In this document: positions 1-64,000 of the stretch, piece after piece
How the letters are laid out: each line of letters opens with the position of its first letter
How positions within the stretch are numbered: the first letter of the stretch is position 1
DNA from: Halobacteriales archaeon QS_3_64_16
GTDB lineage: Archaea; Halobacteriota; Halobacteria; Halobacteriales; Halococcaceae
Length of the DNA stretch: 64,000 nucleotides
Direction: 5' to 3'
Assembly: GCA_003021705.1 (NCBI GenBank)
Contig: PXRJ01000054.1
Location: 1 to 64,000 of the forward strand
Translations under genes and position numbers: made by a program
Notes under the pieces: generated by a model
What the model saw: only the letters and a program-made list of their open reading frames with translations
The model's database searches: none
What the model was told of the DNA's origin: nothing

Positions 1-1
1 G

Positions 2-1899
2 TACCTGCAGGAGGAACACGACGACGGACGGCTGTTCAAGATGTTCGAGGATACCGTCCTGGCACTGGTCGTCAAGAACTACATGAACTACGACTACGTG
101 GTCGGGAACCCGCCGTACGTCCGCATCCAGGACCTCCCCGACAGCCAGAAGGCGATGCTCGACGAGCTCTACGACGCGACGACCGGCAACTACGACATCT
201 ACTGTCCGTTCTACGAACGCGGCCTCGACTGGCTCGCCGAGGACAGCGCTTCGCTGAGATTCATCACACCCAATCAGTTCATGGTTACCGACTACGGCGA
301 GGGGTTGCGGGAGGTCTTGCTCGAAGAGACCCGTGTCGAGGAGGTGTACGACTTCCGGGATTCGGGGGTGTTCGAGGACGCGACCAATTACCCGGCGATC
401 GTGATCCTCGAGGACGAACCCGACGAGGCGGCCAGAGCCGACAACGAGATCCGGTGTGTGCGGGTGAAAGCCGAGTCGAACGGTGAGGATGACCAGGAAC
501 TCGACGCGACCATCATCGAATCGGTGCGCGAGCATCGCGGCGACCCGGGCTACAGCGACGAATTCATCGACGTGTTCGACTACCCCCAGGAAAAGCTCGC
601 CAGCGAAGAGTACTGGGCGATGATGGCCCCCCGAGGAGCTGCAGGTCTTCGAGAAACTGGAAGAGCAGGGTGACGAAGTTATTGGGGACGTGACCGATGC
701 AGTCTTCCAGGGCATCCGCACCAGTGCGAACAAAATCTACGTCGTAGAAGTGCTAGACGCCGATCGAGTGGAATCGGATGACACTGGAGGCAGTGTGATC
801 GTGGTTCCTACTGGGAGCTCACAGGAGTACGAAATCGAGACAGATCTGCTTCGACCGTTTCTTGCAGGAGACGAGATCAAGCGGTGGCGCGGGGACTGGG
901 GTGGATTACACGTCATTCATCCATACTATGCTGAAGAAACTGAAGAGGGGGAGCTGGAGGCCGGCCTCTATTCACAGAACTACTTGGACGAAAATCTCTC
1001 AAAGACGTGGAACTTCTTCCTTGCACACAAGGAGGCTCTTGAAGCGCGAGAAAGTGGCCGAAAAGAAGGAGAAGATGATTGGTATGGCTATATCTACCCG
1101 AAGAATCTTGGAAAATTCGAGGCGCCCAAAATCATCCAGGGGCACATCACTACGGATGCAACTTTCATGGTTGATGAATCAGGTACATGGTACTTCACTA
1201 CCGCTTATGGCGTTCTACTGAGTCCCGACTACCGCGACCTCACTGAGGAGATGGCCTGCCAACTCAACTCGAAGGCAGTCGACTTCTACTTCAAGCACAT
1301 CACGACGGTCAAGATGGGCGGCTACTACGAATACCGCTCCCAGTACGTCGAACGACTGCCCTGCATCACCGAGGACCGCGCGGATCGCTTCGCCGAGATG
1401 CGCGAGAACGCCGAGACCATCGTCGATATTATCGATCTCGACAGCAAGACCGGCCGTTTCCCCGAAGCGTATCTCGGTAAGTTCGACGGCGAGCTGGAGT
1501 ACGTCGACTACGAGTGGCAGACCCGCCGCTACCCGGTCGACGCCACGATAGCGGAGCAGGAGAACGGAGAGTTCGCGGTGGAGGCCGGGCGCTCCGATAG
1601 CATCACCGACGCCGCGATGTACGCCGACGATCTGGGCAACCGGAAGCGCCGCGCCGAGTACGTCCACAGCGCGGTGGATGGGCGCAATGTCAAACAGGGA
1701 GAAGCGACGACGATCCCGATACCGCGCCGCGAAGAAGGCGTCGAAAAGCTCCTCTCACAGCTCGAAACCGACCAAAAAAAGGGCAAAGGAGATAGATATC
1801 GAGACTCTCGAAAAGGAGATCGACTCAGCAGTATATGATCTGTTTGACCTCACCGAAGACGAGCAGCGGATCGTCGAGGACTACTTAGAAGTGTTTTAG
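2..1899 (+). pseudogene. Eco57I/PglX-like N6-adenine DNA methylase (restriction-modification), 5'-truncated by the window and frameshifted twice
   Basis: The reading frame is already open at position 2, so the N-terminus lies outside the window. The adenine-methylase motif IV NPPY is followed by VRIQDLP, which is typical of Eco57I/PglX-type type IIG or BREX-like methylases. The frame breaks in the C6 run at 627-632: with one C fewer, MMAP continues as EELQVFEKLEEQGD into the frame that begins near 690. It breaks again in the A7 run at 1774-1780: with one A fewer, DQK continues as RAKEIDIE and ends in LTEDEQRIVEDYLEVF, the usual end of this family. Residues after about 690 look like a TaqI-type target-recognition domain (IKRWRGDW, KIIQGHI). 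As written no complete protein is made. This is either decay, phase variation or a consensus error. Confidence 0.85.
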
Positions 1900-1953
1900 C
1901 GGCTTCCGGATCGAGAAGCTATTCGGAAACGTTTGCCCGCTGTGTCAGAGTAA

Positions 1954-2580
1954 TCACTCGCTCTTCTTCCGGGTCCGCCCGAAGTTCAAGAAGTTAGAGA
2001 GCCAGGCGGGACCCTTGCGGAGGCGCTGGCCGGTTTCAGAGCCGGGTTCTCGCTCCGAGGAGTCGTCTGCCATACTCGTCTCTATGATTCCGAGGGCGAG
2101 GAGTACGCGCTGTACCAGTAACACATCTCCGCTTCGGGCGATCTCCGCCTCGTTGTCGCTGATCCAGCTCCCTGCTTCGCTCAGTAAGTGCGTCTCCCAG
2201 GACGTCTCGGGGAAATCGTTCGCGACGAGCCGGCTGAGGTATTGTGGATTCAGGCCTGCGATCGGATCCGACGCGCTGTAATTGATGACGCCGACGATGA
2301 GCGAGACTATCAGAACACCTACGGCGATCGTAGCTGCAGGCGGATCGAAATCCATAGCCTCGAGTTGGGCGGCCGACAGGACGAGCCCGACGATGACCGC
2401 CGTGAGACGCACGGTTCGCGTAGTCTTTTGATCGATATCCGCAGCGGTCGCCTGTTGGGCTTCGAGAACGGCGCGTGCTTCCTGGTACGCGATCTCGAGG
2501 CGCTTGCTCGACCGCGTCGGTCCTTCGGCTGCACCAGCAGTGGAGGCGGCTTCTCGATCCTCACTCGGTTCCCCGGTCAT
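1954..2580 (-). CDS. Two-transmembrane-segment protein of unknown function next to the methylase
   Basis: 208 aa. An acidic N-terminal region carries a helix (about residues 27-50, possible coiled coil). Two closely spaced membrane segments follow (about residues 56-73 and 83-103). A soluble C-terminal half of about 100 residues ends in a basic tail. The layout (helix, TM hairpin, cytosolic tail) resembles SLATT-type effectors, but I see no diagnostic motif, so this is only a structural analogy. The gene is convergent with the broken methylase and 55 nt from it. Its ATG overlaps the stop of the upstream 44-codon gene by 4 nt (ATGA), which supports this start and implies coupled translation. 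Confidence 0.7.
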   Translation of the reverse strand: MTGEPSEDREAASTAGAAEGPTRSSKRLEIAYQEARAVLEAQQATAADIDQKTTRTVRLTAVIVGLVLSAAQLEAMDFDPPAATIAVGVLIVSLIVGVINYSASDPIAGLNPQYLSRLVANDFPETSWETHLLSEAGSWISDNEAEIARSGDVLLVQRVLLALGIIETSMADDSSEREPGSETGQRLRKGPAWLSNFLNFGRTRKKSE

Positions 2581-2711
2581 ACTGGACTACTGATCGCTTT
2601 CTCGATCCTGGCTGTCACCGAAATCCACCACTTCGCGTGACGCCACACAGGCGCGTTCTGCCGGTCACGCTGCTCGCTGACGAGACTGCGCTGCTCCTCG
2701 ACGAAGCGCAT
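2577..2711 (-). CDS. Small 44-aa protein translationally coupled to the two-TM protein
   Basis: A 45-codon frame opens at ATG 2711 with an in-frame stop four codons upstream and ends in a TGA that overlaps the next ATG (ATGA). The product begins MRFVEEQRSLVSEQRD, a charged helix, and has a central WRHAKWWISV stretch that could lie at a membrane surface. No family is recognised. The overlap with the downstream start is the main reason to call it real; it could also be a short leader needed only for coupling. Confidence 0.5.
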   Translation of the reverse strand: MRFVEEQRSLVSEQRDRQNAPVWRHAKWWISVTARIEKAISSPV

Positions 2712-2791
2712 GAGTCCCTGGTTCTCCTCGCACTATACAAGTAGCTGACGACGTTCGCGATCCAGGTCGATCGGTTCAATTCGGGAGGAGG

Positions 2792-3139
2792 TCAGACAAC
2801 GAGTAGGGGAAGTGTCAACAGTCCTAGTAGGGCGGCGAGGACGAGCGCGGCGTAGACGATCGCGCGCAGTCGGCGCTCGGCGGGCACCTCCCCGCGCAGT
2901 TCGGGACGGGTGTCCCAGACGAGGCGATAGTACGCGAGCGCACTGAGGGAGAGGAACACGCCGGTCGAGACGGCGAGTGCCGCCGGCAGCGGGAGACCGA
3001 GTTCCATGAGATAGATCGGTCCATACGAGAAGCTCACGAGAAAGGCGAGCGTCGCGACCACTAAGAACGGAACCGGATCGACCGGCTGTCCCCGGGCGTT
3101 CGTGAGTTCCACGGTCGGTCCATTGCCTGTTGGGACCAT
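2792..3139 (-). CDS. Small multi-pass membrane protein, unknown function
   Basis: 115 aa from the ATG at 3139; a longer frame to 3181 exists, but its extra N-terminal residues do not look like this family of proteins. Three hydrophobic stretches (near residues 22-42, 48-68 and the last 20 residues) predict an integral membrane protein. No domain is recognised. It is divergent from the 59-aa membrane protein at 3219, about 80 nt away, so the two may share a promoter region. Confidence 0.6.
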   Translation of the reverse strand: MVPTGNGPTVELTNARGQPVDPVPFLVVATLAFLVSFSYGPIYLMELGLPLPAALAVSTGVFLSLSALAYYRLVWDTRPELRGEVPAERRLRAIVYAALVLAALLGLLTLPLLVV

Positions 3140-3218
3140 AGCTGCTCGCGTTCTCAAGAACCTCGAACAGTCACCGCACATCGGGAGGATCTAAGAGCCC
3201 GCCTCGCTCAGAACGGGT

Positions 3219-3398
3219 ATGGCCACCGACGGCGACCCCCGCGTGTTACTCCTCATGAACGTCGTCCTCTCGGTCGCGCTCGCCGCGCTGGTCGTCTGGG
3301 GACTCGACCTCATCGACGTGCTCACGTTCTCCTGGGAGACGGTCGCGCTCGGCGCGGGGACGCTCGCAGCACTTACCTATATCGTCGTACTGCGGTGA
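3219..3398 (+). CDS. Small 59-aa two-TM membrane protein
   Basis: The frame opens at ATG 3219 and closes at TGA 3396-3398, giving 59 residues that start MATDGDPRVLLL and end AALTYIVVLR. Two hydrophobic segments (about residues 9-28 and 40-58) are separated by a short loop with FSWETV. The acidic N-terminus, the third-position GC bias and the tight hydrophobic pattern argue for a real gene. Small membrane proteins of this shape are common in haloarchaea, but I cannot name a family. Confidence 0.65.
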   Translation: MATDGDPRVLLLMNVVLSVALAALVVWGLDLIDVLTFSWETVALGAGTLAALTYIVVLR

Positions 3399-3505
3399 CC
3401 GACACGACAATCGAGAGGGTCTGCGCCTCGGGTTCGGTCGGCCAGCACGGTGTCCGGGGGCCGAGAAGCGAGTGATACGCGACCAGTGAGTGAGTCCCGG
3501 GATCG

Positions 3506-3742
3506 CTATTCGGGGCTCCAATCCATCTTGATCGTCACGGTCTCGCGATCGCCCCGAAGCAACGAAGAGGTCTCCCGGACACCGATCTCCATCGCGATCG
3601 TTGATGGCGGCGAGAGATGCACCGTCCTGTTTTCGACGTCGATGTCGAAGTCGTCCTCGTCGCGGAGTTCGGCGGCGAGTGCTTCGAGTCGGTCGGCGGC
3701 TTGGTCAAGGGTGACTTCGTTTTCGGCTAGATCTTTTGCCAT
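3506..3742 (-). CDS. Amphi-Trp domain-like small protein
   Basis: 78 aa from ATG 3742 (MAKDLAENEVTL); the frame extends upstream to 3796, but those residues are not typical. The pattern fits the amphi-Trp domain: an N-terminal helix with AADRLEALAAEL, a beta region with VHLSPPSTIAMEI, and a final strand ending TIKMDW with the near-terminal tryptophan after which the family is named. The function of the family is unknown. It is convergent with the 59-aa membrane gene and divergent from upp. Confidence 0.65.
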   Translation of the reverse strand: MAKDLAENEVTLDQAADRLEALAAELRDEDDFDIDVENRTVHLSPPSTIAMEIGVRETSSLLRGDRETVTIKMDWSPE

Positions 3743-3903
3743 GCACTTGGCGTCCAGAACGTCGACCGACATAAACATCCCCCAGACAGCAAGCACCTCG
3801 GCTCGCGGCCCGGTATGACTCGGGCACGGAGGTTCGAGACTCCCGCTAATCGATACAAAGGTCCCGGATCGAGGGCACTACCAACGGGCCCGTTGCCCGG
3901 TGA

Positions 3904-3909
3904 TTTATA
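3904..3909 (+). promoter_or_regulatory. Putative TATA box of upp
   Basis: TTTATA lies 27 nt upstream of the ATG at 3936, the spacing expected for a leaderless archaeal transcript. It also argues for the start at 3936 rather than the in-frame ATG at 3900, which lies upstream of the box. Confidence 0.5.
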
Positions 3910-3935
3910 CAGTGGGCAACTGCGCTCCTCTAGTA

Positions 3936-4610
3936 ATGACGATCGAAGACCGCGAGAACGCCGCCCTCATCACCCACGCGCTGGCCGGAGAGACGCTTTC
4001 GGAACTCCGTGACGTCCGTACCGAGCAGGTCGCCTTCCGCAAGGGCCTCGTGAAACTCGGGCGGATCTGTGGCTACGAGATCATCGACGGCGCGATGGAC
4101 ACCGAGTACGTCGCGATCGAGACGCCACTCGCCGAGACGACCGGTGAGCGCGTCAAGGGCCTCGATAAGGTCGTGATCGTGAACGTCCTTCGGGCGGCGA
4201 CGCCCTTCGTCGAGGGGTTGCTCAAGGCTTTCCCGCGTGCGAAACAGGGCGTCATCTCCGCCGGGCGCAACGAGGACGCCGGCATGACGGAGGGAGAGTT
4301 CCCGATCGACATCGATTACGTCAAACTCCCCGAGATCACCTCGGAGGACACCGTCATCGTCGCCGATCCGATGCTCGCGACCGGCAGTACGATGTGTGCG
4401 GTTCTCGAACGGGTTCTAGAGGAGGAAGCGAACCCCGAGAACCTCTTCGTGCTCTCTGCGGTGAGCGCACCGGCCGGCCTGCTAAAGGTCGCCGGGGCCG
4501 TCCCCCGAGCGGAGTTACTCACCGTCTCGATCGACGATCACCTCGACGAGGACGGATTCATCGTTCCCGGATTGGGCGACGCCGGCGACCGGGCGTTCCG
4601 AACGGCTTGA
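3936..4610 (+). CDS. upp: Uracil phosphoribosyltransferase
   Basis: 224 aa, normal length. The enzyme makes UMP from uracil and PRPP in pyrimidine salvage. Seen in the sequence: the family N-terminal region, [12 protein letters not shown] near residues 82-93, the PRPP-binding loop [13 protein letters not shown], and the uracil-binding C-terminal [11 protein letters not shown]. The ATG at 3936 ([11 protein letters not shown]) was chosen over 3900 because the family starts there and a TATA-like box sits 27 nt upstream. It stands alone, convergent with the beta-helix lipoprotein gene. The salvage nucleoside phosphorylase at 57.0 kb would feed the same pathway. Confidence 0.95.
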
Positions 4611-4673
4611 GGGCCTGAAAGTTCTCTTTGGCCCTGCCCCATCCCAGCCTACCCCGTTTCGCCCCGACTCGAT

Positions 4674-5720
4674 TCAGTTCTCGACGACGCCGGTGTGGCG
4701 CTCCCCGCTCCGATCGACGAAACACGCTCCACGCTCCGCACGGGCGTAGCCCTTCCGGCCGGCCAGGTCGTTTCGCCCGATCTCGATCGCCGTTGCCCCC
4801 TGGTCGACATCGAAGGCGTACTCACTTACGGTGCCCCGACAGTCGTCTACCATCACCGTGCCGCCGAGTGCGACCTCCGCCGCGAAGTCGTAGGTCTCGG
4901 CGAACGTGCAGTTCTGCACGCGGGTCACCGACGCGTCGTGGGTCTTCATCGCCGCCCCGCCGAGCACCCGCTCGCCGGTCCCCGTAAAGCGGATATTGGC
5001 GATCTGGAAGTGCGAATCGAAGTTCTGCATCGAGCCGGTGATCGTCACATCGGCGAGAACCGGATTATCCATCTCGTTCGAACGCACCGAGAAGCCGGGC
5101 GTGCCGTCGATCACCACCCTGGAGGGATCGTCGGAGTTGCCCTGGATTCGCATCGGGTGAGGGTTGTGTGGGTAGGACCCAACGAAATGCCCCGCTGCGC
5201 TTTTCGGGCTCTCCTCGTAGGTGCCATCGGCGAGATAGACGTGATGACGGTGCTGGACGACGATCGGAACGCGATCGAGTGCCTCCTGGATCGTCTTTAG
5301 GGGACGGCTCTCGGTGCCGGGATTGCCGTCGTCGCCGAAGGTCGGATCGACGTAGGTATCCCGGGGTTCGGTCGAGAGCAGCGGTCGGCTCGCGGAGGCC
5401 TGGACGTTCTCGGTGTCCCGCGCTCGGTGCAGTAACTGCTCGGCGACGATGGTCGAGCCGCCCTCGGCCGGACCGGAGTGATCGTGCTCGGGGATCGTCC
5501 GCTCGGCGTCCTCCTCGCTCTCGGTTTCGGTTTCCGTGTCGGTTTCCTCGGTGGTCTCGGTGTCGGTCGGCGTGGCCTGCTGGGCCGCGGTCGGCGTGAG
5601 CGAGTCGGTGGGCCGGTCGTTCGCTTCCCGGGGCTCGTCCTCGGCACAGCCCGCCAGCCCGACCAGTCCTGCGAGGGCGCTCCCGAGGAACGTGCGGCGT
5701 CGGAACGGTTCCTTGCTCAT
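4674..5720 (-). CDS. Tat-exported lipoprotein with a right-handed beta-helix (pectate-lyase-like) domain
   Basis: 348 aa. The N-terminus has a twin-arginine motif (RRRTFLG) and a lipobox LAGC with the lipidated Cys at residue 25. A Thr/Glu-rich spacer (about residues 35-75) follows, typical of surface lipoproteins. The start of a DUF1565-like beta-helix is visible as DPTFGDDGNPGTESRPLKTI, followed by repeated short strands (VVIDG, VRVQNC-like) to the C-terminus. Such domains bind or cleave polysaccharides, but no catalytic residue can be assigned, so the substrate is unknown. It is anchored outside the cell membrane. The gene is convergent with upp and its promoter was not identified. Confidence 0.8.
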   Translation of the reverse strand: MSKEPFRRRTFLGSALAGLVGLAGCAEDEPREANDRPTDSLTPTAAQQATPTDTETTEETDTETETESEEDAERTIPEHDHSGPAEGGSTIVAEQLLHRARDTENVQASASRPLLSTEPRDTYVDPTFGDDGNPGTESRPLKTIQEALDRVPIVVQHRHHVYLADGTYEESPKSAAGHFVGSYPHNPHPMRIQGNSDDPSRVVIDGTPGFSVRSNEMDNPVLADVTITGSMQNFDSHFQIANIRFTGTGERVLGGAAMKTHDASVTRVQNCTFAETYDFAAEVALGGTVMVDDCRGTVSEYAFDVDQGATAIEIGRNDLAGRKGYARAERGACFVDRSGERHTGVVEN

Positions 5721-6180
5721 CCTGGTAATGGCTTGTTTAGTACGCCAGTAAGTATGTCTCCGATAATCGCTCGATTACCACCAGCAGCGATCGGCTACCG
5801 ATTCGAAGCCGAGGGCTACCACCGGCGGGACGCCACCGGCACGGCCACGAGAGGCCTCGAAGGAACGCCTCGATCGCGGGAATTCCGTATCCTCATCGAA
5901 CGGGAGTCCTACTCGTGAGGCCGGCGGGTAGGGAGAAGCAAGGTCAGCCTCGGCGTCGGTCCCCAGCAGCCCTGCCCCAATCGAAGGCTTTGGGGGCGTC
6001 GTGATGAGTCGAGTAGTCGCAGGGATGTTGTAGGTGGCGGTGACAGTAGTCGGACGGCAATCGATTCTTATCTGGAGGCTTGCTATCCACAGATAGAGTC
6101 GTTCGTTCGGGGCCGGACCTACGACCTTGGATTGCTTTAGTCTGAAAGTTATTTCATATCCCGACTATTAATCCGCGTCA
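5721..6180 (+). other. Gene-free stretch between the lipoprotein and the AT-rich gene
   Basis: About 460 nt without a convincing coding frame. GC content drops toward the right end, and a TATA-like TTATTTCAT near 6147-6155 probably serves the GTG start at 6181. No repeat or RNA gene was seen. Confidence 0.4.
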
Positions 6181-6921
6181 GTGCCTTCCATTCCGCCTGA
6201 TTTTCGTTCTCAAATTGAGGGGTCAATCAAGCGTGTCAGCCTATCGGCCCCTCAATCGATTGCACTGTTACAGTTGCTTGTGCCGCTTTTCGCACTTGAT
6301 CTGATTTTAAGTCATTACGATTCCACGGCCCTCCTTGGGATCATCGGCATACTAATAGAGATTGCTGGAGCAATTCTAATAGCAGTCCCCGAAATTGATT
6401 CACTTGATGACTACACACGTGCCGGAAAGCTCCGATATGCACTCAATAGCATGAGTGAGGGCTACGGATTTCCCATACGACAAAATCCAGACTCACCGGT
6501 CTTCGGTGGTATGTCCTCAGTTCAAGAAATAGGAACTCCAGAACTCATTGATCTTTTCCGTCGGTATTCAGAAGAACAACCGACAAACACCACTGAATCG
6601 GAACACCAATTTAGCGCAACACGAAATTACGAAAATGTTGGTTACATAGATATAAAAGAAAATCCGCCGCGCACAATTAAGGACCCCGAGGCAAGGAAAT
6701 CCTGGGTCAATCACGGTCCTTGGATGACTATTTTTGGGGATGAACCGGGGGAGACCGTGGCGACTATTATCTGTGACTTCGCAGAACGCGAAATTGAAGA
6801 AGAAATTAGGCACCAAGAAGGTGGCTTCGTAAGATTCGGAGCGTTCCTTTTAGTAATTGGGTTTTCACAACAGCTTATATCCTATATTCTCCTGTTCTTG
6901 GCACCTAGTGGAGCGGCATAG
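6181..6921 (+). CDS. AT-rich membrane protein of unknown function, probably horizontally acquired
   Basis: 246 aa from GTG 6181. Two hydrophobic segments near residues 22-40 and 48-67, a soluble middle of about 130 residues, and a final membrane segment near residues 218-240. No recognised domain. Base composition and codon use differ sharply from the neighbours: AT-ending codons (AAA, ATT, GAA, TTA) dominate, whereas flanking genes use GC-ending codons almost exclusively. That suggests recent transfer from a lower-GC source. The proteins on either side are ordinary haloarchaeal ones. A TATA-like sequence lies about 26-34 nt upstream of the GTG. Confidence 0.7.
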   Translation: MPSIPPDFRSQIEGSIKRVSLSAPQSIALLQLLVPLFALDLILSHYDSTALLGIIGILIEIAGAILIAVPEIDSLDDYTRAGKLRYALNSMSEGYGFPIRQNPDSPVFGGMSSVQEIGTPELIDLFRRYSEEQPTNTTESEHQFSATRNYENVGYIDIKENPPRTIKDPEARKSWVNHGPWMTIFGDEPGETVATIICDFAEREIEEEIRHQEGGFVRFGAFLLVIGFSQQLISYILLFLAPSGAA

Positions 6922-7236
6922 AGCCGCCGCTATCGGGCTTTTTAAGTTCTGTAACGTCGAAAACCCCAACCAGAAAATTCGGTCGGAGGGTTGAATACAC
7001 TCAACGAAAGCGGGCTTTGATCCAGCCCGCTAAAACGCCAGAACTGAAGCGAAATGGGGAGCGCCGGCCTGGAGTACGTCAGTGGCGGACTCTTGCCCGC
7101 TCATTGCCTCCACGCATGTGTCTCACAAAGCCGCCGCTCGATTCTTGGCGAAACCGAAGCTATCCGACCCGCCGGCAGTGGCGAATAAGCCTATTGACCC
7201 GCTATCCTGTGTCCGAACCCGATCGTCTTTGATGAT
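6922..7236 (+). other. Gene-free stretch between the AT-rich gene and the S9 peptidase
   Basis: About 315 nt. A GGGCTTTTTAAG sequence just after the AT-rich gene may act as a T-rich terminator. GCGGGCTTTGATCCAGCCCGC near 7012-7032 forms a short perfect-arm hairpin. No coding frame is convincing. Confidence 0.35.
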
Positions 7237-9366
7237 CTACCAGTCGTCCGGATCTAGTTCCTTTGGCGGCATATCGTTGTATGAACAATTTTGGGTGCAG
7301 TAGCCGTCGAACCAGCGGGCGAGGCGGGCAAGGCGATCGACGACGTGGCCCGGTTCGCCGCTGCGCGAGAGCTCGTGGCCTTCCCGGGGGTATCTGACCA
7401 GCCGGGTCTCGACGCCGTTCTCCCGGTAGAAGAGATGGAGCATCTCGGCGTTGTTCACCGGTACTCGGTAATCGCGCTCGGCGTGGATCACGAGCGTCGG
7501 GGTCGAGACCGACTCGGCGTAGGTCACCGGCGAGTGAGTCCGAAGCCCTTCGAAGTCCTCCCAGGGCGTTACCCCGAAATCCCACTCGATCAGCTTGTAC
7601 GCGTCGGTCGAACCGTAGAACGACGCCAGGTCGTAGACTCCACGCTGGGTGACTGCCCCCCGAAAACGGTCGGTATGGCCGACGAGCCACGCCGTCATGT
7701 ACCCGCCGAACGACCCTCCAGTAACGAACTGGTTCGTCTCGTCGATCTCGGCGCGCTCACAGACTCGATCGACCCCGGCGAGGACGTCACGAGCGGTCAC
7801 CGCACCCCACTCGCCCTCGATAGCGCTCTGGAAGTCCTCGCCATAGCCGACCGATCCTCGGGGATTGCACCAGAAGACCGCATAGCCCCGTGCGGCGAGA
7901 AGCTGGAATTCCTGGAACATCGACCCCGACGTGCTCCACATCGCGTGTGGTCCCCCATGGATCTCGACGACCAGTGGGTACTCCTCTCTCTCCTCTTCTT
8001 CTCGGTCGCCGTCCTCTCCACCGCTGGAAGCGTCGGGTGGGTAGAGCACCCAGCCCTGGATCTCGGTGCCCTCGCTCTCGAAGCGCACCTCTTCGGGTTC
8101 GGCGAGCGTCCGTCCGCCGAGCAATTCGGCGTTCACCTCGGTGAGTCGCCGCGAACTCCGGCCCCGGCTTTCACCTTCGTCGTCGGTCCCACTGCCGGTC
8201 ACGAACACCTCGCCCGGGTGATCCCACTCGCTTCGCACGAAAGCGACCTCGCTACCGACGTCGAAACCGGTCGTCTCACCCCCTCGGACGACCGTTCGGA
8301 CCGATTTCTCTCCTTCGCCATCCTCTCTTCCGGCCTTGGCCGCGGCGGCCCGGATTGCGACCTGGCCCTCGTCGGGTGTGAGGAAATACACCTCTTCTTC
8401 GTCGGGGCCCCACCGAAGCGGTCCCGCCGCCGTGCGATCGAGGCCTTCGGTGAGGGTGTGGGTCACCTCCTCGCCGCGATCATAGACCTGCACGTCGGTT
8501 CCGCGCAGCGTCGCCCGTTCTTCCGGCGTGTAGGGAAAGGCGACTTCTCCAGTACTAGTCGCGGCGAGGGTCACCTCCCAGCCACTGGTTCGAGTGATCG
8601 TCTCGCTTTCGTCGCTCACACAGTCGTGAGCGATGACGTCGAAGACCGTCGAGTCGTCGGGGTCTTCGCCGCGTTTCGCCGCGTAGTAGAGCGTCTCGCT
8701 ATCGCCCCAGGCCGGGGAGACGTAGTCGTACTCCCGCTCGCTGCCGGCCGGTCGGTCGCTGTCGCTCTCGCCGTTGCCCTCCCCGTCTCCGCCGCCACCG
8801 TCGCCGGAAACCCGCTCGACGCTGTCGGTCTCGGGATCGACGGTGTAGACGCCGCTGTGGCGACCGTCGAAGTACTGTGTGCCGGCCCGGTAGATCGAGC
8901 GATCGATCACGCGGGGATCGGGCGGTTCGCGTTCGTATTCGGAGTCGCCGACCGCGAGATCGAGGTCCTCGCGGCGTTCGGCGGGCGAACGCGACTGGAC
9001 GAACGCGATTTCCCCATTGTCGGGCCGCCAGGAAATCGCCGAGACGCCACCGACGACATCCGTAATTTGGCGGGCCTCGCCGCCACCGGTGGCCATCACG
9101 TACAGTTGGGGTTCCTCGCGATCCCCGCGCGTGCTGGTAAACGCGAGGTACTCGCCGTCGGGACTCCAACGGGGCTCGGCGTCGACGCCCTCGCTGCTCG
9201 TGTATCGTCGTGGACTACCCTCGCCGTCGCTGGAAGCGAGGTAGACCGTCGCCTCGTACTCGGTGCCGGATTCCGGTACCGTCCGCACGAACGCGACCTG
9301 CTCGCCGTCGGGCGAGAGCTGCGGGTCGCTCACTCCCACGAAGTCGTGGTAGTCGCTCGCGCGCAT
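7237..9366 (-). CDS. S9 family prolyl oligopeptidase / acylaminoacyl-peptidase-like
   Basis: About 709 aa from the ATG at 9366 (MRASDYHDF); an ATG three codons upstream is possible. Residues 1 to about 400 form a beta-propeller with PD40-type repeats (LSPDGEQVAFV, WSPDGEYLAF). The C-terminal alpha/beta hydrolase has the nucleophile motif GGSFGGYM, an Asp in HAERDYRVP and the His in REGHELSRSG. It should hydrolyse short peptides in the cytoplasm. The last 20 residues after RWFDGY (CTQNCSYNDMPPKELDPDDW) do not look like the family, which usually ends near this Trp-Phe-Asp. The tail abuts the AT-rich region, as if the original stop was lost at a recombination junction. Confidence 0.9.
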   Translation of the reverse strand: MRASDYHDFVGVSDPQLSPDGEQVAFVRTVPESGTEYEATVYLASSDGEGSPRRYTSSEGVDAEPRWSPDGEYLAFTSTRGDREEPQLYVMATGGGEARQITDVVGGVSAISWRPDNGEIAFVQSRSPAERREDLDLAVGDSEYEREPPDPRVIDRSIYRAGTQYFDGRHSGVYTVDPETDSVERVSGDGGGGDGEGNGESDSDRPAGSEREYDYVSPAWGDSETLYYAAKRGEDPDDSTVFDVIAHDCVSDESETITRTSGWEVTLAATSTGEVAFPYTPEERATLRGTDVQVYDRGEEVTHTLTEGLDRTAAGPLRWGPDEEEVYFLTPDEGQVAIRAAAAKAGREDGEGEKSVRTVVRGGETTGFDVGSEVAFVRSEWDHPGEVFVTGSGTDDEGESRGRSSRRLTEVNAELLGGRTLAEPEEVRFESEGTEIQGWVLYPPDASSGGEDGDREEEEREEYPLVVEIHGGPHAMWSTSGSMFQEFQLLAARGYAVFWCNPRGSVGYGEDFQSAIEGEWGAVTARDVLAGVDRVCERAEIDETNQFVTGGSFGGYMTAWLVGHTDRFRGAVTQRGVYDLASFYGSTDAYKLIEWDFGVTPWEDFEGLRTHSPVTYAESVSTPTLVIHAERDYRVPVNNAEMLHLFYRENGVETRLVRYPREGHELSRSGEPGHVVDRLARLARWFDGYCTQNCSYNDMPPKELDPDDW

Positions 9367-9428
9367 CGATCGCATACCGCAGAGGACTCCGGTACTCGAA
9401 AGAAGCTTTCTATTCCTCTCGACATCCC

Positions 9429-9448
9429 CCCACGGCTGAAGCCATGGG
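9429..9448. mobile_element. Remnant end of an IS200/IS605-type (TnpB/IS1341) element
   Basis: The imperfect palindrome CCCACGGCTGAAGCCATGGG (nine-base arms, one mismatch) matches the hairpin that ends many haloarchaeal TnpB-type elements. It stands alone: no tnpA or tnpB frame lies within several kilobases, so it is a vestige or a solo end rather than an active element. Confidence 0.5.
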
Positions 9449-9524
9449 TTTCCATCTGGCTCGTCTCAACTGGTCACCGAACGGGAAACGCCAAGCGTTC
9501 GATAGCGGTACAGTCGGTCGTCGG

Positions 9525-11018
9525 TTAGCTCTCGTCGGTGCTCTCGGTACTTTGCTCGTCGTCGTTTCCGGCGTCGGATACGCTTCTGGACCCTTCGTCG
9601 CTATCGGTTCCCGTTTCGGTCTCGGTCGGGGTCGGAGTAGAAGTATCACTCCGAGTCCGCGTGGGTGTGTCAGTGTCCGTTTCGGTCGTCGTGTCGGTAT
9701 CCGGCGCTGCGGTTGCGGTTTCCGTATCGGGCCCCTCAGTTGTGGGTTCGGTCGTCGTTTCAGTGTCGTCGTCGGTTATCTGCTCCGTTTCCGTATCCGG
9801 GTCCTCGGTCGTGGTCTCGGTCTCCGTATCGGGAGCTTCGGTCTCGGTTGTCGTGTCAGCATCCGACCTCGGTGTATCATCCCGGAGCACAGTACCATCG
9901 AGGAGGAACCGGAGATAGCCGGTGTAGCTGATGTCGGTCACCGACCCGTCGAGGAAGTAGTTATCCGACCCACTGTTGATCGATCCGCGGATCACGTTTC
10001 CGTCGATCCGGTCACTACCGTCCTCGTTGTCCGCCTCCTCGCCGTATGCTACCTCCATTCCCGATCGGAAAACAATGGAGTACGTCGCCTCCGAGCCACT
10101 GTATCCGTCTCCCGGTTCGATCAGGAGTTCCCGACCGGGGGTTTCGACCGGATTCTCCTCGATCACCTCACCATCGGCGATAAAGCGCAGATTGCCGGTG
10201 TACTTGATCGATATCCCACCGTTGTAGTAGTAGTCGTCGGTACCTCGATTGATAGTCCCGCTCGCGTACGCGCTACTGATAACGTCCGAACCGTCCTCGT
10301 TGTCCGCGTCCTCGCCGTACATAACCGGCTTGCCGGCGTCGAAGTACAGCGTATATCTACCGGGGTCGTCGTCGAGCGGTTCGATCACCAAGTGATGATC
10401 CAAGTCCTCGGGGTTGTCCGGCCCATCGTCGGGATTGGAATCGCCACAGTCACCGCCTTCCTCGATCACGTCGCCGTCGATGATAAAGCGTAGACAGCCA
10501 CCGTACTCGATGTCCTCGATCTCGCCGCCGAAACGGAAGTCGTCCGATCCGCCGGACACGCCACCGGTGACATACCGGCCGTTTATCTCGTCAGTGACCC
10601 CTTCGTCGGCATCGTCCCCGTATTCGATCACGGAATCCGCCGAGAAAGTGATCGAGTAACTGGCGTTCTGGTCAGACGTCCCGAGGTGCTCGATGACTAG
10701 TTCCCGGTCGACGGTAACGGAGCCATCGCCGTCATTGCTGTTGTCACTGTCACTACTGCCGTCACCGTCGTCGTCGTTATCCCCCTGTTGCTGTTATTGG
10801 TTCTGCTCCTGTTGCTGTTCGATATCGATATCGATGTTGCTGCTGTTGTTGGCCGGCCGAGAGGACCCCTCCCCGTCCTGGGAGCTGCTGCCGTTGATGT
10901 TCACAGTGAACGTGTCCATACACCCGCTCGTAGCCGTCGTCAGTCCTGTTGCTGTAGCGATCAGGACTCTTCGTCGGCTTCGATCCACTCTCCTATCGTG
11001 TCCTTTGTCAACTAGCAA
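9525..11018 (-). pseudogene. Repeat-containing Tat lipoprotein interrupted by an in-frame TAA
   Basis: One frame runs from ATG 11018 to 9525 except for a single TAA at 10794-10796. The N-terminal part has a Tat signal (SRRRVLI) and lipobox-like TSGC with Cys33, then a Gln-rich stretch in which the TAA replaces what was probably CAA (QQEQNQ-stop-QQQGD). After the stop come three repeats of about 80 residues and a long Thr/Glu/Asp tail of the TETET type. With the stop, only a 74-residue lipopeptide is made. Internal initiation could make the repeats, but without export signals. Function unknown; the intact form would be a surface lipoprotein. Confidence 0.8.
9885..10703 (-). repeat. Three tandem about-80-residue protein repeats
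   Basis: Each unit starts with LVIEP or a close variant, contains YGEDADNEDGSD-like acidic residues, then GxINxGTDDYYxxG, and ends YTGxLRFxxDGxVIEE. Approximate units are 10462-10703, 10154-10396 and 9885-10130. The second and third are also nearly identical at DNA level around the acidic motif (near 10018-10047 and 10291-10322), so that duplication is fairly recent. The pattern suggests small beta domains. Confidence 0.75.
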
Positions 11019-11306
11019 CTACTTATAATTTACAGTTTATTTTAGTCAATCTATAGAAAAATACTTGCGACGCTCGATAGATCGATCGGCGCCGATGCGT
11101 CGGGCGGTTCCGTTCTCGACGTTCGAGTCCCACCGAGGTGGCCGGAGAGGTCTCCGGATAACTAGTAGAAGAGGGCACGGCCCAATCGCGTCCCAGTGGC
11201 CGCGACGACTGCCCGCTCGGTACCGGGAAGCGAACGACGGTCGATGCGAACTGCCGGCCATGCTGGCGATCCACACGGTTCAGGAAGCGACTGGCAGGTT
11301 AGTGGG

Positions 11307-12182
11307 TCAATATACCGTTGCGCCCTCGCCGACGCGGGTCTGGTAGGCCCGGGCGTCGATTCCTACCGAGTCGAACGCCTCAAGCATCGCCAGGGCGACC
11401 CGCCGGCGAGTGCCCTCCCGGCAGGCCCCGAGGACGGCCGGGCCGGCACCGCTGACGGTCACCCCGGTCGCACCCGCCGCGAGCGCTGCCTCCCGCACTG
11501 CGTCGTACCCCTCGATCAGCGACGCTCGCGCAGGCGTCACTACCGAGTCGCTCATCCCCTGGCCCACGAGACCGGGATCGCTGCGACACATTCCGATCGC
11601 GAGCGTCGCCGCCCGGCCAATGGTCTCGACCGATTCGGCGATCGTCAGTTCCTTGGGGACCACTCGCCTCGCGTCCCGCGTCGAGACGACGATCTCGGGC
11701 AGGCAAGCGACAAGGGGAACGTGGGCGTCGACGCGGGTGATGCCCTCCGGGGTCGCGACCGTAAAGCCCCCCAGGATCGAGGGCGCGACGTTGTCGGCGT
11801 GGGCCGCCCCCGAGACGACGGCCTCGCCCTCCGCGGCGATCGCGACGAGGTCTTCTTTCGAGCGCTCCCGGCCGTAGAGTTCGTTCAGCGCGACCGCCGC
11901 GCCCGCAGCGCTCGCCGCCGAGGACCCGAGTCCGGAAGCCGGCCGGACCCCTTTGTCGATCTCGATGTAGGCGGGCGCATCGAGGGCCTCTGCGACCGCA
12001 CCGACGGTGTTGCGGTCGGGGTCCTCGGGAATGTACTGGCTCCCGATGCCCGAGACCGAGATAGTAGTGTCTTCGGCGCGGGAGACCCGAATCACGTCCG
12101 CCGGGCGCGAGAGGGCGACGCCGAAGACATCGTAGCCGCTCCCGAGGTTCGCACTCGTCGCGGGCGCCCGGACGCTGAGCAT
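11307..12182 (-). CDS. thrB: Homoserine kinase (GHMP family)
   Basis: 291 aa, normal length. It phosphorylates homoserine with ATP in threonine synthesis. The GHMP ATP-binding motif is clear near residues 80-96 (ASGLGSSAASAAGAA). The N-terminus APATSANLGSGYDVFG is the homoserine-binding strand of the family, and TVSGAGPAVLG is the C-terminal GHMP motif. The ATG at 12182 starts directly with the conserved strand. About 290 nt of AT-richer sequence separates it from the interrupted lipoprotein downstream. The upstream neighbour is the PRC-barrel protein in the same direction, 72 nt away. Confidence 0.95.
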   Translation of the reverse strand: MLSVRAPATSANLGSGYDVFGVALSRPADVIRVSRAEDTTISVSGIGSQYIPEDPDRNTVGAVAEALDAPAYIEIDKGVRPASGLGSSAASAAGAAVALNELYGRERSKEDLVAIAAEGEAVVSGAAHADNVAPSILGGFTVATPEGITRVDAHVPLVACLPEIVVSTRDARRVVPKELTIAESVETIGRAATLAIGMCRSDPGLVGQGMSDSVVTPARASLIEGYDAVREAALAAGATGVTVSGAGPAVLGACREGTRRRVALAMLEAFDSVGIDARAYQTRVGEGATVY

Positions 12183-12254
12183 GGCTTCGCTTACGGGACC
12201 CCTCTCAAAAAGGTAGCGTCCCCGTCGTCGCGTTCGATCGCTATACGGTCGCCC

Positions 12255-12497
12255 TCAGCGGTCGTCGCGTAGCCGGATTTCGTCGTCGGTGACCGCCTCG
12301 ATGCGCTCCTCTTGGAGGGGGTAGCTCTCCTCGTCAGTATCGCCGAACCCGACCTTGGCTTTGAGTTCGTCGGTGAGGCCGGGATCGGGTTCGACGCGGG
12401 CCGTTCCGTACTGGACATCGATCACGATGCCGACTTCCTCGCCGTCGCTGCTGACGACTGATTTTCCCTCTTCGTCTTCGGTGATCTCTGCTGCCAT
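12255..12497 (-). CDS. PRC-barrel-like small protein
   Basis: 80 aa. The N-terminal part EGKSVVSSDGEEVGIVIDV has the PRC-barrel pattern (a start strand, then a 'D G x x V G' turn and a strand). It continues with TARVEPDPGLTDELKAKVGFGD and ends VTDDEIRLRDD. Haloarchaea carry several such stand-alone proteins; related PRC domains bind RNA or act in ribosome maturation, but the role of this subfamily is not known to me. Confidence 0.75.
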   Translation of the reverse strand: MAAEITEDEEGKSVVSSDGEEVGIVIDVQYGTARVEPDPGLTDELKAKVGFGDTDEESYPLQEERIEAVTDDEIRLRDDR

Positions 12498-12682
12498 AGG
12501 TCGGTATCGTGTCGGCTCCGGTTTCCGTTTGTGCTTGCGCCTGCTTGCACCTACTCCATTCAGTTACACTCTCTCACACCAACTCGTACCCACTCCCATC
12601 GCCGGGGTCGATGGCTCCGACGCTGGGCGCGTCACCGGCCCGAGGGCCCACGCTTTTCCGGACCCCCACCCTCTCGCTCCGC

Positions 12683-13312
12683 ATGTACGAGGTCGAGACG
12701 AAGGTCCGTGCCGACCACGAGGCCATCCGCGAGTTCGTCGGGGCACTCGGCGCGGAGTTTCGAGGAACCATCGAACAGGAAGACACCTACTACGACGCCC
12801 CCCACAGGAGCCTCGGGGAGACCGACGAGGCCCTCCGGGTGCGCCGAGAGACGATCGTCGAGACGGCGGGTGACGCCGAGACCGGCGGTCACGACGGCCC
12901 CGGCGAAGCACCCGAGAACGACGATGAGGAAAGGAACACGGAACGGACCGTCCTGACCTACAAGGGACCGCTCGTCGACGGCGAATCGAAGACCCGCCGG
13001 GAGGTCGAAACGGTAGTAGAGAACGCTACGGCGATCAGGGAGCTTCTCTTGGCGCTCGGCTTCGAGTCGGCCGCGGCCGTCTCGAAGACCCGCTCGATCT
13101 ACGCCGCGGCTGAGGGAGAGTGGACGCTCGTCTGTGATCGGGTCGAGGGGCTCGGAGAGTTCGTCGAGGTCGAACTCGAAGCCGAGGCAGAAGACATCGA
13201 CGCGGCTCGCGAGCGCGTCCGTCGCGTGCTACGGGACCTCGATGTCGACCCCGAAGCAGGGATCAGGGCCTCCTACCTCGAGATGCTACTCGACGAAGAC
13301 GATCGAGCATAG
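12683..13312 (+). CDS. cyaB: Class IV adenylate cyclase / CYTH domain protein
   Basis: 209 aa from ATG 12683. The CYTH signature is at the start (YEVETKVR, the ExExK-type triphosphate-binding strand), followed by QEDTYYDAP, ALRVRRE and TYKGP. The CYTH tunnel binds triphosphates. Archaeal members are called CyaB, but cyclase activity is not shown for most and thiamine triphosphatase or polyphosphatase activity is equally possible. An acidic insertion near residues 60-85 is lineage-specific. The long upstream extension to 12509 was rejected because the CYTH motif must sit at the N-terminus. The gene precedes the methionine adenosyltransferase gene by about 130 nt. Confidence 0.85.
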   Translation: MYEVETKVRADHEAIREFVGALGAEFRGTIEQEDTYYDAPHRSLGETDEALRVRRETIVETAGDAETGGHDGPGEAPENDDEERNTERTVLTYKGPLVDGESKTRREVETVVENATAIRELLLALGFESAAAVSKTRSIYAAAEGEWTLVCDRVEGLGEFVEVELEAEAEDIDAARERVRRVLRDLDVDPEAGIRASYLEMLLDEDDRA

Positions 13313-13440
13313 TCGACTGCGGAAACCGACCAGTGAGAAGTCGTGACCACTCGTCGGCCACGTGCAATGCTCCTGGGTAATTAGAAGAGAGTGAAAAGTT
13401 TCCGCAAGTTATAGAACCGAGGAAGCGGTAGATCGGAGTA

Positions 13441-14700
13441 ATGAGCGAACGGAACGTTCGAGTCGAGGCCCTCGATCGGCCGCCGGTCGAGGACCAGGCA
13501 GTCGAAATCGTCGAGCGGAAGGGCATCGGTCACCCCGATTCGATCTGTGATGGCGTCGCTGAAAGCGTCTCGCGAGCGCTCTCCCAGGCTTATCTCGATC
13601 GCGTCGGCGAGGTTTTGCACTACAACACCGACGAGGCCCAGCTCGTCGCCGGTTCGGCGACCCCCGAGTTCGGCGGCGGCGAACTCACCGAGCCGATCTA
13701 TTTGCTGTTGGTCGGCCGGGCGACCTCCGAGTACGAAGGGGTGACGATCCCGACCGAGCCGATCGCGCTCCGGGCGGGACGGGAGTACCTCAGCGAATCG
13801 GTGCCCCACCTCGACGTTGGCACCGATATTGTACTAGATGCCCGGCTCGGCGAGGGCAGCGGCGATCTTCAAGGTGTGTTCGGCGACGACGGCGGTCTCG
13901 AAGCGAGCGAGGACGGCGGTGTGACACCGACCGAACGGGAGGGCACACGACCGGTGCCGATGGCCAACGACACGAGCTTCGGCGTGGGTCACGCGCCACT
14001 TTCGGAGACCGAACGAATCGTACTCGAGACCGAACGCCGGCTCAACGGCGAGTACAGTGCTACTCATCCCGAACTCGGCCCCGACGTCAAAGTCATGGGC
14101 AAACGCGAGGACGACCGGATCGACGTCACCGTCGCCGCCGCGATAATCGATCGGTTCGTCGCCGACATCGACGCGTACGACGAGGCGATCGAGGGCATCC
14201 ACGGGTTCGTCGCCGATCTCGCGAGCGGGCACACCGACCGGGAGGTAAACGTCCACGTGAACACCGCCGACGACTATTCCACTAACTCGATCTATCTCAC
14301 GACCACGGGCACCTCCGCCGAGCAGGGCGACGACGGCTCCGTGGGTCGGGGCAACCGGGCGAACGGCCTCATCACGCCTAACCGATCGATGTCGATGGAA
14401 GCCACTTCCGGAAAGAACCCCGTCAACCACATCGGGAAGATCTACAATCTCCTCTCGCCGCACATCGCTCGGATCGTCGTGAGCGAGGTCGAGGGAATCC
14501 GCGATCTCAGGGTGCGGCTGCTCAGTCAGATCGGCCAGCCGATCGATCGGCCCCACGTCGCCGACGTTCACGTCGTCACCGAGTCGGGCGTGGCGATCGG
14601 CGACGTCGAAGCCAGTGTAAGAGAAATCGTCGACCGGGAATTAGCCGGGGTCGCCGACGTCACCGACCGAGTGATCGAAGGCGACCTCACGACCTTCTGA
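13441..14700 (+). CDS. mat: Archaeal methionine adenosyltransferase (S-adenosylmethionine synthetase)
   Basis: 419 aa, a little longer than usual because of an acidic insertion. It makes S-adenosylmethionine from methionine and ATP. The archaeal-type motifs are visible: [15 protein letters not shown] near residue 28, [12 protein letters not shown], the [15 protein letters not shown] region, and [20 protein letters not shown] with [13 protein letters not shown]. These are the archaeal family rather than bacterial MetK. It probably has its own promoter. It supplies the methylase, radical SAM and other SAM enzymes. Confidence 0.96.
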
Positions 14701-14731
14701 GCGAGGTCGGGCGGCCCGTCCGATCCCCGGA

Positions 14732-15313
14732 TCAGCGACCCTCGGCGGCTTCGATCACGCTGACGAGCCTGGCGGCGGCCTCCTCGATCTCGCCCTCGTT
14801 CGATATCGGGGTGATCGGGACGGCCGCCCGGATCGCGTGGTTCATCGCGGCCGCTCGATTGAGCTGGGAGTGGAAGTCGACCAGTCGCTCGTCGTCGCCC
14901 CGGTACTCGCGGCTCTCGCTTCCCGCGCGCCGGGAGACGATGGTCCCGGGCTCGGCCTCGATCAGCACGAAGGCATTGGGCCGGAGTTCGCGGAAGACGA
15001 CCTCGGGGAGCCCGGGCAGGAATCCCCGATCGGTATGGACGGCGAGGTGGGTATCGACGACGAGCGCGCCCTCGCGCTCGCGACGCCGACGGTCGATCTC
15101 CTCAGCGGAGCGACGCTGAAGTACCCGATAGTCGTGCATCGGCAGCGAAGCGAGTTCGTCCCGGCTGGTCGCGATGCCCCGCGCGATGGCCTCTTCGACC
15201 ATCACGTCGCCGAAGTTGACGAGTTCGAACGAATCGTCGAGATGGCGGCGCGCGGCCTCACAGACCCGGGAACTCCCGACGCCCGGCACCCCCGAGACGA
15301 TCGTGACGCTCAT
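14732..15313 (-). CDS. adkA: Archaeal adenylate kinase
   Basis: 193 aa from ATG 15313; the longer frame upstream is a shadow of the neighbour. It balances AMP, ADP and ATP. The P-loop GVPGVGSS is at residues 8-15, followed by FELVNFGDVM, and VVDTHLAVHTDRGFLPGLP is the AMP-binding region of the archaeal AdkA type, which differs from bacterial Adk. The start overlaps the stop of the DUF5789-like gene by one base (TGATG), so the pair is co-translated. Confidence 0.92.
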   Translation of the reverse strand: MSVTIVSGVPGVGSSRVCEAARRHLDDSFELVNFGDVMVEEAIARGIATSRDELASLPMHDYRVLQRRSAEEIDRRRREREGALVVDTHLAVHTDRGFLPGLPEVVFRELRPNAFVLIEAEPGTIVSRRAGSESREYRGDDERLVDFHSQLNRAAAMNHAIRAAVPITPISNEGEIEEAAARLVSVIEAAEGR

Positions 15314-15597
15314 CAGAACGACACCTCGTCGTGATCGATGTCCGCGTTCGACCCGCGGTCGTCGTAGAACTTCCGCCCGATGTAGGCGTCGCCGACGAAC
15401 GTGACGAGCGTGTCGTACAACTCGTCGGCCGAGTAGTACTCGCTCTCGTCCGAGCGTTCGAGCACGTCGCCGATGGACTCGGGCTCGCCGTAGGGGGCGT
15501 CGAGTTCGGCGTCGCCGAGTTCGTCGAGAACGGTCTCGTGTTCGACCGGGAAGGTCAGCTCGCTGGCGAATCGGTCCCGCGTCTCCGAGAGGCGCAT
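15313..15597 (-). CDS. DUF5789-like conserved haloarchaeal protein
   Basis: 94 aa, acidic. Its motifs are LTFPVEHETVLDELGDAELDAP, GDVLERSDESEY, and ELYDTLVTFVGDAYIGRKFYDDRG near the C-terminus. I recognise it as a conserved haloarchaeal family that I believe is DUF5789; the function is unknown. It is the first gene of a two-gene operon with adkA, whose ATG overlaps its stop by one base. A TATA-like box lies about 25 nt upstream of the start. Confidence 0.75.
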   Translation of the reverse strand: MRLSETRDRFASELTFPVEHETVLDELGDAELDAPYGEPESIGDVLERSDESEYYSADELYDTLVTFVGDAYIGRKFYDDRGSNADIDHDEVSF

Positions 15598-15620
15598 GCT
15601 CTACCCCACAGGTCAAGAAC

Positions 15621-15627
15621 TATTAAA
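15621..15627 (-). promoter_or_regulatory. Putative TATA box of the DUF5789-adkA operon
   Basis: On the minus strand the sequence reads TTTAATA and ends 24 nt before the ATG at 15597, consistent with a leaderless operon transcript. Confidence 0.5.
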
Positions 15628-15745
15628 GATGAGGTTCCGGGGCAGAATCGGCCGCGGGGTTGCTCCCGGGAGCCGGGATCGGAGCGGTCGCTCCTCGCCG
15701 CGGTGGTGACGAAACCGGTTTGGGTCGGGCCGCGTAGTTCGGGGT

Positions 15746-16216
15746 GTGACGCGGGTCTGTATCCTGGGCAAGCCCGACCGCGAGGTGCGTTACGAACTCC
15801 TCAGCCGGGAAACCGCGCGGAGCGCGCTCGTGACCTACGATCTCGACGAGCCCTTTCCGAACACCCTGGCGCTCGATACCGTCAGTCTCGGGGCGGCGGT
15901 GTCGCTCTTGAACGACCTGAACTGGTATCTCGCCCGCTTCGCCCGGGCGGCGTTCGTCCGCGAACCGAGCGTCAGTACCACCGAATGGCTCTCCCGAGAA
16001 CTCGCGACGCAGGTCAGAAACGACACGATCGAACCCGAAGTGTCGGGACAGTTCCTCGCGATCTACGGCGTCGCCGAAGGGGTACTGACCGAGCCGATGT
16101 ACGTTCGCCGCCGGGACGCTGCCGATGGATCGCGAACGGAGCTCCCCGAGTACGACCTCCGAGACGTCGAGGACACGCTGGTCGTGCGGGTATCTAAAGG
16201 AGAGTTCGGTGACTGA
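15746..16216 (+). CDS. DUF5804-like conserved haloarchaeal protein
   Basis: 156 aa from GTG 15746 (MTRVCILG). The motifs YELLSRETARSALVTYDL, TVSLGAAVSLLNDLNWYLARF, TEWLSRELA and EYDLRDVEDTLVVRV are conserved in a haloarchaeal family that I believe is DUF5804. No enzymatic motif is visible; function unknown. It diverges from the DUF5789-adkA operon with about 150 nt between starts, a typical archaeal divergent promoter arrangement. Confidence 0.75.
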   Translation: MTRVCILGKPDREVRYELLSRETARSALVTYDLDEPFPNTLALDTVSLGAAVSLLNDLNWYLARFARAAFVREPSVSTTEWLSRELATQVRNDTIEPEVSGQFLAIYGVAEGVLTEPMYVRRRDAADGSRTELPEYDLRDVEDTLVVRVSKGEFGD

Positions 16217-16669
16217 ACGGCGCGCGCCGGCACCCCTTCGTGGAGGGAGAAGCCGGCGACAATTGGAGAACGTTCCGTCGGGCGGTCGACTCCCGGGTTC
16301 GGCGTCTATATACCATTCCGTTCCGGACCGGCGTACTTTAGAGATCACATAGAAGAGTACTATTCCGTCGCTACTGGTGTCGAAGTATGGATCGCTGGAA
16401 GCCAGTGGAATTCACGTCCCACGAGAGCATGCGGGGTGCTACTATCAGCGGATCGTCGACTCCTGTTGGTTCTGTTCGGTCCGACTGGTCTTTTCCGGGC
16501 TCGTTCGTCCGTGAATCAACTATCGAACCGAAGGCGGCAGCAATCAGTACCAGCCAGGAGGGGGAACATCGAATGACAGTTCTCGCGTTGGTTTCGACGA
16601 GCCGGCAGGATTCCCTCGGTAACGCGTATCGGAGCGGTCTTCGACTCCGCGGCCGACGGAAGGACCCGC
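16217..16669 (+). other. Gene-free stretch between DUF5804 and the aldehyde dehydrogenase
   Basis: About 450 nt. A 98-codon frame at 16387-16683 overlaps the end of the aldehyde dehydrogenase gene and has no family-like sequence or protein-like hydrophobic pattern, so I do not call it. A TATATA sequence near 16307-16313 has no convincing gene downstream. Confidence 0.4.
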
Positions 16670-18202
16670 TCAGTCCTCGTTAGTCGTGATATCCGCAGAC
16701 AAGCCCTGGGCCATCTGGATGTCCTTCGAGTTATTGAGCGTCCAGGCGGTCCGCTCGGTGACGGCCTCAATGACCTCCCGGGCACTGGGGTACCCGTTTC
16801 CGGAAGCCTTCACGCCGCCGAAGGGAAGTTGGATCTCCGCACCGATACACGGCAGGTTCGCGTAGGCCAGGCCGACCTCGGCGTGATCCCGGAACTGGTT
16901 GATCTGCCGATAGTCCTCGCTCACGATCGCCCCGGCGAGTCCATAGTCGGTGTCGTTGTGGATCGCGATGCCCGCCTCGATCTCCCCCGAGTAGGGGATC
17001 AACGCGACGTGGGGGCCGAAGGCTTCCTCCTGGGTGGATCGCATCTCGGAGTCGTACTCGGTCTCGTAGACGAAGGGCCCGACCCAGAGCCCGTCCTCGT
17101 GACCGGCGGGGATCTCCTCCTCACTCAACTCCTCCCGATCGACCAGTACCTCGTCGCTCTCCTCGCGCGCGAGGTCGTTGTAGCCCCGTACCTTCTCGAC
17201 CTGGTCCGCATCGGCGAGTGGCCCCATGAAAGTGTCTTCCTCGAAGGGATCGCCGACCGAAACCTCTTCGGCGATCTCGACGAACCGGTCTTTGAATTCC
17301 TCGTAGATGTCCTCGTGGACGATGAGGCGCTCCGCGGAGACACAGCGCTGGCCGGTGGTCTTGAAACTCGACATGACAGCCGAATGGACGGCGATGTCCA
17401 TGTCGGCCTCCTCGGAGATCACGATGCCGTTCTTGCCCCCCATCTCACAGGCCGCGAGCTTGCCTGCCTCGCCGCCGATCTCCCCGGCGATCTCGTGGCC
17501 GACCTCCGCCGAGCCGGTGAAGAGGACGGTATCGACGTCGGGCGAGTCAACGATGGCCTCGCCGGCGTCGCCATACCCCTGGACCATGTTGAACACACCC
17601 TCGGGAATCCCGGTATCCTCGAACATCTCGGCGATGATCTGGCCACACCAGGGGGTCTGCTCGGCGGGTTTCCAGACCACCGTATTGCCTTCGACCAGCG
17701 AGACGGCCATATGCCAGAAGGGAATCGCGACTGGGAAGTTCCAGGGCGTGATACAGCCCACGACCCCGCGGGGCTTCCGGCGCATGGAGGCGTCCTTCGC
17801 GGCGATCTCGCTTGGCACGACGTCGCCGTGAGGGTGGCGGGCGTTGCCCGCGGCCCACTCGACCATGTGGTAGGCCTCGACGACGTCCGCCCGGCCTTCG
17901 GCGATCTCCTTGCCACACTCCTTCGTGACGATCTCCCCGAGTTCGTCGGTGCGATCGCGGAGTTCGTGGTAGATCTCCCAGAGGTACTCCGCGCGATCGG
18001 TATAGGAGAGCGCGCGCCACTCCGCGGCGGCCTCCTCGGCAGTTGCGACCGCGCGCTCGACCTCGCGGTCGGTCCCGCGCTGGAACTGCCCGAGGGTCTC
18101 GCCCGTCGCGGGATTTGCGCTCTCGAAGGTCTCCTCGCTCTCGCCGGCGGTCCACTCCCCGCCGATGTAGTGCTCGTAGGGTTCGGCGATCCGTTGGCTC
18201 AT
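16670..18202 (-). CDS. NAD(P)-dependent aldehyde dehydrogenase
   Basis: 510 aa, normal for the superfamily. It oxidises an aldehyde to the acid; the substrate is not determined. Motifs in order: cofactor site TPWNFPVAIPFWHMA (the conserved PWNFP), WKPAEQTP, FTGSAEVG, the general base Glu in CEMGGKN, the catalytic Cys in GQRCVSAE, and the C-terminal EEAFGPH and PFGGVKASGNG. The sequence around the catalytic Cys and the PCIGAEIQLPFGG segment is closer to ALDH7/semialdehyde-type enzymes than to acetaldehyde dehydrogenases, but I would not name a substrate. It diverges from the acyl-CoA dehydrogenase gene at 18441. Confidence 0.93.
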   Translation of the reverse strand: MSQRIAEPYEHYIGGEWTAGESEETFESANPATGETLGQFQRGTDREVERAVATAEEAAAEWRALSYTDRAEYLWEIYHELRDRTDELGEIVTKECGKEIAEGRADVVEAYHMVEWAAGNARHPHGDVVPSEIAAKDASMRRKPRGVVGCITPWNFPVAIPFWHMAVSLVEGNTVVWKPAEQTPWCGQIIAEMFEDTGIPEGVFNMVQGYGDAGEAIVDSPDVDTVLFTGSAEVGHEIAGEIGGEAGKLAACEMGGKNGIVISEEADMDIAVHSAVMSSFKTTGQRCVSAERLIVHEDIYEEFKDRFVEIAEEVSVGDPFEEDTFMGPLADADQVEKVRGYNDLAREESDEVLVDREELSEEEIPAGHEDGLWVGPFVYETEYDSEMRSTQEEAFGPHVALIPYSGEIEAGIAIHNDTDYGLAGAIVSEDYRQINQFRDHAEVGLAYANLPCIGAEIQLPFGGVKASGNGYPSAREVIEAVTERTAWTLNNSKDIQMAQGLSADITTNED

Positions 18203-18230
18203 GGTTCGGGCAAAGATTGCGCGCCAGTGT

Positions 18231-18237
18231 TAATAAA
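18231..18237 (-). promoter_or_regulatory. Putative TATA box of the aldehyde dehydrogenase gene
   Basis: On the minus strand a TTTATTA sequence lies about 29-35 nt upstream of the ATG at 18202, consistent with a short-leader or leaderless transcript. Confidence 0.45.
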
Positions 18238-18410
18238 GGATCACCCTAGCTGGGGTTCGGACCGACCGTCACGAAGGTCGATCTCGTCCGCGAAACCGCT
18301 CACTACCTGCCTCGGGGCCTGAATCGCTCGAAGCGAGTCCGCCGAGGCGAGCGCCCGGTGTGGGGATCAAAAGAACAGCGAGGGGATCCCTCGAACGGTC
18401 GCTGCCGACC

Positions 18411-18416
18411 TTTTTA
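18411..18416 (+). promoter_or_regulatory. Putative TATA box of the acyl-CoA dehydrogenase gene
   Basis: TTTTTA lies 25-30 nt upstream of the ATG at 18441. It supports that start over the upstream in-frame ATG at 18360. Confidence 0.45.
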
Positions 18417-18440
18417 CTCTCGCACACCGTAGGGACGATT

Positions 18441-19583
18441 ATGAACTTCGAGGTACCCGACGAACACCGGATGATCCGCAACACGGTTCGGGAGTTCGCC
18501 GAGGAAGAGATCGCGCCGATCGCACAGGGAATCGAGGACGAACACCGCTACCCCGAGGAGGTCTTCGACGCGCTCGCGGGTCTGGACGTCATGGGCGTGC
18601 CGATCACCGAGGAATACGGTGGCTTGGGCGGCGATCAGCTCATGTACGCCTTAGTCACCGAGGAACTAGGCCGGGTCTCGGGGTCGATCGGGCTGTCCTA
18701 CGCTGCGCACGTCAGCCTCGCCTCGAAGCCGATCGAACTGTTCGGCACCCACGAACAGAAAGAGCGCTGGCTCCGACCGCTCGCGGAAGGCGAGGACATC
18801 GGCGCGTGGGCGCTCACCGAACCCGGTTCGGGCTCGGATGCCTCGAACATGGACACACACGCCGAGAAGGAGGGCGATGAATACGTTCTGAATGGAACCA
18901 AACAGTTCATTACGAACGCTTCGGAGGCCGGCTCGATCCTCGTCAAGGCCGTCACCGATCCCGGCGCGGGCTACGACGGCATCTCGACGTTTATCGTCGA
19001 TCCGCGCGCGGACGAGGGCTTCGAGGTGACGACGATCTGGGAGAAGATGGGCCTCAATGCCTCGCCGACCTGCGAGATTCAATTCGACGACGTACGCCTC
19101 CCCGAGGATCGCCTCTTGGGGAACGAGGGTGAAGGCTGGACCCAGACGATGAAGACCCTCGGGGGTGGGCGCATCTCGATCGCCGCCCTCTCGGTCGGCC
19201 TCGGCCAGGGTGCCTACGAAGCTGCCAAAACCTATGCGACCGAGCGCGAGCAGTTCGACCAGCCCATCTCGAAGTTCGACGCCGTTCGCGACATGATCGT
19301 CGCAATGGATCGGAAGATCGAGCGCTCGCGCCTGCTCACCCACAAAGCTGCTACCCAGTACGATGCGGGCGGCGACGTGGGCAAATCGAGCGCGCTCGCG
19401 AAACTCGACGCGAGCGAGACCTCTCGCGAGGTCGCCGAGGACGCCGTTCAGGTGCTGGGCGGCTACGGCTACACGACGGACTTCGCGCCCCAGCGCTTCT
19501 ACCGAGACGCAAAACTCATGGAGATCGGCGAGGGTACCTCCGAAATCCAGCGGATGGTCATCGGGCGCGAACTCGGCCTGTAG
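18441..19583 (+). CDS. Acyl-CoA dehydrogenase
   Basis: 380 aa, normal length. It performs the FAD-dependent alpha,beta-desaturation of an acyl-CoA, with electrons passed to ETF. Motifs: GAWALTEPGSGSDASNM and FITNASEAGSI at the substrate/FAD site, GREQFDQPISKFDAV-type AAKTYATEREQFDQPI, and LGGYGYTTDFAPQRFYRDAKLMEIGEGTSEIQ, in which the Glu of EGTSEIQ is the usual catalytic base of short-chain-type enzymes. The first sequence of the family, MNFEVPDEHRMI, sets the start. A similar enzyme is encoded at 62.7-63.8 kb. Confidence 0.93.
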   Translation: MNFEVPDEHRMIRNTVREFAEEEIAPIAQGIEDEHRYPEEVFDALAGLDVMGVPITEEYGGLGGDQLMYALVTEELGRVSGSIGLSYAAHVSLASKPIELFGTHEQKERWLRPLAEGEDIGAWALTEPGSGSDASNMDTHAEKEGDEYVLNGTKQFITNASEAGSILVKAVTDPGAGYDGISTFIVDPRADEGFEVTTIWEKMGLNASPTCEIQFDDVRLPEDRLLGNEGEGWTQTMKTLGGGRISIAALSVGLGQGAYEAAKTYATEREQFDQPISKFDAVRDMIVAMDRKIERSRLLTHKAATQYDAGGDVGKSSALAKLDASETSREVAEDAVQVLGGYGYTTDFAPQRFYRDAKLMEIGEGTSEIQRMVIGRELGL

Positions 19584-19590
19584 ACCCACT

Positions 19591-19639
19591 TTTTTGCTGG
19601 CGTCCTCGCTCACTACGTTCGCTGCGGGGCCAGCAAAAA
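19591..19639 (+). terminator. Hairpin element A after the acyl-CoA dehydrogenase gene
   Basis: TTTTTGCTGGC (19591-19601) and GCCAGCAAAAA (19629-19639) form an 11-bp perfect stem around a 27-nt loop, 7 nt after the stop codon. Element D after pan (55068-55115) has the same loop sequence type and position. It is a candidate bidirectional terminator or a dispersed repeat. The rest of the 19640-19891 spacer shows nothing else apart from a TATA-like TTATTTA near 19860-19866. Confidence 0.6.
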
Positions 19640-19891
19640 CCTGGACTAAAAACCGCTCGCTCACCGTGTTCGCTCGCGGCGGAGTTGCTCGCACCACACC
19701 GCCACAGCAGCCGAACACACAGTCTGAGCACTGCCGTACTCCTCGGCAGTACTCAACCTCGCGTGAGAACGCCTCAATGCCATCGAACTCGTTTTTCATT
19801 ATGATCGAAAACGTCAGTGATCGGCGTTCGCCAGCAGTGCAACAGGAGCTACAGGAGTAGTTATTTACCAGCGCACACTAGTGATATCAGC

Positions 19892-20719
19892 GTGCGACGA
19901 ACACACGATAAACAGCAGTCCCGCCGGAGATTTTTCGATGCAATCACGGGCGCGACAGCACTCCTCGCCGGTTGTTCGGGCAGCGACTCGGCCAGCAACG
20001 ATAGCGGCGGGACAGAAGCCACGCAAACACAGACCACACAAACACAAACCACAACAGAAAGGTCAAACGGAACGAATACGACGACGAGTACGGAAACGAA
20101 CACGACGGTCGAGACACAAACCTCGACGACACCGGCCGGTGGTGGCGAGGGGAACCTGGAGGTCCTTGAGTCGGAACTCTTGATCGACGAGGGGCAGTAC
20201 ACCACCGACATCGCGATGACCGGACTGATTGAGAACACCGGCAGCGGAACGCTTCGAGTTCCAGAGATCGATGTCCGGTTTTACAACGAAAGCGATTCCG
20301 TGCTCGATAGCACGAGCGAGAGCATCGCGTTTCTGGAACCCGGCGATCAATGGGATATCTGGTCAAGCTATCTCTAGGAGGAAGCCCCCGCGACCGGCGA
20401 GATAAGCATCGCCAATACGGAGGGCTTTCAGACCGAACTCGGCATCCCTGACTCACTTGAGCTAACCGAAGAGAACCTCGAAACAGGCACGGACCCCACA
20501 ATCAAAGTGACGATCGAGAACACATCTCAGGACTCGCTCGACGTCTCTGCGTTCGCCGTATTCTATGAGGACGAGACTATCGCTCTCGGAGATGGGCTCG
20601 ACTCACTCAGTGAATTGGCAGGCGGCAAGTCGTGGTCAGTCACGCTTGAATCACTCATCACGCCAGAGGAGCGCGCCGAGCGTGTCTCTGACTATGCACT
20701 GTACGCGAACGTTCTATAG
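19892..20719 (+). pseudogene. Tat lipoprotein with FxLYD-like domains, interrupted by an in-frame TAG
   Basis: The frame starts at GTG 19892 and runs to 20719 with one TAG at 20375-20377. The N-terminus has a Tat motif (SRRRFF) and lipobox LAGC with Cys28, then a Thr-rich linker (TQTQTT). The first domain has LIENTGSGTLRVPEIDVRFYNE, the pattern of FxLYD-type beta domains of archaeal surface proteins. The stop falls in a loop (SSYL-stop-EEAPATGEI), and the second domain VTIENTSQDSLDVSAFAVFYE resumes in the same frame with normal codon use. A truncated 161-residue lipoprotein could still be functional. The extracellular role is unknown. Confidence 0.75.
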
Positions 20720-21134
20720 TGTGCCACTAAAAAGTCGCCGTCAATTTCCAGTTGGTTGGGCTTCAAGTGCTGCCGCCGTCTCGAAGCCACCTATGCAACC
20801 CCTGTGTTCATTCGTCGATAATAGCGGTCCCCACTCCCCTCTACAACGACCCGCTCGAACCGACTGCCAACAAATCCTTTGTGAGCGAATGAGTGAGTAA
20901 ACGATTCCGAGGCTACATTCGCTGTTCGCTAGTCTCGCAACGCGATGGAGCCGGCGTCTAGCGGCGCGATAGGTGCCAGTATCGCATCAGCGAGTGAGCC
21001 GTCTTTGACGGCGAACGAGCGGCTTTTTGGTGCAGATTTTTGCCGAGCCCACAGTGAGCGCCGTAGGCGCGAGCGAGGACCTCGGCAAAAAGGTGCGTCA
21101 CAACACCCAGGTAGACCGGGTGTGAAGCTAGGTC
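20720..21134 (+). other. Gene-free stretch containing hairpin element B
   Basis: About 415 nt between the interrupted lipoprotein and the amidase. TTTTTGCCGAG (21037-21047) and CTCGGCAAAAA (21081-21091) form an 11-bp perfect stem. The flanks (CAGA before, GGTGCG after) match element C at 28892-29015. No coding frame is convincing. Confidence 0.5.
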
Positions 21135-22457
21135 ATGGCCGTAAACACCTATCCGGCATCGCTCGTCGACACCGCTCGCTCGCTGCGCACCGGCGAACGA
21201 TCGGTCCCCGAGTACGCGATCGAATTATGCGATCGCCTCGATGAGATCGAACCCGATGTTCGGGCGTTCGTTCCCGGGTCGTCCCGTCGCGAACGCTTGC
21301 AGGTGGCCGCGAGCACTGTCGAAACCGAGTCCCCCGACCCGGCGGATCGAGGCCCGCTTTACGGTGTTCCGGTCGGCGTGAAAGACATCTTCCACGTCGA
21401 TGGCCTTCCGACGAGAGCCGGTTCGGACCTTCCGCCCGAGACGCTCGCCGGGCCGGAAGCCACCGTCGTACGCGAGCTACGGGCGGCGGGCGCGCTGGTA
21501 CTCGGAAAGACCCACACCACCGAGTTCGCCTATTTCGAGCCCGGCCCCACCAGGAACCCTCATGACAGGGAGCACACGCCCGGCGGCTCCTCCAGCGGAT
21601 CGGCAGCCGCGGTCGCCGTCGGGGAGTGCCCGCTGGCGCTCGGTTCTCAAACTATCGGGTCGGTGATCCGCCCGGCGGCGTTCTGTGGCATAGTAGGACT
21701 CAAACCGACCTACGGCCGGGTGCCCATCGAGGGGGTGATCCCGGTCGCGCCCTCGCTCGATAACGTCGGTTGGTTCACTCAAGATGTTTCGGGCGCGCGG
21801 CTCGCGGCAGCGATCCTCTGTGAGAACTGGGCTGCCGGGACCGCCGAGGACCCGAAGACACTGGATCGTCCGACAATCGGCGTGCCCGACGGCCCCTATT
21901 TCGAACAGGCCTCCTCGGAGGGCATCGAGGCCTTCGAACAGCAGGTCGAACGCCTCGACGAAGCCGGCTACGAGATTCGTCGCGTCTCCCTCTTCGATGA
22001 CATCGGGTCGATCGACGAACGCCATGAGACGCTTATGGCCGCCGAGATGGCGATCGCTCACGGCGAGCGCAGGTGGTATCCAGCCTACGCCGATCGATAT
22101 GCCGACGCGACTGCCGACCTGATCGAGACGGGCAGAGCGGTGAGCGCCGGAACGATAGGCGACGTCCGTACCGATCGGGAAGCGACCTGCGAGGCGCTCC
22201 TCGAGACGATGGAGCGGGAGGGGATCGACCTGTGGGTCTCGCCCGCGGCTCCCGGCCCGGCTCCCGAGGGGATCGACGATACCGGCGACCCGGTCATGAA
22301 CCTCCCCTGGACGCACGTCGGCGCTCCCGCACTCACGGTGCCCGCGGGCACAGTCGGTGGGCTCCCGGTCGGCCTCCAGTGTACTGCCCGCCCGATGGAC
22401 GACGAGCGACTGTTAGCCTGGGGCGAAGGAATCGAAGCGACGCTCGCCGAACGGTAG
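21135..22457 (+). CDS. Amidase-signature family hydrolase (GatA-like, not GatA itself)
   Basis: 440 aa. The Ser-Ser-Lys triad of the amidase signature is visible: Lys in GVPVGVKDIF, the cis-Ser and neighbours in TPGGSSSGSAAAVA, and the nucleophile region in LGSQTIGSVIRPAAFCG. In place of the usual D-T-G-G-S-I-R it has QTIGSVIRPA, which is seen in some stand-alone amidases. It hydrolyses an amide of unknown identity in the cytoplasm. No GatB/C partner is nearby. Strand and spacing suggest a single-gene unit. Confidence 0.9.
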   Translation: MAVNTYPASLVDTARSLRTGERSVPEYAIELCDRLDEIEPDVRAFVPGSSRRERLQVAASTVETESPDPADRGPLYGVPVGVKDIFHVDGLPTRAGSDLPPETLAGPEATVVRELRAAGALVLGKTHTTEFAYFEPGPTRNPHDREHTPGGSSSGSAAAVAVGECPLALGSQTIGSVIRPAAFCGIVGLKPTYGRVPIEGVIPVAPSLDNVGWFTQDVSGARLAAAILCENWAAGTAEDPKTLDRPTIGVPDGPYFEQASSEGIEAFEQQVERLDEAGYEIRRVSLFDDIGSIDERHETLMAAEMAIAHGERRWYPAYADRYADATADLIETGRAVSAGTIGDVRTDREATCEALLETMEREGIDLWVSPAAPGPAPEGIDDTGDPVMNLPWTHVGAPALTVPAGTVGGLPVGLQCTARPMDDERLLAWGEGIEATLAER

Positions 22458-22572
22458 GAGAACGGACATTGCGTAGGTTCTTCGAGTCAGCCGGCATCGA
22501 CCAGCCTGAGCCCAACCATGGGCGAACGGAGCGCGCAACGACCCGACTGATGAACGCAGTAGCGACAGTAGC

Positions 22573-23826
22573 TTACGGCCAGTTGCCGCCCTGCTCGTAG
22601 GCGTCGACGATCCGTTCGAGGGAAACGACGTACGCCGCCATCCGGAAGTTCGGCAGGTCTCGGTCCTTGAAGGCACTCTGTAGGTCCTCGAAGGCATCAG
22701 TGATCACGGTCTCGAGTTCATCGTTGACGCGCTCTTCCGACCAGTAAAAGCCCTGGCGATTCTGCACCCACTCGAAATAGGAGACCGTCACGCCGCCGGC
22801 GTTCGCGAGCACGTCGGGCAGCACGTAGACGTCTCGGTCGGTGAGTACGTCGTCGGCATCGGGCGTCAGAGGGCCGTTCGCCGCCTCGACGATCACGTCG
22901 GCTTGTATGTCTTCGGCGAGGTCGGCGTCGATGGCGTTCTCCAACGCGGCGGGCACCAGCAGATCGACGTCGGCAGTGAGCAGGTCCTCGTTCGAGCCCA
23001 CCTCCCCGTCCTCGTAGTCGGTAACGCTACCGGACTGTGCTTTCCGATCGCTCACCGCGCCGGCATCGAGTCCGTCCTCGTCGTGAATCGAGCCACTCGA
23101 GTCGCTGACCGCGACAATGCGGGCTCCCTTGTCCGCGAGCAGGCGGGCGGCGATCGCTCCGGCATTACCGTAGCCCTGGACGGCGACGGTCACCTCCTCC
23201 AGGTCGGTCCCGAGATACGAGAAGGCCTCCCGGGCTGTGAGCATGACCGACCGGCCGGTGGCCTCGAGACGCCCTTCGCTGCCGCCCGACTCGAGCCCTT
23301 TCCCGGTGACGACACCCGGCGCGGTCGTGTTCTCTAACTTCTCGTAGGTGTCTTTGATCCAGTTCATCTCGCGCTGGCCGGTATTGACGTCTGGGGCCGG
23401 GACGTCTCGGTCGGGGCCGATGACCGGGCGTAGCTCGGCCGCGTACGAGCGGGTGATGCGCTCTAACTCCGCCGTCGAGTACTCCGAGGGGTCGAGCGCG
23501 ATCCCACCTTTCCCGCCGCCGTAGGGGATGTTGGCGACGGCGGTCTTATACGCCATCCACCCCGAGAGGGCCTTGACCTCGTCGCGGGAAACGCCCGGGT
23601 GATAGCGGATCCCGCCTTTGTAGGGGCCTCGATCGCCATTGAATTGCGAGCGATAGGCATCGAAAGTCGCGATCGATCCGTCGTCGCGTTCGATCGATAA
23701 CGTTGTCTCCAGTACCCGTTCGGGCTGTTTGAACCGCTCGAGAACGTCCTCGGCGACGTCCACGTACGTCCCGGCGTCGTCGATCTGTTCCTGGAGACTC
23801 TCGAAGGGATTGACCTCGTTCGCCAT
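22573..23826 (-). CDS. gdhB: Glutamate dehydrogenase
   Basis: 417 aa, normal length. It interconverts glutamate and 2-oxoglutarate plus ammonia with NAD(P). Motifs: [22 protein letters not shown], the catalytic Lys in [27 protein letters not shown], the Rossmann motif [14 protein letters not shown], and [12 protein letters not shown]. The gene symbol reflects common haloarchaeal usage; which paralogue it is cannot be told from one locus. It lies downstream of a CitE-like lyase gene, and both are read on the minus strand with about 130 nt between them. Confidence 0.95.
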
Positions 23827-23850
23827 GACGCCCTCTGGTGGCTACTCGTT

Positions 23851-23857
23851 AAATAAA
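23851..23857 (-). promoter_or_regulatory. Putative TATA box of gdhB
   Basis: The minus-strand sequence TTTATTT lies about 25-31 nt upstream of the ATG at 23826, consistent with a leaderless transcript. Confidence 0.5.
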
Positions 23858-23953
23858 CGTGCCGGAACACTTAGCACTGATAGAACTAGTATGTGTATAA
23901 GGAGTAGCGCTCGATCGATCGCCGATCCATCGCGTCGGTGGTCACAGCCGGTC

Positions 23954-24865
23954 TCAGCGGCCGGTTTCGGCTCGGTCTTCGTCCGCCGCCGCGCTGGCGA
24001 GCGCGACGATCCGTTCGGCCTGGGCGATCAGCGGTGGGTCGATCATCTCGTCGTCGACCCGGAAGACCCCTCGCTCCTCGGCGTCGGCCGCCGCGCGCGC
24101 GTCGAGCACCCGCTCGGCCCATTCGAGGCGCTCGGAGTCCGGGGTAAAGGCCTGGTTGATCACCGATACCTGGGCAGGGTGGATCGCCATCTTCCCGTCG
24201 TAGCCGAGGCCCCGAGCGAATTCCGTCTCCTCACGGAGCCGATCCGGTTCACCGATCTCGGTAAAGATGGTGTCGATCGCGTCGATACCGGCACTGGCGG
24301 CGGCGAGGACGACCTTCTCGCGGGCGTAGAGCACTTCGGTCCCCTCGGGGGTACGCTGTGTACCGACGTCGGCCGCCAGGTCCTCCGCGCCGAAACACAG
24401 CGCCTCGACCGGGTGGGATTCAGCGATCGCCGGGGCTTCGAGCACCCCGCGGGCGGATTCGATCAGCGCGACGATCGACATCGGTCCGTCCCCCGCTCCC
24501 TTCTGTTCGCTCGCTTCGTCCTCGGTCTTTTCGTTCCGGTCATCGAGGGAGGCCGCGAGAGTTTCGACGTCCTCGGCTGAGCCGACCTTCGGCAGCATGA
24601 GGCCGTCGGGGCGGGCCTCGCCCGCGAGCACCCGCTTGAGGTCGGTTGCCCATTCGTCGGCCGTGACTCGCACGAGTATTTCGGAACTGGAATCGATCTC
24701 ACCGAGGACCTCGTTCACGGCTTCGCGAGCCTCTGCTTTCCTACCGGGCGCGACGGCGTCCTCGAGGTCGAAGACAACGACGTCGGACCCTGCATCGGGA
24801 GCCTTTCGCAGCATTTCGGGGCGGTCGCCCGGCGAGAACAGGACGCTCCGGCGCGTTCGTGGCAT
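23954..24865 (-). CDS. CitE/HpcH-HpaI family lyase, probably malyl-CoA or beta-methylmalyl-CoA lyase
   Basis: 303 aa from ATG 24865; the longer frame to 25147 is a shadow of the divergent MaoC gene. Motifs of the CitE-like aldolase family: RRSVLFSPGDRPEML, VVFDLEDAVAPGRK with the metal-site Glu-Asp, VRVTADEW, VALIESARGVL with the second metal-binding Glu, CFGAEDLAADVG, and KMAIHPAQV. No citrate-lyase partner subunits lie nearby, so a stand-alone acyl-CoA lyase that releases or adds glyoxylate is likely. It is divergent from a MaoC hydratase and next to glutamate dehydrogenase, which fits part of the haloarchaeal methylaspartate pathway. Confidence 0.85.
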   Translation of the reverse strand: MPRTRRSVLFSPGDRPEMLRKAPDAGSDVVVFDLEDAVAPGRKAEAREAVNEVLGEIDSSSEILVRVTADEWATDLKRVLAGEARPDGLMLPKVGSAEDVETLAASLDDRNEKTEDEASEQKGAGDGPMSIVALIESARGVLEAPAIAESHPVEALCFGAEDLAADVGTQRTPEGTEVLYAREKVVLAAASAGIDAIDTIFTEIGEPDRLREETEFARGLGYDGKMAIHPAQVSVINQAFTPDSERLEWAERVLDARAAADAEERGVFRVDDEMIDPPLIAQAERIVALASAAADEDRAETGR

Positions 24866-25033
24866 ATCGGCTCGATCGAGCACTGAACCCTTCGCTCTTC
24901 GGGTCAATCGACCGGTCCCGCTACCGATGAGCAAGTCGACGGCCTCGGTTCGCGGCTCTCCCCAGCATCCGTGACCCCTGGCACTATCAGTTCGACCGCT
25001 ACTGTTTTCGACCCCGGCCGATAGGCAAGCACC

Positions 25034-25483
25034 ATGACCGGACTGTACTACGAGGACTTCGAAGTCGGTCAAACTATCACCCACGAGAAGCGCCGGACGA
25101 TAACCGAAAGCGACAACCAGCGCTTCTGTGACATGACGATGAACCAACAGCCCTTACACTTAGACCAGGCATTCGCGGCCGACACCGACTTCGGCGAACC
25201 GTTGGTGAACGGCCTCTATACGATGAGCCTCGCGGTGGGATTGACGATCCCCGAGACGACCGACGGGACGATCGTCGCGAACCTCTCCTACGACGACGTC
25301 TCCCACCCCGAACCGGTCTTCCACGGCGATACGATCGGCGCGGAGACGAGCGTTCTCGACAAACGCGAGACCACAGACGGCGAGCGCGGGGTCGTCGAGA
25401 TGGCGGTTGAGGTCACGAACCAGCGTGGGGACGTGGTCTGTGAGTTCAGTCGAACGGTGCTCTCGCTGAAACGCCCCGAGTGA
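25034..25483 (+). CDS. MaoC family (R)-specific enoyl-CoA hydratase-like protein
   Basis: 149 aa, a single hotdog domain. The N-terminus YYEDFEVGQTITHEKRRTITESD and the hydratase-2 segment with QQPLHLDQAFAADTDFGEPLVNGLYT give the catalytic Asp and His positions of MaoC hydratases. It should hydrate an enoyl-CoA such as mesaconyl-CoA or crotonyl-CoA; the substrate is inferred only from the divergent CitE-like gene 168 nt away. Known haloarchaeal mesaconyl-CoA hydratases are longer, so the assignment to that pathway is uncertain. Confidence 0.85.
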   Translation: MTGLYYEDFEVGQTITHEKRRTITESDNQRFCDMTMNQQPLHLDQAFAADTDFGEPLVNGLYTMSLAVGLTIPETTDGTIVANLSYDDVSHPEPVFHGDTIGAETSVLDKRETTDGERGVVEMAVEVTNQRGDVVCEFSRTVLSLKRPE

Positions 25484-25524
25484 TCGCCACGAGGGTCGTC
25501 TCGTAATGCACGCGGGTCGGCCCA

Positions 25525-25944
25525 TCAACCCCACGTCCAGTGGGCGTCGAGCACGTAGCGATAGACGCCCGAGACGAGTATCGCAACGGCGTTCGCGACC
25601 AGATACGCGAGACCGCCGAACTGGACGAACAAGAACAGCAGGCCGGTCTGGAGGGGGATCGCGCTCCCGCGAACGAGGTTCGTCCGTACTAACCCACCGA
25701 GCAGCGACTCGCGACTCTCGTGGGAGCGGTTCTGGAACGTCCAGGCGTTGTTGAAGAAGTACTGGGTGACGATCGTGATCTCGATGGCGACGACGCTCGC
25801 GAGCAGATAGTAGATTCCGGCGACGTCGACGAAGGTCCACAGGAGAAGCGTCTGGAGCCCCGCCGCGAGCGCCCCGACGACGAAAAACCGCGAGAGGCGA
25901 CGGTGTCTCGGGTCCGCGAGGAGGCGATTACACCGGGAAGCCAT
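25525..25944 (-). CDS. GtrA family membrane protein
   Basis: 139 aa with four predicted membrane segments. The GtrA pattern is clear: RFFVVGALAAGLQTLLLW at the start, then YFFNNAWTFQNR in the middle and a final Y-V-L-D-A-H-W-T-W. GtrA proteins are thought to help flip polyprenyl-linked sugars during surface glycan assembly, but no glycosyltransferase gene lies adjacent here. It is convergent with the MaoC gene. Confidence 0.88.
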   Translation of the reverse strand: MASRCNRLLADPRHRRLSRFFVVGALAAGLQTLLLWTFVDVAGIYYLLASVVAIEITIVTQYFFNNAWTFQNRSHESRESLLGGLVRTNLVRGSAIPLQTGLLFLFVQFGGLAYLVANAVAILVSGVYRYVLDAHWTWG

Positions 25945-26010
25945 GCTCCTGTTATCACCGGAGAGCGACTAGAAGCTGTCGATCCCCGGCCGGCGAACTC
26001 TTAGTTGCTA

Positions 26011-26879
26011 GTGAATCGAAACGTTCTCCCGACGTATCGTTCGGACGCCATCGAGTGGGGCCTCTACTCCACGGACCTCGCGGCTGCTTCGCGTGCTCGC
26101 GTACGCTCGCGTTCGCGACGCTGGGCGGGCCCTTCGTGCTCGCACTCTGTCTGTCCGGGGGGCTCGCGGCCGATGCCCTCCTGGCGGGTGATGGAAAGCG
26201 GGTGGCGCTTCTGGCTGGCGTGGCTCTCGTCGGCGGTTTGTTCGTGCTCCGCGGTCCGCCGGCCATTTTTTCTTCCCGAGGAACGCCGTCGGCTGGCGAG
26301 CGAGTCCGATCTCCCGCTCCGACCCTAACGATTGTTCGTTGCGAGCACGATCGGTGCAGCCCTCCTGTATTTCGCGGCCGAAATCGACCCGATAGCTCCC
26401 TTCCTCGTGTTCCTTAGTGGGAACATCGATGCTGGTCCTCCTTTCGGTGCTCCGTTCGGAGGGTGTGATTGATCCGGAGGCACTAACTCTCGAATACGAC
26501 TCCCGAGATGTTTCCCCTGCCTGCGCTGACGGACGTACGAGTGATCACGGTCGGGTCGCTCGCGGTCTGTTGGCTCTCCTTCGAGCGTGGGAGCGTCGGC
26601 GCACGTGCACCTCGCCTCCTCGTGGTTCCTGCCGAAGCCTACCGCCGAGCGCGACCGGTCTTCGAGCGGGCGATCGAGAGTCCTACGCAGGCCGGTCGGA
26701 CCGCGCCCCTCGCCGAACGCGTGATCCTCTTCGTCTTCGGAATCGGATTGCTCGCGCTCGAACCGGTCTTCCGGGCACTCACTGTGAGGAACTCGGAAGC
26801 AAGGCTGACCGTTACGTATCTCGGGGCGATGATGGGAATTTCCGGCTTGTTGTTCCTCCGGTTCGCCGCCGTCAGCTGA
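26011..26879 (+). pseudogene. Decayed membrane protein gene with multiple frameshifts and a stop
   Basis: Successive segments of one plausible protein lie in different frames. GTG 26011 starts MNRNVLPTYRSDAIEWGLYSTDL. A shifted frame then gives membrane segments (GPFVLALCLSGGLAADALL and LLAGVALVGGLFVLRGP, near 26125-26260). Another shift at the T6 run near 26265-26271 gives FFLPEERRRLASE, which hits TAA at 26326-26328 and continues ASTIGAALLYFAAEIDPIAPF. Further shifts give GVIDPEALTLEYDSRDV and then LTDVRVITVGSLAVCWLSFERG to a stop at 26879, with two last membrane segments. The intact ancestor was a four- to six-pass protein with a soluble beta-rich middle. Four shifts plus a stop make sequencing error an unlikely explanation. 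Confidence 0.7.
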
Positions 26880-26929
26880 CCTCACACCATCGACTGACCG
26901 ACCGACGACACGGCGCGATAGCGCACGGC

Positions 26930-26935
26930 TTTTTA
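26930..26935 (+). promoter_or_regulatory. Putative TATA box of the radical SAM gene
   Basis: TTTTTA lies 20-25 nt upstream of the ATG at 26955, consistent with a leaderless transcript. Confidence 0.45.
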
Positions 26936-26954
26936 CCGTCGGTGAGCAAGGCTC

Positions 26955-27950
26955 ATGACAATGCTTTCGAGAGGGTGTGAACAGTGTGCCAAAGGCGGGA
27001 AGATGGTGCTGTTCGTCTATGGCTACTGTGACCAACGCGATTGTTTCTACTGCCCGCTCGGCGACAACCGGAAAAACGTCACGCAGGTGTACGCGAACGA
27101 GCGCGAGGTCAGCTCCGAGGAAGACGTCCTCGCCGAAGCCGAGCGAATGGGCGCACTCGGTACGTCGATCACAGGTGGTGAACCACAGGAAGCGATGGAA
27201 CGGACCTGTCGGTACCTCCGCCTGCTCAAAGACGAGTACGGCCCCGAGCACCACCCCCACCTCTATACGGGTATCACCGGCGGCCGGCAGAACATGCGCC
27301 GCCTCTCGGAGGCCGGACTCGACGAGATCCGCTTTCACCCACCCTACGAGCAATGGGGCGACCTCCACGACACTGACTGGGAAGACATTCTCTATATCGC
27401 GCGCGAGGAGGGACTGACACCCGCCTTCGAGATTCCGGGGATCCGTGCCGAACCCGAATTTCTGGAGTTCCTCGACGAGGGGGCCGCGGACTTTTGCAAT
27501 GTCAACGAGTTCGAGATGAGCGATGGCAACTACCGCCGGATGCAGGAGGAGGGCTTCGAGCTCCGCGAGGGCCACATGAGCGCCGTTTCCGGCAGTCACG
27601 ACGCCCTGGAGATGGCGAGTCATCCGAAGGTCTACTTCTGTACGAGCGTCTTCAAGGACGCCGCCCAGCACAGAAATCGGCTCCAGCGGATGGCCGAGCG
27701 GGTCGGCCGGGAGTTCGACGAGGTGACCGACGACGGTACCCTGGTCTACGGCAAGACCTGGGAGAGCGCCGAGCAACTGGCCCAGTTCGGCGTTCCCGAG
27801 GAGTTTTACACCAGCAAATCCGAACACGTCGAACTCGCCTGGTGGCTGCTCGAAGAGATGGTAGAGGAAGGTGACGTCGAGCGCGGCGAGGTGATCGAGC
27901 AGTACCCGACCGTCGAAGGGACCGTGGTCGAGCGGACGCCGTTGGCGTAA
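26955..27950 (+). CDS. Radical SAM protein of unknown specificity
   Basis: 331 aa. The iron-sulfur cluster motif is C25-x4-C30-x2-C33 (YGYCDQRDCFYCPLG), one residue longer than the usual CX3CX2C. A second pair C8-x2-C11 (GCEQCAKGG) precedes it. GTSITGGEP is the SAM-binding GGEP motif, and YTGITGG and DEIRFHPP follow along the TIM barrel. The family is archaeal and conserved, but the reaction is unknown to me. An ATG two codons in (26961) is an alternative start. A diverged copy of its last 11 codons lies 54 nt downstream. Confidence 0.88.
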   Translation: MTMLSRGCEQCAKGGKMVLFVYGYCDQRDCFYCPLGDNRKNVTQVYANEREVSSEEDVLAEAERMGALGTSITGGEPQEAMERTCRYLRLLKDEYGPEHHPHLYTGITGGRQNMRRLSEAGLDEIRFHPPYEQWGDLHDTDWEDILYIAREEGLTPAFEIPGIRAEPEFLEFLDEGAADFCNVNEFEMSDGNYRRMQEEGFELREGHMSAVSGSHDALEMASHPKVYFCTSVFKDAAQHRNRLQRMAERVGREFDEVTDDGTLVYGKTWESAEQLAQFGVPEEFYTSKSEHVELAWWLLEEMVEEGDVERGEVIEQYPTVEGTVVERTPLA

Positions 27951-28004
27951 TTTTCGGTACGAATCTCTACGCGAGTGAGTGAAACGAACGAGCGGAAAAG
28001 GTGC

Positions 28005-28040
28005 GAGGGTACGGTCCTCAAGCGGACGCCACTGGCGTAG
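28005..28040 (+). pseudogene. Duplicated 3' end scrap of a radical SAM gene
   Basis: These 36 nt read EGTVLKRTPLA-stop, against EGTVVERTPLA-stop at the end of the radical SAM gene at 27915-27950. Many differences between the two are synonymous, so this is a diverged coding remnant, not a recent copy. It marks a recombination scar or the end of a deleted homologue. Confidence 0.6.
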
Positions 28041-28127
28041 CACTCTAAGTTCCTCGTGTGCTTTTAGGGACGAAACTAACTTATCGAGGGAACACGTCAG
28101 TATTTCGTAACGAGAGGTACGCCTGCT

Positions 28128-28755
28128 ATGATGTCCCCCCGCCTATTCGCACTCATTATTATCGCCTTCGCCGTCCAAGGTGGCGGTTATTTCGGAATGG
28201 CCGGAATCAGCGGGGCGGTCCTGTTCGTGGATATCGGCTGGTCGATCGATTTCGCTCTCGCGGTCACAGATTGCAGGAATCGCCGACGTCGCGCTCGGTT
28301 TAGGGTGGGGGATCGCAGGCTTTGGACTGTGGACTACCCTCACGATCCCGTCTTCGTTCGCTGGGGTATACGAGTGGATCTGGGTATTCTTCGCGGTGTT
28401 CGGCGTGTGGAGTGGGATACGAATGCTTCAGGGAAACAAGCGTTATCGGCTGTTGGAGCCTGGCGAAACCATGCGCTCCAGACGCGAGCAAGTCGGCTGG
28501 GCGAGCACCACTGCGGGAATTCTCAAGCAAGAAGTCCTGCGGTCGATCGGGGTGTTCGGATTGCTGTACGTGCCGACGTCCCTCATCGCGGTGATTGGCC
28601 CGTCGCTCGACCCGGCTGCGTTCATCACCTATCTGCCGGCGGCGTGCCTGACGGTCGTGACCGTCGCGTGTATCGCGTGGCTCCGTATCGAAACTAGGGC
28701 CGGCCCGATGCCCGAACAGTTGCGGGAGGCACTCGGCACGTACCGAACGAAATGA
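28128..28755 (+). pseudogene. Four-pass membrane protein gene with one frameshift
   Basis: ATG 28128 starts a hydrophobic protein (LFALIIIAFAVQGGG, then GAVLFVDIGWSIDFALA). Near 28250-28275 the coding frame moves by one base and continues as SQIAGIADVALGLGWGIAGFGLW with three further hydrophobic segments to the stop at 28755. One extra base (or two missing) explains the break; there is no long homopolymer there. No family is recognised. The downstream frame alone would give a 191-residue protein from 28180, but its first 28 residues are not membrane-like. Confidence 0.6.
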
Positions 28756-28891
28756 AGGCGCAACACTCTCCGGTGTCGTCGCATACAGCGAGCGTAGCGA
28801 GCCGTTTCGCCGCGAGCGAACGGGGTGAGCGAGCGGTTTTTGTGCGATGGTCGTTCCCGTTCGCTCGCTAACGCTCGCTTACGAGAACAGA

Positions 28892-29015
28892 TTTTTGCTG
28901 GGGCCCGCAGTGAGCGCGATTGAAGGGAGTCGTTCGAAAGACGCTTCGCGTCTCTCGTGATGACAAAAGGCGCTTCGCGCCTTCTGAACCACGCGAGCGA
29001 GAACCCCAGCAAAAA
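28892..29015 (+). terminator. Hairpin element C with nested stems
   Basis: TTTTTGCTGGGG (28892-28903) and CCCCAGCAAAAA (29004-29015) pair perfectly over 12 bp with about 100 nt between. The loop holds smaller palindromes (GACGCTTCGCGTC and AAGGCGCTTCGCGCCTT). The outer flanks match element B at 21037. The whole 28756-29069 spacer holds no gene but is rich in GAGCGNAGCGAGC-type palindromes. Confidence 0.5.
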
Positions 29016-29069
29016 GGTGCGCGGTGACAACGCGTAAGCGTTTAGAGCGCTGCCTCGCTATAGGTCACG

Positions 29070-29579
29070 ATGCCCGAGTGCCCCCTCGCCGACGACTGCC
29101 CAAGCTACTCCGAACGGGTGACTGGAATGGGCTGTCAACACTACGGCAATCGTGGCGGTGCGGAGTGGTGTAATCACTACAACTCACCGATCTCCGAACT
29201 GAAAACCCAGCCAGTGAAACCCGGCGAGGAAGTCGTCGTCGACGTCTTCGACATCCACCGGTCGGGGGCCGGCGTCGGCCGGACCGACGACGGCTACGTC
29301 ATCCTCGTCGACGGCGTGTTGCCCGACGCCCGGTCGCGCGTGGAGATCAAGACAGTGCGCCAGAACCACGCCCAGGCCGAGGAGTTAGAGCGCCTCCCGA
29401 TGGACGAGAACGGAGAAGAAGGAGAGAAAGGAGACGAAACTAGCGCGGGCGATGCGATCGAAGAGGCCACGAGCGGTAGCGAGGAAAGGAGCGACGAGGA
29501 GAGCGAGGAAGCGAACTCGCGGCGGCGTCCCCGTCGTCCCGAACGACTGGGAAGTCGCGAGAACTTCTGGGGCGGTTGA
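29070..29579 (+). CDS. TRAM domain protein with an N-terminal cysteine cluster
   Basis: 169 aa. Residues C4, C10, C22 and C34 with nearby His and Trp form a probable zinc- or cluster-binding N-terminus (PECPLADDCPSY, GMGCQHYG, EWCNHY). Residues about 50-100 are a TRAM domain (GEEVVVDVFDIHRSGAGVGRTDDGYVILVDGVLPD), a small RNA-binding beta barrel. The last 60 residues are low-complexity acidic and Arg-rich. Archaeal TRAM proteins act as RNA chaperones, so a role in RNA folding or tRNA/rRNA modification is likely. It follows hairpin element C by 54 nt. Confidence 0.88.
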   Translation: MPECPLADDCPSYSERVTGMGCQHYGNRGGAEWCNHYNSPISELKTQPVKPGEEVVVDVFDIHRSGAGVGRTDDGYVILVDGVLPDARSRVEIKTVRQNHAQAEELERLPMDENGEEGEKGDETSAGDAIEEATSGSEERSDEESEEANSRRRPRRPERLGSRENFWGG

Positions 29580-29693
29580 GAGGGACAACGCCGACGTAGG
29601 GGAAGCGCCGACGTCAGTTACAAGCGCTGTGGACGCGAACCAGGGCACGGGTATGAGTATGGGTGTGTGGGAACACGCAGGACGATCGGACCG

Positions 29694-30167
29694 ATGACCG
29701 AGAACGGAGCCAGCGACGCGGCGAGGCTGCTCGAAGAGATCGGCTTCGAAGCCGAGCGGAGCGTACTGACTCGCCGACAGGCCGAAGTACTCGCGCTCCG
29801 CGAGCGCGGGGCCGCCCAGGCCGACATCGCCGCCCGGCTTGGCACCTCCCGGGCGAACGTATCGAGCGTCGAGGCGAGCGCTCGTTCCAATATCGAGAAA
29901 GCCCGCGAGACGGTCGCGTTCGCCGAGACGCTCCGTGCCCCAGTACGAGTTCCGATCGAGCAGGGCACCGATCTATATGACGTTCCTTCGCTAGTCTACG
30001 ACGCCTGTGACGAGGCCGGTGTGAAGGTCAATCACACGGCTCCGGAATTGATGAAGATCGTCGGCGACGGGGCAGGCGATGCGGTCACCGGCCGCAAGGT
30101 GAAAGCCCCGCTGTACGTCGGCGTGACCAGCGAAGGAACTGTCCGCGTCCGTCGCTCCGAAGTATAG
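29694..30167 (+). CDS. Tfx family DNA-binding regulator
   Basis: 157 aa from ATG 29694. The helix-turn-helix region is LTRRQAEVLALRERGAAQADIAARLGTSRANVSSVE (about residues 25-60), in the pattern of Tfx, a family first described as binding the fmd promoter region in methanogens; the haloarchaeal target is unknown. The C-terminal half (VPSLVYDACDEAGVKVNHTAPEL) is the conserved Tfx partner domain. It follows the TRAM gene by 114 nt in the same direction and may be co-transcribed. Confidence 0.88.
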   Translation: MTENGASDAARLLEEIGFEAERSVLTRRQAEVLALRERGAAQADIAARLGTSRANVSSVEASARSNIEKARETVAFAETLRAPVRVPIEQGTDLYDVPSLVYDACDEAGVKVNHTAPELMKIVGDGAGDAVTGRKVKAPLYVGVTSEGTVRVRRSEV

Positions 30168-30241
30168 GGTATAGGGCCGTCTCGATCGAACGATCCGGTC
30201 GTATCGTGTAGGCGAGCGGGCCTGCCAGGTCGTACCGGATC

Positions 30242-30526
30242 TCACCAGGTCTCGATGCGCTGTTCGTAGATGTCCTCGACACAGCCCTCACAGTCAGGAT
30301 GATCGGCCTCGTAGCACTCCGGTCGGCCGGCTTCGTCGATACGAACCGCCCGGCGCTCGGCGTACCGTCGGCAGACGATCCTGGCCTCGCCGTCCTCGTC
30401 GGTCGGGAGCCCGCGTAGCGCGGTTTCTTTGGCCTCGTCGTAGGCTCGCTTCGCCTCGGCGTACTGGCGGCCAGCACTCCGGACCCGTTGCTTGAGAAGC
30501 CGCTCGATACGACGGCGGTTGCTCAT
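30242..30526 (-). CDS. Small conserved haloarchaeal protein with a CxxC site
   Basis: 94 aa from ATG 30526 (MSNRRRIERLLKQR). Basic helical N-terminus, then GLPTDEDGEARIVCRRYAERRAVRID and ECYEADHPDCEGCVEDIYE with four cysteines that could bind zinc. I recognise it as a conserved haloarchaeal family of unknown function but am not sure of a DUF number. It is convergent with the Tfx gene. Confidence 0.65.
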   Translation of the reverse strand: MSNRRRIERLLKQRVRSAGRQYAEAKRAYDEAKETALRGLPTDEDGEARIVCRRYAERRAVRIDEAGRPECYEADHPDCEGCVEDIYEQRIETW

Positions 30527-30668
30527 CGACCGTTCCTTGCCGATCGGCGCACAAAGGACCGTCGTTGCTGTCGGCGACCGGTGCGTCGGACCGTTACGCC
30601 GGATTTCGAGCGGTTTGGAGGAGGGCTCCCTCGACCGACGACTTCCACTTCCACCTCGCATGGGGAAG

Positions 30669-30676
30669 TTTTTATA
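30669..30676 (+). promoter_or_regulatory. Putative TATA box of the RPA-RPAP operon
   Basis: TTTTTATA lies about 63 nt upstream of the ATG at 30739. An in-frame ATG at 30679 lies too close to the box to be the start, so 30739 is preferred; the transcript then has a leader of about 35-40 nt. Confidence 0.45.
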
Positions 30677-30738
30677 CGATGGCCGGCCAAGCGTCGGTTG
30701 TCTCCCATCGAGAAACAAGGCGGAGACAGGGAAAGACT

Positions 30739-31989
30739 ATGACGGACGTACACCAGCACGCAGTAGATATACACGAACAGTTTTCGGACCACATAGACGT
30801 CGACGTTGAGGACGTCGAAGCGCGCCTCGATACGCTAATCAACGAGTACCGGGTGCCCGCCGAGGAAGCCCGCCGGAGCGTCGTGAGCCACTACTTGGAC
30901 GAAGCCGGTCTCGAACGCGAGGACATCCGGGGCGAAAGCGAATCCCGGAAAATCGAGTCGGTAGACGCCCCCGAGCAGTGGATCGACGTCACTGCAAAGA
31001 TCCTCGAACTCTGGGAGCCCCGCAGCGAATCGGTGGCTCAGGTCGGACTGATCGGCGACGAGACGGGGACGATCAAGTTCACCAAGTGGGCGAAATCCGA
31101 TCTCCCCGAACTCGAAGAAGGGACGACCTATCACCTCGGGAACGTCGTCACCGACGAATATCAAGAGCGATTCTCGGTCAAACTCAATCGCACGACCGAG
31201 ATCGAGGAAGCCGAGGAGGACATAGCAGTAGAGGCACCCGATAGCGAGCGCAGCGAGAGCGAGGCGATCGAACTGGCGGCGATCGACACCGACGAGCAGT
31301 GGATCGACGTCACCGCGAAGGTCACCGACCTCTGGGAGCCCCGCAGCGAGTCGATCTCCCAGGTCGGACTGATCGGCGACGAGTCGGGCACCACGAAGTT
31401 CGTCTCCTTTGCGACCTCGGATCTCCCCGAGCTCGAAGAGGGAGCCGTCTACCAACTGAGAAATCTCGTCACCGACGAGTACCAGGGTGATTTCTCGGTC
31501 AAGCTCAATCGCACCACCGAGATCGAGCGCATCGAGGAAGGCCTAGAGGTCGGCGACAACACCGTCGAGAGCGAGGGCATCCTCATCGACATCCAGAATG
31601 GCAGCGGCCTGATCAAGCGCTGCCCACAGGAGGATTGTACGCGTGTGCTTCAGAACGGGCGCTGTTCGGAGCACGGCGAGGTCGATGGCGAGTTCGACCT
31701 CCGGATCAAAGGCGTTCTCGACGATGGAAAGGAGGTCCAGGAGACGATCTTCGATCGCGAGGCGACCGAGGAGCTCGGCGGAATCGACTTAGAGGAAGCC
31801 AAGGAGATGGCGATGGACGCACTCGATACGACGGTCGTCGCCGACGAGATCAGCGAGAAAGTACTGGGCCGGTACTACCGAGTCGCGGGCCCGACGCTCG
31901 GGCGCTACCTGCTCGTCAACGAGATGGCGGAGATATCCGGGCCGACGGCCGATCCGGAAGAACTGCTGATCAAAGCGAGGTCGATATAG
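30739..31989 (+). CDS. rpa3: Single-stranded DNA-binding replication protein A (Rpa3-like) with a duplicated OB fold
   Basis: 416 aa. Residues 1-65 are an acidic helical N-terminal region (HIDVDVEDVEARLDTLI). Two OB folds follow that are nearly identical in sequence (EQWIDVTAK..LWEPRSES..QVGLIGDE at about residues 79-156 and 186-263). A zinc finger C295-x4-C300-x8-C309-x2-H312 lies in the third OB-like region, and the protein ends YYRVAGPTLGRYLLVNE. It binds ssDNA in replication and repair. The short RPAP partner one base after its stop, as in haloarchaeal rpa3 operons, supports Rpa3 rather than Rpa1 or Rpa2. Known Rpa3 proteins are about 310 residues, which matches this protein minus one OB fold. 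Confidence 0.9.
   Translation: MTDVHQHAVDIHEQFSDHIDVDVEDVEARLDTLINEYRVPAEEARRSVVSHYLDEAGLEREDIRGESESRKIESVDAPEQWIDVTAKILELWEPRSESVAQVGLIGDETGTIKFTKWAKSDLPELEEGTTYHLGNVVTDEYQERFSVKLNRTTEIEEAEEDIAVEAPDSERSESEAIELAAIDTDEQWIDVTAKVTDLWEPRSESISQVGLIGDESGTTKFVSFATSDLPELEEGAVYQLRNLVTDEYQGDFSVKLNRTTEIERIEEGLEVGDNTVESEGILIDIQNGSGLIKRCPQEDCTRVLQNGRCSEHGEVDGEFDLRIKGVLDDGKEVQETIFDREATEELGGIDLEEAKEMAMDALDTTVVADEISEKVLGRYYRVAGPTLGRYLLVNEMAEISGPTADPEELLIKARSI
30973..31527 (+). repeat. Tandem duplication of an OB-fold coding unit inside rpa3
   Basis: Unit 1 is 30973-31206 and unit 2 is 31294-31527, each 78 codons, offset by 321 bases. They share long runs at protein level (EQWIDVTAK, LWEPRSES, QVGLIGDE, SDLPELEEG, FSVKLNRTTEIE) and are also highly similar at DNA level. 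Confidence 0.85.
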
Positions 31990-32598
31990 ATGAGCTCCGC
32001 ACCCACCCGAGAAATCGCGCGCCGCGTGTTCGCCCGCGAGTTCAACGACGCCGGCTACACGTTCAAGGAAAGCGAGGACGAACGCGCGCCGGTGTACTCG
32101 CTATTGCCAACCGGCGAGCGCGCCAACCGGATCCTCGCGGTTGGGACGCTCACCGAGACCGAGGACGTCGGCGAGGATTCGGAGTACTGGCGGGGCCGAG
32201 TCGTCGATCCCACGGGGACGTTTTTCGTCTACGCCGGCCAGTACCAGCCCGACGCGGCGAACGTCCTGCGGGAGGTCGAGACCCCCAACTACGTCGCGGT
32301 CGTCGGCAAGCCCCGCACCTACGAGACCGACGAGGGCGATACCAATGTCGCCGTCCGACCCGAGTCGATCACGGTCGTCGATAGCGAAACACGGGATCGC
32401 TGGGTGACCGAGACCGCCCAGCGAACGATCGAACGGATCGAGGCCGCCGAGGAGGAAGGCAGCGAGTACGCTCGGATGGCGAGCGAACAGTACGACCGGC
32501 CCGCCGAGAACTACCGAGAGGCAGTCCTCAGCGCACTCGAAGACCTCGATAGCGAGACCGACGGAGAGGACGCCGACGCCGGAATCGAAGCCGCCTGA
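31990..32598 (+). CDS. rpap3: RPA-associated protein (COG3390, Rpap3-like)
   Basis: 202 aa. It starts immediately after the rpa3 stop (TAG then ATG), so the two are one operon. TREIARRVFAREFNDAGYTFKE, then GRVVDPTGTFFVYAGQYQPDA (an OB-like beta domain), PNYVAVVGKPRTYE and RDRWVTETA are the COG3390 pattern. In haloarchaea this protein binds its cognate RPA and is needed for DNA repair. The short length fits Rpap3 rather than the much longer Rpap1. The last 25 residues are an acidic tail. Confidence 0.9.
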   Translation: MSSAPTREIARRVFAREFNDAGYTFKESEDERAPVYSLLPTGERANRILAVGTLTETEDVGEDSEYWRGRVVDPTGTFFVYAGQYQPDAANVLREVETPNYVAVVGKPRTYETDEGDTNVAVRPESITVVDSETRDRWVTETAQRTIERIEAAEEEGSEYARMASEQYDRPAENYREAVLSALEDLDSETDGEDADAGIEAA

Positions 32599-32713
32599 GC
32601 GATCTCGAGGAGAGATTTCGAGTAGCCTCGATCTTTTTGCGGTCGAATCGGGCTGGTACTGTCTGACGAACGATTAAGTGTGCGTAGCGTAGAGGAGTGC
32701 AGTACGAACGGCA

Positions 32714-33136
32714 ATGGGCAACAAGAACAAGACAATCTCCTTTCGCGTCAACGAGGACGCCTTCGAGACCCTGCGTGAGATCGCAGAAGAGCGCGACCTC
32801 TCGCTGTCGGCGGTGTTTCGCAACTACGTCGATATGCTGGTTGCCCACGGCGGCCAGGTCGAGGTCGTCCCCGAACACGAGGTCGACGACTCGGGGCCCG
32901 CGGACGACCCGACCGAGTTCCCGCCGAAGATCGAAGTGCCAAAGAGCTTCGTTCGCAATCACGAACGGCTCGAACTCGAGGCCGAACACCTCCGCGAACA
33001 ACTCGACGAGTACAAGCGCTACGTCACCCATCTGCGCGAACAGCTCGACGAACAGGACGCCGAGGACGTCATCCAGCTCGAGGATCTCGACAGCGAGAGC
33101 GAACCCGAAACCGACGAGCCCTACCGTCTCGGCTGA
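32714..33136 (+). CDS. Ribbon-helix-helix protein with a C-terminal coiled coil
   Basis: 140 aa. Residues about 6-45 (KTISFRVNEDAFETLREIAEERDLSLSAVFRNYV) match a ribbon-helix-helix DNA-binding domain: one beta strand, two helices. Residues about 75-115 form heptads (LEAEHLREQLDEYKRYVTHLREQLDE) typical of a coiled coil for dimerisation. The tail is acidic. It could be a small chromatin-associated or regulatory protein. It follows the rpa3-rpap3 operon by about 115 nt in the same direction. Confidence 0.85.
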   Translation: MGNKNKTISFRVNEDAFETLREIAEERDLSLSAVFRNYVDMLVAHGGQVEVVPEHEVDDSGPADDPTEFPPKIEVPKSFVRNHERLELEAEHLREQLDEYKRYVTHLREQLDEQDAEDVIQLEDLDSESEPETDEPYRLG

Positions 33137-33238
33137 CCGTCCGTCCCGCCCTTCTCACTACCCGTCCGGTTGCCGCCGCCCGATTCCGTCAAGCGGCAGC
33201 TCGTAGCGATGATTTCGTTGTCCGTTCTCGAACACCGG

Positions 33239-33694
33239 CTATCCGAGGAGTTCGCGGGTTCGATCGGCGGTTCGACGACTCATATCTTCGTGACCGTCCA
33301 CGCGGGCGAGATGTTCGACCGCCTCGAGCGTACGAACCGCGCTATCGAGAAAGGAGAGTACGTCGCCGGAGTAGGCATACAGCCCGTAGTCCTCGCCCAT
33401 CACATCGACGACAGCATCGGGCCCGAAGCCCTGTAACCTGAGTTCGATGAGGTACGCGATGAACTTCCGCTCGGGGTGGCCACAGTAGGGGTTGGTCTCA
33501 CAGGCACAGTCCAGGAAGTCCTCGGCGAAGGTAAGCACGCGCTCCTGGTTGGCGTCGTCGAGTTTTGCGATCCCATCGCCGGAGAAGAGCAAATCGAGGG
33601 TTGCACCGCTGAAAGCTCCCTTCGGGATGGAGCGTTCGAGCTGGGAGGAGAGCTGGCGGTGGTTCTTGAGATAAATCCGATCGGTGATCGCCAC
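33239..33694 (-). CDS. DUF5814-like conserved haloarchaeal protein
   Basis: 151 aa. Motifs: DRIYLKNHRQLSSQLERSIPKGAF, LDLLFSGDG, FAEDFLDCACETNPYCGHPERKFI with four Cys and a His likely to bind a metal or cluster, YSGDVLSFLDSAVRTLEAVEHLA and a helical C-terminus. I associate this with haloarchaeal DUF5814 proteins, found near or fused to helicases, but no helicase lies here. Function unknown. It is convergent with the ribbon-helix-helix gene. Confidence 0.7.
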   Translation of the reverse strand: MAITDRIYLKNHRQLSSQLERSIPKGAFSGATLDLLFSGDGIAKLDDANQERVLTFAEDFLDCACETNPYCGHPERKFIAYLIELRLQGFGPDAVVDVMGEDYGLYAYSGDVLSFLDSAVRTLEAVEHLARVDGHEDMSRRTADRTRELLG

Positions 33695-33770
33695 AGAGGG
33701 GATACTCGTGGCGATCGAATAAGGCTCACGGACCAGTTCTTTCGAGCCCAGCGCACACCGAGTCGTAACG

Positions 33771-33779
33771 TATTTTATT
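33771..33779 (+). promoter_or_regulatory. Putative TATA box of tRNA-His
   Basis: TATTTTATT lies 32-40 nt upstream of the tRNA 5' end, a usual distance for a processed archaeal tRNA transcript. Confidence 0.5.
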
Positions 33780-33810
33780 CGCGCGTGGATAAGAAAGGCT
33801 GTCGAAGCGT

Positions 33811-33883
33811 GTCCGGGTTGGGGTAGTGGTTATCCTTCAGCCTTGTGGAGGCTGAGACGCGGGTTCGATTCTCGCACCCGGAC
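33811..33883 (+). tRNA. tRNA-His (anticodon GTG)
   Basis: 73 nt. The acceptor stem is 33812-33818 (TCCGGGT) paired with 33876-33882, with the extra G at -1 (33811) paired to C73 (33883). That genomically encoded G-1:C73 pair is the identity element of tRNA-His. The D arm is GGGTAGTGGTTATCC; the anticodon stem-loop is CAGCC TTGTGGA GGCTG with anticodon GTG; the T arm is GCGGG TTCGATT CTCGC. No CCA is encoded and no intron is present. Confidence 0.95.
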
Positions 33884-34040
33884 TCTTCATTCCTGTTGCA
33901 GTGAGCTACTTCCCAAACCTAAGAGAGACGCCACAACGAGGATGTAGAAGGTGGGTTCAGACGCAAGCCTCGCTGGCAACGTCGAAGGAAAATACGAGCT
34001 ATACTCTCTGAGTCCTCTACCGATGCAGTGGTCGCCTATC

Positions 34041-34202
34041 TCACGGAGTGGCCCCGGTGAACCGGCCACAGAAGTCCTCCCAACAGCCTCGACAGAGCCG
34101 ATACTGAGTGCGCTCGTTCTCCGATTCGCTTTCCTCTTCGAGGTCGATCCGCCACTGTAATTCGGCCCGCATATCACACCCGGCGCAGGTAGTTTCTGAC
34201 AT
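34041..34202 (-). CDS. Small zinc-ribbon protein (53 aa)
   Basis: Start ATG 34202 and stop TGA at 34041. The sequence has an N-terminal pair C6-x2-C9 (MSETTCAGCD) and a second pair in LCRGCWEDFCGRF, the two-CxxC pattern of small haloarchaeal zinc-finger proteins, separated by QWRIDLEEESESEN. It is a paralogue of the 56-aa protein at 34599. No enzymatic motif; such proteins have been linked to adaptation and regulation in related haloarchaea. Confidence 0.7.
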   Translation of the reverse strand: MSETTCAGCDMRAELQWRIDLEEESESENERTQYRLCRGCWEDFCGRFTGATP

Positions 34203-34356
34203 TATTCAGTACAGGGACTCCACAGGAAAAGCACTTTCCCTACTCTCGAGAACGGCACGCGTTCGCCGCCCGAAGAGGCCGTTTCCGGTCGCTCGCTATC
34301 ACGACTCGTCCACGGTGAGTTGAGATATACGAAGGGGTCGGTTGCCCTGCGACCGA

Positions 34357-34602
34357 TCACTCCGAGTGCGCCGAGAGATCGGCTTCCAGATCGGCCCAAC
34401 AGTCCCGACAGACCATCTTGACCGCTTCCTCCTCGCCACCCGGTCCGCTCTCGTCGACGAGGACCGCCCGCGAATTCCGATACTGATTGGGACTGATACC
34501 CTGCCCACAGAGCGCACAGTCGGTGCCGGCGGACCCGTCCTCGGGCGCGTCGGCCGAGACGCTTCCCGTCCGGTCCGCGCTTCCGTGCTCTCGTTCGCTC
34601 AT
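34357..34602 (-). CDS. Small zinc-ribbon protein (81 aa)
   Basis: ATG 34602. After a 28-residue disordered acidic N-terminus come CALCGQGISPNQY and VCRDCWADLEADLSAH, a CxxC..CxxCW pair. The start overlaps the stop of the 56-aa gene by 4 nt (ATGA), so the two are co-translated. Different from its neighbours in the spacer but of the same fold type. Function unknown. Confidence 0.7.
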   Translation of the reverse strand: MSEREHGSADRTGSVSADAPEDGSAGTDCALCGQGISPNQYRNSRAVLVDESGPGGEEEAVKMVCRDCWADLEADLSAHSE

Positions 34603-34769
34603 GCTTCCTCCGGGGTCGGTCCGGCGAACCGATCGGTCATCTCCTCCCAGCAGGCCCGACACACCGAATAGCGGCTTCGCTCGGTCGAGCCATCTCGGTT
34701 GGTCTCGAGGTCGATCCGCCACTGTGACTCTCCCGACGTGTCACATCGCGCACAGACTGTCTCGCTCAT
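34599..34769 (-). CDS. Small zinc-ribbon protein (56 aa)
   Basis: ATG 34769 to TGA 34599. MSETVCARCDTSGESQWRID and VCRACWEEMTDRF give two CxxC sites. QWRIDLE and the overall layout are shared with the 53-aa protein at 34041, so the two are paralogues flanking the 81-aa gene. First gene of the coupled pair with 34357-34602. Confidence 0.7.
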   Translation of the reverse strand: MSETVCARCDTSGESQWRIDLETNRDGSTERSRYSVCRACWEEMTDRFAGPTPEEA

Positions 34770-34870
34770 GAATGGGGGCGTCCTCAGTACCGAAGGATTC
34801 GATGGTGTACCCTGATATATGTTTGCTTCGCTTCGGGGAACCGACGAAAGCGACGAGAGCGCCGTAGAAG

Positions 34871-35350
34871 TCAGTCCGTCGCGGGCGAGCGGGCCGTTCC
34901 ATCACTTTCGTCCTCATCGTTCTCTACGTCCGCAAGCGCCCACCGGATCACCTTCGCTTCGACGAGATCGCGGGTCTCGATCGCCTCGTCGGCGTCGTAC
35001 TCGGTGATCACACGGTCGCTTTCGGCGAGCAACCGGCGTTCGGTCGGCGATTGGTTCGGTTCCTCGCGCACGTCGTTGAGCAACGCCTCGAAGTCCTCGC
35101 GGATGTCGAAGGAGGCTCGCGCGACGTTACATCGTCCGAGGGGCCCCATCCCTATATCGAGCACGAGATCACAGACGAGCTCCCAGTCGCTCGCACAGAA
35201 GTGAATCGACACCTCTCCGATGATGTCGCGCCAGGCGATCGGCCCGGCGTTGTCCATGAGGGGCACGACCCTGGGCGGGAGATCGAGTCGAGCGACCGTA
35301 TCGCCGTTTCCACAGAGACAACACGGCATCTCCGTTTTGCCCGTGTACAT
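34871..35350 (-). CDS. Cysteine-containing conserved protein of unknown function
   Basis: 159 aa from ATG 35350; an ATG seven codons in (MPCCLCGNGD) is an alternative. C-C-x-x-C near the start and HFCASDWELVCD form a likely zinc-binding site. The C-terminal half is helical with DADEAIETRDLVEAKVIRWALA and an acidic tail. No family is recognised. It diverges from tyrS (35505), and its 5' extension to 35449 would overlap that promoter region. Confidence 0.6.
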   Translation of the reverse strand: MYTGKTEMPCCLCGNGDTVARLDLPPRVVPLMDNAGPIAWRDIIGEVSIHFCASDWELVCDLVLDIGMGPLGRCNVARASFDIREDFEALLNDVREEPNQSPTERRLLAESDRVITEYDADEAIETRDLVEAKVIRWALADVENDEDESDGTARSPATD

Positions 35351-35504
35351 ACTATTGTTAAGGGCCCCCGGACCAAAGGACCTGCCGGACGAAACGGGGA
35401 GAAGACGATCGACCGCGAGGCAGGTAGCTCCTGGGGACGGACGAGTCACCGATCCCGAGCGACGGGACCGGAAACCGTTTAACCGAACCCAGGCGATCTG
35501 GGCT

Positions 35505-36536
35505 ATGGACCGCGAGGAGCGCTACCGTCTCGTCGCGCGCAACACTGCCGAAATCGTTACCGAGGAGGAACTGGACTCGCTTCTCGATCGGGACCCGACG
35601 ATCTACATCGGCTACGCGCCGACCGGCGAGATGCACATCGGCCACTTCACCACGATCAGAAAGCTCGCTGACTTCCTGCAGGCAGGACTGGACGTGAAGG
35701 TCCTGATCGCCGACCTGCATGCTCACCTCGACGACGAGAAGAGTCCCTTCGATCTGCTGGACGCCCGGTCGGCGTACTATCGCGAGGCAATCGAAGGCAT
35801 GGTCGCAGCCGCCGGCGCGGATCCCAAGCAAGTCGAGTTCGTTCCAGGCCGGGAGTTCGAACTCTCCTCGGAGTACTCGCTCGATCTGTTGCGGATGGCC
35901 GCCGACACCACCGTCGCGCGAACGAGACGGGCGGGCAGCGAGGTCGTCCGTCAATCGGAGAACCCCACACTGGGTGGGTTGCTCTACCCGCTGCTCCAAT
36001 CGCTCGATGTCGCGGCACTGGAAGCCGACATCGCCTACGGGGGGATCGACCAACGGGGCATCTACATGCTGAGCCGCGAGGTGCTCCCCGAGCACGGCTA
36101 CGACGCCCCGGTCTGTCTGTTCGCCCCGCTGCTCTCGGGGCTGACCGGCGGGAAGATGAGTGCCTCCGAGGCGGGCTCGAGTATCACTATCACCGACGAT
36201 TCCGAGGCGGTCAAGCAGAAGGTCGCCGACGCCTACTGCCCCCAGGGTGAAGTAGAGGACAATGGCGTGCTCGAGTACCTCGAGTATCTGATCTTCCCGA
36301 TTCTCGACGAACGAAAGGACCCGTTCGTCATCGAACGCCCCGAGGAGTATGGTGGGAACGTGACCTACGAGGGCTATGCCGCGCTGGAAGCGGATTTCGT
36401 CTCGAAGGGGCTTCACCCCCAGGACCTGAAGACGGCGGCAGCGACCTACATCGACGAGGCCATCGCGCCGATCAGAGATCGCTTCGCCGATCGGCCCAAC
36501 CTCCTGATCGAGGCCTATCCCGAGACGTACGATTGA
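35505..36536 (+). CDS. tyrS: Tyrosyl-tRNA synthetase
   Basis: 343 aa, the compact archaeal type. It attaches tyrosine to tRNA-Tyr. Class I signatures: the HIGH motif at residues 44-47 (YAPTGEMHIGH) and KMSAS at 217-221. The tyrosine pocket is indicated by GYAPTGE and YPLLQSLDVAALEADIAYGGIDQRGIY. The ATG at 35505 (MDREERYRL) is the family start; the 95-codon upstream extension is a shadow. Confidence 0.96.
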   Translation: MDREERYRLVARNTAEIVTEEELDSLLDRDPTIYIGYAPTGEMHIGHFTTIRKLADFLQAGLDVKVLIADLHAHLDDEKSPFDLLDARSAYYREAIEGMVAAAGADPKQVEFVPGREFELSSEYSLDLLRMAADTTVARTRRAGSEVVRQSENPTLGGLLYPLLQSLDVAALEADIAYGGIDQRGIYMLSREVLPEHGYDAPVCLFAPLLSGLTGGKMSASEAGSSITITDDSEAVKQKVADAYCPQGEVEDNGVLEYLEYLIFPILDERKDPFVIERPEEYGGNVTYEGYAALEADFVSKGLHPQDLKTAAATYIDEAIAPIRDRFADRPNLLIEAYPETYD

Positions 36537-36598
36537 GCCGCTTTCGGGAACTACCGATCCACCGGCGTCGAGAAATGGTGAGCGTGACCGGAACCGTA

Positions 36599-37426
36599 CT
36601 ACTCGTCGGTCGTGTCGTCCGACGAGTCTTCGTCTCCGCTTTGGCTCTCGCCGCTCTCTTCTTCGACGTCCGTCTCAGCGTCGGCCTTCGGCGCTAATCC
36701 GGCGTTCCCGGCATTGGGCCCCTCGTCGGGATCGACGTCGGCGCTCGCCGTCGGATCGCCGTCCTCTCCTGTGTTCTCCGCGAGGTCGACGTCCTCGTCG
36801 CCGGCACTCCCGGCTCCGGCGGCATCCGCCGACTCCTCGTCCGCTTCGATCTCGCCGACGTCGACGCCGCTGCCGACCCCCTCGGTCTCACCGACGTCCT
36901 CAGCGTCCTCGATGCCAGGCCCTTCGCCTTCGGCAGCGGCCGGCCCGGCACCGACACCCGTGCCGACGGCATCGTCCGCGCCGATATCGGCCTCCGCCCC
37001 GGTCGGTGCGGTCACGCCCGTACCGGGTCCTTCGTCCCGCTCCCGGATGCGAGCCACGGGATCGCTCTCGCGGAGTCGGTTCACGCGGTCGTCCTCCTGA
37101 ATCCGGTCGACGGGGACGCGTTCTTCGACGCGGGCGGCGTAGTCGCTCTCGCGAGCTCGATCGATAGCCGCCTCGGTCTCCTCCTGGCGTCGAGTGAGCG
37201 CGACTGCGGCCCCGCCGAGAAGCGCCAGTCCGCCGAGCTGGAGAACCCACGAGCCGACCGAACGACCCGAGTCGGCCGCCGTCGCTTCGGTCTCATCAGT
37301 CGTCTCGCTTTCGTCCCGATGGAGCGCGTCGCTGACGTCCGCATCGGCGCTCTCTTGATCGGCCTCTTCTTCGTCGCCGCGATGGAGGTAGAACTCGACG
37401 AGTTTCAGCTTCGGTCTGTTTGCCAT
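36599..37426 (-). CDS. Single-pass, highly acidic membrane protein of unknown function
   Basis: 275 aa from ATG 37426 (MANRPKLKLVEFYLHRG). One membrane segment near residues 60-80 (SWVLQLGGLALLGGAAVAL), then an Arg/Asp-rich region with RARESDYAARVEERVPVDRIQEDDRVNRL-like repeats, and a long low-complexity C-terminal half of Gly, Ala, Asp and Glu. The very acidic tail is probably disordered. No family is recognised. Its end lies 62 nt from tyrS, with which it is convergent. Confidence 0.6.
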   Translation of the reverse strand: MANRPKLKLVEFYLHRGDEEEADQESADADVSDALHRDESETTDETEATAADSGRSVGSWVLQLGGLALLGGAAVALTRRQEETEAAIDRARESDYAARVEERVPVDRIQEDDRVNRLRESDPVARIRERDEGPGTGVTAPTGAEADIGADDAVGTGVGAGPAAAEGEGPGIEDAEDVGETEGVGSGVDVGEIEADEESADAAGAGSAGDEDVDLAENTGEDGDPTASADVDPDEGPNAGNAGLAPKADAETDVEEESGESQSGDEDSSDDTTDE

Positions 37427-37740
37427 ACCCTGCGGTGGCGGGCGTCGAGCACTTATGGGTTCTGCCGCCACGGAGCGGTTCGTCCGTGCGTGCAGGTATC
37501 ACACCGTTCTCAGCCGTGGTTCCCATCAGCGATCGATTCCCGGTCGGTTCGCCGGACGACGGCTCCTGTCCCAACGATCAGTCTGATGACGTCGGTGTTA
37601 TCTGGTTACCGTCGCGCTACGGAACGGATATACGTGCTCGTCAGCTGAGTCGAAGCCGTCGTGCAACCGATACTCGACTCCGAGTTCGATCCCAGTCCCC
37701 GTATCGTTCGTCGATCAGAGGCCTCGCCGGAGAGTCGCCG

Positions 37741-38112
37741 ATGAGACCCACCGGACTCGGCCGGCTGCTCTTCGGTGGCGTGCTCGCGTTCAACGGAATC
37801 AATCACTTCCAGAACGCCGAGGAGATGACCGGCTACGCCGACTCGAAGGGCATCCCGGCCGCGGACCTCGCCGTCCCGGTCTCGGGCGGTCAGTTGTTGT
37901 TCGGCGGTCTGGGGATCGTCCTCTGGCGACTCCCTCGACTCGCTGCCGGTGCGATCGCGACCTTCCTCGCGGTCACGACGCCGACGATGCACGACTTCTG
38001 GAACGCCGAGGAGGAAGCTAAGCAGGACGAGATGATTCACTTCCTCAAGAACGTCGTCATGCTCGGCGGGGCACTCTCCTTGCTCTCGGTTGCGGACGAC
38101 GACGCCGAATAG
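37741..38112 (+). CDS. DoxX family membrane protein
   Basis: 123 aa with four membrane segments. The DoxX pattern: GRLLFGGVLAFNGINHFQN at the N-terminus, LAVPVSGGQLLFGGLGIVLWRL in the middle, then HDFWNAEEEAKQDEMIHFLKNVVMLGGAL. The family includes subunits tied to quinone/thiosulfate chemistry, but most members, including this one, are of unknown function. The ATG at 37741 was chosen because the family starts there. Confidence 0.85.
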   Translation: MRPTGLGRLLFGGVLAFNGINHFQNAEEMTGYADSKGIPAADLAVPVSGGQLLFGGLGIVLWRLPRLAAGAIATFLAVTTPTMHDFWNAEEEAKQDEMIHFLKNVVMLGGALSLLSVADDDAE

Positions 38113-38264
38113 GGGAATAGAGTGAGTTCGCCCGACCAGTCCGTTGGCTCGCCGTGTCGCTTCACAGCGATGCCCGTCTCGTCGGTATGTAGTACCCGCC
38201 GCGAGATCGCAGTGACACAGCTGTAACTGGGGGCGTTTTGTTCCTCGCGAGCGTACTTGTTAGT

Positions 38265-38921
38265 ATGACGATCGACCGAGCGGATCAGGACCGAGAGCAG
38301 GACCCCGACGCCGAGCGCGCGCCGATCGACGCCGCCCCACCGGACAGTGCAATCTCGGTGACCGGTACCGACCATATCACGCTCATCGGCTCGAACGAGG
38401 AGGACACAATTGCCTACTACCGCGACGTGCTCGGCATGCCCCTCGTGCTGCGCCAGCCCAATCTCGACGACCCCAGTTCGACCCATCTGTTCTTCGATAC
38501 TGGCGACGGGCGGATTCTCACCTTTTTCGTCGGCGACTACTCGTCGGATCGGACACCGCAGCGACCCGGGATCGGCGCGGTCCATCACATCGCCTTCCAA
38601 CTCGATCCCGAGGAGTTCGAGGAAACCAAAGCCTCCCTCCGCGAAGCGGGCCATCGCTTCAGCGAGTTCGACCGCGGGGCCTTCCATTCGCTGTATACCC
38701 GCGATCACAACGGCCTGACGATCGAACTCGCGACCGACAAGTACGAAATCCCCGACGACCGCCGGGGCGAGGTGCTCGCGGCGGCCCATCACCATCGCGT
38801 CGAAGCCGGAGCGGAGTACGTCGACGACGAGGACTTAGAAGCCGCCTTGGAGGAACTGGACATGCCGATCGAGCGATACGACCTGCCCGAGGCGGCGAGT
38901 GGGGCCGGCGCAGGGAACTGA
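38265..38921 (+). CDS. VOC family (glyoxalase/dioxygenase superfamily) protein
   Basis: 218 aa. After a 30-residue acidic leader comes VTGTDHITLIGSNEEDTIAYYRDVLGMPLV with the first metal-ligand His, then GAVHHIAFQ with the second, and the Glu in GLTIELATD, the typical three-strand metal site of VOC enzymes. Could be a glyoxalase-like or extradiol dioxygenase-like enzyme; the substrate is unknown. ATG 38265 was chosen; an extension to 38238 is possible. Confidence 0.85.
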   Translation: MTIDRADQDREQDPDAERAPIDAAPPDSAISVTGTDHITLIGSNEEDTIAYYRDVLGMPLVLRQPNLDDPSSTHLFFDTGDGRILTFFVGDYSSDRTPQRPGIGAVHHIAFQLDPEEFEETKASLREAGHRFSEFDRGAFHSLYTRDHNGLTIELATDKYEIPDDRRGEVLAAAHHHRVEAGAEYVDDEDLEAALEELDMPIERYDLPEAASGAGAGN

Positions 38922-39103
38922 GGAATTCGGGCGTCTCCCGGTAGCCGGATCGCTGATTCGGGACCTGCGTACTGGAAGACACACCGTCCGACCAGCTCGA
39001 CGAACGCTGCTCGTCGAGCGATCGAGTCCATCCGGGAGAACGCCGCGTGTGCTCGCGCCGTCGTCCCGAAAACAAATATACTTCGCCGGACAACGGACGA
39101 CCG

Positions 39104-40192
39104 ATGCTGTTGGTCCTCTGTGTGGACCTCGACGACGATCTCGGTCGCAAGGCGGGCGTCGAGACGCCCGTGATCGGCCGCGAGGCCGTCGAGTCCGCGG
39201 CAGTCGCGCTCGCCACTGTCGATCCGGAGGACTCCGATGCAAACGTGCTGTTCGAGGGGATCCACCTCTACGAGACGATTGAAGACGAAACCGTCGAGGT
39301 GGCCGCTGTCACCGGCACTGATGGGGGCGATGTCGCGGCCAACCGGGAAGTAGGCAGAGAGGTCGATACGGTACTCGCGAGCCTCGCGACCGGCGAGGAC
39401 GTTCGGGCACTAGTAGTCACCGACGGCGCCCAGGACGAATCGGTGATCCCGGTGATCCGCTCGCGTGTCGCCATCGACGGCGTTCGCCGGGTGGTCGTCC
39501 GCCAGGCCCAGAACCTAGAATCGGTGTACTACACCACTAAACAGGTGCTCGACGACCCCGAGACCCGGGGGACGGTTCTCGTTCCCCTCGGGATACTACT
39601 ACTCATCTACCCGATCGCGATCGTCGCGGACTACTACGGCGTGACCGGCGCGGTCGTCTTTGGGCTCACCTCCGCCCTGTTGGGTTTGTACGTCCTCTTC
39701 CGAGGGCTCGCGCTCGAGGAACGCCTCGATTCCTTCGCCGAGCGCGTTCGCTCGGGGCTGTTCGCCGGCCGCGTGGTACTGACGACCTACGTGGTCGCCG
39801 CCGCGTTGCTGGTGATCGGCGGGGTCAGTGGCGTCGAGCTCGCGGAGGGACCCGGGGGAGCGAGCGGCGGCGACCCTAGCGCGGCACTGCTCATCGCGGC
39901 GCTCGTCCGCGGGTCGGTGACCTGGTTCGCCGCCGCGGGCGTGACCGCGAGCCTTGGGCGCGTCGTCGACGAGTACCTCGCCGATCGCTTCGAGTGGCGC
40001 TACCTGAATGCTCCCTTCTACGTGCTCTCGATCGCGGTCGTGCTCTATTTCGTCAGTGGCTACTTCCTCGGGAGCGTCCGGCTCGATACGCTGGCCGCGG
40101 CGCTCACCGGCGGCACCTTACTCGGCCTCGCGAGTACACTTGCCTTCGCTATCGCCGAATCGCGGTTCCCGCGTAGGCCGGAACCGACCTGA
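39104..40192 (+). CDS. DUF373 family membrane protein
   Basis: 362 aa. A soluble N-terminal domain (LLVLCVDLDDDLGRKAGVETPVIGREAVE, a strand with an Asp triplet) of about 140 residues contains VTDGAQDESVIPVIRSR. Six or so membrane segments follow from about residue 155 (VLVPLGILLLIYPIAIV, GLTSALLGLYVLFRGL, others) to the end. This is the archaeal DUF373 pattern; function unknown. Confidence 0.85.
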   Translation: MLLVLCVDLDDDLGRKAGVETPVIGREAVESAAVALATVDPEDSDANVLFEGIHLYETIEDETVEVAAVTGTDGGDVAANREVGREVDTVLASLATGEDVRALVVTDGAQDESVIPVIRSRVAIDGVRRVVVRQAQNLESVYYTTKQVLDDPETRGTVLVPLGILLLIYPIAIVADYYGVTGAVVFGLTSALLGLYVLFRGLALEERLDSFAERVRSGLFAGRVVLTTYVVAAALLVIGGVSGVELAEGPGGASGGDPSAALLIAALVRGSVTWFAAAGVTASLGRVVDEYLADRFEWRYLNAPFYVLSIAVVLYFVSGYFLGSVRLDTLAAALTGGTLLGLASTLAFAIAESRFPRRPEPT

Positions 40193-40270
40193 AGTGGGTC
40201 TTCGAACACTAGGTTCGAGTATCGGCCCGCGGTCGATCGACCTTTCCGAGCGCCGATCCTAAATCGAATC

Positions 40271-40864
40271 ATGTCGGTGAGGACCAGCGGCGTCTACCGG
40301 GTGCTACGGAGCCCGCGCGACCAGGAGGAGTTACTCTTACTTGACGTTTCGAGTACTGACCCGACCTACGTGCCAAGCGAGGGCTACGAAGAGCCCTTTC
40401 AGGAGCGAGTCGACGGTCTCGAACCCGGCAACCGTATCGAGGCGACAGTCGAGTGGGACCCGGAAGGCAGTCCCCGGCTCGGTGAGTTCGAGGTGCTGAC
40501 ACGCACCTACATCGAGTTCATCGACGGCGCGACGGGAATCTTCGAGGCCGCCCACGAGACCGCAGAAGAGGCGGCCATGGAGGGCGAAGCGATGAACTCT
40601 CGGGTCACTAAAAGTACCGACAACGAGGACAACGGCGTCGTCTACACCTTCGCGAAACAGACCGGCGAACGCGATCTCTACGAGGAATTCGAGGAGGGAA
40701 TCACCCCGCTCGAACCGCTGATCGCCCGCCTCGGGGAGGGCGGTGCCGATCCGCCGTATGATGTTTTCGTGATCCGCCCGGCCGAGGAGTCGTTCGTGAT
40801 CGTCTACCTCGCGCTCGAACGCGAGGGGTTGCTCGCCCGGACCGTTCGGGATACCTACGGCTGA
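40271..40864 (+). CDS. DUF6663-like conserved haloarchaeal protein
   Basis: 197 aa, acidic. GVYRVLRSPRDQEELLLLDV, then ATVEWDPEGSPRLGEFEVLTRTYIEFIDG, TGIFEAAHETAEEA and NGVVYTFAKQTGERDLYEEFEEG. I believe this is the haloarchaeal DUF6663 family; function unknown. It follows the DUF373 gene in the same direction and is convergent with thiL by a 16-nt gap. Confidence 0.7.
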   Translation: MSVRTSGVYRVLRSPRDQEELLLLDVSSTDPTYVPSEGYEEPFQERVDGLEPGNRIEATVEWDPEGSPRLGEFEVLTRTYIEFIDGATGIFEAAHETAEEAAMEGEAMNSRVTKSTDNEDNGVVYTFAKQTGERDLYEEFEEGITPLEPLIARLGEGGADPPYDVFVIRPAEESFVIVYLALEREGLLARTVRDTYG

Positions 40865-40880
40865 GACGCCGCGACGCGAC

Positions 40881-41759
40881 CTACCCGTGATCGTAGCCAC
40901 GATCGGCCAGCGAGTCGCCGTCGAGCGTTATTTCCTCCTCAACAGCACGGCCGATCGGCCGCACGTCGACTGGGAACGAGGTGGATTCGACGGTCTCGAT
41001 CTCGTCTTCTGGAACAGTGAACAGGAGTTCGAAGTCCTCGCCGAAGGTGGTGCCCAGCTCGCGGGCGTCCTCGGGGTCGGTGAGGCCCTCTAAGCGCTCG
41101 TCGATCGGAAGGGGCGATTCGAGCGCGAGTCCACAGTTACTCGCTTCGGCCAGCTGGTGGGCCGATCGCGCGAGCCCGTCGCTGCTATCCATCATCGCAC
41201 TCGCCGAGGGGGCGATCGCGACGCCCGCCTCGACGCGCGGTGAAAAGCGAAACAGGTCGTTCGCCCGCTCGAGTTCACCAGCGTTGAACAGCCGGAGCGC
41301 GGCGGCGCTTCGCCCGAGCGTGCCAGTGAGATAGACCGTATCACCGGGCTGTGCACCCGACCGATAGACTGGCTCGTCGACTTCGCCGAGTGCCGTCGTC
41401 GCGACGGTAAACTCCTCGTGGGCGTCGAGATCGCCGCCGACGTACTCCGCGCCGACGGCAGTACAGACCTCTTTCGCACCCGCGAGGAACTCGGATAGCT
41501 CCCTTTCCTCGAGGGTCGGCGCGCCATACGCCGCCACCGCCGCGACAGCCTCCGCACCCATCGCCGCGAGATCGGAGAGGGAAGCGCCGACCGATCGCCA
41601 GCCGGCGGTATAGCGACTGGTCCCCGCGGGAAAGTCGGTGTTCGCGTGTAGCATGTCGGTCGTGAGCACGTTCTCACCGACGACCGCCGCGTCATCACCC
41701 GCGGCCGGCAGCGACGCCGCGATCGACTCCAGCGCATCCCGTTCGCCTATCCTGACCAT
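40881..41759 (-). CDS. thiL: Thiamine-monophosphate kinase
   Basis: 292 aa from ATG 41759. It phosphorylates thiamine phosphate to the diphosphate, the last step of coenzyme synthesis. Motifs: DDAAVVG near the start, TTDMLHANTDFP, GWRSVGASLSDLAAMGA, EYVGGDLDAHEE, MMDSSDGLA and GEDFELLFTVPE. Upstream of this ATG the frame continues into a decayed MFS gene fragment, so the 5' extension to 41849 was not accepted. Confidence 0.92.
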   Translation of the reverse strand: MVRIGERDALESIAASLPAAGDDAAVVGENVLTTDMLHANTDFPAGTSRYTAGWRSVGASLSDLAAMGAEAVAAVAAYGAPTLEERELSEFLAGAKEVCTAVGAEYVGGDLDAHEEFTVATTALGEVDEPVYRSGAQPGDTVYLTGTLGRSAAALRLFNAGELERANDLFRFSPRVEAGVAIAPSASAMMDSSDGLARSAHQLAEASNCGLALESPLPIDERLEGLTDPEDARELGTTFGEDFELLFTVPEDEIETVESTSFPVDVRPIGRAVEEEITLDGDSLADRGYDHG

Positions 41760-41769
41760 ACGGCCTGTC

Positions 41770-42060
41770 CTACGGGATCGATACCCCCTGAGAGTTGTTA
41801 TCCGAGTACCGCGATCGAACGCGTCGGCGACGGGGAACACGATCGACACCGTGATCGATGTGATCCTGGGCGAGCGTGAAGCCGGTCGTATACATGCCGA
41901 TTACGAACCCGGCACCGACCGTTACCCCGAAGATCGTCGCGCCGGACGGATCGAGTACGTTGATATACGACGGCAACAGAGTAACGAGGGTTATAAACCC
42001 GAACCCGTCGGCGAACCGTGTGGAATAGAGGACCCAGAACTGCACCCGGTCGTCGTTCAC
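41770..42060 (-). pseudogene. Truncated MFS transporter remnant
   Basis: From GTG 42060 the frame reads as the first two membrane segments of an MFS transporter (FWVLYSTRFADGFGFITLVTLLPSY, then GATIFGVTVGAGFVIGMYTTGFTLAQ), then loses sense. A shifted frame gives IVFPVADAFDRGTRITTLRGY, which looks like the loop and motif after helix 3 (GDRFDKR-type), and this runs into the start of thiL. The rest of the transporter is missing, so this is a deletion remnant. Confidence 0.6.
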
Positions 42061-42353
42061 GACGGTCGTCGCGGCGACCGAGCGAAAGCGGTTTCGAAAC
42101 GACCACTACGGGGGATCGCTCTTTAGTTCCGACACACAGCCGGCGATCACTACGGGGATCGTGGTATCGATTCAGCGCCGGGTCGAGGAAGGAAGACGAT
42201 CGAAGTGCCGTTACAGCGGCTGCTCGCTTCGATCGAACTGCATGGCAGACTCCTCACCAGGGGACCGACAACCCCGACTCGCCGACCTCGGTCGTGTGCG
42301 TCATGAGTCCGTTCCGGAGGGTTCAAGCGGGGTACCGTCGTTAGCCGGGCACA

Positions 42354-43382
42354 ATGGACGGCGACCTCAGAGCGACGATCGTCGGCTTCCTCGGGGCGCT
42401 CGTCGTCCTTGGGGCGCTGTTCTGGTTCGTCGGGATCGGTGACGTCCTCACGATTCTCGCGGGTGCTCGAACGAGCGTGCTCGTCGGGGTCGGTCTGGTC
42501 GCGATCGCCTGGCTCTCGGCGTGGGGGCTGTCCTTGCGCACCGTATTGGGAGCGCTTGGGGCGACGATCACCGCGCCGATGGCCGTACTGGTCTATGCAG
42601 CGGCGACGTTCGCGAACAACGTCACGCCCTTCGGCCAGGCCGGCGGCGAACCCATTTCAGCCCTCCTCATCTCGCGGGCCTCGCGCAGCGAGTACGAGAC
42701 GGGGCTGGCGGCGATCGCGAGCGTCGACGCGCTCAACTTCGTGCCTTCGACGATGCTCGCACTCGTGGGCGTGAGTTACTTCGCCGCGACGATCACGCTC
42801 GGGCGCCAACTCGAGTTCGCCGCCGCCGCCGTCGTCGGGATTGCGATTGCCCTCCCGGTCGGAGCCTTTCTGGGCTGGCGCCACCGCTATGACATCGAGG
42901 CTCGAGCGATCGAGGTGCTCACGCCGCTGTTTCAGGGGGTGGGCCGACTCGTTCCATGGCGGTCGCCGCCGGAAGCGAGCGCGCTCGAAGCGCGGATCGA
43001 GGGTTTTTTTACTTCGGTCGATCGGGTCGCCGGCAACCGGGAGGCACTGGCGCTCGCGCTCGGCTTTTCCCTCTTGGGATGGATCGGGCTCGCGATCTCG
43101 CTGTGGCTCTCGCTTTTCGCGCTGGGGATCACGACGGCCTTTGCGGCCGTACTCGTGGTGATCCCCGTCGGGGCGATCGCCGGCATCACGCCGCTGCCGG
43201 GCGGATTGGGCGGCGTCGAGTTCGTCCTCGTCACACTCCTGGTCGCCACGACGGGCGTCGATCTCGCGACCGCGACCGCCGCCGTCACGATCCACCGAGG
43301 GGCGACCTACATGCTACCGACGATCGTCGGCGGCGGCACCGCTGCGGCACTCGGCGTGACTCGTCGTAATAGCAAGGCCTAG
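42354..43382 (+). CDS. UPF0104 / lysylphosphatidylglycerol synthase-type membrane protein
   Basis: 342 aa with eight or so membrane segments and the UPF0104 patterns LRTVLGALG, ANNVTPFGQAGGEPISALLISR, and the C-terminal PVGAIAGITPLPGGLGGVEFVLVTLL. Proteins of this family are flippase- or AglD-like membrane components for lipid-linked substrates; no enzymatic partner is adjacent. It follows a 290-nt gene-free gap and precedes eS19. Confidence 0.85.
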   Translation: MDGDLRATIVGFLGALVVLGALFWFVGIGDVLTILAGARTSVLVGVGLVAIAWLSAWGLSLRTVLGALGATITAPMAVLVYAAATFANNVTPFGQAGGEPISALLISRASRSEYETGLAAIASVDALNFVPSTMLALVGVSYFAATITLGRQLEFAAAAVVGIAIALPVGAFLGWRHRYDIEARAIEVLTPLFQGVGRLVPWRSPPEASALEARIEGFFTSVDRVAGNREALALALGFSLLGWIGLAISLWLSLFALGITTAFAAVLVVIPVGAIAGITPLPGGLGGVEFVLVTLLVATTGVDLATATAAVTIHRGATYMLPTIVGGGTAAALGVTRRNSKA

Positions 43383-43539
43383 CCACGTTACTGGGATCGG
43401 CGAAGACACGACGGCTACCCGGAACGATCGTCGGTCGTGGTCCGGTGGTCCGCTCTGGAACCACCGCGCTCCCGGGGGGAGGTCGGTCCGCGGAGACGAA
43501 GCCGACGGGGTTAAGTTTCGCCGCCGGGCTATCCCAACC

Positions 43540-43995
43540 ATGACGACGTTCTACGACGTTCCAGCCGAAGATCTCTACGACGCGCTCGCCGACCGCCTCG
43601 CCGAGGACTTAGAGACCCCGTCCTGGGCGACCTTCGCGAAGACGGGCGTCGGCCGGGAGCTGCCGCCCGAACAGGCCGATTTCTGGGAGCGACGGGCCGC
43701 GAGCGTGCTCAGGAAGGTCGCCGAATCCGGCCCCATCGGTGTCGAGCGTCTGCGCAGCGAGTACGGCAGCACGAAACAGGGCTCGACACGCTATCGCACC
43801 GCGCCGCCGCGCTCCTCGTCGGGCAGCGGGAAGATCGTCCGGACACTCCTCCAGCAGTTGGGCGAGGTCGGCTACGTCGAGCGCGCCGAGGGCGAGGGTC
43901 GGCGAATCTCCGGCGAGGGCCGAGCGCTGCTCGACGAGGTCGCAAGCGAGGTCATCGAGGATCTCGACCGCCCGGAACTCGAACGCTACGCCTAA
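43540..43995 (+). CDS. rps19e: Ribosomal protein eS19
   Basis: 151 aa, normal length. It belongs to the small-subunit head. TTFYDVPAEDLYDALADRLAEDL, the TPSWATFAKTGVGRELPPEQADFWERRAASVLRKVA segment and YGSTKQGSTRYRTAPPRSSSGSGKIVRTLLQQLGEVGYVE are the eS19 family signatures. In many archaea it is followed by the PDCD5 gene; here a PhzF gene lies between them. Confidence 0.96.
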   Translation: MTTFYDVPAEDLYDALADRLAEDLETPSWATFAKTGVGRELPPEQADFWERRAASVLRKVAESGPIGVERLRSEYGSTKQGSTRYRTAPPRSSSGSGKIVRTLLQQLGEVGYVERAEGEGRRISGEGRALLDEVASEVIEDLDRPELERYA

Positions 43996-44071
43996 CGGGT
44001 CCTGGAACACCACCGACACCGAACGTTGAGGAACACGGCAGTTTTCACCGCCCCGAACCGATTAGCCAGGT

Positions 44072-45049
44072 GTGTCCCATCCGTTCCACATCGTCGACGT
44101 CTTCGCCCAGCAGCGCTACACCGGGAACCAACTGGCCGTCGTGCGTGCAGCCGGCGACCTGAGCGACCGCGAGATGCAGCAGATCGCGGCGGAGATGAGC
44201 TACTCGGAGACGACCTTTATCGAAAGCGAGGAGCAAAGTGCCGAGGGCTATCCGGTCCGGATCTTCACGCCCGAAACCGAACTTCCTTTTGCCGGTCACC
44301 CGACGCTCGGTACCGCCTGCGTGCTCCGCGAGACCGTACTCGGCGACGACAGCGAGGTGGAGGGGGTGATCCCGCTCTCGCTCGGGGTCGGTGAGGTGCC
44401 GGTGACGATCGAGCGGGGAGAGGAGAGGGATAGTGGAGAGGACGAGCGGTTCTGGATGCGCCAGCCCGACCCCTCTTTCGACGAGCAGGTCGATCCCGGC
44501 CTCGCTGCGGGAGTGCTGGGCCTCGACGAGGGCAATCTCGACGCCGATTTCCTACCCTGCGTCGTCTCGACGGGGCTCCCGACGCTCGTCGTCCCGCTTC
44601 GATCGACCGAGGCCGTCCGGGAAGCGCGGATCGACGACGCGAACTACGGGGTGTTACTCGACGCGACGGACGCGGGGCTCGTACTCGCCGTCTGCTCCGG
44701 AACGGTTCAGCCCGAAAACGACCTGCACGTCCGGGTCTTTGCCGAGGCCCACGGCGTGAGTGAGGACCCGGCGACCGGCTCGGCGAACGGCTGTCTCGCC
44801 GCCTACCTCGCTCGCGAACGGTATTTCGACTCCTCGACCATCGAGGCCCGCGTCGAACAGGGCTACGAACTCGATCGACCGTCGTTGCTTCTCCTCCGTG
44901 CGAACGATAGAGTAGGTAGGGCGGGCCGAACCGGGAACTCGGCGACCGAAAAGCGGGCCGGCAGGAAGGATGGGGACGAAGCGGGCAGCGGGGTTGAGGT
45001 CCGCGTCGGCGGCCGTGTGATCCCGGTCGCGGAGGGTGAGTTACTGTAG
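44072..45049 (+). CDS. PhzF family isomerase/epimerase-like protein
   Basis: 325 aa from GTG 44072. [19 protein letters not shown], the catalytic Glu in [26 protein letters not shown] and [16 protein letters not shown] define the PhzF family, whose members are isomerases of diverse metabolites. A non-conserved acidic insertion near residues 285-310 is probably a surface loop. It sits between eS19 and PDCD5, possibly a late insertion into that neighbourhood. Confidence 0.88.
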
Positions 45050-45174
45050 GGCCAGATCGATACGTTCCGATCGTTCGGTCTCGGGATCGAACGACCGAGG
45101 GGAGCGATGGTGTGGCAGCGATAGGCGTCCTACACTCCGTGTGGTTTTTTACTCGCGTAGCCCCAAGCGGGGCT

Positions 45175-45543
45175 ATGAGCGGTAATGGAGGCGAGGACGA
45201 CATCGAACAGCTTCGCGAGGAACGACTCCAGCAGCTCCAAGACCAGCAGGGAGGGGGCGGAGGGCAGAACTCCGAGGCCGCCCGGGAGGCCCAACAAGCC
45301 CAGCGCGAGCAGGCCGAAGCCCAGAAGAAAGCCCAGCTCCGCAAGCACCTCACCGACGGCGCGAGAAAGCGCTTGAACTCGGTGCGGATGTCCAAACCCG
45401 ACTTCGCCGACCAGGTCGAACGTCAGGTGCTCGCACTCGCCCGGAGCGGCCGGCTCGGCAACCAGATCGACGAGGACCAGATGCGCGACCTCCTTCAGGA
45501 ACTCAAACCCGACGACGGCGGGTACAACATTCGACGGCGATAG
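45175..45543 (+). CDS. PDCD5 family DNA-binding protein
   Basis: 122 aa from ATG 45175. Charged and Gln-rich N-terminus, then the PDCD5 core [49 protein letters not shown]. Archaeal members are small helical DNA-binding proteins often found beside eS19, as here. Function in archaea is unclear. Confidence 0.92.
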
Positions 45544-45737
45544 CTCGGCACCCCAACGACCGGCTCGCGCTCTCTCGGCGACGGAGTGACCCGCGAGCAC
45601 GCGGGACCGCAGCGACGAGGTGACGTCGGCGACGCCGCCGGCTGCGTGCAGTGGTCGATAAGTCAATAGTACCGATCGGATCGCCGGGTTGCTATCGCGC
45701 CCACAACCTTCTTTTCGATCGTTTCGTTCGTCTTCGT

Positions 45738-46409
45738 ATGTCCAATACGACGACCGCCCCCTCGCCGACGGATGGATCGATCACCGACTCGCTTCGGCGG
45801 TGGTTTCTCGCCGGTAGCGCGCTCGCGATCCCGACGATCGTGACGCTGTTCGTCGTGACCTTCGCGCTGAATTTCCTCTCGAACGTGCTCACGCCGATCG
45901 TCGAGGCCGTAAACGTCGTCTTCGCCGATACGCCGCCGGCTTGGTTCATCCAGATCGCCTCGATACTCTCGTTGATCGGCGTCGTGCTTCTGATGGGCAT
46001 GATCACCGAATCGACCTCGAGCGAACGGCTCGCGAGTGGTTTTCACACCGGGATGGAAGCGATCCCTGGCGTCGGGACAGTCTATACGAGCTTCCGGCGG
46101 ATGAGCGACGTACTCGTCGAGAGCGATACGGATAGTTTCCAGGAGGTGAAACTCGTCGAGTTCCCTCACGAGGGAGCGTACTCGATCGCGTTCGTGACCG
46201 CCGAGTCGATCGGCGCGATCGAACAGGCGGTCGACGAGCCGGCGATGGTGACGCTGTTCGTCCCGCTCGCACCGAACCCGGTGATGGGCGGGTTTCTGAC
46301 CTACGCCCCGCGCGATCGGATCTACGACGTCGATATGACAGTCGAGGAGGCCGTCAGCGCACTAGTCACGAGTGGCGTCACCGCCAGCGAACCCGACGAG
46401 GAGGCCTGA
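45738..46409 (+). CDS. DUF502 family membrane protein
   Basis: 223 aa from ATG 45738. Two membrane segments (LAIPTIVTLFVVTFALNFL and IASILSLIGVVLLMGMI) enclose a loop; then EAIPGVGTVYTSFRRMSDVL and the FPHEGAYSIAFVT..VTLFVPLAPNPVMGGFL pattern of DUF502, with a C-terminal acidic tail. The family forms membrane proteins of unknown function. It follows PDCD5 by about 195 nt. Confidence 0.88.
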   Translation: MSNTTTAPSPTDGSITDSLRRWFLAGSALAIPTIVTLFVVTFALNFLSNVLTPIVEAVNVVFADTPPAWFIQIASILSLIGVVLLMGMITESTSSERLASGFHTGMEAIPGVGTVYTSFRRMSDVLVESDTDSFQEVKLVEFPHEGAYSIAFVTAESIGAIEQAVDEPAMVTLFVPLAPNPVMGGFLTYAPRDRIYDVDMTVEEAVSALVTSGVTASEPDEEA

Positions 46410-46573
46410 GCGGAACCTGCTCTCATTTCTCTCTTTTCTCTCATTTCGTGCCACCGAACGCCGATGGGTTCGGTGCCCGTTCGGTTCCGTCGGGACAGGG
46501 AGCGTGCTATCGGGACGGGGCGGTCGGATCGGCGAACGAAAGGTCCAACCCGCCCGCTCGGCAACCACCTCTC

Positions 46574-47881
46574 ATGTACGATCACGTGAAGGGCGTCCGG
46601 GACTTCTACCCCGGTGAAATGGGTGCCCGGCGGGCGGTCATCGACTCGCTCGAAAATGTCGCCCGTCGGTATGGCTTCCGGGAGATCGGGACGCCCGCCA
46701 TCGAATCAGCGGACCTCTACATCGAGAAGAGCGGCGAGGAGATCGTCGAGGAACTCTATAGCTTCGAGGACAAAAGCGGCCGGCACGTCGCGCTCACCCC
46801 CGAACTCACCCCTACCGTTGCCCGGATGGTCGTTGCCAAACAGCAGGAACTCGCCAAACCCATCAAGTGGGTCTCGACCCGGCCGTTCTGGCGCTACGAA
46901 CAGGTCCAGCAAGGAAGGTATAGAGAGTTCTACCAGCTCAACGCCGACGTCTTCGGCTCCAGTGAACCGGCCGCCGACGCCGAGGTCCTTGCCTTCGCCG
47001 CCGACGCGCTGACCGAACTCGGACTCGGAAGTAGGGATTTCGAGTTCCGGGTCTCCCACCGCGATATTCTAGGGGGGATGCTCGAATCGATCGATACGGA
47101 CATCGATGTACAGGCAGCGATCCGAGCGGTCGACAAGAGCGAGAAAGTAGAGCAGGGGGAGTACTACGGCCTGTTGGAAGACGCCGGTCTCGACCGGGAG
47201 AGTGCACGAGAATTCGACCGGGTGCTCTCGAGCGGCGATTTAGAGGAGGTCCTCGAGTTCGCCGGGACCGAGCGGGTCGAGAGCGCCGTCTCGAACCTAC
47301 AGACGGTACTCGACACGGCTAGTCGTCTCGGCGTCGGCGAGTACCTCACGCTCTCGCTGGAGACCGCCCGCGGCCTCGATTACTATACCGGAGTGGTCTT
47401 CGAGTGCTTCGACTCGACGGGGGAGGTAAGTCGGTCGGTCTTCGGCGGCGGTCGGTACGACGGCCTCATCGAGAGCGTCGGCGGCCAGCCCACGCCTGCG
47501 GTGGGTGTCGCGCCGGGGCTCGCCCCCCTCTCGTTGCTCCTGGAACGGGCCGGCGTCTGGCCTGACGAGGCGATCGCGACCGACTACTACGTGCTTCGAG
47601 TGGGTGAGAGCGATCGGGTCGAAGAAGTCGCCGCACGGATCACCCGCGAGCTTCGCTCGGGCGGTCAGGTCACCGAGACCGACATCTCGGGGCGGAGCTT
47701 CGGTGCTCAGATGGGCTATGCGGACTCGATCGGTGCCGAGACGGTCGTGATCGTCGGCGAGCAGGATCTCGCGAACGAACAGGTGACGATCAAGGAGATG
47801 GCAAGCGGCGATCAGACCACCGCGCCGGTCGAGGCCTTCCCCGGCGAGCACGACCGGCCGACCTACGACGACTTCGCCTGA
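46574..47881 (+). CDS. hisS: Histidyl-tRNA synthetase
   Basis: 435 aa from ATG 46574 (MYDHVKGVRDFYPGEM). It charges tRNA-His. Class II motifs: motif 2 in STRPFWRYEQVQQGRYREFYQ, the histidine-specific ARGLDYYTG, and GGGRYDGL of motif 3; the C-terminal anticodon domain spans about residues 330-420. First gene of a tight operon: the S66 gene starts 1 nt after its stop. tRNA-His lies in the same window at 33.8 kb. Confidence 0.96.
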   Translation: MYDHVKGVRDFYPGEMGARRAVIDSLENVARRYGFREIGTPAIESADLYIEKSGEEIVEELYSFEDKSGRHVALTPELTPTVARMVVAKQQELAKPIKWVSTRPFWRYEQVQQGRYREFYQLNADVFGSSEPAADAEVLAFAADALTELGLGSRDFEFRVSHRDILGGMLESIDTDIDVQAAIRAVDKSEKVEQGEYYGLLEDAGLDRESAREFDRVLSSGDLEEVLEFAGTERVESAVSNLQTVLDTASRLGVGEYLTLSLETARGLDYYTGVVFECFDSTGEVSRSVFGGGRYDGLIESVGGQPTPAVGVAPGLAPLSLLLERAGVWPDEAIATDYYVLRVGESDRVEEVAARITRELRSGGQVTETDISGRSFGAQMGYADSIGAETVVIVGEQDLANEQVTIKEMASGDQTTAPVEAFPGEHDRPTYDDFA

Positions 47882-47882
47882 G

Positions 47883-48935
47883 ATGGTCGCGTGTACGTAT
47901 CCGCCGGCCCTCGCGCCGGGTTCGACGGTCGCAATACTCGCCTCCTCGCACGCCCCACCGGAAGCGGCCTTCAGTACTGGAATCGAGCGCCTCGAAGCCT
48001 TCGGTCTCGGCGTCGAAGTCTTCGAGACCGCCCGGCGAGACACCGAGTGGCTCCGGGCGAACCCCGAGGCACGGGCCGCGGATGTCGAAGAGGCCTTCGC
48101 CGACGACGGTATCGACGGGGTGATCGCGGCAATGGGCGGCAATCGGGGGCTGCAGACCCTCGAGCACGTCGACGAGACGGTCCTCCGGGAGAACCCAAAA
48201 CGGTTCTTCGGGACGAGCGACAACACCCACCTCCATCTGCTCTTGAATCGCCTCGGGATCGTCTCGTTTTACGGTGGGCAGCTCTTCCCCGATCTGAGCA
48301 CGGACCCGGAGATTCGTTTATACACCCGCGAGTACGTCGAGCGCGCATTCGGCGACGCTTCGCTCGGCCCCATCGAGCCGGCCGGCGAGTGGACCGACGA
48401 GTACGACGACTTGGGGAGCAACGAACCCCGCGAGTGGTTCCCCGGGGAGGGCTGGATCTGGCACAACCCTGCCGGAGAGATCCGAGGATCGGTCCTGGGG
48501 GGCTGTTTCGCTATGCTCGAATCGCAGCTCATGCTCGCGGATACTCCCTTCCCGGCCGTGCTCGACCCGGGAGATGTCTTCGCCGTCGAGACCTCCGGCG
48601 AGGTGCCAAACCCCGCTGAAGTCGAGCGCTTCTTCACGGTACTGGGCGAGCGCGGCGTGCTCGCGGACCTCGGCGCGGTCCTCGTCGGCCGTCCGGAGAC
48701 TCCCGGTGGGACCCTGAGCGACCGGGAGGACTACCGGCGAGACCAGCGAGAGACGATTGCGCGCGTCGTCGACGAATACACCGAGTCGCTGCCCGTCGTC
48801 TTCGATCTGGACTTCGGACACACCGCACCGAACCTCCCCCTGTCGCTCGGCGCACCGATCGTGATCGATAGCGAGGAGCGCAGTATTACCTTCCCAGCGC
48901 CCGAGGCCGAACCGACGATCGAGTCCGGAGGGTAG
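47883..48935 (+). CDS. S66 family peptidase (LD-carboxypeptidase / MccF-like)
   Basis: 350 aa. The nucleophile is Ser112 in GTSDNTHLHL, preceded by AMGGNRGLQTLE, with GEIRGSVLGGCFAMLESQLML and a His in DFGHTAPNLPLSLGA completing the S66 triad pattern (Ser-Glu-His). The bacterial family cleaves peptidoglycan tetrapeptides, but archaea have none; a second group, MccF, cleaves aminoacyl-adenylate toxins. It sits between hisS and truA with no gaps, so it is co-translated with them. Confidence 0.88.
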   Translation: MVACTYPPALAPGSTVAILASSHAPPEAAFSTGIERLEAFGLGVEVFETARRDTEWLRANPEARAADVEEAFADDGIDGVIAAMGGNRGLQTLEHVDETVLRENPKRFFGTSDNTHLHLLLNRLGIVSFYGGQLFPDLSTDPEIRLYTREYVERAFGDASLGPIEPAGEWTDEYDDLGSNEPREWFPGEGWIWHNPAGEIRGSVLGGCFAMLESQLMLADTPFPAVLDPGDVFAVETSGEVPNPAEVERFFTVLGERGVLADLGAVLVGRPETPGGTLSDREDYRRDQRETIARVVDEYTESLPVVFDLDFGHTAPNLPLSLGAPIVIDSEERSITFPAPEAEPTIESGG

Positions 48936-49781
48936 ATGGGCATGGAGGAGGCAGGCATCGACCGGCCGTCGATGCGGGCGTTCCGGATCGCGTACGACGG
49001 CCAGGGCTACTGGGGGTTCCAGCGCCAGCCCGACGTCGAGACGGTAGAGGACGAGCTCTTCGACGCGCTGCGGGCACTCGGTATCCTCGAGGAGAGCGCT
49101 CGGAAACCTGCGGGCTACGCTGCGGCCGGACGTACCGATAGGGGTGTTTCGGCGCTCGCCCAGACGATCGGGCTCCGGTGTCCGGGGTGGTGTACGCCGC
49201 GAGCACTAAACGCCGAACTCCCGGGAGCGATCCGAGCGTGGGCGAGCGCCGACGTTCCGAGCGACTTTCACGCGACTCACGACGCGACGAGCAGGGAATA
49301 CACCTACCACCTGCACGCCCCCGAGGTCGATGGCGATCGCCTGCGAGCGGCGCTCGACGCGCTCTCGGGAACCCACGACTGCCACAACTTGACGCCCGAC
49401 GAGCGAAATACGACCCGAACGCTCGAGACGGACCTGGAGAGCGACACCGAGGCTCCGTTCTTCGTACTCCGGGTTCGTGCTGAGGGGTTCTCGAAGCAGT
49501 TGGTTCGCCAGCTCGTCGCACTCGTCCGCTCGGTGGCGACCGGCGAGGTGCCATTTACACGCGTCGAACGGGCGCTCTCGGCGGAGCGACTCGACGGCGG
49601 GGCAGGGGTCGGCCCGGCACCGGCCTCCCCGCTCGTGCTCACCGAAGTCAGGTATCCTGGCGTCGAGTTCGCAGTCGATCGGGAGGCGGCCGCGAGCGCT
49701 CGCGAGGTCTTCGAGCGACGGCGGATCGAGCACGCGACCCGAGCGCGCGTGGCCAGCACGGTCGCCGACAACGTTCGATAG
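48936..49781 (+). CDS. truA: tRNA pseudouridine synthase A
   Basis: 281 aa. It isomerises uridines 38-40 of tRNAs. The catalytic Asp68 is in AGRTDRGVSA, with FRIAYDGQGYWGFQRQP at the start and the C-terminal RVRAEGFSKQLVRQLVALVRSVATGE. The ATG at 48936 directly follows the S66 stop; the in-frame ATG at residue 13 is an alternative. It closes the hisS-S66-truA operon. Confidence 0.94.
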   Translation: MGMEEAGIDRPSMRAFRIAYDGQGYWGFQRQPDVETVEDELFDALRALGILEESARKPAGYAAAGRTDRGVSALAQTIGLRCPGWCTPRALNAELPGAIRAWASADVPSDFHATHDATSREYTYHLHAPEVDGDRLRAALDALSGTHDCHNLTPDERNTTRTLETDLESDTEAPFFVLRVRAEGFSKQLVRQLVALVRSVATGEVPFTRVERALSAERLDGGAGVGPAPASPLVLTEVRYPGVEFAVDREAAASAREVFERRRIEHATRARVASTVADNVR

Positions 49782-49800
49782 CCACCGCTAACCGATCGTC

Positions 49801-51246
49801 TTACCACTCTGCCGGCCAGATACCCGCTGCACGCATCCCCGGTTCCGCGCCGACCTCCCGCAGGCGCTCACTGGTCTCAGCGGGTGGAACCCGATCGATT
49901 CCGACTTCCTCGCTGGCCAGCTCACCGAGGAAAAGCGAGAGCAGAATCGCGTGTTCGCGCAGATCCCTGGGATCTGCCTTCTCGCGGGTATCCGCGCGGG
50001 TGTGCGTCCAGCCCCGTTCCCACTGACCGCTCGATCCGGGTCGTTCGCTGTGGAACTGAACTGTAGGCACGCCCTCGCGCAGGAACGGCCAGTGATCGCT
50101 GTAAGGATGAGGGGACGTTTCGAGAGCGAGTGGATGCCCCGCGTCGTCGAGCACGCCGGTCGCGAGATCTCCTAGGTCCGTCGAACCGTGGGTGATGGCC
50201 TGTAGATTTCGAAATCGGCCGGCACCGTCGATGTTCACCACGGCTTTCACCCGATCGAGAGCGAGCGAATCGGCGAGTGCTTCCGCGCCGATCAGCCCGA
50301 GTTCCTCACAGCTCGTCGCGACGACTCTAACTTTCCTGTCGAGATCGAAGCCGGCCAGCAAGCGTGCGGCGGTCACGAGCACGGCGACCCCACAGCCGTT
50401 ATCGAGCGCCCCCTCGGCGATGTCGTGAGCGTCGTAGTGAGCCAGCACCACGATCTCCTCCTCGGTGTCGGGACCGATGGTCCCCACCACGTTCCGGCTC
50501 GTGCCCGCCTCGGTCCGGGCCTCGACCTCTAGAGTCGCCTCGCCGCCCTGTCCGGCGTACTCCCGTAGCCACGCGCCGGTCTCCGCCGAGACCCCGACGC
50601 CGGGCGCGTCGGCCTCGAGATCGAACCTCAGACTTCCGGTCGGCGGTAGCTGCCCGGGAACGTGATTAGCGAACAGAACCCCTACGGCACTACTTTCGAC
50701 CGCGTGGCCGAACTTCTCCATGCGATGGACGTAACGCTGGCCCGATGGCGTCGTCGTCCCAGTCACGGCGATCGCACCTTCGAGATCAGCGGCGTCGATC
50801 TCCGCGGGCGTCCCGTTCCCGACGTTGACGAGCCGTCCCCGAACGTCGCCGGCCGGTGAGTAAGGAAGCGCGGACGCTTCGAAGTAGCGCTCGATCGACC
50901 CCTCGCGAGCGAAGGGACTCTCACTGGAACCACCGAAACCCGTGGATCCGGCGGAGTCGTTATGCTTGCCAGTGGCGTCGGCGGCACCCTGGTCCTCGCC
51001 GTCGGCGGCAGGGACGCGAACGGTGAGGGAAGTCTTCCCTCGTTGCCAGCGTTGCATCGAGAAGGGTTCGATCGCCGGATCGGTGTTCGCGTATTCGAAG
51101 GCTTCGATCAGGAGATCGGCGGCGCGGCGCTCGCCGGGACCGCCGCCGAGCCGGTCGCCGGTCTCGGTGAGTGCAGTGAGAAACTCCCAGGAGAACGTAT
51201 CGCGCCAGGCACGGCCGACGAGTGCGTCGACGGATCTGTCTCGCAT
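49801..51246 (-). CDS. M28 family zinc metallopeptidase with a protease-associated domain
   Basis: 481 aa. Zinc-binding residues of the M28 type: the His and Asp in VVLAHYDAHD, the Asp in GALDNGCGVAV, the Glu pair in ATSCEELGLIG, an Asp in NIDGAGR and a C-terminal His. A PA-like insertion (about residues 130-230) is present. No signal peptide is obvious, so a cytoplasmic aminopeptidase is likely. It is convergent with truA by 20 nt. Confidence 0.88.
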   Translation of the reverse strand: MRDRSVDALVGRAWRDTFSWEFLTALTETGDRLGGGPGERRAADLLIEAFEYANTDPAIEPFSMQRWQRGKTSLTVRVPAADGEDQGAADATGKHNDSAGSTGFGGSSESPFAREGSIERYFEASALPYSPAGDVRGRLVNVGNGTPAEIDAADLEGAIAVTGTTTPSGQRYVHRMEKFGHAVESSAVGVLFANHVPGQLPPTGSLRFDLEADAPGVGVSAETGAWLREYAGQGGEATLEVEARTEAGTSRNVVGTIGPDTEEEIVVLAHYDAHDIAEGALDNGCGVAVLVTAARLLAGFDLDRKVRVVATSCEELGLIGAEALADSLALDRVKAVVNIDGAGRFRNLQAITHGSTDLGDLATGVLDDAGHPLALETSPHPYSDHWPFLREGVPTVQFHSERPGSSGQWERGWTHTRADTREKADPRDLREHAILLSLFLGELASEEVGIDRVPPAETSERLREVGAEPGMRAAGIWPAEW

Positions 51247-51297
51247 ACGCCTCGGGAGGACGGCCGCAGTGAAAAGAGCGGCTACCGTGGCGGTCGA

Positions 51298-51717
51298 TCA
51301 GTTGCCGCTGGCGCGGGCGCGCATCGAGACCAGTTCCAAAACGGCGAAGGCACCCGCGAGGGCAACTGCGGTCGCGGCGAAGGTGACGCCCGCCGACCAG
51401 TACAACAAGAGGGTCGTGAGGGCAACGACGAACGCGACCGACCGCGACCGGCGATCGAAGAGGGCGGCGTAGCCGAGCGCGACCCCGAGAACGACCAGCC
51501 CGATCGCCGGAAGGAGCAGGCCGGTCAGTACTTCCGGCGCGACGAACAGGACGTCGATACCCTGTACGTAGGGCATCTCCAGCAGGCGTTGCACGAGCGA
51601 GAGGTCACGGATACCGGCGTAGAGAGCCAGCCCAGCCAGTCCGAACCCCACAAGCGTCGCGAGGTCGACGCGAACGTTTCGATCGGCGCTTGCGGAAGCC
51701 ACGTGAGTACATATCAT
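51298..51717 (-). CDS. Four-pass membrane protein, unknown function
   Basis: 139 aa. Four hydrophobic segments (LATLVGFGLAGLALYAGI, VLTGLLLPAIGLVVLGVALGYA, SVAFVVALTTLLLYWSAGV, TFAATAVALAGAFAVLELV). No domain is recognised. It lies 51 nt upstream of the M28 gene in the same direction and may be co-transcribed with it. Confidence 0.6.
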   Translation of the reverse strand: MICTHVASASADRNVRVDLATLVGFGLAGLALYAGIRDLSLVQRLLEMPYVQGIDVLFVAPEVLTGLLLPAIGLVVLGVALGYAALFDRRSRSVAFVVALTTLLLYWSAGVTFAATAVALAGAFAVLELVSMRARASGN

Positions 51718-51836
51718 CGTCTTCCTACGTAGTTCTTTGGGCCGCTATTGCACTCGAAACTACTGTCTCGAGGTGATCGAAGCGATGGCGTCGGTCGGGC
51801 GAGTGGTCCGTTGGTCCTATACCGATGCCGGGCGAG

Positions 51837-51843
51837 TTTTATT
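51837..51843 (+). promoter_or_regulatory. Putative TATA box of pepF
   Basis: TTTTATT lies 22-28 nt upstream of the ATG at 51865, consistent with a leaderless transcript and with that start. Confidence 0.5.
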
Positions 51844-51864
51844 GCCCCGATCCCTTGCCCGGAT

Positions 51865-53655
51865 ATGAGTTCGGTACCCGCCCGGAACGAGATCGCCGAC
51901 GAGTACACCTGGGATCTCGAGGACATCTTCGCGAGCGACGAAGACTGGGAGGCAGCCTACGAGGACGTCTCCGAGCGTCTCGAGGACCTGCGTGCTTACG
52001 AAGGCCAGGTCACCGACGATCCCGAGACGTTGCTGTCGGTGCTCGAAACGCGCGAGGAGCTCATGCGGGGGGTGGCGAACGTCGCTTCCTACGCGCGGAT
52101 GCGCCGCGACGAGGACACCCGGGATCAGGACTACCAGGCACTCGCGGCCCGGGCCCAGTCGCTCGCGAGCGAGGCCGCCAGTGCAGCGAGTTTTTTCGAG
52201 CCCGAACTCCAGGCGCTCGATCGCGACGATCTGGAGGGCTTCGTCGAGCGCGAACCGGAACTAGAGACCTACGAGCACTACTTCGACGACGTCCTGCGGA
52301 TGAAACCCCACACCCGCTCGGCCGAAGTAGAGGAGCTCCTCTCGGAACTCGGCGAGGTCACCGGAGGTACCGGAGAGGTCTACAACCTGCTCGCAAACGC
52401 CGACATGTCTTTCCCAGTGGTCGAGGACCCCGCTGGCGAGTCGATCGAGATCACCCTGAGTAACTTCACCAAACTCCAGAAGCGCCCCGATCGGGAGTTC
52501 CGCCGGACGGTCTACGAGGAGTTTTACGACGAGTGGGAAGGAGTGCGCAACAGCGTCGGTGCCGCCTACCGCAATAGCGTGAAGGCCGACCGGAAACACG
52601 CCCAGGCTCGCTATTATGACAGCGCTCGCGAGGCCGCGCTGGACAGCGCGAACGTGCCCATCGACGTCTACGATACGCTCGTCGCAACCGTTCGGAGTAA
52701 CTTAGAACCGCTCCATCGCCATGCCGAACTCAAGCGCGACTCGCTTGGAGTTTCGGAACTCCGGATGTGGGATCTCTACACGCCGATGGCAGCAAGCGAG
52801 GAGCCCGAAATCCCCTACGAGGACGCCTCGGAGTACGTGATCGAGGCGGTCGCGCCGCTGGGCGAGGACTATCAGGAACGACTAGCGACCGGGTTGGATT
52901 CGCGGTGGGTCGACGTCTACGAATCGGCGGGCAAACAGTCGGGCGCGTACTCCAGTGGGACGTATGACTCCCAACCCTTCATCCTGATGAACTATCAGGA
53001 CGACATCGCCTCGATGTACACCCTCGCGCACGAACTCGGCCATTCGCTCCACAGCGAACTCGCGAGCGAGGCCCAACCGTACGTCTACAGCGGCTACGAG
53101 ATCTTCGTCGCGGAGGTCGCGAGCACGTTGAACGAAGCCCTCCTCACCGAGCACCTCCTCGATACCCTCGAGGACGACCGGCTGCGCGAACACGTCCTTG
53201 ACGAGTATCTCGAACGGGTGCGCTCGACGCTCTTCCGTCAGACGATGTTCGCCGAATTCGAACTCCGGGCTCACGAGATCGAACGCGAGGGCGGAGCGCT
53301 CACACCCGATCGTCTCGACAACGTGTATGGGGATCTCAAGGGTACCTACTACGAACCCGCCGCGATCGACGACCGGATCGCCCGCGAGTGGATGCGTATC
53401 CCCCACTTCTACCGGGCGTACTACGTCTACCAGTATGCCACCGGGATCAGCACCGCACTTGCCCTCTCCCGGAAGATCCTGGAAGAAGGTGAGCCCGCCG
53501 CCGAGGGGTATCGGGAATTCCTCCGGCGCGGATCACGGGCCTACCCGGTCGAGTTACTCGCCGACGCCGGCGTCGACGTCACTTCCTCGACCCTGATCGA
53601 GGCGGCGATCTCGGAGTACGACGAGCGGCTCTCGGCGTTTGCCGATCTCGGCTGA
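51865..53655 (+). CDS. pepF: Oligoendopeptidase F (M3 family)
   Basis: 596 aa, normal length. A zinc-dependent cytoplasmic peptidase of oligopeptides. The catalytic motif is H389-E-L-G-H393 (YTLAHELGHSLHS), with the third zinc ligand in the downstream YEIFVAEVASTLNE segment. The PepF region QSGAYSSGTYDSQPFILMNYQDDI and the C-terminal YQYATGISTALALSRKIL are family-typical. The ATG 51865 was chosen over a longer frame because of the TATA-like box and family length. Confidence 0.95.
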   Translation: MSSVPARNEIADEYTWDLEDIFASDEDWEAAYEDVSERLEDLRAYEGQVTDDPETLLSVLETREELMRGVANVASYARMRRDEDTRDQDYQALAARAQSLASEAASAASFFEPELQALDRDDLEGFVEREPELETYEHYFDDVLRMKPHTRSAEVEELLSELGEVTGGTGEVYNLLANADMSFPVVEDPAGESIEITLSNFTKLQKRPDREFRRTVYEEFYDEWEGVRNSVGAAYRNSVKADRKHAQARYYDSAREAALDSANVPIDVYDTLVATVRSNLEPLHRHAELKRDSLGVSELRMWDLYTPMAASEEPEIPYEDASEYVIEAVAPLGEDYQERLATGLDSRWVDVYESAGKQSGAYSSGTYDSQPFILMNYQDDIASMYTLAHELGHSLHSELASEAQPYVYSGYEIFVAEVASTLNEALLTEHLLDTLEDDRLREHVLDEYLERVRSTLFRQTMFAEFELRAHEIEREGGALTPDRLDNVYGDLKGTYYEPAAIDDRIAREWMRIPHFYRAYYVYQYATGISTALALSRKILEEGEPAAEGYREFLRRGSRAYPVELLADAGVDVTSSTLIEAAISEYDERLSAFADLG

Positions 53656-53811
53656 GGCCCCGCCGGCGTCCGCCGAGCGACACAGGCCGCGCGGCGCGTA
53701 ATAGGGTCCTTCGTTCGATCGCCCATCGATCCGTCTACCCGGCGATGATTCCGCCCTCAAGCTGGAAGCCGACCTTCGGTGCATGAGGGGGCGGCCGTGA
53801 CCCAAAGGCAC

Positions 53812-53817
53812 TTTTAG
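53812..53817 (+). promoter_or_regulatory. Putative TATA box of pan
   Basis: AAAGGCACTTTTAGG places TTTTAG 26-31 nt upstream of the ATG at 53843. The sequence AAAGCCACTTTTAGA upstream of the HPP-UspA gene at 57864 is nearly the same. Confidence 0.5.
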
Positions 53818-53842
53818 GTCTGTGCCGTAGTGCCGTCGTCAA

Positions 53843-55063
53843 ATGTCACGCAGTCCCTCCATCCCGGATCGGCCGCGATTGGACTTAGATCCCGAGATGT
53901 CCGCCGAGGAACGCCTCGAAGCACTCCGAGAGCACTTCCTCACGATCGCCCAGGTCAACGACGAACTCGACGAACAACTCGAGATCGCCGAGGACCGTCG
54001 CGAGGAGTTCCAGGAGGAAGTCGACCAGCTCGAACGCGAGAACGGCGCGCTCAAGACCTCTTCGCTGTACGTCGCGACGGTCGAGGAGGTAACCGACAAC
54101 GAGGGCGTCGTCGTCAAACAGCACGGCACCAACCAGGAAATCCTCACCGAGGTCGCCCCCCGGCTACGCGAAGAACTCGAAGCCGGCGATCGGGTCGCGG
54201 TCAACGATTCCTTCTCGATCCAGACGACCCTCTCCGCGGAGACCGACGCCCGCGCTCAAGCGATGCAGGTCGATCACAGCCCCCAGATGGCCTACGAGGA
54301 CATCGGAGGACTCGACGACCAGATCCGCGAGGTGCGCGAAGCCGTCGAGATGCCACTGCTCGAATCCGACCAGTTCGACGAGGTCGGCATCGATCCACCC
54401 ACCGGCGTCCTGCTTCACGGTCCGCCCGGGACCGGCAAGACGATGCTCGCGAAAGCGGTCGCGAACCAGACCGACGCCACCTTCATCAAGATGGCCGGCT
54501 CGGAGCTAGTTCGAAAATTCATCGGCGAGGGAGCTCGTCTGGTACGGGATCTCTTCGAACTCGCTTCGGAGAACGAGCCGGCGATCATCTTCATCGACGA
54601 GATCGACGCGGTCGCCGCCACCCGCACCGAGTCGAAGACCTCCGGGGATGCAGAGGTCCAGCGGACGATGATGCAGCTGCTCAACGAGATGGACGGCTTC
54701 GACGAGCGAGGGGATATCTGTATCATCGCCGCGACGAATCGCTTCGACATGCTCGATCGCGCTATTTTGCGGCCGGGTCGCTTCGATCGCCTCATCGAGG
54801 TCCCCAAACCCGACGAAGTGGGCCGCGAACTCATCTTCAAGATCCACACCCGTCATATGAACCTCAACGAGGACGTGGACTTCGAGGCGCTGGCCGTCGA
54901 GGCCGAGGATCTGAGCGGTGCGGAGATCGAGAGCCTCACGACCGAGGCTGGTATGTTCGCAGTGCGGGACGAACGCACCGAGATCAATATGGAGGACTTC
55001 CGCTCGGCCTTAGAGAAGATCACCGACGAGGAGAGTGCGACCGAACCCGTAGCGTTCCAATAG
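53843..55063 (+). CDS. pan: Proteasome-activating nucleotidase
   Basis: 406 aa, normal length. An AAA+ hexamer that unfolds substrates for the 20S proteasome. N-terminal coiled coil about residues 20-75, an OB-like region, then Walker A at 193-200 (GPPGTGKT), Walker B in IIFIDEIDA, the second region AATNRFDMLD with sensor 1 and the arginine finger in ILRPGRFDRLIEV. The C-terminus VAFQ has Phe where the proteasome-gating HbYX motif has Tyr. The gene is monocistronic and ends 5 nt before hairpin element D. Confidence 0.95.
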   Translation: MSRSPSIPDRPRLDLDPEMSAEERLEALREHFLTIAQVNDELDEQLEIAEDRREEFQEEVDQLERENGALKTSSLYVATVEEVTDNEGVVVKQHGTNQEILTEVAPRLREELEAGDRVAVNDSFSIQTTLSAETDARAQAMQVDHSPQMAYEDIGGLDDQIREVREAVEMPLLESDQFDEVGIDPPTGVLLHGPPGTGKTMLAKAVANQTDATFIKMAGSELVRKFIGEGARLVRDLFELASENEPAIIFIDEIDAVAATRTESKTSGDAEVQRTMMQLLNEMDGFDERGDICIIAATNRFDMLDRAILRPGRFDRLIEVPKPDEVGRELIFKIHTRHMNLNEDVDFEALAVEAEDLSGAEIESLTTEAGMFAVRDERTEINMEDFRSALEKITDEESATEPVAFQ

Positions 55064-55067
55064 TACC

Positions 55068-55115
55068 TTTTTCCTGGCGTCCTCGCTCGCTACGCTCGCT
55101 GCGGGGCCAGCAAAA
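55068..55115 (+). terminator. Hairpin element D after pan
   Basis: TTTTTCCTGGC (55068-55078) and GCCAGCAAAA (from 55106) form a stem just after the pan stop. It shares CTGGCGTCCTCGCTC and GCGGGGCCAGCAAAA with element A at 19591. The rest of the spacer to 55268 holds smaller palindromes (GGGCCGTAGGCCC) but no gene. Confidence 0.55.
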
Positions 55116-55268
55116 GTCTACGCTAAAAAGCCGCTCGTTCCCTCCGGTCATCTGTTCGCGGGCCGTAGGCCCGCTCACAAGGTCCGAGGGACCTCCGGTC
55201 CCTCGCTACTCGTCCGCCTGCCGACTGTTTCACTTTCCATCGAGCAGGACAATCACGGTAGATCCGTT

Positions 55269-56918
55269 CTACCGTCGCCGCCCCGAGAGAACGTCGGCGA
55301 GCCAGCCGAGTGCGTCGAAGATCGCCCCGATCAGTCGCCACAGCGCGCGGCCGATCGTCGAAAGCACGCCGACGGTGAGCATCGTCGCGATTACCAGCCC
55401 GATCGCCGTGACACCGAATCCGAGCGGCGTCGTCGGGATCAGTGCGGCGACCTCGTTTATCCGCGGCGGGTTCGGCAGCCGACCCTCCGGCTCGCGGGGC
55501 TCGTACTGGGGGGTGGGGGAACCTTTGACGTAGCGATCGACCCACTCTTCTAGCTCGGGAGCGTCGCTCACCGCGACGACGGTCGCGACGAACCGCGGGT
55601 AGGTGAGTCGCCGGTCGTCGCGGTTGAGCCGCCGGAAGACGTCTTTTAGGGTGTGCTCGCCGTCCGTCCGATTCCTGATCTCCGTATCGAGCGCTGCGAG
55701 GACCAGTGTTCCCTTTCGGTAGGGGACGGTCGGACGCTCCCAGGTCGCCGGCTCGGCCAGGGTGCTCTCGCTCGCGCTCACCCGGTGGGATGTGAACCGC
55801 CACTCGTACTCGAGGCCGCTCACCAGATCGAGTTCGTAGGCGAGGCGAGCGGCGTAGTACTCCGCGCTTGCCTCGACGAACCACTCCATCGCCCGCCCGC
55901 GATCGGCGAAGCGCTGACGGGTGTGGACGTACTCGTGGAGCCAGACGTTCTGGACGCTCGATAGCGACGATCCGGCACGCGCCCAGTAAGCGTTTCCGAC
56001 CGTCGCGCCAGCGAGCCCGACGGTACTCGCCCGCGAGCGACCGGCGAGCGCGACGACGATCACTTCTCGATCGGTCCCGCCGATATCGAGGTCCCGCGAG
56101 GCGCTCGAGAGAGCGTCGAACAGCCGCTCGCGAGAAGGGCCGAGGCGTGTTCCCTCGGGGACGACCAGTCGAAAGGTCGTCCCGTCCTCGGTCACCCGCT
56201 CGTACTCGGCATGAGGACCGTGAAAGACCATCGCGTTCGCGAGGACGGTCCGTTCCCCGGCGACGTCGTAGGCATCATACCGGCGTTTCGCGAACAGCGG
56301 GGCCGTCCGACGATCCTCCGAGGTGCGCCAGACCGTATAAAGTCGTGGTGCAGGGACGAACGCGACCGAATCGTTGAGGATCCCAGTGGATGCCTCGGTG
56401 TATCGCTCCAGATCGTACCGAACCGAGAACGTCGGTTCGCTGGTGGACTCGTCCCAACACAGCCGGTTCGACTCGCAGCGCTCGAAGCCCTCGGTCCCAC
56501 GGATCTCGGTCTCGCCCGTCACGACCCGCAGGTCCCGAACCGACGCCGGTAGGTCGTAGCGCACCCTGATGGCGAGCGTCGTCGGGGTAACGCGCTCGAC
56601 GGCGATCGAGACCCCCGGTGCCGATTCCGGCGCGGCGGTCTGTTGGGTGACTGTCCCGATCGTCCCGATTGTCCCGACCGTCTCAGCCGAGGGTAGTGAC
56701 GCCGCTGCCGACGGTCCCGACGCGGGTCGTCCGGTCGCCTCGTCCGCCGGCCCGACAGGCCCTGCCATCGCTCCAGCGGGTGCGCCTATTTCGTCCGCTC
56801 CGCCCGTTCTATCGACCGCGCCCGCCTCGCTCCCGGGCCCGGCGAGCGCCGTCGCCGGGGTGGCGACGACACAAACGAGCAGGAGCACTCGAATCACGAG
56901 GGAGACGCGGGGCCCCAT
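55269..56918 (-). CDS. Exported, membrane-anchored gluzincin-like metallopeptidase
   Basis: 549 aa from ATG 56918. An N-terminal signal (LVIRVLLLVCVVATPATALA) is followed by a long Ala/Gly/Pro-rich linker, a beta-rich region (about residues 100-250), then H328-E-Y-V-H332 (WLHEYVHTRQ) with a downstream Glu in WFVEASAEYYA, the zinc pattern of M1/M61-type peptidases. One C-terminal membrane segment (GVTAIGLVIATMLTVGVL) with a basic tail anchors it facing outward. The N-terminal ATGs upstream at 57038 and 56963 are less likely. No exact family is named; it divides from udp. Confidence 0.75.
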   Translation of the reverse strand: MGPRVSLVIRVLLLVCVVATPATALAGPGSEAGAVDRTGGADEIGAPAGAMAGPVGPADEATGRPASGPSAAASLPSAETVGTIGTIGTVTQQTAAPESAPGVSIAVERVTPTTLAIRVRYDLPASVRDLRVVTGETEIRGTEGFERCESNRLCWDESTSEPTFSVRYDLERYTEASTGILNDSVAFVPAPRLYTVWRTSEDRRTAPLFAKRRYDAYDVAGERTVLANAMVFHGPHAEYERVTEDGTTFRLVVPEGTRLGPSRERLFDALSSASRDLDIGGTDREVIVVALAGRSRASTVGLAGATVGNAYWARAGSSLSSVQNVWLHEYVHTRQRFADRGRAMEWFVEASAEYYAARLAYELDLVSGLEYEWRFTSHRVSASESTLAEPATWERPTVPYRKGTLVLAALDTEIRNRTDGEHTLKDVFRRLNRDDRRLTYPRFVATVVAVSDAPELEEWVDRYVKGSPTPQYEPREPEGRLPNPPRINEVAALIPTTPLGFGVTAIGLVIATMLTVGVLSTIGRALWRLIGAIFDALGWLADVLSGRRR

Positions 56919-57030
56919 CGATAGGCGATTCGGGTTAATGGAATAAAAACCGTTCGTAGTCATAACGAAATTTTCACGATCGAATCGCGGAAACGGGTGA
57001 GTTTTCAGCCCGGGTCCCGCCAGCGCCGCT

Positions 57031-57756
57031 ATGGCCAAACAACCCCACCTGCTCGTCGAATCCGGCGACGTTCACGATGTCGCGCTTTTGCCTGGTGATC
57101 CCGGCCGCGTCGATCGCATCGCTGCCCAGTGTGAGGACACAGAAACGGTCGCGCGGAATCGCGAGTACGAAGTCGTCAACGCCGTCTACGACGAGCAACC
57201 AGTAACGATCTGTTCGACGGGGATCGGCGCGCCCTCGGCGGCGATCGCTATCGAGGAACTCTCGAAGGTCGGCGTCGAGAGCTTCCTTCGGGTCGGAACG
57301 ACCGGTGCCGTGCAGGAAGGCATCGAGATCGGCGACATGGTGATCGCGACCGGCGCGGCCAAAGACGAGGGGACGACCGCGCGCTACGAGGCGAAATCCG
57401 TTCCGGCGGTCGCGGGCTTTTCGATCGTGCGAGCACTCGTTGATGCGGCGAAGGCACGCGGGGACGCCGTCCATGTCGGGCCGATCGCGACCGACGATGC
57501 CTTCTACGCCGAAACTGCGGGTGTCGTTGAGGACTGGGAAGGGGCCGGACTGCTCTGTGTCGAGATGGAGGCGGCGGCGATCTTCGCGCTCGCCCGCCGG
57601 AAGGGCCTACGGGCCGGGGCGATCTGTACGGTCGACGGCAATCTCGTCGAAGGCACCCAGAAGGGCGAGACCGACGACGAGGAACTCCCCGCGAAGGCAA
57701 GGGACAACGTCGAACGAGCGATTTCCATCGCACTCAACGCGGCGCTGGAGCTGTAG
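57031..57756 (+). CDS. udp: Uridine or purine nucleoside phosphorylase
   Basis: 241 aa. The PNP/UDP family signature: VALLPGDPGRVDRIA, the phosphate-binding RNREYEVV and STGIGAPSAAIAIEEL, FLRVGTTGAVQ, and VEMEAAAIFALARRKG with the ribose-binding Glu. Uridine phosphorylase is the most likely specificity from the sequence around the base-binding region, but purine specificity cannot be excluded. It would feed uracil to upp. Confidence 0.9.
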   Translation: MAKQPHLLVESGDVHDVALLPGDPGRVDRIAAQCEDTETVARNREYEVVNAVYDEQPVTICSTGIGAPSAAIAIEELSKVGVESFLRVGTTGAVQEGIEIGDMVIATGAAKDEGTTARYEAKSVPAVAGFSIVRALVDAAKARGDAVHVGPIATDDAFYAETAGVVEDWEGAGLLCVEMEAAAIFALARRKGLRAGAICTVDGNLVEGTQKGETDDEELPAKARDNVERAISIALNAALEL

Positions 57757-57863
57757 GATTCGTAACTATTCTCGCGGCCGCGTCGGTCCCACGCCCGTCG
57801 GTAGCCGGGAGCCAACCCGCTCGTGAAGGATCGAGCGGACCACGCGATTACAGGGAAAGCCAC

Positions 57864-57869
57864 TTTTAG
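57864..57869 (+). promoter_or_regulatory. Putative TATA box of the HPP-UspA gene
   Basis: CACTTTTAGA gives a TTTTAG 22-27 nt upstream of the ATG at 57891. The promoter sequence is almost the same as that of pan. Confidence 0.5.
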
Positions 57870-57890
57870 ACGGGATAGGTACATACTCGC

Positions 57891-59576
57891 ATGGACTCGC
57901 TGCGCTCGCGTCTCTCTACTCTATATCGCCGTTGTCAACGGATCGAACGCCGCGAATTCGGCGAGTTCCGCGAATGGCTCGAGCGGACACAGAACCTGTT
58001 GCACCTCTCGATGCTGGTGTTCGTTCCGCTCCTGATCGCGGTGATTACCTACGTTGCCAATCTGGTCGACGTGCTTCCTTTCCTGTTGTTCCCACCCCTG
58101 GCGTCGGGCACCTATGCGCTGTTCGCTTCGCCCGAGAACCGGTACGCCGAGCCGCGCCGGTTCATCGGTGGGATGACCGTCGGGGCGCTCTGTGGGTGGA
58201 TCGCACTGGTAGGCTTCGCGAAGTACTGGTATCACGTCCCGCCGGAAGCACTCGAGGTCCACGCCGCGGCGGCGGCCTTCGGGATCGCCCTGACCGGCGT
58301 CGTCGCCTGGGGACTGGACGTTGAGCATCCCTCGGCGTTCTCGACGGCACTGCTCGTCCTCGTCTCCGGCTCGGAGTTAGCCTACGTACTCAGCGTCGCC
58401 CTTTCGACGACGCTCGTCGCCGGGGTCTATCTGGCCTGGCACCACTGGGTCTACGAGCAGCGCGCCCAGTACCTCTACCAGTCGACGAAAGGCGACGATC
58501 ACGTTCTCGTCCCGATGCGCGGGGCCCACCGCGTCGCAACCGCCTTCTTAGGCGCGCGACTCGCCGCGGCGCATGACGTCGGGAAGGTCGTTCTGCTCGA
58601 TATCGTCGGCGACAGTGAGATCGCCCGCGCCGAGCGCGACCACCTCGAGGAGCCGACGGCACACACCACGCCCGGGATAACGACCGAAATCAGTGCCGAC
58701 GGCGGGCAAAGCGGGTTCGCCGACTCCGGTCCTGACCGTTCCGGTGGTGAGGAAGGAATCGAGGGCGACCCGCGTTCGAACGGGGAGGAATCGACGACCA
58801 CGGAGAGAGGGTCCGACTCGCGGAGCAGAGAAGACAGGGAGAACGCGGAGACCGGGAACGGCGGGAGCGTAGCCGTCAACGACGAGACGATGGCGAACGC
58901 ACTCGCCCGCGATCGCATCGAGGACCGCTCGCCGAGCGATCGGGTCGAGGGGGTAGTTACGAACGCCGCCGAACAGCTCGAGGGGTGTGCGAAGCGGATC
59001 GAGCAGGAGATCGGCGTTCCCTGTGAGGTGGCGGTCGTCGGCGGCGACGACAGGCGGGCGAAATTGGTGTTAGACACCGCACGCAGGCAACACTGTGATC
59101 TCATCGTTACCCCCTACGAGACCGAAGGGAACAGTCTCGGCCCCTTCGTCAGGGAACTGTTCAAGGGGGAGGTCGACACGCTCGCCCACCAATCGGTCGA
59201 CGGCCGCGGGGAGTGGTCTCGCGTCCTGGTGGCTGTGCGCGGCGCGAACGCCGTTTCCCACACCATGATCGACTTCGCCGAACGGCTCTCGACGAATCAC
59301 TGTGACGTCAGCGTCTGTCACTGCATCGACGAGCCCGAACAACGGCGGGACGCCGAGCGGATGCTTTCGGATCTCGTCGAGACCTGTACCCAGCACGTAG
59401 AAACCCGCGTCCCACAGGCCTCGATCGAGGAGTTCCTCGAGGCGAACGCCGCCGAGTACGATCTGGTGGTGCTTGGCGCGAGTACGGATCGCAGCGCGGC
59501 GTCGCGCTTTTTCTCCTCGCCGACCTTCGAGCGCCTCGGCGATCTAGAGACCGACGTCGCGATCGTCCACCGATGA
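57891..59576 (+). CDS. HPP-type membrane domain fused to two universal stress protein domains
   Basis: 561 aa. Residues about 40-195 hold five membrane segments with the HPP-type FLLFPPLASGTYALF and VEHPSAFSTALLVL. Two UspA-like alpha/beta domains follow: the first begins near residue 205 (HVLVPMRGAHRVATAFLGARLAA), is interrupted by a low-complexity acidic insertion of about 100 residues (near 255-345), and resumes with CEVAVVGGDDRRAKLVLDTA; the second starts near residue 445 (RVLVAVRGANAVSHTMIDFA) and ends DVAIVHR. Probably a sensor or regulated transporter in the membrane; HPP proteins are linked to nitrite/anion transport in some lineages. Ligand unknown. Confidence 0.8.
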   Translation: MDSLRSRLSTLYRRCQRIERREFGEFREWLERTQNLLHLSMLVFVPLLIAVITYVANLVDVLPFLLFPPLASGTYALFASPENRYAEPRRFIGGMTVGALCGWIALVGFAKYWYHVPPEALEVHAAAAAFGIALTGVVAWGLDVEHPSAFSTALLVLVSGSELAYVLSVALSTTLVAGVYLAWHHWVYEQRAQYLYQSTKGDDHVLVPMRGAHRVATAFLGARLAAAHDVGKVVLLDIVGDSEIARAERDHLEEPTAHTTPGITTEISADGGQSGFADSGPDRSGGEEGIEGDPRSNGEESTTTERGSDSRSREDRENAETGNGGSVAVNDETMANALARDRIEDRSPSDRVEGVVTNAAEQLEGCAKRIEQEIGVPCEVAVVGGDDRRAKLVLDTARRQHCDLIVTPYETEGNSLGPFVRELFKGEVDTLAHQSVDGRGEWSRVLVAVRGANAVSHTMIDFAERLSTNHCDVSVCHCIDEPEQRRDAERMLSDLVETCTQHVETRVPQASIEEFLEANAAEYDLVVLGASTDRSAASRFFSSPTFERLGDLETDVAIVHR

Positions 59577-59666
59577 GAGGCACTCGGCGACGTCGAACCC
59601 ACCGTCGCCAACCCGACCGATCGCCGATCGCTGCTTTTCGTCGATTCCAGGAGCGCTCTCGACCGT

Positions 59667-60479
59667 CTATAGCGCAGCGTCATCCTCGACTTCGGCGTCG
59701 CTGCTGTCCTCTTCAGCCGGGAAGGCTCCCTCCGAGACCCGCTCGGCAAAGGTCCCGATCGCTCCTTCCATCTCCCCGCGAACGTCCCCGAAGGATTCGG
59801 CAAAGGGCGGGGAACGTGTCGAGAGGCCGATAACGTCGTCGACGACCAGTACCTGGCCATCGGTACCTGGACCGGCACCGATGCCGATCGTGGGTACCGA
59901 GAGCTCCTCAGTCACCTCGCGAGCGAGGTCCTCGGGGACGTGTTCGAGTACGAGCGCGAAGGCCCCGGCCCGCTCGTGTTCGCATGCGAGTTCCGCGATC
60001 CGCTCGGCAGTCTCCTCGGAGTCCCCTTGCTGAGCGTAGCCCAGTTCGTTGACGCGTTGGGGGGTGAGCCCGAGGTGAGCTAGTACTGGGATTCCGAGTT
60101 CCACGAGGCGTTCGGTAAGCGACACCGTGTGAGAACCGCTCTCGATCTTGACGGCGTTCGCGCCTGCCTCCTTGACCATCCGGCCGGCGTTCCGAATACT
60201 CTGTGCTTCCTCAACGCCGAAGCTGAGAAAGGGCAGATCGGCGATAACGAGGGGCTCTTCGGTGGCCCGGGAAATCGCGCCGGTGCGACTCGCGATCTCC
60301 TCGACGGTAACCGGTAGCGTCGAGTCATAGCCCAAGGCGGCGTTCCCGACGCTATCACCGACCAGGAGGGCGTCGATCCCGGCTGCCTCGCAGATCGCGG
60401 CGGTCGGCGCGTCGTAGGCGGTCAGCATCGTCAGAGGTTCGTCGGTGTCGGCGCGGAAGTCCCGGACCGTTCTGGGCAT
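59667..60479 (-). CDS. panB: 3-Methyl-2-oxobutanoate hydroxymethyltransferase
   Basis: 270 aa, normal length. It makes ketopantoate in coenzyme A synthesis. Motifs: LTAYDAPTAAICEAAGIDALLVGDSVGNAALGY, ADLPFLSFG, AVKIESG with the metal/substrate residues, LGLTPQRVNELGYAQQG and TIGIGAGPGTDGQVLVVDDVIGL. The C-terminal tail is acidic. No other pan gene lies in the window. Confidence 0.95.
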   Translation of the reverse strand: MPRTVRDFRADTDEPLTMLTAYDAPTAAICEAAGIDALLVGDSVGNAALGYDSTLPVTVEEIASRTGAISRATEEPLVIADLPFLSFGVEEAQSIRNAGRMVKEAGANAVKIESGSHTVSLTERLVELGIPVLAHLGLTPQRVNELGYAQQGDSEETAERIAELACEHERAGAFALVLEHVPEDLAREVTEELSVPTIGIGAGPGTDGQVLVVDDVIGLSTRSPPFAESFGDVRGEMEGAIGTFAERVSEGAFPAEEDSSDAEVEDDAAL

Positions 60480-60608
60480 AGCCGGTGTCGGTCCCCGACC
60501 GTGATTAAACGTGTCCGTTCTCTCCGAGTCCGCGACTGGGCGATCGCTATCGGAACGGGGTCGGCGCTGCGAGAAACGGGGTCGCTCTCGAGGCGGGGAG
60601 CGGCGGGG

Positions 60609-61628
60609 TTACAGCTCGATCTCGAAGCGGGCACCGTCACTCTCGCTTTCGCTGACCGCAACGGTCCAGCCGTGAGCCTCGGCGATGGTCGCGACGATCG
60701 AGAGGCCGAGGCCGGTGCCCTCGGCGCTGGTAGTGTGGCCGTGCTCGAAGACCGACTCGCGCTCGTCTTCAGGGATGCCTGGGCCCTCGTCCGCGATGAA
60801 AAAGCCCCGCTCCGAGCGTCCGACCCGTACGGTCACGCTCTTCCCCCCGTGCTCGAGGGCGTTCCGAAAGAGGTTCTCGAAGAGCTGTTCGAGGCGGCTC
60901 GCGTCGTCTTCGACCGTCTCGAGTTCTCCATCAGTGACCAGTTCCGCGTCGTTCGTCTCGACTGTGTTCCAGGCCGCTTCGGCGATGTTCGATAGTGATA
61001 CGGGTCGTACGTCGCCGACCGCCTTGCCCTGACGGGTGAGAGCCAACACGTCCTCGATGAGACTTCCCATTCGGTCGTGTGCGGTCGCGATCTTCTCGAA
61101 GTGTGCGTCCTCGCCACTCTCGCGGGCCACTTCGAGATAGCCGTCCGCGACGGTGAGGGGATTTCGGAGGTCGTGACTGACCACGCTCGCGAACTCACCC
61201 AAGCGTTCGTTCTGGCCTTCGAGTTCCTGTTGGTGTTCGCGGCGCTCGAGGATGCCCTGGGTTCCGCCGACCAGGAGATCGACGAACGCCAGTTCGAGGC
61301 TCGAGAACTCCCGCTCCCGAGGGGACCGATCGGCGAAACGGACCGTCCCGTAGACCACGTTGTTGGCGACGAGCGTCGCGCCCACGTACGTCTCGAGCCC
61401 GAAGCGTTCGTACGCCGGATCGTCCTCTCAGCCGGCCTCGGCGGCGTAGCGGGCGGTCGTTGGGTCCTCCGAATCTATCGTCTCCCAGCAGTAGGTCTCC
61501 GAAAGCGGGCACTCCTCGCCGGGCCGGATCGCCTCGTGGGGGCCGTGGGCTTCGACGATGTGCTGTGTGCCCGCTTCGATATGCGTGAGAAAGCGCGATT
61601 CGACCGACGAGGAGGGAGGAGAGGACAC
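60609..61628 (-). pseudogene. GAF-type sensor histidine kinase interrupted by an in-frame TGA
   Basis: A single frame from a GTG at 61628 (SSPPSSSVESRFL) to 60609 contains one TGA at 61428-61430 (AEAG-stop-EDDPAYERF); family members often have Trp (TGG) there. Upstream is a GAF-like domain with GEECPLSETYCWETI; downstream is VGATLVANNVVYGTVRFADRSP, then HisKA with VSHDLRNPLTVADGYLE (the phospho-accepting His) and HATPase boxes DEGPGIPEDE and GTGLGLSIVATI. As read, it cannot make the sensor and the kinase as one chain. The C-terminal part from 61385 could be made alone. Confidence 0.75.
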
Positions 61629-61703
61629 GGGAGCGAAGCCCCGGACCGTCGGGTTCCGACCTCGATCGCGAACGCTTATCGCCCCCAGCACCGAAGCCCG
61701 GGT

Positions 61704-62093
61704 GTGCCCGATCCCGTCGAGACGACCGACCCGGAAGGGGTCGATTTTACCTGGGTGATGCAGACGACGTTCGTCCTCACTATACTTCTCGGCGCACCGA
61801 TCGTCGCGCTCGCGTCGATCCCGGCGACCCTGCCAACCTGGGAAGCGAGAGCGAGCTTCGCGATCCGGGTGGGCGCGATCGTCTGGCTCGTCGTCGCGAT
61901 CGGGGCCTTTCTCTACGCGCGCCGGGAGACCGGTGAGAACCAGAGTGGTCCCGATTCCGACCTCGACTCCGAGGACGATCGAGACGACGCCGGCAACGTC
62001 GGCGACACCGAGCAGGACGGCAATCGAGACGGCGAGTCGGCGGCGTCCCCGGAACCTCACTCCCCACCGTCGGAACGAAGTTCGGAGACGTAG
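61704..62093 (+). CDS. DUF5822-like small membrane protein
   Basis: 129 aa from GTG 61704 (MPDPVETTDPEGVDFTWVMQ). Two membrane segments (TTFVLTILLGAPIVALASI and VGAIVWLVVAIGAFLYA) and a disordered acidic tail. I believe this is haloarchaeal DUF5822; function unknown. Its 3' end overlaps the HAD gene by 37 nt, in opposite directions. Confidence 0.7.
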   Translation: MPDPVETTDPEGVDFTWVMQTTFVLTILLGAPIVALASIPATLPTWEARASFAIRVGAIVWLVVAIGAFLYARRETGENQSGPDSDLDSEDDRDDAGNVGDTEQDGNRDGESAASPEPHSPPSERSSET

Positions 62094-62695
62094 GCGAAAC
62101 GACTGCCAGCGCGGGCGGCGGTTCGCTCGTCGCGTTCGGAATCACCCACGAAGAGGGTTCGCTCGGGCGTCGCCCCCAAGGCTTCGATCGTCGCCAGTAG
62201 GGGTTCGGGATCGGGTTTGTACGTCGAGACGGAATCGCGGCCGACGACGCTCCCAACCCGGTCGGCGAGTTCGTGGGTCTCCAATGCGAGCCGGCAGGCC
62301 GACTCGCAGTTGAGCGAGCAGATCCCGATCGGAATCTCCGACCTCTCGCTTCGCTCGTCGTCGTCCCCCCGTTCGCCTCTCTCCTGTTCTATTTCCTCGG
62401 CGAGGGCAGCGGCGAGCGCCAGGCGTTCGGAGCGTCGTGCTCCCTCGCGTTCGTGCTCGGCGATCGTTGCCTCAACGACCTCGCGGTAGCCATTACTATC
62501 GGCGAACTCGAGCATCGTCCAGAGGCCCTCGGGCGGGTCGACGCCCTGGTTCCGAAGCACCCGATCGACGTCGCTGGCGACGGCTCCCCAGTCGACGGCC
62601 AGGCGCACGAGGGTCCCGTCGAGGTCGTAGACTATCGCGTCGAGCGCGTTGGCGCTCACCGCCTCGTCGATAGCAACCCTCTCCGTCTCATTCAT
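62057..62695 (-). CDS. HAD superfamily hydrolase
   Basis: 212 aa from ATG 62695; an in-frame ATG two codons upstream is possible. DAIVYDLDGTLVRL carries the nucleophile Asp, GICSLNCE has the second-motif region, STYKPDPEPLL the Lys, and TLFVGDSERDERTAARAG the acidic loop. A small-molecule phosphatase of unknown substrate, such as phosphoglycolate. It follows the acyl-CoA dehydrogenase gene within 15 nt in the same operon. Confidence 0.85.
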   Translation of the reverse strand: MNETERVAIDEAVSANALDAIVYDLDGTLVRLAVDWGAVASDVDRVLRNQGVDPPEGLWTMLEFADSNGYREVVEATIAEHEREGARRSERLALAAALAEEIEQERGERGDDDERSERSEIPIGICSLNCESACRLALETHELADRVGSVVGRDSVSTYKPDPEPLLATIEALGATPERTLFVGDSERDERTAARAGSRFAYVSELRSDGGE

Positions 62696-62707
62696 TTCCA
62701 ACCTGCC

Positions 62708-63835
62708 TCACTCCAGTAGCTCGCGGCCGATGACGTCCTTTTGGACCTGGGTGGTACCCTCGTAGATCGTGGTGATCTTCGCGTCCCGATAGAATCGCTC
62801 GACCGGGAAATCGGTCGTGTAGCCATAGCCGCCATGGATCTGGATCGCCTCGTTCGCCACGTCGACGGCCGTCTCGCTCGCGGCGTACTTCGCCATACTC
62901 GCTTCGGTTCTGATATCCTCGCCCGCGTCGTCCTTGCGGGCGGCATCCCGGGTCAGCAGGCGGGCGGACTGCGTGCGCGTGTGCATCTCTGCGACCTTGT
63001 GCCGGATCGCCTGGAAGTCCGCGATCGGTTGGTCGAACTGTTCGCGATCGCCAGCGTACTCCACTGCGGCGTCGAGAGCGGCCTGGGATACGCCTACTGC
63101 CTGGGAGGCGATCCCGATCCGCCCGCCGGTCAGGATCGATAGCGCCGCGGCCAGCCCCCGTCCCTCCTCGGTCAATCGGTTCTCGGCGGGGATCCAAGCG
63201 TTGTCGAACGTCAGCGACGTGGTGTCGCTCGCGCGCAACCCGAGTTTCTCCTCTTTTTTGCCGACTTCCACACCCCTGGTATCCATCGGGACGAGGAACT
63301 GGGTGATCGAGTTCGGGTCCTGGCGGTCGGTCTTTGCGAAGAGGATCGCGACACCAGCTCGAGAACCGTTGGTGATCCACTGCTTATCGCCGTTCAGCAC
63401 GTACTGCTGGCCCTCGCGTCTCGCCTCGGTACTCATCCCCGCGGGGTTCGACCCGGCGTGGGGTTCCGACAGCGCGAAGGCCCCGACCGGTCGTCCCTCG
63501 CTCATTGCCGGCAGCCAGCGCTCACGTTGGGCTTCGGAACCGAACTCGGCGATACAGGCGGTCGCGAGACAGTGCACTGAAAGCGCGGTGGCGACCGCGA
63601 GCGAACCGTGGGCGAGCTCCTCGTTGACGACGCTGTAGGTCAGCCGGTCGGCGTCGAATCCACCATAGGCGTCGGGCGTCGTGAGCCCGGTGAAATCGAT
63701 TTCTGCTAATGCTTCCCAGGCGTCTTCGGGGAATTCCCCCTTTCGATCGGCCTCGGCGGCACCGGGCCGGATCTCCTCGCGTGCGACCTCCCGAACGAGA
63801 TCCCGGATCGCCCGCTGCTCGGCCGTGAGTTCCAT
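62708..63835 (-). CDS. Acyl-CoA dehydrogenase
   Basis: 375 aa from ATG 63835 (MELTAEQRAIRDLVREVAREEI). ALSEPHAGSNPAGM, NGDKQWITNGSRAG, GREQFDQPI-type EYAGDREQFDQPIADFQAI, and IHGGYGYTTDFPVERFYRDAKITTIYEGTTQVQ with the catalytic-base Glu of YEGTTQVQ. It is a paralogue of the enzyme at 18441. Gene order CaiB-like, acyl-CoA dehydrogenase, HAD on the minus strand suggests use of an unusual acyl-CoA. Confidence 0.93.
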   Translation of the reverse strand: MELTAEQRAIRDLVREVAREEIRPGAAEADRKGEFPEDAWEALAEIDFTGLTTPDAYGGFDADRLTYSVVNEELAHGSLAVATALSVHCLATACIAEFGSEAQRERWLPAMSEGRPVGAFALSEPHAGSNPAGMSTEARREGQQYVLNGDKQWITNGSRAGVAILFAKTDRQDPNSITQFLVPMDTRGVEVGKKEEKLGLRASDTTSLTFDNAWIPAENRLTEEGRGLAAALSILTGGRIGIASQAVGVSQAALDAAVEYAGDREQFDQPIADFQAIRHKVAEMHTRTQSARLLTRDAARKDDAGEDIRTEASMAKYAASETAVDVANEAIQIHGGYGYTTDFPVERFYRDAKITTIYEGTTQVQKDVIGRELLE

Positions 63836-63865
63836 ACCGAACGAACGTGACGGGGCGGGCAAAAG

Positions 63866-64000
63866 CTATCGGTCCGATTTCCCCCTTGCGCTCGTGGGCG
63901 ATCCGTCCGTCTCGTCCTCGTCATCCTTCCCCTCCGGTGTGGAGGTTAACCCTTCGAGTACGTCCTCGGTGTGCTCGCCTAACTCCGGGGGCTGCCGGTC
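63866..64000 (-). CDS. CaiB/BaiF family CoA-transferase, C-terminal fragment (5' end outside the window)
   Basis: The frame is open from the window edge to TAG at 63866. RQPPELGEHTEDVLEGL matches the conserved C-terminal end of class III CoA-transferases (PELGEHT-V-L). A disordered acidic tail follows. It lies 30 nt upstream of the acyl-CoA dehydrogenase on the same strand, so it is probably the first gene seen of that operon. Confidence 0.75.
   Translation of the reverse strand, partial: DRQPPELGEHTEDVLEGLTSTPEGKDDEDETDGSPTSARGKSDR

Follow-up and report, generated by a model that had tools for sequence, protein, structure and literature searches.

Results and discussion

The rpa3 locus

The window analysed here is a stretch of 64,000 nucleotides from Halobacteriales archaeon QS_3_64_16 (contig PXRJ01000054.1, positions 1 to 64,000), and all of its features described below lie on the forward strand. 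At 30739..31989 it carries an rpa3 gene encoding a protein of 416 amino acids, which scores 621 bits against NCBIfam NF005553/PRK07217, a model whose curated cut-off is 353 bits. PRK07217 is the haloarchaeal 'replication factor A' model, a profile of 311 residues with one OB fold and a zinc finger that fits the Rpa3 of Haloferax volcanii (HvRPA3), and the window protein aligns to it as two stretches, one part of the profile being used a second time. The start codon is taken as the ATG at 30739, since it opens the sequence MTDVxQHA that is conserved in relatives; the longer listed open reading frame, beginning with a TTG at 30565, is an upstream extension. The original prediction had named an Rpa3-type single-stranded DNA (ssDNA)-binding protein, and on this score, together with a separate Rpa1-like gene on another contig (C13), that identification holds. 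Haloarchaeal Rpa1 proteins (PRK07218; HvoRpa1 and Hbt. salinarum Rfa2) are likewise listed with two OB folds and one zinc finger (PMC5924565), but they form a different family: an identity as Rpa1 was rejected, PRK07218 giving 221 bits for the window protein against a cut-off of 447.

Directly past the rpa3 stop codon begins an rpap3-like gene of 202 amino acids (31990..32598), for which no Pfam or NCBIfam model gave a match. A homologue lies immediately 3' of rpa3 in 53/53 loci and, judged by this position and conservation, its product is a putative partner of Rpa3. A ribbon-helix-helix protein of 140 amino acids (32714..33136; RHH_1, E = 0.001) occupies the position of ral in the rfa3-rfa8-ral operon, and homologues are found downstream of rpa3 in 39 of the 53 loci. 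The arrangement in the window agrees with the published gene orders rfa3-rfa8-ral and rpa3-rpap3 (PMC5924565, PMC3287961). No relative was found in phage records.

Domain architecture and predicted fold

The protein begins with a helical region (residues 1-56; 30739..30906; helices 4-15, 23-36 and 41-56 in the model), the equivalent of which is reported to dimerise the RPA3 of Methanosarcina acetivorans (MacRPA3; PMC3438722). Two OB folds follow. OB1 spans residues 72-166 (30952..31236; OB HMM 159 bits, modelled strands 81-157) and OB2 residues 179-273 (31273..31557; OB HMM 153 bits, modelled strands 188-265). The C-terminal domain (31564..31932) is a zinc-finger domain resembling the DBD-C OB fold, as described for this class of RPA (PMC8329085); it is identified from the model, from Foldseek matches to RPA70 and from the putative zinc ligands C295, C300, C309 and H312 (Cx4Cx8Cx2H), which are invariant in 49 sequences.

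An AlphaFold2 model (mean pLDDT 82.5) shows three N-terminal helices, two separate OB barrels and a third, zinc-containing OB. The fold of each single domain is predicted confidently; the pTM is 0.40, so the relative placement of the domains in the model is not reliable, and the linker between OB1 and OB2 has pLDDT below 50 at residues 166-173. Among the best solved matches found by Foldseek are RPA70 chains containing DBD-A/B/C (9pd4_N, E 4e-18; 4gop_C, E 1e-15), and one of the OB folds matches 2ken with a TM-score of 0.81. Eukaryotic RPA70 has the same order of OB, OB and zinc OB, and gives the best Foldseek matches along the chain, but the identity is 10-14%, and its heterotrimer with RPA32 and RPA14 is part of the eukaryotic system.

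HvRPA3 shares the PRK07217 family, the N-terminal region, the canonical OB, the Cx4Cx8Cx2H zinc finger and the adjacent rpap3 gene with the window protein. It differs in having a single canonical OB and 311 amino acids, against two and 416 in the window, and in its stacking residue. W56 and F79 of SsoSSB are reported to be central to DNA binding, with F120 and Y144 as their equivalents in HvRPA3 (PMC3438722); the corresponding residues in the window are W (KFTKW) and Y (TDEY) in OB1 and F (KFVSF) and Y in OB2. Aromatic residues are kept at both positions in both OBs of 13/13 two-OB proteins. The stacking strand, at 31075-31098 in OB1 and 31396-31419 in OB2, comes in two discrete types amongst the haloarchaea, KFTKWAKS (W) and KFVxFxTS (F). 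The window combines the two types; G001, its sister species, has the F-type in either OB, and the genus g2 the W-type in either.

The tandem repeat

The tandem OB repeat seen in the original prediction is present as a direct repeat of 294 nt, head to tail and in frame, with an ungapped identity of 74% and a spacing of 321 nt, or 107 codons. Each unit has about 98 codons rather than the 78 first proposed (unit 1, 30932..31225; unit 2, 31253..31546), and the units are separated by 27 nt or 9 codons of unlike sequence, VEAPDSERS (31226..31252), which lies outside the repeat and is predicted to be disordered. The units are less alike than their earlier description as nearly identical would have it: across the 95 codons of the entire OB they agree at 67% of amino acids, 74% of nucleotides and 61% of third positions. 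A core of 79 codons has 60 identical residues and 78% identical bases, with 66, 69 and 50 matches of 79 at codon positions 1, 2 and 3, respectively. The similarity claimed at the DNA level is borne out, in that the same codon is used at 41 of 58 shared multi-codon residues against 30.9 expected from the codon usage of the gene (P = 0.004), but this relatedness of the units beyond that of the protein, although real, is modest. The two OB units are clearly paralogous.

Distribution in the Halobacteriales

Amongst 394 genomes of the Halobacteriales, representing 95 genera and 17 families, Rpa3 was found in 386. The number of OBs was read for most genomes from the match score rather than from the full open reading frame, and counting of OB domains on all fetched loci agrees with the resulting distribution. 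Nearly all Rpa3s have one OB. The two-OB form occurs in at least 13/394 genomes which, among the matches listed, all belong to the family of the window (f1) and to three of its four genera: G000 and G001 in g1, the genus of the window, ten (G004-G013) in g2 and one (G014) in g3, the three g4 genomes having one OB. Two further g1 genomes gave no Rpa3 match in the search. The premise that a single OB is the rule in haloarchaea is thus upheld and, within this order, it is not the case that most homologues already have two. Weak-hit candidates for two-OB forms elsewhere in the order (G018, G034, G043, G337 and others) were rejected as single-OB genes, split contigs or frameshifted copies.

The second g1 species in which Rpa3 was matched is G001; its protein shares the two-OB architecture and is 83% identical to that of the window. 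This bears upon the objection that the repeat was created by an assembly error or a chimeric join. The window does come from a draft assembly (70 contigs, completeness 79%), but the difference between its two copies amounts to 22-26% of bases, and besides the orthologue of G001 there are 11 more two-OB orthologues in other assemblies, one of them in a genome (G007) that is a single contig of 2.70 Mb. We regard the chance of an artefact as negligible, refuted as it is by two-OB orthologues in independent assemblies.

Further Rpa3-type sequences occur outside the chromosomal locus. Some g2 genomes align with Halococcus dombrowskii plasmid DNA at 83-92%, and by this similarity g2 is probably Halococcus; a search with a bacteriorhodopsin probe detected no Halobacterium salinarum in the family. 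H. dombrowskii has single-OB rpa3 copies on three plasmids (L127 = NZ_CP095006.1; NZ_CP095007.1; NZ_CP095009.1), and g2 genomes have similar extra copies besides the chromosomal two-OB gene. Some g2 frames have two tandem Rpa3-type OBs and no matched zinc domain (G013 C67:8089-8733 and C103:1750-2448; G009:C27:20997-21602), and some of these carry internal stops.

Age of the duplication and selection on the units

The original prediction held the duplication to be recent. The dS between OB1 and OB2 of the window is 0.66, which is about as large as that between OBs of different haloarchaeal genera, and can be compared with values of 0.93 (OB1-OB1) and 0.55 (OB2-OB2) between the two g1 species. 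When single OBs are compared between haloarchaea, a median of 76% of bases are identical, slightly above the 74% of the two units. With a dS of this size and the same architecture in relatives of three genera, a recent origin is not supported; the doubling of the OB is not private to the window genome, being old and present in at least 13 related species. Both OBs are under purifying selection (dN/dS 0.06-0.22 for both units).

Gene conversion between the OB copies

The suggestion that gene conversion might keep the units alike finds positive evidence in relatives. In g3, OB1 and OB2 share an identical run of 72 nt, and 0/2000 shuffles gave a run as long. In g2, trees of the 5' half of the OB separate OB1 from OB2 (support 100/99) and trees of the 3' half do not, though the test on the 3' half does not reject that separation (p-AU 0.21). 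Concerted change is concentrated in the 3' half of the OB, orthologous change in the 5' half (distinct sites by half, 5/13 concerted v 31/14 orthologous; Fisher P = 0.0045, the sites not being fully independent), and among 720 pairings compared over the 3' half, the one that joins OB1 and OB2 within lineages gives the highest similarity. In the window genome the longest identical run between the units, 24 nt, is not unusual (P = 0.11). The partial homogenisation of the copies in relatives fits an old duplication with patchy gene conversion.

Two-OB Rpa3 in methanogens

In a wider sample of 295 genomes of the phylum beyond the Halobacteriales, two-OB Rpa3s were found in three families of methanogens, f19, f33 and f40; in some cases the genus concerned also has members with one OB (G594, G554). 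The statement that known Rpa3 has one such OB therefore holds for Haloferax and fails for many methanogen Rpa3s and for MacRPA3, which has two OBs and a zinc finger (PMC3438722). A single OB is consequently not defining for the wider family, and we file the window protein as an Rpa3 variant, a lineage-restricted two-OB form whose domains are ordered as in MacRPA3 and RPA70. Hbt. salinarum Rfa3 is listed with 473 amino acids and one OB against 311 amino acids in H. volcanii (PMC5924565, Table 1), a difference that may reflect an upstream start or an additional domain.

MacRPA3 is the closest precedent for the window's two-OB form. Its domain order, of N-terminal dimerisation region, two OBs and zinc finger, is the same, and an RPA2-like gene is adjacent (PMC3438722, PMC8329085); the window protein likewise combines two OBs with a zinc finger in a single chain. 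MacRPA3 differs in coming from an organism that is not halophilic and from what appears to be a separate duplication, as judged by an OB tree containing Methanosarcina-type sequences. In this tree both the first and the second OBs of haloarchaea fall together and are set off from the methanogen OBs (support 98/97), so that the two-OB state is not shared by common descent. Several of the methanogen pairs have their two OBs clustered; in the methanogen genus g162 the OBs of one member are sisters (100/93), and a second member has a single OB. Separate haloarchaeal and methanogen groups, together with the clustering of methanogen pairs, show that the OB was duplicated repeatedly. The same tree rules out the idea that a Methanosarcina-like two-OB Rpa3 was ancestral and was retained in the window's family. 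The architecture of MacRPA3 and the commonness of the two-OB form in f19 and f33 speak for such retention, but it would also need the loss of an OB in nearly every haloarchaeal lineage, and we consider it highly improbable.

One duplication or several

The reading that we favour, with some reserve, is that a single OB was duplicated in the ancestor of part of one family, and that divergence and partial intragenic gene conversion followed. For the non-OB part of the two-OB proteins a single clade is not rejected (p-AU 0.36), the breakpoints and the character of the linker are alike across the two-OB genera and, among the matches listed, every haloarchaeal case falls in one family of the 17 sampled.

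Against this stands the possibility, doubtful on present evidence though it deserves to be weighed, that the gene is prone to OB duplication and that tandem duplications arose independently in g1, g2 and g3. In trees of the OBs, one clade of all OB2s is rejected (p-AU 0.016), one of all OB1s nearly so (p-AU 0.059), and one of all 26 OBs is rejected also (p-AU 0.014); the linker lengths differ between genera, giving units of 104, 107 and 110 codons. The OBs of g1 and g3 carry the F-type strand that is common to distant single-OB lineages. The EF-2 tree sets g1 apart from g2 and g4 (EF-2 is missing from G000 and G014) and thus does not establish a common ancestor of the two-OB genera exclusive of single-OB genera. 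The methanogens, g162 for example, furnish clear cases of separate duplication. Gene conversion, however, can alone cluster OB1 and OB2 by genus and explains part of the conflict between the OB trees and a single origin. On balance we think a single origin of the haloarchaeal two-OB form the likelier of the two.

A conserved hairpin in the rpa3 leader

Upstream of rpa3 the window has a TATA-like box, TTTTTATA (30669..30676), assigned to the rpa3 promoter from its sequence, and a covarying leader hairpin, GTCTCC-(16 nt)-GGAGAC (30700..30727), that ends 11 nt before the rpa3 ATG. In 92 haloarchaeal and methanogen leaders the six pairs of this hairpin are 98.4% standard, and 57 cells are changed on both sides against 18.8 in shuffles, the 92 sequences being related and the events not independent. 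Sliding the arms by 1-3 columns gives at most 13 both-side changes. These changes occur in 3/6 pairs (GC to AU once and CG to UA twice), and the commonest arms are GTCTCC/GGAGAC (35 of the 92), GCCTCC/GGAGGC (31) and GCCTCT/AGAGGC (9). Shuffled sequences fold with energies comparable to that of the window hairpin (z -0.74), so it is covariation that carries the argument for a hairpin. The loop varies in length from 11 to 20 nt, which favours an RNA hairpin rather than a rigid DNA operator. In 69 of the 77 leaders where a TATA-like box was found it starts 29-30 nt before the 5' arm, and from this fixed distance the rpa3 transcript probably begins near the hairpin arm.

A covariance model, which was built from some of the searched sequences and includes flanks, places the element in 52/60 related genomes, mostly once and ending at the rpa3 start codon. 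With the same model it is found at plasmid-type rpa3 copies and, with weaker E-values, ending at rpa3 starts in methanogen genomes of several families; in many genomes of the phylum this search did not find it. Before some plasmid-type copies the element occurs twice, about 90 nt apart (G013:C36:28266-28411, G013:C116:15882-16027 and G013:C70:11545-11690). Rfam gave no match for the hairpin, and we found no description of it in the titles and abstracts of the openly available literature, a source that leaves most subscription journals outside.

To us this conserved leader is more surprising than the two-OB variant itself. We regard the hairpin as a candidate control element of the rpa3 operon. 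Its 3' arm, GGAG(A/G), might be a Shine-Dalgarno-like motif sequestered by the stem.

A model for the two-OB protein and its implications

The duplicated unit of about 98 codons would have run from the linker before the OB through to the end of the OB, giving a product in which N-terminal helices are followed by OB1, a short flexible linker, OB2 and the DBD-C-like zinc OB. By analogy with MacRPA3 and with DBD-A/B/C of RPA70, OB1 and OB2 may both bind DNA and would lie side by side on the ssDNA, with the zinc domain extending the contact, so that each molecule would have a longer footprint than a single-OB Rpa3. The altered footprint or affinity, and the tuning in high salt, that the original prediction put forward are likewise inferences. 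It might be argued instead that the second OB is neutral, or purely a structural spacer with no DNA-binding role of its own, given that one OB is enough for nearly all haloarchaea and that one-OB HvRPA3 binds an 18-mer of ssDNA with nanomolar affinity (PMC3438722). The stacking aromatics kept in both units, and a dN/dS well below 1 for both, argue against such a spacer, which we think quite unlikely.

A more speculative extension, which we put forward as unlikely but worth stating, is that the number of OBs in Rpa3 is an evolvable dial in the Halobacteriota, one OB being duplicated repeatedly and its copies held partly alike by gene conversion, and that the gene is also under the control of the deeply conserved hairpin at the 5' end of its mRNA, to which the OBs might bind; the number of OBs would then feed back on the expression of Rpa3, an autogenous form of control for an archaeal RPA. 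The one- and two-OB forms of this orthologous halophilic RPA make up a natural series, in which close relatives allow the effect of OB number on ssDNA footprint and salt dependence to be tested. The locus also offers a case of homogenisation between OB copies inside a single replication and repair gene, in a phylum across which the same domain has been duplicated repeatedly. If the leader hairpin is a regulatory RNA, it would be an archaeal element controlling a core ssDNA-binding protein.
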